Below, one piece after another: positions 1 to 24,675 of a DNA stretch of 24,675 nucleotides. The position numbers and the translations under genes are program-made. Below the pieces are notes generated by a model, which worked only from the letters and a program-made list of their open reading frames with translations, did not search any database and was not told the DNA's origin. Source of the DNA: a virus; IMG/VR virus record IMGVR_UViG_3300027503_000370, positions 1 through 24,675 of that record. One strand, given 5' to 3'. The first letter of the stretch is position 1. Every line of letters starts with the position of its first letter.

Positions 1-99
1 TAGTACAGATTGTTTGATAACCTTGTCAGTTACAACTGTATTGACAAAAACACGCTTGGTGTTTTGATATGCTTCAATAAATGAATCTGGTGTGAACAT
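1..99 (-). CDS. Partial small protein, possibly phasin-like
   Basis: The gene starts at 99 (minus) and runs off the left edge; 33 codons are visible. The start is clear: GAGGAGAAAAA lies just upstream of ATG. The protein begins MFTPDSFIEAYQNTKRVF and continues with an amphipathic helical pattern. This recalls phasin N-termini (polyhydroxyalkanoate granule proteins), which often open with MF-P-FIEA-like helices, but 33 residues cannot settle it. It has its own sigma70-type promoter at 126-154, unlike most genes here, and is the last of three minus-strand genes. That makes it look like a host-derived accessory gene. It could equally be an unrelated helical phage protein. Confidence 0.55.
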   Translation of the reverse strand, partial: MFTPDSFIEAYQNTKRVFVNTVVTDKVIKQSVL

Positions 100-125
100 T
101 TTTTCTCCTCTGTGTTAATGTGTAA

Positions 126-154
126 ATTATATATCTTTTGTTGATAAAAATCAA
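126..154 (-). promoter_or_regulatory. Sigma70-type promoter for the left-edge gene
   Basis: On the minus strand, TTGATT (149-154) and TATAAT (126-131) are separated by 17 bases, a near-consensus host promoter. Its -35 sits in a small inverted repeat (GTTGA/TCAAC) that could also act as a weak hairpin. Confidence 0.65.
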
Positions 155-175
155 CTTTTTTCTAAACTTTTTTGC

Positions 176-292
176 TCATTTGTATAGAGCTTGTGCTTCT
201 TCTACTTTTCCTGATCTTGCCAGTACTGCGGCAGCACGAGCTTTGCCCATTGCTTCAAAAAAAACGTAGATACTGTTTAAGAATGTTTTCAT
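176..292 (-). CDS. Small hypothetical protein, 38 aa
   Basis: A 38-codon frame begins MKTFLNSIYVFFEAMGKA and ends EEAQALYK before TGA. Its ATG overlaps the TGA of the gene before it (ATGA), and AAGGA lies a suitable distance upstream inside that gene, so the two are translationally coupled. The sequence is a short aromatic/hydrophobic helix followed by an Ala/Arg-rich helix. It recalls the many tiny proteobacterial proteins of the DUF1127/DUF3563 style, but I cannot assign a family. No membrane anchor is convincing. Function unknown. Confidence 0.5.
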   Translation of the reverse strand: MKTFLNSIYVFFEAMGKARAAAVLARSGKVEEAQALYK

Positions 293-465
293 AGGTAAGA
301 TTCCTTTTGAGAATTAAATTGTCGGATATAGTTTTCTAACTGTGCGGCATCGGTAATGCCTTTGGTACTTAGATAGCTGTCTAAGCGACTTTGATAGGAA
401 CTTTCTGGAAACATTTCTGCTAGGCGTTCCATAAGCCCTAGCATAAAGTTTGATACGGTTTTCAT
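289..465 (-). CDS. Small hypothetical protein, 58 aa
   Basis: The frame starts at 465 (minus), preceded by AGAGGAT as ribosome site, and begins MKTVSNFMLGLMERLAEMF. Two predicted helices are followed by SRLDSYLSTKGITDAAQLE, a layout like DUF3563-type proteins of proteobacteria (short helix, then a Tyr-Leu-x-x-Ala/Asp segment, then ELE-like). The match is by eye and weak. It is the first gene of the leftward three-gene group and overlaps the next by 4 bases. A late-promoter-like site lies on the same strand at 516-523. Confidence 0.5.
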   Translation of the reverse strand: MKTVSNFMLGLMERLAEMFPESSYQSRLDSYLSTKGITDAAQLENYIRQFNSQKESYL

Positions 466-515
466 TGTGTGATATCCTCTGTAAGTGTCTGTAAAAACTA
501 ATGGTTTCTACTGAG

Positions 516-523
516 TATTTAGT
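516..523 (-). promoter_or_regulatory. T4-late-like promoter (ACTAAATA), leftward
   Basis: On the minus strand the site reads ACTAAATACTC, nearly the same as the plus-strand site at 4133 (ACTAAATACTA). It lies about 50 bases before the start of the leftward gene at 465. Confidence 0.45.
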
Positions 524-597
524 TGGGATATGCTGCATCTGCACATTTACGGCTTTGACTTTATTGTTTTTTTAATTTACAATATGATTTAATTTGA

Positions 598-605
598 GTT
601 AAATA
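598..605 (+). promoter_or_regulatory. T4-late-like promoter (GTTAAATA), rightward
   Basis: GTTAAATA lies 27 bases before the ATG at 625 in an AT-rich divergent intergenic region (466-624). The overlapping TTGAG/TATTATAA bases could also serve as a weak sigma70 promoter. Confidence 0.45.
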
Positions 606-624
606 TATTATAAACGAGTTGATT

Positions 625-906
625 ATGAAATTAAGAACTAGGTCAATCCTGCAAGAATTGAACGAAATAGCAGAAGTCCGTAACAAGGACTCGCTGTTTG
701 AAAGTCGCGCCGTTAACATTATTAATTCAGCTATTAATCTTTTGGAAAGTATTCATAAGAACTATACGCCAGAACAAGCTGATGAGCTAGAGCGCCGCTT
801 AATTAATGCTATCCGTGGACAAGATGCAGCAAAGTTTACACGCGGTATTCGTAAAATAGCAGAATCACGCAAAGTTAATAAACCATTAGATTCAAATGAC
901 GAATAA
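625..906 (+). CDS. Small charged helical protein, first gene of the packaged-protein cassette
   Basis: I start it at the ATG at 625 rather than the TTG two codons earlier, giving 93 residues. It begins MKLRTRSILQELNEIAEVRN and is almost wholly alpha-helical and charged, with a basic stretch near the end (FTRGIRKIAESRK). The N-terminus contains LQE, LNE and IAE, all matching the (L/I)xE site cut by T4-type prohead proteases, so it may be an internal head protein. Its 3' end overlaps the nucleotidyltransferase gene by 11 bases, so the two are probably co-translated. No enzymatic motif is visible and the function is unknown. Confidence 0.7.
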   Translation: MKLRTRSILQELNEIAEVRNKDSLFESRAVNIINSAINLLESIHKNYTPEQADELERRLINAIRGQDAAKFTRGIRKIAESRKVNKPLDSNDE

Positions 907-1708
907 ATTATTTGAGGGCGGAAACGTATTCAAAGGCCCAGACAAACAACCTTTAACGCAGCGTATTGCTACGGGAGATGTTCCAGCCACTATTGCTTTT
1001 ATCGAAAAAGTAACAGGACTAGACTTCACCAAAGAATTAGATCCTCACGATAAAAAACCTGTAAAATGGCTAGGTACAACTGGACGTAAAGAGCATCCAG
1101 ACGGAACTTTTGAATTAAACAGTTCTGGAGATTTAGATTTATCAGTTGACGCTAACGAAGTAGACAAGAAAGAATTTGCTACAAAACTAGCACAACAATT
1201 TGGCAAAGACAGCGTAAAATTAAGTGGCGATTCTGTACACTTAAAGACACCAATTAAAGGTGACGAAGCCAACGGATTTGTACAAGCAGACTTTATGTTC
1301 TCTAACAATCCTAAGTTCCAGCAAGGAAGTATGATTGGTGGGCAGGGACAGTATCGAGGAGAGCATCGCCATATTGTTCTAAGTTCTATTGCTCGTGCAA
1401 GAGGAATGAAATATAGTCCTAAGTTTGGTCTAGTTGATCCAGAAACAAATGAACCTGTTAAAGGTGGAGATGATTGGAATACTATTGCTAAACAGTTGTT
1501 AGGTCAAACCGCAACAGTTAAAGATATTCGTTCCGTTGATGCTATCATTAATTACATTAAAAAATTACCTAACTATGACGAATTAGTCAGTGCTGCTCGT
1601 GAAACACTAGGGCGTTCAGGAATTGAACTTCCACAGAAAGAATCATTAGAGCACTACACACCTAACAGTCCAAGTTGGATGCGCAAAATTATGGATATGG
1701 TAAAATGA
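896..1708 (+). CDS. Pol-beta-like nucleotidyltransferase, probably virion-associated
   Basis: This 270-residue protein carries the signature of the Pol-beta nucleotidyltransferase superfamily: LGTTGRK at about 59-65 (the Gly-Ser/Thr loop), GDLDL with Asp79 and Asp81 as metal ligands, and a third acidic residue in QADFMF (Asp132). Such enzymes transfer a nucleotide to DNA, RNA or protein; the substrate cannot be read from sequence. The spacing between the Gly loop and the Asp pair is a little longer than usual. The N-terminus, MTNKLFEGGNVFKG, has LFE before GG, a possible prohead-protease site. The gene sits directly upstream of a ligase-like gene in the same operon, which suggests paired nucleic-acid end processing. 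Start at 896 fits the 11-base overlap with the previous gene; the end overlaps the next gene as ATGA. Confidence 0.75.
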   Translation: MTNKLFEGGNVFKGPDKQPLTQRIATGDVPATIAFIEKVTGLDFTKELDPHDKKPVKWLGTTGRKEHPDGTFELNSSGDLDLSVDANEVDKKEFATKLAQQFGKDSVKLSGDSVHLKTPIKGDEANGFVQADFMFSNNPKFQQGSMIGGQGQYRGEHRHIVLSSIARARGMKYSPKFGLVDPETNEPVKGGDDWNTIAKQLLGQTATVKDIRSVDAIINYIKKLPNYDELVSAARETLGRSGIELPQKESLEHYTPNSPSWMRKIMDMVK

Positions 1709-2538
1709 GAATAACCGACATTCTAATAGAATCTAAAAAAACTCTTAAGAACAGTAACCCTTGCTGGAAAGGATATCATCCAGTAGGTACAAAGAAGAAG
1801 GGCGGCAAGACTGTGCCTAACTGTGTGCCAGAGGCTGCTAATCCTGCTCAACAGGCTGCAATCGCAGTTAATATGAAAAAGCAAGGTAAGAAACCTAAGA
1901 ATGAAGCATTTGATGATGCAGAATATAATGATGAATCCGGAATGGCTCAAAACAGCCTACACACTATTCATAGAGCCGCAGTAGGTTTATCTAAGTTAAT
2001 CAAAGACGGAGAGAACCTCCCAGAATGGGTACAGGAAAAATTATCCATTGCTGAAGATTATATGCAGACAGTTTGGGATTATCTAGAGAGCGAGCACGAA
2101 ATGAGCCACACTCCTGAAAGTCTAGAACTAGAACAAGACTTTGATCTTATTGAATCAATCATTGAAGACATTGCAGAAAGCAACGGTGTAGACCCAGAAG
2201 TAGTTTGGGAAGATCTAGAATCCTTAACAGATGACGAGCTATATGTATTTGCTGTTACTTCTCAACTAAACGAAGATTGGCAAAAGGTTAATAAGAAAGA
2301 CAAAACAGACGGTATGAGCCGTAAGGCTGTAAAGGCCTATCGTAGAGAAAATCCAGGTAGTAAGTTAAAGACTGCGGTAACCACAAAGCCAAGCAAACTT
2401 AAAAAAGGTAGCAAGGCCAGCAAGCGCCGTAAGAGCTACTGTTCTCGTTCACGTGGACAAATGAAAATGCACAGCATCAGCTGTGCCAAGACACCAGACA
2501 AGGCAATCTGTAAGGCACGCCGTCGTTGGAACTGCTAA
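1705..2538 (+). CDS. Basic/acidic multi-domain virion-type protein with capsid-targeting-like N-terminus
   Basis: The start is the ATG at 1705 that overlaps the previous TGA, not the TTG at 1675. The protein (277 aa) opens MRITDILIESKK, resembling a T4 capsid-targeting sequence with a LIE cleavage site. Next comes a Cys-containing basic motif (PCWKGYHPVGTKKKGGK, then NCVPE), a central acidic helical region (about 75-190) with EWVQEKLSIAEDYM, and a strongly basic Cys-rich C-terminus (SKRRKSYCSRSRGQ, then KAICKARRRWNC). Similar modules recur in T4-like marine and freshwater phages as uncharacterised DUF proteins. The basic tail suggests DNA or RNA binding inside the head. It lies between a nucleotidyltransferase and a ligase-like protein; function unknown. 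Confidence 0.7.
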   Translation: MRITDILIESKKTLKNSNPCWKGYHPVGTKKKGGKTVPNCVPEAANPAQQAAIAVNMKKQGKKPKNEAFDDAEYNDESGMAQNSLHTIHRAAVGLSKLIKDGENLPEWVQEKLSIAEDYMQTVWDYLESEHEMSHTPESLELEQDFDLIESIIEDIAESNGVDPEVVWEDLESLTDDELYVFAVTSQLNEDWQKVNKKDKTDGMSRKAVKAYRRENPGSKLKTAVTTKPSKLKKGSKASKRRKSYCSRSRGQMKMHSISCAKTPDKAICKARRRWNC

Positions 2539-2738
2539 TGAGAGCCAGTGAGTTTGTCATTGAAAATTTTGCCGATGGAAAGGTAAAGGGAAAGAGCCGC
2601 CCCGGTCGTGTCAAACGTTCTGGTGCTAGCTGTTCTGGATCAGTGACAGATCTACGCAAACGTGCAAAAAATGCAAGTGGTGAAAAGGCTAAAATGTATC
2701 ATTGGTGTGCTAATATGAAGTCAGGAAAAAGTAAATGA
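2538..2738 (+). CDS. Small basic Cys-containing protein with capsid-targeting-like N-terminus
   Basis: This 66-residue protein starts at the ATG at 2538 that shares a base with the preceding TAA. It opens MRASEFVIENF, with VIE in place of LIE as the likely processing site. The remainder is highly basic (GKVKGKSRPGRVKRSG), followed by two conserved-looking Cys positions (SCSGSVTDLRKRAKN and MYHWCANMKSGK). The composition suits a packaged nucleic-acid-binding peptide, comparable in role, not in sequence, to T4 internal proteins. Its last bases overlap the ligase-like gene (ATGA). No enzymatic role is visible. Confidence 0.7.
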   Translation: MRASEFVIENFADGKVKGKSRPGRVKRSGASCSGSVTDLRKRAKNASGEKAKMYHWCANMKSGKSK

Positions 2739-4102
2739 GAGCTTTTGAGTTTTTGATAGAATCAAAACCTGGTAAACAGGCTATGAGCTACAAGCGTAGT
2801 AATAGATATCCTGACGGCAGTGATATTCCTGACAGCTTACCCGATAGGTATCAGCCAGCGTCAAATCCGGGAGTGCCTGCGCAACAAAAATGTAGCAATT
2901 GCGGCTACTATGATAGTAAAACTAAGAAGTGTGACAAGTTCAAAGGTGAGCCTGTGGTCAAACCTGCTTATTGGTGTGCCAAGTGGGAACCTTATAAAGA
3001 AACTGTAACAGAAGCCGAAGCACCTGTACCTAAGAAAGTAGGTCGTGAGTTTAATCACCTAGAAGATCTAGTGTTTACAGAACACGGTGGTGCCAAACGT
3101 GCTGTTGAAGTTTTAAAAAGTCTAGCATCTGATGCTAAAGATGTTTCTATCAAGTGGGACGGTAATCCAACTGTCTATTGGGGCAGAGACGAAGATGGTA
3201 CCTTCCGTATGGTAGGTAAAAATAACTGGGGTCGTGAAGAAGGTAAGAGTTCTAACCCAGAAGAGCTCAAGCAGTTTATCCTAAGTCGCGGCAAAGGAGA
3301 AGACTGGCGTGAGAAATTTGCTGGTGATATGGCTAGCCTATGGCCTATCTTTGAAAAGGGAACTCCCAAAGATTTTAGAGGTTATATCTATGGTGATATC
3401 TTGTTCCATCCTGGAAAACCTTATGACAGTGGTAATGGTAAAATTAATTTTACCCCTAATCAAACTACATATTCAGTTAGAGCAACAAGTCCAGTTGGCG
3501 TAAGATTGGGTAAGGCTAAGGTAGCTATTGCTGCTCACAAACATTTAGATTATTTTGGTGACAAGACTGGAGATGATCTAACAGATGTTAAGGCTCTTAA
3601 TGTCAGTCCAGAACTTGTAGTGTTTGGACAAACCTATGTAGCACATCAACCTGCGGTAAATGCAGACAATCTAGGTGTAATTGAAAAATTAGCCAACCAA
3701 GTTGGCCCTAAAATTGATCAACTATTAGCACCTGTTGCAGGCCTAAGCGATCTACAGACAATCATCTATACCTTTGTAAACAATCAGTCAAAGGCCAAAG
3801 CCTTAGATAAAATAGACACAAACAGTTTCTTTCAGTGGCTACAGGGCAGCAAAGTCAGTGCTCCAAAACAGGCTAAGATTGCTGAATTAAACAAGGCCAA
3901 CGCAGGTGTAATGGATAATATGTTTCATTTAGTGCGCGAATTAATGAAAGCCAAAGACGAAATTATTCGTGAACTAGATGCTGCCGAAGGCGATATTACT
4001 GCACACACTGGCGGAAAACCAGGCGGTGAGGGTTATATGCACACAGGACACGGTGTTAAGCTAGTTCCACGTGATCGTTGGACCCCATTTAGAGCCGATT
4101 AA
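2735..4102 (+). CDS. Ligase-like nucleotidyltransferase with HiPIP-like Cys cluster and capsid-targeting-like N-terminus
   Basis: This 455-residue protein has three visible parts. Residues 1-10 (MRAFEFLIES) resemble a capsid-targeting sequence with the LIE prohead-protease site. Residues 53-84 hold four cysteines (C53, C56, C66, C81 in YWCAKW) spaced somewhat like a high-potential iron-sulfur protein. From about 105 the protein looks like a polynucleotide ligase/capping fold: IKWDG (Lys140) fits motif I KxDG, FRGYIYGDILF fits motif III/IIIa, and GEGYMHT plus GVKLVPRDRW near the end fit motifs IV and V. Motif I lysine would carry AMP. The order and presence of motifs support a ligase-like fold, but activity is unproven. 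It ends the operon containing the nucleotidyltransferase; a late-like promoter follows at 4133. Confidence 0.65.
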   Translation: MRAFEFLIESKPGKQAMSYKRSNRYPDGSDIPDSLPDRYQPASNPGVPAQQKCSNCGYYDSKTKKCDKFKGEPVVKPAYWCAKWEPYKETVTEAEAPVPKKVGREFNHLEDLVFTEHGGAKRAVEVLKSLASDAKDVSIKWDGNPTVYWGRDEDGTFRMVGKNNWGREEGKSSNPEELKQFILSRGKGEDWREKFAGDMASLWPIFEKGTPKDFRGYIYGDILFHPGKPYDSGNGKINFTPNQTTYSVRATSPVGVRLGKAKVAIAAHKHLDYFGDKTGDDLTDVKALNVSPELVVFGQTYVAHQPAVNADNLGVIEKLANQVGPKIDQLLAPVAGLSDLQTIIYTFVNNQSKAKALDKIDTNSFFQWLQGSKVSAPKQAKIAELNKANAGVMDNMFHLVRELMKAKDEIIRELDAAEGDITAHTGGKPGGEGYMHTGHGVKLVPRDRWTPFRAD

Positions 4103-4132
4103 AGCCTATAAACCCTAGTTTTTTCCAATCTG

Positions 4133-4180
4133 ACTAAATACTATGCCGGCCTCTGAGCGAGGTCATAATGATTTAAGGAG
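4133..4180 (+). promoter_or_regulatory. Late-like promoter, 5'-terminal hairpin and strong ribosome site
   Basis: ACTAAATA (4133-4140) would place the transcript start near 4146. The first bases can fold into a hairpin (4148-4153 with 4159-4164, one G-U pair), followed by AAGGAG at 4175-4180, eight bases before the ATG. The same plan recurs at 18322-18409. Confidence 0.55.
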
Positions 4181-4188
4181 AAACTATC

Positions 4189-4581
4189 ATGGCAGACATT
4201 ACATCAGTATATCAAACATATAACAACTCTGGTTCAGGAGTTGCACAAGCAGACGACAACTACGGAAAATTTGCTATCAGCCAATCCGACGTTGGTCGTG
4301 AAGTTGTTCTTAGCATTACTAAGACAAACATCACTAATGCAGAATTGCAAACAATTATTAACTATCTAACAACCAGCCACGGTTCAGCAGGTTCAGGTGA
4401 CTCTGCATTTACAGTTGCAGCAGTTGGTACAGCAGATGGTTCAGCTTTTGTAAGCGGTACAACTGACGTTGTATACCTACGTTTACAAGGTACAGGCGAT
4501 TACACAGTTGATGCATCCGATGCACACGGTGTTACTGGCGCTGCTACTGCTATTGTTGCAGTTTTCAAACCAGCACTATAA
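4189..4581 (+). CDS. Small beta-rich protein, candidate abundant structural protein
   Basis: A 130-residue protein beginning MADITSVYQTYNNSGSG, rich in Ser, Thr, Gly, Ala and Val, with no Cys and almost no Lys. The composition and predicted beta strands suit a capsid decoration or tail surface protein. It has no signal peptide or membrane segment. It is monocistronic: late-like promoter and 5' hairpin before it, a near-consensus AAGGAG, and a strong terminator after it (4611-4634). This arrangement implies high late expression. I do not recognise the family. Confidence 0.75.
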   Translation: MADITSVYQTYNNSGSGVAQADDNYGKFAISQSDVGREVVLSITKTNITNAELQTIINYLTTSHGSAGSGDSAFTVAAVGTADGSAFVSGTTDVVYLRLQGTGDYTVDASDAHGVTGAATAIVAVFKPAL

Positions 4582-4610
4582 TTAGTTAATTCCTAGGGAT
4601 GGGAAGGATG

Positions 4611-4634
4611 GGCCGGATTTATTCCGGCCTTTTT
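4611..4634 (+). terminator. Rho-independent terminator
   Basis: GGCCGGA (4611-4617) pairs with TCCGGCC (4623-4629), followed by TTTTT. It closes the monocistronic unit at 4189-4581. Confidence 0.85.
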
Positions 4635-4641
4635 CTTTGGC

Positions 4642-4649
4642 TATAAATA
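4642..4649 (+). promoter_or_regulatory. T4-late-like promoter, exact TATAAATA
   Basis: This is an exact match to the T4 late consensus, just after a terminator and 18 bases before the ATG at 4660. By T4 geometry the transcript would start about five bases before the ATG, leaving no room for a ribosome binding site. Confidence 0.65.
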
Positions 4650-4659
4650 GTAGCACATT

Positions 4660-5052
4660 ATGGCACGATATAAGATAGTAACCCTAGTAGACATAACTCG
4701 TACCAATTCGACAAGATCGGAATCTGATCCTATTAAAATTGGACAGCAGGCAAATTTTAATTCTCTGCTACAGGCAATAGGATTGAGATCAAATGTAGAA
4801 TGGGTAAGAGATCCAAAAAAGTATACAGGCTCATTACCAGACGACATCAAAGGTAAGGCAACCTATTGGATATGGGAAGTTGACTGTGAAAGAGAAGATG
4901 TTTTCTTAAAAGATAATGATCCCTGCGGACTTTTAAAAGACGATGTTCACGGTGTTCCTATTGTTGACCAATTAGAAAATTCTGTTGACATAACTCCCGC
5001 AGCGTTCCAAACACGCAACGGAAATCAAAATACCTGGATTACCATAATCTAG
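4660..5052 (+). CDS. Conserved-type phage protein of unknown function
   Basis: A 130-residue soluble protein starting MARYKIVTLVDITRTNSTRS. It has a mixed alpha/beta composition, two cysteines in the middle (VDCERED and DPCGLL), and no signal or membrane segment. It resembles small uncharacterised proteins of T4-like phages; I cannot name the family. It is read from the late-like promoter at 4642 with a nearly leaderless transcript. It is the only gene in this window that ends in TAG, which matters because a candidate amber-reading tRNA is present at 18004. Read-through would run in a frame overlapping the next gene and shows no conserved-looking extension, so TAG is probably a true stop here. 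Confidence 0.7.
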   Translation: MARYKIVTLVDITRTNSTRSESDPIKIGQQANFNSLLQAIGLRSNVEWVRDPKKYTGSLPDDIKGKATYWIWEVDCEREDVFLKDNDPCGLLKDDVHGVPIVDQLENSVDITPAAFQTRNGNQNTWITII

Positions 5053-5076
5053 TATTATTCATATTACAATTACCCT

Positions 5077-5084
5077 AGTAAATA
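5077..5084 (+). promoter_or_regulatory. T4-late-like promoter (AGTAAATA)
   Basis: It lies 29 bases before the ATG at 5106 in the gap after the preceding gene and fits the recurring NNTAAATA pattern. Confidence 0.45.
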
Positions 5085-5105
5085 TTATACTGAGGCAATT
5101 ATAAT

Positions 5106-5426
5106 ATGGAAAACTTTAGAAAAAAAACAATTAAACAAATTAGGCTCTGGGCGTGGGCAGCGGCTGTCCTTCCCGTTACGGCTCTTGCAGGCATTTTCTT
5201 TGTATGGCGTTTCTTTGATGGCACATTTTTAGGCTATGTGATGATCACCGGCGAAACTTTGATGTTTGCGGTTGCTGTAGTTTGGTGGTGGTGGGCAATG
5301 TATGTATTTCGAAATCTAGTCAAACACTGGGATGAAACTAAATCAAAAGTAGACAATGTTCTTACTGATATTAAGGATATTAAGAGTCTAGTGATTGATG
5401 TAATTAAACCAGACGAAGATAAATAA
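5106..5426 (+). CDS. Two-pass small membrane protein, candidate holin or membrane accessory
   Basis: A 106-residue protein. After a short basic start (MENFRKKTIKQIRLWAW) there are two hydrophobic segments, about residues 15-37 and 43-68, the second containing a run of five tryptophans. A charged helical tail of about 35 residues follows. The basic start favours an inner-membrane hairpin with a cytoplasmic tail, a common holin layout. The neighbour at 5505 has a coiled coil and a C-terminal membrane anchor, so the two could act together in lysis. No endolysin lies next to it (the M15 peptidase is at 16051), so a membrane-modifying role is also possible. There is no strong ribosome site before the ATG. 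Confidence 0.65.
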   Translation: MENFRKKTIKQIRLWAWAAAVLPVTALAGIFFVWRFFDGTFLGYVMITGETLMFAVAVVWWWWAMYVFRNLVKHWDETKSKVDNVLTDIKDIKSLVIDVIKPDEDK

Positions 5427-5504
5427 AATATAAGAAATTTATAGGCTTTTTTCGCAGGCATAATATTTAGGCATCCAAGTATACCTTATTGGAGATATTT
5501 TATT

Positions 5505-5747
5505 ATGGCTGATATGCCTACCACAAGTTTAGAAAAACAAAGCCTAGAAGCACACGTTGATTTGTGCGCACTTCGTTATCAACAGTTAGATCAACGTCTA
5601 ACTAATTTGGAAGACAAAGTTTCAAACATTCATACTGATATTGTTCAGGGCCAGAAGTCAATGACCAAAGTCATTATTGGTACCGCTGGTACAGTAATTG
5701 CAGGTGTTCTAAGTATTATCATTACCATGCTTATGCGTGGTGGATAA
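5505..5747 (+). CDS. Coiled-coil protein with C-terminal membrane anchor (XhlA-like layout)
   Basis: An 80-residue protein: about 50 residues of helical coiled coil (LDQRLTNLEDKVSNIHTDI), then a single hydrophobic segment (about 55-76) and a short basic end. This matches the general layout of XhlA-type phage lysis accessory proteins, though I see only architecture, not a diagnostic motif. GGAG lies about 10 bases before the ATG. It follows the two-pass membrane protein at 5106, and transcription is probably ended by the hairpin at 5777-5799. Confidence 0.6.
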   Translation: MADMPTTSLEKQSLEAHVDLCALRYQQLDQRLTNLEDKVSNIHTDIVQGQKSMTKVIIGTAGTVIAGVLSIIITMLMRGG

Positions 5748-5769
5748 TTTTTAGCACATTATATACGCA

Positions 5770-5799
5770 GTTAAATAAAGGACCATAGGTCCTTTTTTT
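5770..5799 (+). terminator. Terminator overlapping a late-like promoter
   Basis: AAAGGACC (5777-5784) pairs with GGTCCTTT (5788-5795), followed by T residues to 5799, a typical terminator. The motif GTTAAATA (5770-5777) overlaps its left edge, and T4 geometry puts the start near 5783, inside the hairpin. Late transcripts would then lack the left arm and escape termination. Confidence 0.7.
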
Positions 5800-6228
5800 A
5801 TGACTCAACTTTCTCGACGCCTAGAGCAGATAGTTAAGAAAGAACTATCCAAAAATATCATTCCTGTTCGCACAGAGCGTGGTATTCTTGTAGGCGAAAT
5901 TTTGATAGTCAGTGATGGACCAATTAAATCTCTTTACAAGAACAACGAATTATTATATAATGAAATACATTTAAATTCTATTGCTATTAAAATTGCTAAC
6001 CTATTAGCACTTCGTCAGAGTAATATACTTGCCGATGCATTATATAGAGCGGATCAAGAATATGGACGTTGGTTCACTGATAGCCAAATACTCAGGGCTC
6101 AATATCAAAGAGCAGTAAGTAATAAGGACTTTGATAGGGCTGATATGCTATGGGCAAGATATGTTGAAAGCAGAGATCGTACAATGGTCTGCAAAACCCA
6201 AGCAGAGAGTTTAATAAGAAATGAATAA
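5800..6228 (+). CDS. Conserved-type phage protein of unknown function
   Basis: A 142-residue soluble protein beginning MTQLSRRLEQIVKKELSKN. It starts with a basic helix, has a short beta region (GILVGEILIVSDGPIKSLY) and then long helices rich in Tyr, Arg and Asp. I recognise it only as similar to small uncharacterised T4-like phage proteins. The ATG directly follows the T-run of a terminator and has no Shine-Dalgarno sequence in reach, so expression likely depends on the embedded late-like promoter with a short leader. The gene ends in TAA that forms part of the next promoter (6224-6231). Confidence 0.7.
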   Translation: MTQLSRRLEQIVKKELSKNIIPVRTERGILVGEILIVSDGPIKSLYKNNELLYNEIHLNSIAIKIANLLALRQSNILADALYRADQEYGRWFTDSQILRAQYQRAVSNKDFDRADMLWARYVESRDRTMVCKTQAESLIRNE

Positions 6229-6231
6229 ATA
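6224..6231 (+). promoter_or_regulatory. T4-late-like promoter (AATAAATA) over a stop codon
   Basis: The TAA stop of the preceding gene (6226-6228) is the core of the motif. It lies 33 bases before the ATG at 6257. Confidence 0.5.
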
Positions 6232-6256
6232 TAGTATCAATCTGGACCCTTAATTT

Positions 6257-7756
6257 ATGAAAACTACAGACCTTTTTAAATCAAATAGATCATCTAAAAA
6301 GATCAATGAATCGATGGAAAAATTATTCGGTACAAAGCTAGATTTTGCTAGTTTTGATGTACCAAAGTTGGAAGATGCTCGTAATAAGCTACGTACACAA
6401 TTAAGTCAAGTTCGTTCAGGCAGCGGATTTAATGAAAATATTGAAAATGAAGCAGTAGCACAAGCTCAGTGGATGTTAGACGCTATCAATGCTGAAATTG
6501 CAGAACGTGCAGAGTTTATTGTTGATCCAAGCGTTGCTGAAGTTAGCACAGATGAAGGATTTGGGTCTTTAGAAGATGAAGTTATGCAACTTCTAAAAAG
6601 GTTTGACGAAAATGCCAACGAAATTGGCGCTTACGGAGATCTAGACGCTAAAAAAATTGTCGAACTATTAAGACAAGGTGACTTTGAAGGCGCAGCAGAA
6701 GAAGTATGGTACGCATACAGTGACCAAGACGGTGGCGAAGTTCCACGAATTGAACCGTATGTTGAAGACCTACAAGCAGAATTTGAAGCACTTGCTCAAG
6801 GCGGTGACGAAGACGAGGGTGGAGATACAGACGATGCTTATGCTCTAGCATCAGCAGGACACGGTTCAGATGAAGACTACGGTAGTTTTGGCTACGACGA
6901 AGAGTATCAAGCAGAAGATGCTGACGAGGAAACTAAAGCAGCTCACAATGCTGGATATAAAGATGCTTCTCAAGGAAAGAAAAAGAATCCATACAATCCC
7001 GGATCACCGTCGGCAAAACACTACGATGACGGACAGGATTCATATAAAAGACACTTTGGTGAAGGTACTGTATCAGAAAAAGCACCTCCAGGAGCCAAAG
7101 CAGAACGTATGGTAAAACATATTAAAAAAGGTTATGCCAAAGATGGCAAACTAACCGATAAAGAAAAAAGCATTGCGTATGCTACCGCTTGGAAGCAACA
7201 CAACAAAGAAAAGAACGAGTCAACAGAATCAGGAGAAGATATGACTAAACTAAACGAAGGCGAAGTACAACAGGCCAGTGCTATCGTTACAGCAAAAACT
7301 ATGGTCGACAGAGTTAGCCGTTGGATCGAAGAACTATCTGGCATGGAGAACGACACACTTCTACAGCTAGGCGATTCTATCCGCGATGAAATGGGACAAG
7401 AACAGGCTAAGGCATTTATTAGCCAGTGTGCTCCGGCTATTCAGCAGGCATTGGAAAACTTAAAATCCACACGCGATACATTAAGTACCAGTGTTCGTTC
7501 ATTGGCCAGTGGAGAGCAGCCAACAGATATGCTAGGCGGTGAGCCAGGTGCAGATATGGGAGCTGGAGACGAAATGGGTCCTGCTGAGCCAGATATGATG
7601 AATACAGGCGGAGACGAAAGTGGACTAGATGCTCTAGCAGGTGGCGACGAGTTTGGCGCAAGCGATGCAGCAGCTGGCGGATTAGAAGCAGCTGGACGTG
7701 AACAGCGTGAAAGCATTGATCGTAGCAACAGTCTATTAAGAGTATTAGCAGGTTAA
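6257..7756 (+). CDS. Large acidic scaffold-like protein with RMF-like and Lys-rich insert motifs
   Basis: A 499-residue, very acidic protein. The N-terminal third is helical. Around residues 185-225 there is an Asp/Glu/Gly-rich linker, and at about 230-268 a segment (AHNAGYKDASQGKKKNPYNP, then a Tyr-Gly-Tyr pattern) that resembles ribosome modulation factor. A basic segment follows (HIKKGYAKDGKLTDKEKS), of a kind seen in many phage proteins. From about 335 comes a helical domain, and the C-terminus is Gly/Asp/Met/Ala rich and low complexity. Acidic helical proteins with disordered tails are typical of prohead core or scaffold proteins; that role is an inference. It heads a three-gene overlapping group. 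Confidence 0.65.
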   Translation: MKTTDLFKSNRSSKKINESMEKLFGTKLDFASFDVPKLEDARNKLRTQLSQVRSGSGFNENIENEAVAQAQWMLDAINAEIAERAEFIVDPSVAEVSTDEGFGSLEDEVMQLLKRFDENANEIGAYGDLDAKKIVELLRQGDFEGAAEEVWYAYSDQDGGEVPRIEPYVEDLQAEFEALAQGGDEDEGGDTDDAYALASAGHGSDEDYGSFGYDEEYQAEDADEETKAAHNAGYKDASQGKKKNPYNPGSPSAKHYDDGQDSYKRHFGEGTVSEKAPPGAKAERMVKHIKKGYAKDGKLTDKEKSIAYATAWKQHNKEKNESTESGEDMTKLNEGEVQQASAIVTAKTMVDRVSRWIEELSGMENDTLLQLGDSIRDEMGQEQAKAFISQCAPAIQQALENLKSTRDTLSTSVRSLASGEQPTDMLGGEPGADMGAGDEMGPAEPDMMNTGGDESGLDALAGGDEFGASDAAAGGLEAAGREQRESIDRSNSLLRVLAG

Positions 7757-8031
7757 TGAAACTTTTTAACATCATTAGTGAACGTGAAATGTCCAGGTTA
7801 GCTGAACTCGATGCTCCTATGCTTGGACAACAGCCTGCTGGACAGCCTGGCGCACAGCCAATGACTCCTGCACAGGATCCTCAGGCACAGGCTAAACTTC
7901 AAGCACAACAAGTAAAACAACTAGCTGATCAAAGAAAACAAATTCAAGATGCTATCAAACAAAAGCAACAAGAATTAGTAGATCTACAAAAACAGTTATC
8001 TAGTTTAAATTCTCCATCGGGTGGTGTATAA
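7756..8031 (+). CDS. Small coiled-coil protein with proline/glutamine-rich segment
   Basis: A 91-residue protein that begins MKLFNIISEREMSRLAELD. Residues 25-50 are rich in Pro, Gln, Ala and Gly, and residues 50-83 form a clear Gln/Lys/Leu coiled coil (IKQKQQELVDLQKQLSSL). It overlaps both neighbours by one base (TAATG). The short hydrophobic start with ISE resembles the other capsid-targeting-like N-termini in this window. A structural or scaffolding role is likely by context only. Confidence 0.65.
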   Translation: MKLFNIISEREMSRLAELDAPMLGQQPAGQPGAQPMTPAQDPQAQAKLQAQQVKQLADQRKQIQDAIKQKQQELVDLQKQLSSLNSPSGGV

Positions 8032-8399
8032 TGAGATTTTTTGAATTTGCCGGTGATGATGTAGGCGTAGACAAGTTTGTTATGATTTTAAAGAACTTTA
8101 TAGGTCGTGCTTCATCAAAAGGACAACCTGCTAAATTAAACTGGGCAGCACTTCAAAAAATAGCATCTGATGCAGGATTTGAAATGGGTTCTGATTACGA
8201 AACATTTAAATCAATGTATGATAGTACTCCTGCTATCCAAGCATTAGTAAGAGATTTTAATGCCGATGGCGTTAATCTAAATGTTCCTGGCACAGACCAA
8301 GATACCGAAACACCTGTAAAAGGTGGAGAAACAAGCCAAGATGCTGTAGATAAAATGGCTGCATCTGCCGCTCCAAAACAATTAGCCGCTCAGGCTTGA
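8031..8399 (+). CDS. Small phage protein of unknown function
   Basis: A 122-residue soluble protein starting MRFFEFAGDDVGVDKFVMIL, close in style to the MRAFEF start at 2735 but lacking LIE. A helical middle is followed by a Thr/Gly/Asp linker and an Ala-rich tail. It overlaps the gene before it by one base (TAATG). Its TGA lies inside the -35 box of a sigma70-type promoter for the next gene, so the operon ends here. Function unknown. Confidence 0.65.
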   Translation: MRFFEFAGDDVGVDKFVMILKNFIGRASSKGQPAKLNWAALQKIASDAGFEMGSDYETFKSMYDSTPAIQALVRDFNADGVNLNVPGTDQDTETPVKGGETSQDAVDKMAASAAPKQLAAQA

Positions 8400-8422
8400 C
8401 AATCCTAAAATAAAAGTATAAT
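8396..8422 (+). promoter_or_regulatory. Sigma70-type promoter
   Basis: TTGACA (8396-8401) and TATAAT (8417-8422) are both exact but separated by 15 bases; TAATAT two bases on gives 17. It suggests early expression of the nuclease at 8434, in contrast to the late-like motifs elsewhere. Confidence 0.65.
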
Positions 8423-8433
8423 ATATAAAGTAT

Positions 8434-9132
8434 ATGAATACTTTTACACCACCTCCCTTTGTGGAGAAGTTCCAATACAAGAACTGTCAACAAATTAACG
8501 ATCCGGTTACACGCAAACGTGTATATCTAACACCCGATGGCGAAAGTCTTCCTAGTGTTACAACCATCCTTAGTGCTACCAAAGATATGACGCACTTAAA
8601 TGAATGGAAGAAACGTGTAGGTGAAGAAAATGCTAAACGCATTACTACAGAAGCTGCAGGAGTTGGTACTGCTATGCATAGTAATTTAGAACGTTTCATT
8701 GCAGGCCTAGAGCGTATGCCAGGCAAAAATCCTGTACACGTACAGGCTAATTCAATGGCTGACCAAATTATTATTAACGGTCTCAGCGATGTTAATGAAG
8801 TCTGGGCAATGGAACAAAGTTTGTATTTCCCAGGGTTGTATTCAGGAACAACAGATTTAGTAGCAGTTTATAAAGACAATCCAAGTGTATGTGATTATAA
8901 ACAAACTAACAAGCCTAAAAAATCAGAGTGGGTTGAAGATTACTTCCTGCAGTTAGTTGCTTATATATTAGCACATAATGAAGTATATGGCACCGATATG
9001 CGCGAAGGGCATATTTTTATGTGTTCTAGAAACTGTGAATATCAGCAGTTTGATCTATGGCCCAAGGACTTTAACAAGTACCAGGATATGTGGCTCAACA
9101 AGGTAGAGGAGTACTATACGAGCTTAAGATAA
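8434..9132 (+). CDS. PD-(D/E)XK nuclease, RecB/Cas4-like exonuclease
   Basis: A 232-residue protein with the features of the PD-(D/E)XK exonuclease family. A Ser-Val-Thr segment (SLPSVTTILSATKDM) opens the domain, followed by GVGTAMHSNLERFI (the helical His/Glu region). GLYSGTTDLVAVYKD supplies the first catalytic Asp. CDYKQTNKPKK provides the second acidic residue and the Lys, and the typical QLxxY helix appears as FLQLVAYILAH. Such phage enzymes process DNA ends during replication or recombination. It has an early-type promoter at 8396 and no strong Shine-Dalgarno sequence. Acting on host DNA is an alternative role. Confidence 0.8.
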   Translation: MNTFTPPPFVEKFQYKNCQQINDPVTRKRVYLTPDGESLPSVTTILSATKDMTHLNEWKKRVGEENAKRITTEAAGVGTAMHSNLERFIAGLERMPGKNPVHVQANSMADQIIINGLSDVNEVWAMEQSLYFPGLYSGTTDLVAVYKDNPSVCDYKQTNKPKKSEWVEDYFLQLVAYILAHNEVYGTDMREGHIFMCSRNCEYQQFDLWPKDFNKYQDMWLNKVEEYYTSLR

Positions 9133-9135
9133 ATA
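9128..9135 (+). promoter_or_regulatory. T4-late-like promoter (GATAAATA) over a stop codon
   Basis: It includes the TAA of the nuclease gene and lies 32 bases before the tail spike ATG. Confidence 0.5.
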
Positions 9136-9159
9136 TTCAATAACGGGAATTTTATCATT

Positions 9160-10761
9160 ATGGCTGTCGTACAGATCTCTAAAATACAAGTCCGCAGAGG
9201 ACAAAAAAATTCAAACAGCGGCATTCCGCAACTAAGTTCTGCGGAGTTTGCCTGGGCTGTTGACTCGCAAGAGTTATTCATTGGTAACGGTAGTGTTGCA
9301 GAAGGTGCTCCTTACGTAGGCAACACTAAGATCCTTACAGAACACGATAACATATTAGAGCTAGCATCGAGCTATCATTTTGCATCTAATAATGCTGCAA
9401 TAACATTAAGCGTTCCGAGAAGTTTACAATCTAAACTAGACGAATACGTTTCTGTAACAGATTTTGGTGCAGTAGGTGACGGAGTAACCGATTGTGTTGA
9501 AGCATTTGAAACTGCATTTCAGCAGCTATTCCAAAATGTAGATCCAACCCTTAAGAAATATCTTTTAATACCAAATGGAGAATATTATTTCGCAAGTGAT
9601 CTAACAATTCCAAGCGAAGCAATTCTTAAAGGTGAAACACAATTAGGCACAGTTCTAAATATCGACGCTCACAACATTCGATTTGTTACCTCAACTGGAC
9701 TGGAACTTGTAGATTTTAATAGTACTAATAGACCTAAGAATATTAATATTTCTCAACTTACAATTAAACGAACAACAGGGCAATTTACATTATCGGGCAT
9801 TGCCGATTCAGTCTTTCAAAATATCACATTCCTAGGAGAGTACGTATTAGGCGATTCTCTAGAATCATTAATTGCAGAACCGTCTGCGTTATTCTGGGAA
9901 AATGATCTTATTGGTGTTAGAACAACTAATGTAAAATTTATAGATTGTTCTTTTAACAGCAATAGCATTAGTATAAAATGTATTCAAACAGATGTGTTTG
10001 ATACAGAAATTGATTTTGATAACTGTAATTTCTTTGTTAATGATACAGCCATATACGTTGACGGTATATCGACACAAGGCACCAAGTGGAAAATATATGA
10101 CAGCAACTTTGAAGAAATTTACAATAACGCATTTAGATCTACATACGGTCATGGTACTATTATAAATCGTTGTTTTTTTAAAAATGTCGGTAACGGAATT
10201 AACAATTCTTCCGATCCAATTGGACCAATGGTCTACTTTGGTGAATCGGCAAACAACATTGTTATAGATTCAACTAGTGACCGACAACAAGACGCAGGAA
10301 TTGTGTCTGTTGGAACTTCGGCAGCATATACTGAAGTTTACAATGGTTCTTTAACTACATTTGTTGATAGAAATTATTCTCAAATATATCTTTCAGATAG
10401 TTTTAGACCGTTGGCAGTATTTTCTGCATTGAATAAATTTACATCAATCAACTATTCGTTGAAGTTAGGCGAACATACACGTTATGGAAATATTACGTTT
10501 GTAATTGGTGACGACCTATCTCCAGGAACTAACGGTTCAGATATTTCTATTACAGATAATTTTACCTACTCTCCGAATTTTGTTCTATCCGAAGGAGGAA
10601 ATCTTATGACTAATTTTGAATTCAACGTTACTAAAACTAGTAACACTACCGGTGATGACTCTACAGCAGCAGTTGTAGATACTATCGTATTATCATATAA
10701 GAACCCTCTAGCCTCAGGCAAAACAGGTTCCATCTCTTTTGATGTAACCTATGGTGTTTGA
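9160..10761 (+). CDS. Tail spike or fibre with parallel beta-helix (pectate-lyase-like) domain
   Basis: A 533-residue protein. Residues 1-65 resemble the virion-attachment start of many phage tail proteins (KIQVRRGQ, AEFAWAVDSQELFIGNG). From about 95, YVSVTDFGAVGDGVTDCVEA is the hallmark entry to a right-handed parallel beta-helix of the pectate-lyase type. The coil region runs to about 400 with repeated short beta strands rich in Asn, Phe and Ile. The C-terminal 130 residues form a separate beta domain, perhaps receptor binding or trimerisation. Depolymerase activity on host polysaccharide is possible but no catalytic residues can be assigned. It is late expressed and its end overlaps the next gene by 11 bases. 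Confidence 0.8.
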   Translation: MAVVQISKIQVRRGQKNSNSGIPQLSSAEFAWAVDSQELFIGNGSVAEGAPYVGNTKILTEHDNILELASSYHFASNNAAITLSVPRSLQSKLDEYVSVTDFGAVGDGVTDCVEAFETAFQQLFQNVDPTLKKYLLIPNGEYYFASDLTIPSEAILKGETQLGTVLNIDAHNIRFVTSTGLELVDFNSTNRPKNINISQLTIKRTTGQFTLSGIADSVFQNITFLGEYVLGDSLESLIAEPSALFWENDLIGVRTTNVKFIDCSFNSNSISIKCIQTDVFDTEIDFDNCNFFVNDTAIYVDGISTQGTKWKIYDSNFEEIYNNAFRSTYGHGTIINRCFFKNVGNGINNSSDPIGPMVYFGESANNIVIDSTSDRQQDAGIVSVGTSAAYTEVYNGSLTTFVDRNYSQIYLSDSFRPLAVFSALNKFTSINYSLKLGEHTRYGNITFVIGDDLSPGTNGSDISITDNFTYSPNFVLSEGGNLMTNFEFNVTKTSNTTGDDSTAAVVDTIVLSYKNPLASGKTGSISFDVTYGV

Positions 10762-11176
10762 TCAATATGGAACGGAAAGACTTGCAGCCTGGAAAGAATT
10801 TAGAGACAACCTAGAGACTAGCGATAACCCATTAGAGGATGTTGCTAGACTTTGGGGCCAAGCTCCATTTGTCAGTCCGTATTTAGACCCTCAAAATCCA
10901 ACAGAATGGCCCGATCCGTGGCATTTAATTCTGGATCTACGACTTGACGATCTTGCTATTGTTCTTGGAATGCTGTACACTATTAAATTAACAAGTCGCT
11001 TTATTGATACCGAATGTGAGATACATAAATCCATAATCCCAGATAAAGATGACGCTTCATATATTTTGGTAGTAGACAAAAAATATGTACTTAATTTGGA
11101 ATATAAAAGTGTAGTTGGTGTAGACGAATTAAAGAACATCGAGACCAAGTTGCTTTGGTCAAAATCTAGATTGTAA
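10751..11176 (+). CDS. Conserved-type phage protein following the tail spike
   Basis: A 141-residue soluble protein beginning MVFDQYGTERLAAWKEFRDN. It has a Trp/Pro-rich middle (PTEWPDPWHLILDLRLDDLA) followed by alternating helices and strands. It is translationally coupled to the spike by an 11-base overlap, which suggests a chaperone or assembly role for the tail protein; that is inference. I do not recognise the family. Its TAA is part of the late-like promoter for nrdA. Confidence 0.65.
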   Translation: MVFDQYGTERLAAWKEFRDNLETSDNPLEDVARLWGQAPFVSPYLDPQNPTEWPDPWHLILDLRLDDLAIVLGMLYTIKLTSRFIDTECEIHKSIIPDKDDASYILVVDKKYVLNLEYKSVVGVDELKNIETKLLWSKSRL

Positions 11177-11182
11177 TAAATA
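11175..11182 (+). promoter_or_regulatory. T4-late-like promoter (AATAAATA) before nrdA
   Basis: It shares bases with the preceding TAA and lies 44 bases before the nrdA ATG. No sigma70 promoter is obvious in the same gap. Confidence 0.45.
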
Positions 11183-11218
11183 TCAATCTACAACATTATA
11201 AGAACAGAGATAAACACA

Positions 11219-13552
11219 ATGAGCATCACAGTTATTAAACGCAGCGGAAACAAAGAACCATTAGCAGTTGAAAAATGGCAAGCCCAAGTAGCTAAAGTTT
11301 GTAAAGGCATTGCAGACGTTAGCCAGTCAATGATAGAAATTAAAGCCCAACCACATTTCTATGACGGTATTACTACAGAAGAGATTGATGGAATTACACT
11401 TAGAGCAATAGTTGATCTAATTGATATTGAACATAATCCAGATGTAGGTCACACTAACTATCAGTACGTAGCAGGCAAACAACGTCTTTCGATGTTGAGA
11501 AAGGATGTTTACGGAGACTACGAGCCTCCCCACCTTTACGACATTGTTAAGAAAAATGTTTCTGTTGGATTATATACTCCAGAACTTCTTGAATGGTATT
11601 CAGAAGATGACTGGAATAAAATGAATGATATGCTAGATCATTCTAAAGATGAAGAATACAGTTACGCAGCTATTGAGCAATTGATCGAAAAGTATCTCGT
11701 GCGTAACCGAGCTACTAAGGAGATCTATGAAACACCACAAGTTCGTTATATGGTTGCTGCCGCGACTGTCTTCCATAAAGAAGAACCTAATGCAGCCCGT
11801 ATGCGTTACATCAAAGAGTATTACAACGCGGCTTCAGATGGTTTGTTTACTCTTGCTACACCTGTGTTGGCTGGCCTTGGCACTCCAACTAAGCAGTTTT
11901 CTAGTTGTGTGCTTATCCGCAGTGACGACGATCTGGATAGCATATTTGCTTCTGGGGAGATGATGGCCAAGTATGCCAGCAAACGTGCTGGCATCGGTTT
12001 AGAGATTGGACGACTACGTCCATTAGGTTCGCCTATTCGAGGTGGCGAAATTATGCACACAGGTATGATACCATTCCTGAAAAAATGGTTCGGTGATTTA
12101 AGGAGTTGTTCACAAGGTGGAATTCGTAATGCATCTGCTACTGTCTTTTATCCCATTTGGCATCATCAGTTTGATGATCTCATTGTTCTCAAGAACAACC
12201 AAGGTACAGAAGAGACACGAGTTAGACACATGGACTACGGGGTCGTGTTGTCGTCATTCTTCTGGAGAAGATTTAAGAACAAAGAAAATATAACTTTCTT
12301 TGATCCAAATGAAGTGCCAGATCTATATGAAGCATTTTACAGCAACACAGAACGATTTGAAGAACTATATGTAAAATACGAAAAGCAAAAAGGTTTACGT
12401 AAAAAAACAATGTCAGCTGAAGAAGTATTCAAGTCCGGCATTCTTAAGGAGCGTACAGATACAGGTCGCATCTATTTGGTGTTTATTGATAATGTTATGA
12501 ATCAAGGACCTTTTGATCCTGAATATCATACCATCTATCAAAGTAACCTGTGCTGTGAGATCTTATTACCAACCCGTCCATTTAAGAGATTAGACGACGA
12601 GGAGGGACGCATAGCGTTATGTACACTGGGATCCATTAACTGGGGTGCGTTCCGAAACCCAGAAGATATGCGTAGAGCGTGTCGAATCTTACAACGTAGT
12701 CTTTGCAACATTTTAGATTATCAAGATTTCCTAAGTATTCAATCTAAACTAAGCAACGACGAAATTCAACCACTAGGTATTGGTATTACTAACCTTGCCT
12801 ATTGGCACGCTAAAAGAGGAATGAAATATGGCGACAAAGACGCACTGGCGGAAGTTAAAGTTTGGATGGAGCATCAGGCCTTTTACCTTACAGAAGCAAC
12901 AGTTGAACTTGCCAAGGAAAGAGGCAAGTGTAAAGACAGCGACCGAACAAGATACGGTCAAGGGATCTTCCCTTGGGAAAGAAGAGCCCAAGGTGTTAAC
13001 GAACTTACTGACTTTACTCCAGAACTCGATTGGGAAACTCTTAGAAAAGAAATGAAAACACACGGTGTTCGAAACGCTACCTTAATGGCTGTAGCACCTG
13101 TAGAGTCTAGTTCAGTTGTTATTAATTCAACCAACGGTATTGAAATGCCGATGAGTTTAATTTCAACTAAAGAATCCAAAGCTGGCTCGTTTACACAAGT
13201 GGTTCCAGAATATAATAGACTTAAGAATAAGTATCAGTTGATGTGGGATCAAACAGACTGCCAAGGTTATCTAAAGACTGCGGCTGTTTTAGCAGCGTAT
13301 GTTGATCAAAGTATTTCAACAAACACATTCTACAATCCAGCACATTTCCCAGAACGCAAAGTTCCAACTACACTAATTGCTAAGAACTTGATGCAGGCAC
13401 AGTTGTGGGGTATTAAGACTTTCTACTATAGTCTAATCAATAAGCAAGGCGCCAAACACGAGGACAAGACTCCCGAAGTACACTATAACGGTTTCTATGA
13501 AAGAGAAGCTGAAACAAGTATTGAAGAAGATTGTGAGGCCTGTAAACTATGA
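11219..13552 (+). CDS. nrdA: Class I ribonucleotide reductase large (alpha) subunit
   Basis: NrdA reduces ribonucleoside diphosphates to deoxyribonucleotides. At 777 residues the length is normal. An ATP-cone lies at the N-terminus (ITVIKRSGNKEPLAVEKWQ). The active-site set is complete by comparison with E. coli: KQFSSCVLI holds the first redox Cys, SNLCCEILLPT the Asn, radical Cys and Glu, ALCTLGSINWG the second redox Cys, and KTFYYSLIN the radical-transfer tyrosine pair. The C-terminus ends CEACKL, the CxxC pair that passes electrons from glutaredoxin or thioredoxin. The gene overlaps iscU (ATGA) and is followed by iscA, nrdB and a glutaredoxin. The ribosome site is weak. Its role is dNTP supply for phage replication. 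Confidence 0.95.
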   Translation: MSITVIKRSGNKEPLAVEKWQAQVAKVCKGIADVSQSMIEIKAQPHFYDGITTEEIDGITLRAIVDLIDIEHNPDVGHTNYQYVAGKQRLSMLRKDVYGDYEPPHLYDIVKKNVSVGLYTPELLEWYSEDDWNKMNDMLDHSKDEEYSYAAIEQLIEKYLVRNRATKEIYETPQVRYMVAAATVFHKEEPNAARMRYIKEYYNAASDGLFTLATPVLAGLGTPTKQFSSCVLIRSDDDLDSIFASGEMMAKYASKRAGIGLEIGRLRPLGSPIRGGEIMHTGMIPFLKKWFGDLRSCSQGGIRNASATVFYPIWHHQFDDLIVLKNNQGTEETRVRHMDYGVVLSSFFWRRFKNKENITFFDPNEVPDLYEAFYSNTERFEELYVKYEKQKGLRKKTMSAEEVFKSGILKERTDTGRIYLVFIDNVMNQGPFDPEYHTIYQSNLCCEILLPTRPFKRLDDEEGRIALCTLGSINWGAFRNPEDMRRACRILQRSLCNILDYQDFLSIQSKLSNDEIQPLGIGITNLAYWHAKRGMKYGDKDALAEVKVWMEHQAFYLTEATVELAKERGKCKDSDRTRYGQGIFPWERRAQGVNELTDFTPELDWETLRKEMKTHGVRNATLMAVAPVESSSVVINSTNGIEMPMSLISTKESKAGSFTQVVPEYNRLKNKYQLMWDQTDCQGYLKTAAVLAAYVDQSISTNTFYNPAHFPERKVPTTLIAKNLMQAQLWGIKTFYYSLINKQGAKHEDKTPEVHYNGFYEREAETSIEEDCEACKL

Positions 13553-13956
13553 GTTACTCAGACAAAGTAATCGACCATTATGAGAATCCTCGAAATGTAG
13601 GTAGCTTTTCTAAAGATGAACAAGGAGTAGGCACAGGTATGGTCGGTGCACCTGCTTGTGGTGACGTAATGAAGCTACAAATTAAAGTAGACGAAACCAC
13701 AGGAATTATTCAAGATGCCAAATTTAAAACGTATGGTTGTGGAAGCGCGATTGCGTCGAGTTCGCTCGTTACTGAATGGCTCAAAGGAAGAACGCTTGAC
13801 GAAGCGCAACAGATTAAGAATAGCGAAATTGCTACTGAGCTTGCCCTCCCCCCTGTTAAGATTCATTGTTCGATACTTGCAGAAGATGCGATCAAAGCGG
13901 CCGTAAATGATTACCGTAACAGACAAAGCCAAAACAAAGATCAAGCACTTGCTTAA
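13549..13956 (+). CDS. iscU: Iron-sulfur cluster scaffold protein, IscU type
   Basis: A 135-residue IscU/NifU-N protein. The three cluster cysteines are present: C37 in APACGD (with Asp39), C64 in [11 protein letters not shown], and C107 in KIHCSIL with the neighbouring His106. It also keeps LPPVK (100-104), the motif recognised by the host chaperone HscA, which suggests that it plugs into the host ISC machinery. Assembled clusters would pass to carriers such as the IscA encoded next. It overlaps nrdA by 4 bases and iscA by 50 bases. Its presence inside an RNR operon suggests iron supply or repair linked to the diiron subunit; this link is inference. Confidence 0.92.
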
Positions 13957-14233
13957 GAATAGAGGCAAGGGTGTAGGAATTCGACTAGCAGTTAAAACTA
14001 CTGGTTGCAGTGGTTTGGCATATGTGTTAGAATATGTAGACGAGTATGAAGCAGAAGTTGGAGTTACAAATTTTGCTACAGATGATTTTGTAATATTAGT
14101 AGATGCAAAGTCTTTAGTATATCTAGACGGATTAACTATAGACTGGGTAAAAAATGGATTAAATGAAGGGTTTGATTTTGTTAACCCAAATGAACGTGAC
14201 CGTTGTGGTTGCGGAGAAAGTTTTAGAGTATAA
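13907..14233 (+). CDS. iscA: A-type iron-sulfur carrier, IscA/ErpA type
   Basis: A 108-residue A-type carrier with the three expected cysteines: C34 in TTGCSGLAY and C100/C102 in RCGCGESF. These bind iron or an Fe-S cluster and deliver it to target proteins. The start at 13907 produces a long (50-base) overlap with iscU; it fits the family N-terminus ([16 protein letters not shown]), so I keep it. nrdB starts two bases after the stop. Whether it should be called IscA, ErpA or SufA cannot be decided here. Confidence 0.9.
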
Positions 14234-14235
14234 AA

Positions 14236-15345
14236 ATGAGTAAACAACAATATAATTTAACAACAAAGACAGACTATCTTAATCGTAAGATGTTCTTGGA
14301 TCCGGCAGGTCCTGTTACTATTCAACGATTTGAAGAAGTAAAATATAATAAAATTGTAGACTTTGAAAAGACAGCCCGTGGATTCTTTTGGGTCCCAGAA
14401 GAAGTTAGTCTAACCAAAGATGCAAATGATTTTAAGGAAGCATCAGATGCGGTTAAACATATCTTCACTAGTAACCTGCTTAGGCAAACTGCTCTTGACA
14501 GTCTGCAAGGTCGCGGCCCAAGTCAAATCTTTACTCCGGTCGTAAGCCTTCCAGAATTAGAAGCATTGGTCTATAACTGGAGTTTCTTTGAAACTAATAT
14601 TCATTCACGCAGTTACAGTCACATTATCCGTAACATCTATAACGTGCCTAAGGAAGTATTCAACACTATCCATGACACCAAAGAAATTGTAGATATGGCC
14701 AGTAGTATTGGCAAGTATTATGATGACTTGCATAAGTTTAACTGCATTAAAGAGATTGATAGTGATCCTAACAACTCTCCCGAAGAAGGACATATCAAAG
14801 CAATCTATCTAGCCTTACACGCAAGTTACGCATTAGAAGCTTTCCGCTTTATGACATCATTTGCTACAAGTCTAGCAATGGTTGAGAACAAGATCTTTAT
14901 CGGTAATGGCAACATTATTAGCCTAATTCTACAAGACGAATTGCTACACAAAGGATGGACTGCTTATATTATTAATCAGGTAGTCAAAGAAGATCCACGA
15001 TTTGCCAAGGCAGCACAAGAGTGTCAAGATGAAGTAATTCAAATTTACAAAGATGTTATTGCAGAAGAAAAAGCCTGGGCCGACTATCTGTTTAAACTAG
15101 GCCCAGTGATTGGTCTTAATGCTAATATTCTAAAAGAGTTTGTTGACTTCACAGCTCACGGTTCTCTAAAGGATATTGGTATTAAGTATTGGAATCCACA
15201 TCCAAAGACTACTCCTATTCCTTGGTTTAACAAGCACACTGATACTAGTAAGAAACAGAGTGCATTACAAGAAACAGAATCTACAAGTTATGTTATTGGT
15301 GTTATGTCAGATAATCTCGACTACGACGCTCTACCAGCTATATAA
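14236..15345 (+). CDS. nrdB: Class I ribonucleotide reductase small (beta) subunit
   Basis: NrdB is the diiron-tyrosyl radical subunit that partners NrdA. The 369 residues contain the expected ligands: Asp88 (ALDSLQGR), Glu119, His123, Glu201 (ALEAFRF), Glu235 and His238 (QDELLH), and radical Tyr127 (HSRSY). One point is odd: the helix segment reads FFETNIHSRSY, giving E-x3-H in place of the usual E-x2-H (E. coli SETIHSRSY), because of one extra residue. The rest of the core aligns well, and the acidic C-terminus (DNLDYDALPAI) would dock on NrdA. It lies two bases after iscA and before a 55-residue gene and a glutaredoxin. Confidence 0.94.
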   Translation: MSKQQYNLTTKTDYLNRKMFLDPAGPVTIQRFEEVKYNKIVDFEKTARGFFWVPEEVSLTKDANDFKEASDAVKHIFTSNLLRQTALDSLQGRGPSQIFTPVVSLPELEALVYNWSFFETNIHSRSYSHIIRNIYNVPKEVFNTIHDTKEIVDMASSIGKYYDDLHKFNCIKEIDSDPNNSPEEGHIKAIYLALHASYALEAFRFMTSFATSLAMVENKIFIGNGNIISLILQDELLHKGWTAYIINQVVKEDPRFAKAAQECQDEVIQIYKDVIAEEKAWADYLFKLGPVIGLNANILKEFVDFTAHGSLKDIGIKYWNPHPKTTPIPWFNKHTDTSKKQSALQETESTSYVIGVMSDNLDYDALPAI

Positions 15346-15351
15346 TAAACT

Positions 15352-15519
15352 ATGTATAAAGCTCAATTCAAAAGAAAATCACCTTACGAGTCTTGGACAA
15401 CTATAGGAACCTATGGCAGCGAACAAGCTGCTATAAGTGCTGCCCTTCAATATAAAAATAAAGGTATGCTCCTAGTTAGAGTCACAGACAAGACGGGTGC
15501 TGTAATATACTCAAATTAA
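15352..15519 (+). CDS. Small hypothetical protein between nrdB and glutaredoxin, 55 aa
   Basis: A 55-codon frame begins MYKAQFKRKSPYESWTTIGT and ends VTDKTGAVIYSN before TAA. The pattern (basic start, Trp, Gly-Ser-Glu-Ala-Ala helix, then VRVTDKTGAVIYS strand) is that of a compact beta-alpha-beta mini-protein, as seen in small uncharacterised phage proteins. It fills the gap between nrdB (6 bases upstream) and the glutaredoxin gene (12 bases downstream) on the same strand, so it is probably real and co-transcribed. No Shine-Dalgarno sequence is evident. Function unknown. Confidence 0.65.
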   Translation: MYKAQFKRKSPYESWTTIGTYGSEQAAISAALQYKNKGMLLVRVTDKTGAVIYSN

Positions 15520-15531
15520 AGGAAACAAGAA

Positions 15532-15762
15532 ATGAAAGCGATTGTATGGAGTAAGTATCATTGCCCCTATTGCGATCAGGCCAAAGCATTGCTCACACAA
15601 AAGGGAATTGCATTTGAAGAACGCAAAATTGGAGACGGGTATTCAAAAGAGGATTTATTAGAAGCTGTGCCTACCGCACGTACAGTTCCACAGATCTTTT
15701 TAGACGAAGAATTAGTAGGCGGATTTACTGAATTAAAAGCGAGGTTAGCAAATGTTAATTGA
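15532..15762 (+). CDS. grxC: Glutaredoxin
   Basis: A 76-residue glutaredoxin, a thiol-disulfide oxidoreductase that can reduce NrdA. The dithiol site is CPYC at residues 11-14 (YHCPYCDQAK). TVPQIFL gives the cis-proline, and LVGGFTEL supplies the Gly-Gly of the glutathione site. Length is normal for a short glutaredoxin. AAAGGAAAC lies before the ATG. Its position downstream of nrdAB, as in T4-like phages, points to a dedicated RNR electron donor. The symbol is by family likeness; grxA or an unnumbered nrdC-like label would be as fair. Confidence 0.92.
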   Translation: MKAIVWSKYHCPYCDQAKALLTQKGIAFEERKIGDGYSKEDLLEAVPTARTVPQIFLDEELVGGFTELKARLANVN

Positions 15763-16042
15763 AAAAGGTGTAGCAGAAGGTGATGTTGTAACACTTAAAC
15801 TTACAAGTGGTGAGGAAATACTTGGAAAGTTAGTTGAGGACGGTGCTCTTTATATTAAATTAAATAGACCTATGGTCCTTACAGCAGGGCAACAAGGTCT
15901 TGGAATGGCTCCATATTTGTTTACTGCCAATCCAGATAGAGATGTACGCATTTTTAAAAATACAGTTGTTGTATTTGAGCCAACTCTTAAAGAGTTTTCT
16001 GACAGTTATATTCAAGGAACTACAGGTATTAAATTGGCTTAA
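15752..16042 (+). CDS. Small Sm/LSm-like barrel protein
   Basis: A 96-residue protein whose first half (GDVVTLKLTSGEEILGKLVE, then LYIKLNRPMVL) reads like an Sm/LSm-type SH3-like barrel, the fold of Hfq. The second half (VRIFKNTVVVFEPTLKEFSD) is not typical of Hfq. It may bind RNA, or simply use the fold for another purpose. It overlaps the glutaredoxin gene by 11 bases and is last in the RNR cluster. Its TAA lies in the late-like promoter for the M15 peptidase. Similar small proteins occur in T4-like phages without known function. Confidence 0.65.
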   Translation: MLIEKGVAEGDVVTLKLTSGEEILGKLVEDGALYIKLNRPMVLTAGQQGLGMAPYLFTANPDRDVRIFKNTVVVFEPTLKEFSDSYIQGTTGIKLA

Positions 16043-16045
16043 ATA
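16038..16045 (+). promoter_or_regulatory. T4-late-like promoter (CTTAAATA), predicted leaderless transcript
   Basis: It overlaps the preceding TAA. By T4 spacing (motif at -13 to -6) the transcript would begin at 16051, the A of the next ATG. Confidence 0.5.
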
Positions 16046-16050
16046 GTAGT

Positions 16051-17034
16051 ATGGCGAATTCTACAGTTAATCCGAGTCCAGCAGCAGGCAATAGTCCTAG
16101 CGGTCCTTATAGTCCTACTGCTCATACCCATCCGTATACCGCAATTACAGGGCTACGGTTTGACGGTAATGGTCGTGTTGAACCTACATACGATTCTAGC
16201 AATGTGTTTGCTAACGGTGTACCAATTGCATTGTATAATGCAAACGCAACTGACGGCAGCTTTTCCGCTCCAGCGGTTCCTAAGGTAACTGTAGTTGCCG
16301 CTGTGCAAAACGTAGAAGGCGACGAAGATAACACATCTGGTAAAAAGGAAGCTGATAGGTTCCTAGCAGAAGGTCGTATTACCAAAGACGACTACGCTAA
16401 AATAACAACAACTCCAACACCAAAGGGAGAAGGAGTTAAACCTGGTGCACCAAAGGCTGGAAAACCATCTGCGGAAGTAACAGGTGATATTAGTTATTCA
16501 ACAGTATTAACTCCGGGAGGAACTACTCTTGGAGCAATGATTAAAAATGTTACTTTTCCAAGAACTATTCAACAACTAGCGGACAACGTTAAAGGATTAC
16601 CTCCTCAGAGTATAGTTAACAATCTTGCTGCTCTTGCGTTGAATGTTGTAGAACCAATCAAAGCACATTATAAAAATGCGTTCTTAACCAACAGCTATAG
16701 ACACGGTTCGAATCAAGCACAACACGGTACTGGCCAGGCCTGCGATATACAGTTTAGAGGTGTGCCTGCTCATGATTATTTTGATATTGCTGTGTGGATT
16801 AGTAAAAACATTCCTTACGATCAGTTATTATTAGAATACCTACCAGGAAAGACTGTGTGGATACACATCAGTTATGCCATACCAGGTTTACCTTATGGTG
16901 GACAAACTGTTCGAGGAACTAAACCAATTAACGCTCTTGCAACATTAAACGGAGCGGCTGGAGGAAAATTTACTCCAAACTTACATCAGGACATTCTTGT
17001 CTCTGCATTACCTAACAAAGTAGTAGCTGCTTAA
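16051..17034 (+). CDS. Virion-type protein with M15-family peptidase domain
   Basis: A 327-residue protein. The N-terminus (GPYSPTAHTHPYTAITGLR) resembles the start of baseplate or spike proteins. A Lys/Pro/Gly-rich linker runs to about 150. From about 195 the C-terminal half carries the zinc-peptidase pattern of the M15 (VanY / D-Ala-D-Ala carboxypeptidase-like) family: SYRHGSNQAQHGTGQACDIQF gives the His-x6-Asp, and VWIHISYA gives the W-x-H ligand region. Such domains cut peptide stems in peptidoglycan. The lack of a signal peptide and the baseplate-like N-terminus favour a tail-associated lysin for entry, but an endolysin role is possible. It starts directly at its late-like promoter. Confidence 0.72.
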   Translation: MANSTVNPSPAAGNSPSGPYSPTAHTHPYTAITGLRFDGNGRVEPTYDSSNVFANGVPIALYNANATDGSFSAPAVPKVTVVAAVQNVEGDEDNTSGKKEADRFLAEGRITKDDYAKITTTPTPKGEGVKPGAPKAGKPSAEVTGDISYSTVLTPGGTTLGAMIKNVTFPRTIQQLADNVKGLPPQSIVNNLAALALNVVEPIKAHYKNAFLTNSYRHGSNQAQHGTGQACDIQFRGVPAHDYFDIAVWISKNIPYDQLLLEYLPGKTVWIHISYAIPGLPYGGQTVRGTKPINALATLNGAAGGKFTPNLHQDILVSALPNKVVAA

Positions 17035-17035
17035 T

Positions 17036-17446
17036 ATGAAAAAATTTCTTTGGACAACTCTAGGCTTCTTGTCTCTTGGCATGGCCTACATTGGAGTAAT
17101 AACTCCTGGCATTCCGTATTCACCGTTTGTGGTGTTTGCTGCTTACTGTTTCAGTAAAGGCAGTGAACGTATGCATCGATGGATATATAATCACAAGATC
17201 TTTGGACCATTCTTAACTAACTGGGGACAGAAACGTGTGTTCCCTACAAAGATGAAATTCTTTATGTTAGGTATGATGAGTCTAAGTTTAATTTTAATGT
17301 TTACAGGCGGAGTAAAACCAATTGGTATTATTAGTACTGCAATATTTATGGCCCTTGTTGCCGTTTGGGCTTGGCGTTTTCCTGGGAGTGTTGAAGAACA
17401 CCAAAGAAGAGTTGATAACAATGAAAGGATAGGATGGCTAAAATAA
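17036..17446 (+). CDS. DUF454 (YbaN-like) inner membrane protein
   Basis: A 136-residue membrane protein. MKKFLWTTLGFLSLGMAYIG begins the first membrane segment. It is followed by the family hallmark: an ITPGIPYSPF turn, AAYCFSKGSERMHRW, and HKIFGPFLTNW. Two more hydrophobic segments lie at about 77-95 and 98-115, then WRFPGS and a charged tail. This matches DUF454/YbaN, a widespread bacterial inner-membrane family of unknown function. It follows the M15 gene by one base and overlaps the next gene by 13. A role in lysis or in modifying the host membrane is possible but unproven. Confidence 0.82.
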   Translation: MKKFLWTTLGFLSLGMAYIGVITPGIPYSPFVVFAAYCFSKGSERMHRWIYNHKIFGPFLTNWGQKRVFPTKMKFFMLGMMSLSLILMFTGGVKPIGIISTAIFMALVAVWAWRFPGSVEEHQRRVDNNERIGWLK

Positions 17447-17691
17447 CCTTAGACGAATTAATTGATATTGCCTTTGCTCACGAAGAAGGCGACCCATTTG
17501 ATTGGGGTGCATTCAAACAAGGCAAAACAGAAGCAATGCGTATGATTGGTGCAAGTATCCTTGAACAATTTGATAAAGAAGATATCACTGACGCTGATCG
17601 ATTAATCCTATTAGCAACTATTACTAAATTAGTAACAGAGAATATGATCTTACATACAAAGATTATAGGAATGACAAAGAATGAAGTGTGA
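17434..17691 (+). CDS. Small conserved-type phage protein, 85 aa
   Basis: A helical acidic protein that begins MAKITLDELIDIAFAHEEGD and continues with a second pair of helices (ASILEQFDKEDITDADRLIL). No Cys, membrane segment or catalytic motif is visible. It overlaps both neighbours (13 and 11 bases), which supports translation. Family not recognised. Confidence 0.65.
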   Translation: MAKITLDELIDIAFAHEEGDPFDWGAFKQGKTEAMRMIGASILEQFDKEDITDADRLILLATITKLVTENMILHTKIIGMTKNEV

Positions 17692-17983
17692 ACAAGGTGA
17701 CATTGCCAAAATCATTATGAGCCTACGTCCTCAGAACATAGGCAAAACTGTTTTGGTAGAAAATTATATTGGACACTTTAAACAAGGTGAAGAATTTGAT
17801 TTTCGCGGCATTGTATGTAAGGCACAAATTACGGATCATTATTGGTGGATTAGTACCGACCACGGACTCCAAAATATGCTAGGCGATACGCCCAAAGCAT
17901 ACATCCCGGACACTTGGCTTGACCCATTACGTCCAAATAAACTTAGCCAAAAAGAAGAAGAAACTGTTGACCTAACTGCTTAA
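17681..17983 (+). CDS. Small beta-rich phage protein with a YIPDTWL motif
   Basis: A 100-residue protein. It begins MKCEQGDIAKIIMSLRPQNI, continues with a beta-barrel-like stretch (GKTVLVENYIGHFKQGEEFD) and ends its core with YIPDTWLDPL, a motif common in small phage and bacterial proteins of unknown function. The overall plan (GD-xA-xII, NxGK, W, YIPDxWLxPL) suggests an SH3-like or KOW-like barrel. It overlaps the upstream gene by 11 bases, and a tRNA gene follows 20 bases later. Function unknown. Confidence 0.65.
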   Translation: MKCEQGDIAKIIMSLRPQNIGKTVLVENYIGHFKQGEEFDFRGIVCKAQITDHYWWISTDHGLQNMLGDTPKAYIPDTWLDPLRPNKLSQKEEETVDLTA

Positions 17984-18003
17984 TGGCAGCATAATAAACG
18001 TAT

Positions 18004-18079
18004 GCGCTAGTAGCTTAGTGGCAGAGCCGGAGCTTCTAAACCTCTTGTGTCGTGGGTTCGATTCCCACCTAGCGCACCA
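18004..18079 (+). tRNA. tRNA; best fold gives anticodon CUA (amber), alternative tRNA-Arg(UCU)
   Basis: A full cloverleaf is visible. Acceptor GCGCTAG (18004-18010) pairs perfectly with CTAGCGC (18069-18075), followed by A and encoded CCA. The D-arm is 18013-18027; the T-arm is GTGGG/TTCGATT/CCCAC. With one base at position 26, the anticodon stem is 18029-18033 with 18041-18045: three Watson-Crick pairs, one G-U and one C-C mismatch. It encloses the loop TTCTAAA, so U33 is followed by CUA. Shifting the frame by one base to read UCU (Arg), which would suit the many AGA codons here, leaves only one or two good pairs. I therefore prefer CUA, but the mismatch keeps this uncertain. The tRNA is co-oriented between two small genes. 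Confidence 0.8.
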
Positions 18080-18089
18080 AAGGATTTAT

Positions 18090-18326
18090 ATGCAGTTTAA
18101 AACCAAAGAAGAAGCAGAAGCATTTATCCGTAAGATTATGGGTCCACCAAAACGTAGACTAGAAGGTGCTGAACACGATCGAGTTTGGTTAATGCTGCAA
18201 ATGACAGAACCAGTTAGAGAGACTAATAATCAACATAGCTGGTGTGCAGAATACAACATTGGCGGAATAATGTACGATGTGCATTATTTCCCAGAAGAAG
18301 ATCCATTTATAGAACAGTATCTATAA
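18090..18326 (+). CDS. Small phage protein, 78 aa
   Basis: I start this at the ATG at 18090, preceded by AAAGGA, because any earlier start would run through the tRNA. It begins MQFKTKEEAEAFIRKIMGPP and contains WLMLQMTEPVRETNN and a Tyr/His-rich end (YDVHYFPEEDPFIEQYL). A single Cys is present. It is a compact alpha/beta protein of unrecognised family. Its TAA lies within the next late-like promoter. Confidence 0.65.
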   Translation: MQFKTKEEAEAFIRKIMGPPKRRLEGAEHDRVWLMLQMTEPVRETNNQHSWCAEYNIGGIMYDVHYFPEEDPFIEQYL

Positions 18327-18400
18327 ATAGATGCGTGGGAAGGTCCCACAACCAACACTCTTTAAATGTTAGGTACTTAGAGTGTGTACCGTAAAAGGAG
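18322..18400 (+). promoter_or_regulatory. Exact TATAAATA promoter with two leader hairpins and strong ribosome site
   Basis: TATAAATA (18322-18329) places the start near 18335, the first base of a hairpin GTGGGA/TCCCAC (18335-18349), so the RNA would begin with a stem-loop. A second stem pairs ACACTCT (18355-18361) with AGAGTGT (18379-18385). AAGGAG (18395-18400) is eight bases before the ATG at 18409. The plan is the same as at 4133-4189 and suggests a stable, abundant late mRNA. Confidence 0.6.
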
Positions 18401-18408
18401 AAATCATG

Positions 18409-19173
18409 ATGTACGAAAGTAAAATGGCCGCCGCCATTAAAGTAAAAGGCAAAGTCCTAAGAGAATTCAAGGACACCGTTTATGTTCCGTTCGGATCAGA
18501 ATATTCAATACTACTTAAGAATCTACATACGACCCGTGCTGTCGTTAACGTATATATTGACGGTGACGATATGGTTCCTGGTGGGATTGTTATTAACGCT
18601 GGACAAGAAGTCGATCTCGAGCGATCAGTCAAAAACGGCAATCTCACAGAAGGCAACAAGTTCAAGTTCATCGAAAGAACAGGCTCAGTGGAGCAACACC
18701 GAGGTGCCAAACTTGAAGACGGATTGGTAAGAATCGAATTCCAATACGAACAGCCTGTTCGTCCAATTACCTGGACAACTAATACTGCCTATTACGGCGA
18801 TAATAAAATCTACCCACAAGGCGGAATTCTGCGTGGATCTACAGCAGATTGGGCTGCACCAGCAGGATCAGTAACCTGTTCTGCAACTATGGATAGTTAT
18901 AGTACAGCATCTGCTCAGGCATTTGTTAATCAAGTTAACGATGTTGGTATTACCGTTCCGGGTAGCAAGAGTGAGCAAAAGTTTACCACTACTTATGTAG
19001 GTGCATTAGAAAGTACTAAACATTCTATGGTGTTTAAGATTTTGGGTGGAGAAGCTGTTAAACAGGCAGTAACAGTCAAACACAAACCAAAATGTGTGAC
19101 CTGCGGTAAGCAGAACAAAGCTACCAGCAAATTTTGCCAAGAATGCGGTACAGCTCTTGAAATATTTGCATAA
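18409..19173 (+). CDS. Structural-type protein with C-terminal zinc ribbon
   Basis: ATG codons stand at 18406 and 18409; the second gives the better spacing from AAGGAG, so the protein is about 254 residues, starting MYESKMAAAIKVKGKVL. The N-terminal half is beta-rich (VYVPFGSEYSILLKNLHTTR; VNVYIDGDDMVPGGIVINAG; FKFIERTGSVEQHRGAKLED), a pattern I associate with a recurring phage protein of unknown function. A Ser/Ala/Thr-rich segment follows, and the end is a four-Cys zinc ribbon (CVTCGKQNK then FCQECGTAL). The strong late promoter and leader suggest abundant synthesis, perhaps a virion component. A zinc ribbon at the end of such a protein is unusual. Confidence 0.72.
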   Translation: MYESKMAAAIKVKGKVLREFKDTVYVPFGSEYSILLKNLHTTRAVVNVYIDGDDMVPGGIVINAGQEVDLERSVKNGNLTEGNKFKFIERTGSVEQHRGAKLEDGLVRIEFQYEQPVRPITWTTNTAYYGDNKIYPQGGILRGSTADWAAPAGSVTCSATMDSYSTASAQAFVNQVNDVGITVPGSKSEQKFTTTYVGALESTKHSMVFKILGGEAVKQAVTVKHKPKCVTCGKQNKATSKFCQECGTALEIFA

Positions 19174-19184
19174 AAATTGTAAAG

Positions 19185-19192
19185 TGTAAATA
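19185..19192 (+). promoter_or_regulatory. T4-late-like promoter (TGTAAATA)
   Basis: It precedes the GC-rich leader described next; the predicted start is near 19198. Confidence 0.4.
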
Positions 19193-19198
19193 AGTTTG

Positions 19199-19298
19199 CC
19201 GGACCTGTAACCATACTCCGGCTCCGCTGACGCGAAAACAGGATGGGCTGCGCTCACGGGGTTTGATAGTTTCCTGACACAAAAAAACTATCATTTTT
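19199..19298 (+). ncRNA. Candidate structured leader RNA ending in an intrinsic terminator
   Basis: This stretch is far more GC-rich than its surroundings. GCCGGA pairs with TCCGGC across about 13 bases near 19198-19222. GC-rich segments follow (CGCTGACGCG, GGGCTGCGCTCACGGGG). The end is a strong terminator: TGATAGTTT (19264-19272) pairs with AAACTATCA (19285-19293), followed by TTTTT. It lies between the zinc-ribbon gene and the gene with an early TAG, so it may be a small RNA or an attenuating leader. No known riboswitch consensus is recognised. Confidence 0.45.
19264..19298 (+). terminator. Rho-independent terminator in the leader of the amber-containing gene
   Basis: A nine-pair stem (19264-19272 with 19285-19293) is followed by five T residues. 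The ribosome site of the next gene (AAAGGA) begins within three bases, so this terminator must be leaky or regulated for that gene to be expressed. Confidence 0.75.
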
Positions 19299-19311
19299 AA
19301 AGGAAAATAAA

Positions 19312-19869
19312 ATGCAATAGATTGAATATGCTTGTAAGGATGTAGTGTTCCATTTTAATAAAAAACACTTAGAAGATGAGACCGTTCCGATGTGGGTCCT
19401 TAAAACACACGGTGAAACATTTTATGTCAATCACGTTGACGCACAAATGGCTTGGAGTACCAAAGAAACTCCTGACAACAGCCATACTAAAGGTAGCCTT
19501 AAGTTCAAAGAATGTTTGTTAACAATCAATGAACAGAACGAAGCTACATTATCAACTCTTTCACTTATAGATAAGATTCGTTTACGCAACCAAAAGTTGG
19601 GTATCACTCGCATCATTTTTAACTGGGGTGGTGCTATGCACAAGGCTCTGAGTAATAACGAGTTTAAACACAGTCCATTTAAGAATGTAGAAGGAGCCTG
19701 CGGCTCATCGTTTATTATCTGCGATCTACTAAAGAAAGAAGAAGCTACCTTAGCAGGACTCAAGTATCAGGGTTGGCGCATACTCAAACCAAACGAAGCT
19801 TATTATCAAGCCTATGATAAAAAAGGTACAATTTGGGAAGATGAAGATATTGACATTTATGAAGAATGA
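19312..19869 (+). CDS. Conserved-type phage protein with an in-frame amber at codon 3
   Basis: The frame reads ATG CAA TAG ATT GAA TAT and then stays open to TGA at 19867. The ATG is eight bases after a clear AAAGGA. The protein includes WVLKTHGETFYVNHVDAQMA and WSTKETPDNSHTKGSLKFKE, then a Tyr/Trp/Asp-rich end, in the style of conserved proteins of T4-like phages; function unknown. Three readings are possible: TAG is decoded, perhaps by the tRNA at 18004; translation starts at GTG 19345, which has AAGGA only four bases upstream and gives 174 residues; or the TAG is a mutation or sequencing error. The region IEYACKDVVFHF between TAG and the GTG looks like normal coding sequence, which favours the longer protein. 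Confidence 0.7.
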
Positions 19870-19871
19870 GT

Positions 19872-19879
19872 GTTAAATA
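19872..19879 (+). promoter_or_regulatory. T4-late-like promoter (GTTAAATA) before the tmRNA
   Basis: It lies just after the preceding TGA, and its predicted start (about 19885) is at the head of the tmRNA acceptor piece. Confidence 0.45.
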
Positions 19880-19882
19880 TAA

Positions 19883-20200
19883 GTTATTGCTGTATGAAGC
19901 AGAGAGAAAGGTATTCTGGACGCGGGTTCGACTCCCGCCTGGTCCACCAGAGAGAGCATTAGAGAACCGTTACTAAGGGCTTCGGCCGCGGCGTAGCAGA
20001 CGTCATACTAGTGTTCTCCCTAATGGGCCAGTCATGGTTTCGACAGGGTGATGAGTAACGAAGTGGACAGCTCGGGAATGTGAAACCCGTAGGGTTGGGG
20101 GAACTCGGCCGAAGAAGCAAAAAAAGTAAACGCAAACGATACACGTTTCGCATTAGCCGCTTAAGGCTTTGGGTAGCTATACCTCGAAACAGAAAATAGT
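19883..20200 (+). ncRNA. ssrA: Circularly permuted two-piece tmRNA
   Basis: tmRNA frees stalled ribosomes and tags the nascent protein. The order here is permuted: the acceptor piece comes first, with T-arm GCGGG/TTCGACT/CCCGC (19922-19938), CTGGTCC (19939-19945), A and CCA (to 19949). The coding piece starts at GGGCCAG (20025-20031), which pairs with CTGGTCC (one G-U), followed by the typical GGTTTCGACAGGG. The tag frame GCA AAC GAT at 20132 encodes ANDTRFALAA and ends TAA at 20164. A 75-base spacer (19950-20024) contains ATTAGAGAAC and GTTCTCCCTAAT, which pair imperfectly and would bring both ends together for processing. AUACC (20179-20183) can pair with GGUAU (19910-19914) as part of P2. 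The mature ends are estimates. Confidence 0.93.
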
Positions 20201-20225
20201 AAAGGCTACTTCGGTAGCCTTTTTT
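20201..20225 (+). terminator. Rho-independent terminator of the tmRNA
   Basis: AAGGCTAC and GTAGCCTT pair around a TTCG tetraloop, followed by a T-run. Confidence 0.9.
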
Positions 20226-20226
20226 C

Positions 20227-20279
20227 TTGACAACTGATCTAAAAGCATATATAGTTAACAATCAGTGTTAACACTGATT
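20227..20279 (+). promoter_or_regulatory. Consensus sigma70 promoter with a perfect 20-bp palindrome at the start site
   Basis: TTGACA (20227-20232) and TATAGT (20250-20255) are spaced by 17 bases. The expected start (about 20262) lies within AATCAGTGTTAACACTGATT (20260-20279), a perfect palindrome well placed as an operator for a dimeric repressor. The outer-membrane barrel gene begins at 20350 with AAGGAG upstream. Confidence 0.75.
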
Positions 20280-20349
20280 AAACTTCATCGTAGTGTTATT
20301 CACATTATCTACATAAAGTTAGACACACGATTACACATAAGGAGATTTT

Positions 20350-20901
20350 ATGAAGAAGTTAGTTATTGCCGCAGTTTTGGCAACAGTAGCAGGTATGGTA
20401 TCAGCAGCCGAAGTTCGTTTAGAAAGTCAGGATGCAAATGGTACTAACGGCACAGCAAGTCAACGTGTCTACGAGTTAGGCATTAAAGAATCTATTAACA
20501 ACAACTTTGCAGGTGATATTGTTGTTAAAAACTATCGAACAGATGGTACAGATGCTTTAGCAACACGTTATGAAGCTGGTCTAACAGCATCCACTAGTGT
20601 TGGCCTTGTATCACCATATGCTCGTGTAGCAGTCGGCGAAAAGCAAGTTAGCGGCGCAAGTGGATTCAGCTACTATTCTGTTGAACCAGGTGTTGCTGTT
20701 AAACAAGGTGCTGTTGGTGTTAGCCTAGGCTATCGCTTCCAGGATGCGTTTAGCAACAGTCAAAACGATACAACCCGTACTTGGCGTGCCAAACTTGGTT
20801 ACGATGTAACTAAGAATGACACCATTTATATTGGCTATGATCGTCAGCGTGGTGACAGTGATCAGAACATCACCAAAGTTGGTTTGATCCATCGTTTCTA
20901 A
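20350..20901 (+). CDS. Small outer-membrane beta-barrel protein
   Basis: The 183-residue precursor has a textbook signal peptide (MKKLVIAAVLATVAGMVSAA, cut after the Ala pair). The mature 163 residues alternate in the manner of an eight-stranded barrel (ELGIKESINNNFAGDIVVKN; YEAGLTASTSVGLVSPYARV; VGVSLGYRF; KVGLIHRF) and end in Phe, the outer-membrane assembly signal. Its loops are short and rich in Gly, Asn and Thr. It is read from a host-type promoter with a palindromic operator and closed by its own terminator, an independent unit. Possible roles are blocking receptor binding by other phages, or altering uptake. It is not a classical 16-strand porin. Confidence 0.83.
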   Translation: MKKLVIAAVLATVAGMVSAAEVRLESQDANGTNGTASQRVYELGIKESINNNFAGDIVVKNYRTDGTDALATRYEAGLTASTSVGLVSPYARVAVGEKQVSGASGFSYYSVEPGVAVKQGAVGVSLGYRFQDAFSNSQNDTTRTWRAKLGYDVTKNDTIYIGYDRQRGDSDQNITKVGLIHRF

Positions 20902-20920
20902 TTTCAATTAGAGCCTTATT

Positions 20921-20949
20921 GAAAGGACCTTAGGGTCCTTTCTATTTTT
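20921..20949 (+). terminator. Rho-independent terminator
   Basis: GAAAGGACC (20921-20929) pairs with GGTCCTTTC (20934-20942), followed by TATTTTT. It uses the same AAAGGACC/GGTCCTTT arms as the terminator at 5777-5799. Confidence 0.85.
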
Positions 20950-20952
20950 CAA

Positions 20953-21044
20953 AACGTTATTGATTTTTCCTATTAACGTTATTAAAAAATATTGTAAAAA
21001 AACCTATTAAAATGCTAGATTAATAGGATAATTAAATGTATAAT
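20953..21044 (+). promoter_or_regulatory. Control region of the ahpC operon
   Basis: TATAAT (21039-21044) is a clear -10. Upstream are two direct copies of AACGTTATT (20953 and 20975), 22 bases apart, about two helical turns, and an inverted repeat CCTATTAA/TTAATAGG (21003-21010 and 21020-21027) covering the weak -35. It does not match the OxyR spacing. A further small hairpin (AGGAC/GTCCT) lies in the leader near 21053-21066. Confidence 0.5.
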
Positions 21045-21099
21045 AGTTGTACAGGACAAAGGGTCCTATATAGTTTTCAACACACACAAGGAGAATGAA

Positions 21100-21633
21100 A
21101 TGAAAACAGTTGGTGATAAAATTGAAAAGTTTGCCGTAACAGGTGTTAATCCAGGTAAGGATGATTTCTTTACTATTACAGACGAAAGCTTCGCTGGCAA
21201 GTGGAAAGTAATCGTTTACTATCCAAAGGACTTTACATTCGTATGTCCAACTGAAATCGTTGCCTATGATAAGTTGGCAGGTGATTTCAAGGATCGTGAT
21301 GCTGTTCTACTAACAGGTTCAACAGACAACGAGTTCTGTAAACTTGCTTGGCAAAAAGCTCACCCCGATCTTGCTAAGATCACACACACTCAGTTTGCAG
21401 ACACACAGCGTGGCGAGTTGAGCTTGATTGAACAACTAGGTGTATTCTATGCTCCAGCAGGTGCCGCACTTCGTGCAACATTCATCGTTGATCCAGACAA
21501 CGTTATCCAACACGTTACTGTCAACAACTTGAACGTCGGCCGTAGCCCAGAAGAAACACTTCGTGTATTGGATGCATTGCAAACAGGTGAATTGTGCGCT
21601 TGCAACCGTACAGTTGGCGGCGAGACATTGTAA
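21100..21633 (+). CDS. ahpC: Peroxiredoxin, AhpC family
   Basis: A 177-residue 2-Cys peroxiredoxin that reduces hydrogen peroxide and organic peroxides. The peroxidatic Cys49 is in FTFVCPTEI, with the conserved Thr46 and Pro50 around it. The C-terminus has ELCACNRTV with Cys166 and Cys168, the C-x-C pair also found in mycobacterial AhpC, which is reduced by AhpD rather than AhpF. Consistent with that, ahpD follows one gene later. AAGGAG lies before the ATG. It is the first gene of the operon; the stop overlaps the next start (TAATG). A phage copy would protect the infected cell or virion assembly from peroxide. Confidence 0.93.
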   Translation: MKTVGDKIEKFAVTGVNPGKDDFFTITDESFAGKWKVIVYYPKDFTFVCPTEIVAYDKLAGDFKDRDAVLLTGSTDNEFCKLAWQKAHPDLAKITHTQFADTQRGELSLIEQLGVFYAPAGAALRATFIVDPDNVIQHVTVNNLNVGRSPEETLRVLDALQTGELCACNRTVGGETL

Positions 21634-22043
21634 TGTTAGACTGCCTAATACTAGGAGATAGTATTGCGGTGGGTACCGCCAATGTTCGTAAAGAATGTAT
21701 TAGTTACAGCATTGGCGGATATAACACTTGGCAATGGAATCGTAAATTTGCGGATAAGAATCTAGCAGCAAAATCTGTTATTATCAGTCTTGGTACTAAT
21801 GATCATAAAGGTGTGCATACCTTTAAAGAATTAGAATCAATGAGAGAACGAGTACAAGCAGATCGTGTATATTGGATACTTCCTCCCTGTAATAATAAAT
21901 TCTGTAAACCTGATGTAAACGAGATTGTAGAAATTATTGCTCGTAATTGGGGAGATACAATTATTAAAACAGAACGATTGCAAGCTGATGCAATACATCC
22001 TAGTTGGGCAGGTTATAAAGAACTAGCGGAGAAAACAAAATGA
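21633..22043 (+). CDS. SGNH/GDSL-type hydrolase, small
   Basis: A 136-residue protein starting at the ATG that shares a base with the ahpC stop (an earlier start at 21594 would lie inside ahpC). It has the SGNH family blocks: LILGDSIAVG with the nucleophilic Ser10, SLGTNDHKG (the Asn block) and DAIHPSWAGY with the catalytic Asp and His. The Gly block between them is weak. Such enzymes are esterases, lipases or deacetylases of sugars and lipids; the substrate is unknown. Its place between ahpC and ahpD, with ATGA coupling to the latter, is unusual and may reflect insertion into an ahpCD pair. Confidence 0.8.
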   Translation: MLDCLILGDSIAVGTANVRKECISYSIGGYNTWQWNRKFADKNLAAKSVIISLGTNDHKGVHTFKELESMRERVQADRVYWILPPCNNKFCKPDVNEIVEIIARNWGDTIIKTERLQADAIHPSWAGYKELAEKTK

Positions 22044-22546
22044 ACTTCAACGAAACAATTAAAGGCGCACTTCCAGAGTACGCTAAAGATACAAAACTAA
22101 ACCTAGATGCTGTTCTACTTCGCAGTACATTAGATCCGGACATTGCAATAGGTTGTGCTGTAGCTGCATTAGCCGCAACAGGCAACGGCAAGGTTCTAAG
22201 TATTCTATTAGCAGATGCTCCAGTACACGGCGAAGCAGCAATGACAGCCGCAAGCATTATGGCACAGAACAATGTATGGTATCCATATGTTGAAATGGCA
22301 GATGATGAACAGCTAAAGGGATTGCCAGCTCAGTTACGTATGAATGCGATTGCTAGCCACGGTGGAACTACCAAGGCAAACTTTGAAGCATTTAGTTTGG
22401 CTGCTAGTATTGTGGGCAAATGCGAGTTTTGCGTAAAAGCCCATTACGATGGTTTGAAAACTATGGGTTATACTGTTGAGCAGTTGAGAGACATCGGCAG
22501 AATAGCGGCAGTAATGAATAGTGTAGCAAAGGTGCTGAATAGTTGA
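22040..22546 (+). CDS. ahpD: Alkyl hydroperoxidase D (AhpC reductase)
   Basis: A 168-residue AhpD with the core catalytic site: Glu116 in NFEAFSLAAS and Cys128, Cys131 and His135 in KCEFCVKAH. AhpD accepts electrons from a lipoyl protein and reduces AhpC; the C-x-C type of AhpC upstream fits. The start overlaps the SGNH gene (ATGA). Its last 38 codons, from Cys131 on, have a second version at 23491-23607 that is almost identical in protein (35 of 38 residues) but differs in 27 codons. An HNH gene starts 12 bases after the stop, so the 3' end has probably been exchanged during homing. Confidence 0.92.
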   Translation: MNFNETIKGALPEYAKDTKLNLDAVLLRSTLDPDIAIGCAVAALAATGNGKVLSILLADAPVHGEAAMTAASIMAQNNVWYPYVEMADDEQLKGLPAQLRMNAIASHGGTTKANFEAFSLAASIVGKCEFCVKAHYDGLKTMGYTVEQLRDIGRIAAVMNSVAKVLNS

Positions 22547-22552
22547 TAAATA
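22545..22552 (+). promoter_or_regulatory. T4-late-like promoter (GATAAATA), predicted leaderless HNH transcript
   Basis: It overlaps the ahpD TGA. T4 spacing puts the first transcribed base at 22558, the A of the HNH ATG, as also seen at 16038. Confidence 0.45.
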
Positions 22553-22557
22553 TTTCT

Positions 22558-23244
22558 ATGAGAGACCGATCTTATAGAAAAATATACAAACAGCACTACG
22601 GTGAAATCCCCGTTGATGCTGATGGACGATCTTTTGAAATCCATCACATCGATGGGGATCACTCTAATAATAATCCTCTAAATCTTAAAGCAGTCACTAT
22701 CCAGGAACACTACGACATACACTACAGTCAAGGAGACTGGTATGCTTGTTTGTTGATTTCCGGAGCACTAGATATTACACCAGAAGAGAAGTCTAATCTA
22801 TCAAGATTAGGAGCACTCAAAGCAGTTGAGAATGGAACCCATAACTTTCTTGGTGGCAAGATACAAAAGCAAGCACAAGACAGATTAGTCGAAGCAGGCA
22901 ATCATCACTGGCAAGATAGTGAAAAGGCAAGTAAAAGAAACTTAAAGCGAATAGCCGAAGGCAACCATACATTTTTGGATAAAGATTGGGCCCGTAAAAA
23001 AGAGTTAGAAAAAGTCAAGAACGGAACACATCCGTTTTTGGGCGGAGCAGTTTCTCGCCAAACTAATGAGAAACGAGTAGCGGAAGGAACCCATAACTTT
23101 TTGGGCGGCAAATCTGTAAAGAATCAACTGGCTAACGGAACACATCCAAGCCAAATCAAAAAAGTCTGCCCGCATTGTAGCAAAACGGTTAGTTCCGGAA
23201 TGTTTAATCGTTGGCACGGCGATAACTGTAAGAACAAGGAATAA
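22558..23244 (+). CDS. HNH homing endonuclease with repeated DNA-binding motifs and zinc finger
   Basis: I start this at ATG 22558 rather than the TTG at 22543, which overlaps ahpD. About 228 residues: FEIHHIDGDHSNNNPLNLKA followed by EHYDIHY gives the HNH nuclease core near the N-terminus. The middle holds at least five related units (NGTHNFLGG, EAGNHHWQD, EGNHTFLDKD, NGTHPFLGG, EGTHNFLGG) of the kind that bind DNA in NUMOD-type homing enzymes. The C-terminus is a zinc-finger-like CPHC with GMFNRWHGDNC. It is free-standing and located between two versions of the ahpD 3' end, its probable home site. Confidence 0.88.
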   Translation: MRDRSYRKIYKQHYGEIPVDADGRSFEIHHIDGDHSNNNPLNLKAVTIQEHYDIHYSQGDWYACLLISGALDITPEEKSNLSRLGALKAVENGTHNFLGGKIQKQAQDRLVEAGNHHWQDSEKASKRNLKRIAEGNHTFLDKDWARKKELEKVKNGTHPFLGGAVSRQTNEKRVAEGTHNFLGGKSVKNQLANGTHPSQIKKVCPHCSKTVSSGMFNRWHGDNCKNKE

Positions 23245-23247
23245 ATA
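23240..23247 (+). promoter_or_regulatory. T4-late-like promoter (AATAAATA) over a stop codon
   Basis: It contains the HNH TAA and lies 15 bases before the ATG at 23255, implying a two-base leader. Confidence 0.45.
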
Positions 23248-23254
23248 CTACATT

Positions 23255-23488
23255 ATGAAAACACTTAGAGATTACATTAACTTAATAGAAACCGCCCAGC
23301 AAGGTGTGGCGGAAGGCTCTTTAGAAGAATACGGCGATACTAACAAAGGTCAAAAACAGTTGGCAAAGGTTCATAAACGAGCAGTAGATAGAGTGACTTC
23401 TAAGCAAGCAGACACTGATCCTAAGTATGCTAAGAAAAATCAAGATACTGCTAATGCCTCGTGGGAAAGATTGAAAGATAAAGATTAA
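23255..23488 (+). CDS. Small charged protein with capsid-targeting-like N-terminus
   Basis: A 77-residue protein that begins MKTLRDYINLIETAQQGVAE. LIE at residues 10-12 matches the prohead-protease site and the start is close in plan to T4 internal-protein leaders (MKTYQEFIAE). The rest is hydrophilic and basic, with DTANASWERLKDKD at the end. It lies between the HNH gene and the displaced ahpD tail, so it was carried in with the element or inserted at the same place. Packaging in the head is inferred; function unknown. Confidence 0.65.
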   Translation: MKTLRDYINLIETAQQGVAEGSLEEYGDTNKGQKQLAKVHKRAVDRVTSKQADTDPKYAKKNQDTANASWERLKDKD

Positions 23489-23490
23489 CC

Positions 23491-23607
23491 TGCGTAAAAG
23501 CACACTACGACACACTCAAGAAGGAAGGCTACACTGTAGAACAGCTTCGTGACATTGGACGTATTGCCGCAGTAATGAACTCGGTTGCCAAAGTTTTAAA
23601 CAGTTAA
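23491..23607 (+). pseudogene. Displaced second copy of the ahpD 3' end (38 codons)
   Basis: The bases from 23491 encode CVKAHYDTLKKEGYTVEQLR and then a tail equal to that of AhpD, ending VLNS and TAA. No start codon or full-length frame precedes it; the upstream frame stops at 23486-23488. Compared with codons 131-168 of ahpD, only three residues differ, while 24 further codons differ silently. The shared 5' edge is TGCGTAAAAGC. It is the remnant of an earlier ahpD end, or a donor segment, left after insertion of the HNH element. Confidence 0.88.
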
Positions 23608-23621
23608 AATTTTACTGTAAT

Positions 23622-23647
23622 AAAAAAGCCCCTTCCGGGGCTTTTTT
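23622..23647. terminator. Bidirectional terminator between convergent units
   Basis: AAAAAAGCCCC (23622-23632) and GGGGCTTTTTT (23637-23647) pair around TTCC. It serves the rightward ahp/HNH unit and the leftward terC gene, whose stop codon lies within it. Confidence 0.9.
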
Positions 23648-24335
23648 ATGATTTGAACAAATACTTTTTGTGCAAATGTAATCTAGCCTTGTTATACTGA
23701 ACAGCAGTGATAACAAATGCAGCCAACCAAGGTAAAGGTTTAGCCACAATAGGTTCTAACCCTGCCCACCAGCTAGCCATCAATGGTTCTTTCATTAGCA
23801 TTAGCATTGCCACAGCAAACAATACAAACGAACCTGCAAATACTGTGTCGGGCCAACGTTGTAGTATCTTGCTGACCATAGTAGCACCAAACAGGATAAT
23901 TGGCACACTGATCAACAATCCAGCGGCGACTAAAACAAAACTACCATTAGCGGCTGCGGCAATGCCTAAGGCATTATCTATGCCCATAACAGCATCAGCG
24001 ACTACGATAGTACCAATTGCACCCCAGAAGGTGTCCTTGGCTTCGATGTTGTGTTCGTCGTGATTGAACACCAACTTCCAACCAATCCATATCAGTGCGG
24101 CAGCACCAATAGCACGTAAGCCTGGGATCATCAGCAAGTAGGTTAATGCCGCCACTGATACAAAACGTATAGCAATAGCACCAAAAGTACCCCAGAAGAT
24201 TGCCTTCTTGCGTAAGTGGTCTGGTAATTTGTTAGCCGCCATCCCAATAACAAGAGCGTTATCACCGGCTAATACAATGTCTATCAAAATGATAGCGAGA
24301 AATGCCCATAGGGCTTGTAATGTAAATAATTCCAT
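23646..24335 (-). CDS. terC: TerC-family integral membrane protein, likely Mn2+ exporter
   Basis: A 229-residue membrane protein with seven or so hydrophobic segments. The TerC family hallmarks are present: IDIVLAGDNALVIG in the first segment and DAVMGIDNALGIAAAANG in the middle, both with the Asp-Asn pair thought to bind metal. A His-rich loop (NHDEHNIEAKD) lies between them. Members such as E. coli Alx and Bacillus MeeF/YkoY act on manganese. AAGGAG lies before the ATG. A yybP-ykoY type riboswitch is in the leader (24411-24510), so expression is expected to rise with Mn2+. It is transcribed opposite to most genes, sharing a terminator with the ahp unit. Finding it among phage genes is unusual. 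Confidence 0.9.
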   Translation of the reverse strand: MELFTLQALWAFLAIILIDIVLAGDNALVIGMAANKLPDHLRKKAIFWGTFGAIAIRFVSVAALTYLLMIPGLRAIGAAALIWIGWKLVFNHDEHNIEAKDTFWGAIGTIVVADAVMGIDNALGIAAAANGSFVLVAAGLLISVPIILFGATMVSKILQRWPDTVFAGSFVLFAVAMLMLMKEPLMASWWAGLEPIVAKPLPWLAAFVITAVQYNKARLHLHKKYLFKS

Positions 24336-24392
24336 TTTACAACTCCTTAAAAGAGTATGTTATGGAAATACAATAAGAGAAGATGTTTAGAT

Positions 24393-24510
24393 CCATAATA
24401 TACTCGATATTATGGTCTTGTCCGAGACCCATTCTCTCTATGCACCGGGTTGTAAAACCGAAATGACGATGTATAGAACTCTTAAAAAGAGCGGACTACT
24501 CCCCACACAC
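24393..24510 (-). promoter_or_regulatory. yybP-ykoY manganese riboswitch plus alternate hairpin before terC
   Basis: Read on the minus strand, the leader has GGGGAGTAGTCC at its 5' side and CGGACAAGACC at its 3' side, both strongly conserved in the yybP-ykoY class, with two stems between (CGCTC/GAG-type and the CATCGTCA...CCGGTGCAT region). The closing stem P1 pairs TGTGG (24507-24503) with CCATA (24415-24411). The same CCATA also forms the left arm of a nine-pair hairpin CCATAATAT/ATATTATGG (24415-24393), so the two structures exclude each other. This is the usual form of a riboswitch that controls translation or transcription of a downstream Mn2+ protein. The match is by eye. Confidence 0.85.
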
Positions 24511-24511
24511 G

Positions 24512-24519
24512 TATTTATG
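24512..24519 (-). promoter_or_regulatory. T4-late-like promoter (CATAAATA) for the terC leader
   Basis: It lies immediately upstream of the riboswitch, with the predicted start near 24506. If used, it ties terC to the phage transcription programme. Confidence 0.4.
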
Positions 24520-24523
24520 CAAT

Positions 24524-24613
24524 ATCATTTTAATGATTTTACGTATGGTTTTTGTGGTGTTTTTGTCTTATACTAACGATACATACTAATGCAGTATGTT
24601 TTTATAAAGGAGA
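24524..24613 (+). promoter_or_regulatory. Divergent control region before pqqA
   Basis: A TATACT -10-like box (24569-24574) lacks a convincing -35. The inverted repeat ACATACT/AGTATGT (24581-24587 and 24593-24599) could be an operator or a leader hairpin. Another repeat, ATCATT/AATGAT (24524-24537), lies between this and the terC promoter. AAAGGAG (24607-24613) is the ribosome site, seven bases from the pqqA ATG. Confidence 0.5.
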
Positions 24614-24619
24614 AACATT

Positions 24620-24675
24620 ATGTGGACTAAACCAGAAGCAGTTGAAATGCGCTACGGTTTTGAAGTTACAATGTA
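24620..24675 (+). CDS. pqqA: PQQ precursor peptide PqqA, cut by the window edge
   Basis: The visible 18 codons plus two bases read MWTKPEAVEMRYGFEVTM and then, very probably, Tyr. PqqA peptides are about 22-30 residues, commonly start with MWTKP, and carry the strictly conserved E-x3-Y whose Glu and Tyr are cross-linked by PqqE to form pyrroloquinoline quinone, the cofactor of methanol dehydrogenase. Here that core is FEVTMY. The ribosome site AAAGGAG and start are clear. Only the precursor is visible; whether pqqB-E follow is unknown. Its presence beside terC and phage genes suggests either an auxiliary metabolic gene in a methylotroph phage or a host segment. Confidence 0.88.
   Translation, partial: MWTKPEAVEMRYGFEVTM

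Follow-up and report, generated by a model that had tools for sequence, protein, structure and literature searches.

How does a phage gene come to possess two 3' ends? The question is raised by the ahpD gene of IMG/VR virus record IMGVR_UViG_3300027503_000370, whose 24,675 bases are referred to here as the window. The gene is complete (22040-22546; CMD domain PF02627, E 2.2e-10 for the whole protein), and a second version of its terminal part lies downstream. From the Cys131 codon to the stop, 22430-22546 (ending in TGA) and 23491-23607 (ending in TAA) each measure 117 nt; 35 of the 38 encoded residues are identical (92%) and nucleotide identity is 66%. Among the sense codons, 27 of 38 differ, 24 of them silently; with the stop included, 28 of 39 differ, 25 without any change of residue or stop. 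The original prediction had described two nearly identical stretches of 38 residues with 27 codons different, 24 silently, separated by an HNH endonuclease gene and a small gene. Both claims held, the former on recounting the sense codons and the latter through a PF13392 match and the open frame at 23255-23488. An AhpD search of the window's own record returned the gene and the fragment only (fragment E 6.8e-18). Six further contigs (L083-L088) are the same as the window over all 1568 nt from the ahpD start to the fragment end, which argues against an assembly error. The features are collected in Table 1.

Table 1. Features of the ahpD locus in the window, and other phage genes with the same layout (L numbers are our handles for contigs and loci)
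Record	Feature	Position	Strand	Basis or remark
Window	ahpD (CMD/AhpD-like) codons 1-126, resident body of the target gene	22040..22417	+	PF02627; body 70-87% to carrier L089; element-type bodies scattered in body tree
Window	Replacement 3' end of ahpD, codons 127-168, stop TGA, element-borne	22418..22546	+	98-100% to L089
Window	Stranded native 3' end of ahpD, codons 131-168, stop TAA	23491..23607	+	77/117 nt to intact end; 75-90% to 71 native ends
Window	11 bp TGCGTAAAAGC, common to both ends	left copy 22430-22440, right copy 23491-23501	+	sequence
Window	Mobile unit as a whole (mobility inferred), about 1071 bp (1.07 kb): new ahpD end, HNH gene, small gene	22418..23488	+	identity steps against L089
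Window	HNH homing endonuclease gene, I-TevIII-like	22558..23244	+	PF13392 E 2.2e-10; phrog_12324 E 9.8e-39
Window	Small passenger gene, 77 aa	23255..23488	+	93-100% to L089 apart from 177-nt insertion there
L123	Target gene of phrog_16202			second end in frame with HNH
L144	Unnamed target gene			second end in frame with HNH; 18 bp common at junction (own count)
L362	IMPDH/GMP-reductase, PF00478			sense nuclease
L368	Metallophosphoesterase, PF00149			antisense nuclease with NUMOD3
L387	Cell-wall hydrolase, PF07486			antisense nuclease with NUMOD3

Relatives of the gene tell which of the two ends is native. We compared the window with the best 80 of at least 597 confirmed IMG/VR ahpD loci, a set made up of the best matches to the window AhpD and not a random sample. 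At 71 of these loci the 3' end resembles the stranded fragment (75-90%) more than it does the intact end (59-72%); the remaining nine comprise five with the same element (L001-L005), one remnant (L007) and three with mosaic ends (L008, L020, L021). The 3' ends of uninterrupted relatives were the check proposed by the original prediction, which would have been refuted had they matched the intact end and never the fragment. The fragment was matched instead, and the refuting outcome was not observed. The 71 native loci hold 50 distinct ends, and 50 of the loci served for the end comparison and the trees, the rest having been dropped by hand, mostly as repeats. Seven full element-type ends (L090, L091, L094 and the mosaics being excluded from this comparison) are 86-100% alike, with a median of 97, against 64-85% for their own bodies; to the 50 native ends they are 56-77% identical.

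A single residue does not suffice to tell the two kinds of end apart. Glu129 was considered as a mark of element-type ends, having first been seen in 13 of 13 element rows against His in 49 of 50 natives, and was rejected. A scan for the Glu motif gave 74 contigs, read as 51 AhpD-like and 23 unrelated, and the residue is not diagnostic because many of the 51 have native-type ends. Since natives also carry Glu129, the base that would give resistance is not pinned by it.

The extent of the transferred DNA is delimited by comparison with L089, another carrier. Identity rises from 78% in 22400-22417 to 100% from 22418 onwards and falls from 100% in 23421-23488 to 78% in 23489-23520. The ahpD body is 70-87% identical between the two, 22418-23488 is 93-100% identical save for a 177-nt insertion in L089, and the fragment is 78-82% identical. 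These steps therefore define a mobile unit of 1.07 kb. On the left it begins at codon 127, immediately ahead of the CxxC codons, which refines the original prediction, centred on Cys131. The insertion thus lies inside the ahpD coding sequence, at codons 127-131, and stranded fragments start between codons 130 and 133 by our reading. The two copies of TGCGTAAAAGC may mark the neighbourhood of the cleavage or insertion site, an inference from sequence alone.

The arrangement recurs wherever a close relative of the HNH gene was found. In all 12 contigs of this kind (L083-L094, 85-100%) the HNH gene stands directly behind an element-type ahpD end and a second, stranded ahpD end follows downstream. 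The 12 contigs represent six sites and five ahpD bodies: L091 and L092 are near-identical, and L090 has the same body as L091 with a different fragment (65%). Identity among carrier bodies goes down to 48% (ungapped), against 79-100% for the intact ends. At the six sites the Cys131 equivalent of the stranded end lies 7, 181, 249, 426, 1481 or 2007 nt past the last HNH codon. The minimal form, seen in L091 and L092, consists of the carried end and the HNH gene only; extra cargo takes the form of the small gene in the window and L089 and of longer stretches with open frames in L090 and L093. Among ahpD relatives generally, the HNH gene is present or absent, with converted flanking DNA. The stranded ends of L090, L093 and L094 open with an in-frame ATG (MIKAHYE..., MSKAHYD...), and their translation as short peptides is possible.

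Trees of ends and bodies disagree: the element-type rows are grouped by their ends and scattered by their bodies. The end tree (105 nt, 86 rows) places all 12 element-type rows, of which three are mosaic, in one 100/99 set of 19 rows, whose other seven members (L191, L178, L233, L179, L236, L186 and L181) are alleles without HNH in the 451-7819 nt available. Seven stranded fragments, the window's included, fall among the natives. If the three mosaics are scored as native, 5 changes of the element label are required on this tree. The body tree (243 nt, 77 rows) requires 11 changes for these 12 rows, much like the 11.3 averaged by shuffled labels, 239 of 500 shuffles being as low. The alignments are short, many forks are unresolved and the bootstrap of the end tree is not settled. 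Furthermore, 17 of the 51 AhpD-like Glu contigs were added by hand, L177, whose end is that of L170, and L090, whose body is that of L091, were omitted, with the L090 fragment retained, and L191 and L201 were dropped from the body tree as too short.

Empty sites complete the picture. The window's fragment and downstream flank align by blastn with the uninterrupted L028 from its nt 391 (74% over 1071 nt), and the corresponding parts of L089 and L093 align with the element-free L223 (80% over 1128 nt) and L048 (90% over 1618 nt), respectively. These alignments begin at about the Cys131 codon. On the upstream side, blastn matches to His129 natives typically end at nt 383 of the gene; because the fragment alignment starts at nt 391, native nt 384-390 are absent from the fragment.

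The gene at the centre of the unit encodes a protein of the same family as I-TevIII of phage RB3 (43% identity in the alignment, 35.6% by tblastn; both phrog_12324). Its frame is open from a TTG at 22543 and ends at 23244; the ATG at 22558 is probably the start, in preference to the listed TTG. Candidate His/Asn residues, which we take to be the catalytic ones of the HNH motif, are invariant across 10 aligned members including I-TevIII, and a Zn-finger-like CPHC...HGDNC occurs at the C-terminus, where the Cys/His cluster is invariant in the alignment with I-TevIII. The frame is open in all 12 close relatives (L083-L094). For the small gene, no family was found in Pfam at E 1, and the best PHROG reached only E 0.064. 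It contains CAAGGTGTGGCGGAAGGC, present in two copies 177 nt apart in L089, matching the 177-nt insertion there, and once in L007. Another feature of its first part (23255-23317) recurs at several gene starts from 1700 to 8060: the small products open on a motif similar to M(K/R)xxx(F/Y)xxxI(E/S). Starts of this type resemble T4 capsid-targeting leaders.

Taken together, the borders, the foreign and native identity of the two ends, the empty sites and the repeated insertion into diverged backgrounds are shown. They are very likely to reflect intronless homing, in which ahpD is restored with a foreign, resistant end; cleavage, mobility and resistance are inferred. One could envision the following sequence of events. 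The I-TevIII-like HNH protein would cut an element-free ahpD at or near the CxxC active-site codons (about 128-133), the donor being immune since its sequence differs at the cut region. Repair would be copied from the donor, with the ahpD body as left homology; on the right, the first good homology would be that of the stranded end and its flank, past the endonuclease gene. The recipient would gain a complete ahpD with the carried, cleavage-resistant end, along with the HNH gene and passengers, and its old ahpD end would be left behind as a fragment. By keeping the protein and not the DNA, the carried end would both remove the cut site and deny a nearby right-hand repair partner, so that the endonuclease is copied too. 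Carried and native ends share few long identical runs, from which we infer that the stranded end, or DNA past it, would be the main place for right-hand strand invasion. Likewise inferred are the cut site and the blocking of short repair by sequence difference.

The original prediction had proposed such a homing element, carrying its own ahpD end, restoring the target and stranding the old end. This is supported by the borders, the empty sites, the incongruent trees and the repeated insertion; destruction of the cut site remains inferred, and so does its proposal of a cut near the Cys131 codon, for which no enzyme data exist. Its description of the end as "recoded" is one of two possibilities. 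The end may instead be foreign, derived from a diverged ahpD, and the data do not separate this from recoding in place.

Some alleles have element-type or mosaic ends and no intact HNH gene. The ends of L008, L020 and L021 switch to the native type inside the last 38 codons; no HNH gene lies within 5 kb in L008 and L021, and the L020 contig terminates in the gene. These ends look as if they might be repair products that stopped short, a possibility resting on inference. L007 combines an element-type end with an internally deleted HNH gene, similar only to HNH residues 1-43, and no stranded fragment was found within the available 5 kb. L170 has a full element-type end, with neither HNH gene nor fragment in the 5.5 kb searched, and L174 has kept both the carried and the stranded end around a different 1.2 kb devoid of HNH. 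Because of L170 and the seven alleles of the end-tree set mentioned above, the possibility that part of the spread of element ends is due to plain recombination must be entertained.

This leads to the strongest of the rival explanations, namely that ordinary homologous recombination imported a diverged ahpD 3' end and that the HNH gene, passive or dead, merely lies next to it and was not the driver. In its favour are the wholly or partly element-type ends without HNH (L170 and L174; the mosaics L008 and L021) and the lack of HNH activity data. Against it, an element-type end accompanied by a stranded second one is present in all 12 contigs with a close-group HNH gene, every one of the 12 HNH frames is open, the motif is conserved, the carried end and the nuclease lie in one near-identical tract, and other homing-type nucleases occur in the same layout at other genes. 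We consider this alternative unlikely. Less tenable still is the idea that part of ahpD was duplicated in tandem in this lineage, that one copy then diverged silently and that HNH was inserted between the two. Two neighbouring ends with near-identical protein sequence would fit; however, relatives differ, with seven fragments placed among natives and intact ends in a separate set, and uninterrupted relatives match the fragment together with its flank, making this very unlikely. A group I intron or other split gene, with the fragment as downstream exon, is suggested by the nearest characterised relative, I-TevIII of RB3, being encoded inside the interrupted nrdB gene, but is all but excluded: ahpD is already complete upstream of the HNH gene, every Rfam intron family stayed below its gathering score in the window, L091 and L093, and in L091 the fragment's Cys131 codon lies so close to the last HNH codon (7 nt) that no space is left for a ribozyme outside the coding parts.

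Homing with gene-end replacement having thus been retained for ahpD, does the layout occur at other phage genes? Loci were screened for genes whose C-terminus is encoded again downstream. The loci overlap and contigs may recur under several ids, so the totals are not independent. The first screen (4904 ORF ends, 311 loci and the window) gave 50 matches, the second (1613 ends, 80 loci) 27 and the third (1442 ends, 80 loci) 5. In the first, second ends without a long open frame of their own before them occurred at the ahpD-HNH sites and at L174 (ahpD, no HNH now), and the second ends of L123 and L144 are fused to the HNH frame. Most other matches of this screen have 55-209 codons open before the second end and look like tandem paralogues. 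By the tables, most of the other screen matches are paralogues or repeats; the short or weak matches of L113, L174 (at 7133) and L481 are outside that assessment. On the strength of this screen, the two-end ahpD layout is more than chance.

Five non-ahpD genes show the layout with other nucleases (Table 1), refining the original framing of a single case. For the L362 nuclease, Pfam gave nothing at E 0.01; the protein is 25-33% identical to phage proteins, some of them annotated as homing endonucleases; by eye, the L362 and L368 nucleases could be of GIY-YIG type and that of L387 of HNH type. At the IMPDH/GMP-reductase gene, five relatives at 81-86% match the second end. The nearest, L406 (86% to L362), shares 72 of 75 nt with the stranded end versus 54 with the intact end and continues into a similar flank; L407-L409 (81%) and L424 (82%) share 67 and 65 nt with the stranded end versus 49-50 with the intact one. 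Of 79 other relatives, 46 were compared; 19 are nearer the stranded and 27 the intact end. Margins are small among the distant ones, and it is the near relatives that carry this case. The L144 comparison took in 18 of 68 other relatives, all of them far (DNA 47-67%): 10 are nearer the intact end, 6 nearer the second end and 2 tie. All 4 other relatives of the L123 target (51-56% overall) are slightly nearer the intact end in protein (29-33/49 versus 26-29/49-50), and since they lean this way a native end is not shown there. We thus regard the evidence as strong for ahpD, good for IMPDH/GMP-reductase, and limited to layout for the other four, no relatives having been compared for L368 and L387.

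It is tempting to speculate that gene-end replacement recurs as a mode of homing in phages. In this broader reading, varied nucleases (I-TevIII-like HNH, NUMOD3 or GIY-YIG-looking), in sense or antisense orientation, would act near the 3' ends of ahpD, IMPDH/GMP-reductase, metallophosphoesterase, cell-wall hydrolase and two unnamed genes. Each carried end, preserving the protein and dissimilar in DNA, would immunise the locus and raise a recombination barrier that forces nuclease and passengers to be copied along. The balance tips in favour of this idea by a narrow margin, and it is weakened because the L144, L123 and full IMPDH/GMP-reductase comparisons are mixed or contrary. In cultured phages, no stranded end passed the screen among 354 ORF ends in 13 regions picked from match lists. 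An antisense nuclease gene (annotated segX-like/GIY-YIG) overlaps the metallophosphoesterase 3' end, as in L368, in Ochrobactrum phage vB_OspM_OC (L395, 2486-3810) and Rhizobium phage RHph_I1_18 (L396, 2495-3937); a short FGHWH-like stretch, seen by eye past the nuclease gene of L395, is perhaps a decayed stranded end. Separately, L107 and L123 share a similar stretch, GTAGTTCACGAGA...CTCCAACTAC...TAATGCTATA, upstream of the I-TevIII-like HNH gene, with translated echoes before several others; the stretch upstream of HNH in L107, L123, L141 and L148 has no Rfam match at gathering score.

As to the origin of the window, ahpD was not found in the phage collection searched, and GTDB genomes gave only a 54% match, on one Betaproteobacteria MAG contig. 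A tmRNA at 19836-20255 (+) matches the betaproteobacterial (1.8e-35) and permuted (6.8e-21) Rfam families and hints at a possible betaproteobacterial host or source. A tRNA at 18004-18079 (+) with anticodon CTA, called tRNA-Pyl by ARAGORN, is a possible amber suppressor; TAG is the stop of 1 of the 34 window ORFs taken as likely genes.

These findings imply that a selfish nuclease needs neither intron nor intein to occupy a coding sequence, and that the host gene need not be lost, extending a fungal-mitochondrial strategy to phages and to another nuclease family. Gene-end replacement explains abrupt 3'-end mosaicism in phage genes and leaves a simple signature for sequence scans, an intact end followed by a nuclease and a stranded second end, and the natural mosaic alleles make the proposed block of short repair by sequence difference directly testable. 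The open-access literature searched (including PMC12724721, PMC5871332 and PMC8672057) yielded no phage precedent for homing of this kind, in keeping with the original remark that no common phage example was known, and a report elsewhere could have been missed.

Among known systems, the free-standing homing endonucleases of T4, SegF, SegG and MobE, are encoded between genes and cleave hundreds or thousands of bp away (PMC2988022). The ahpD element resembles them in having an endonuclease gene without intron or intein, in flank conversion and in donor resistance inferred from sequence difference. It meets the definition of a free-standing homing endonuclease in its HEG-family nuclease with conserved motif, the absence of intron and intein, and presence or absence with converted flanks, but not in the typical T4 placement between genes, away from the cleavage site: the unit lies within the coding sequence of its target and brings the missing end. 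Nor does it satisfy the criterion for a group I intron, a ribozyme core between gene parts; I-TevIII sits within the nrdB intron of RB3, whereas the ahpD-linked HNH gene sits in none. The closest parallels are the mobile-ORF elements of fungal mitochondria that replace gene ends, in Allomyces atp6 and in Glomus atp6, atp9, cox2 and nad3 (PMC3630166). There, too, an endonuclease gene lies inside a gene, the element supplies an in-frame C-terminus, the native C-terminus is stranded downstream, and the native end groups with element-free relatives while the inserted end does not. Even the identities of the two ends are similar (63.5% nt and 91% aa in Glomus atp6; 66% and 92% here), and the comparison to fungal atp6 made by the original prediction is upheld. 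The ahpD element differs in residing in phage DNA and not in mitochondria, in its I-TevIII-like HNH in place of a LAGLIDADG or GIY-YIG nuclease, in its passenger genes, and in the mosaic and remnant alleles visible across relatives. It thus works like the fungal gene-end replacers without being one of them, since location and nuclease do not conform. What is new, in all likelihood, is the combination in a phage of intronless homing, its cleavage and mobility being inferred, with replacement of the target's own end.
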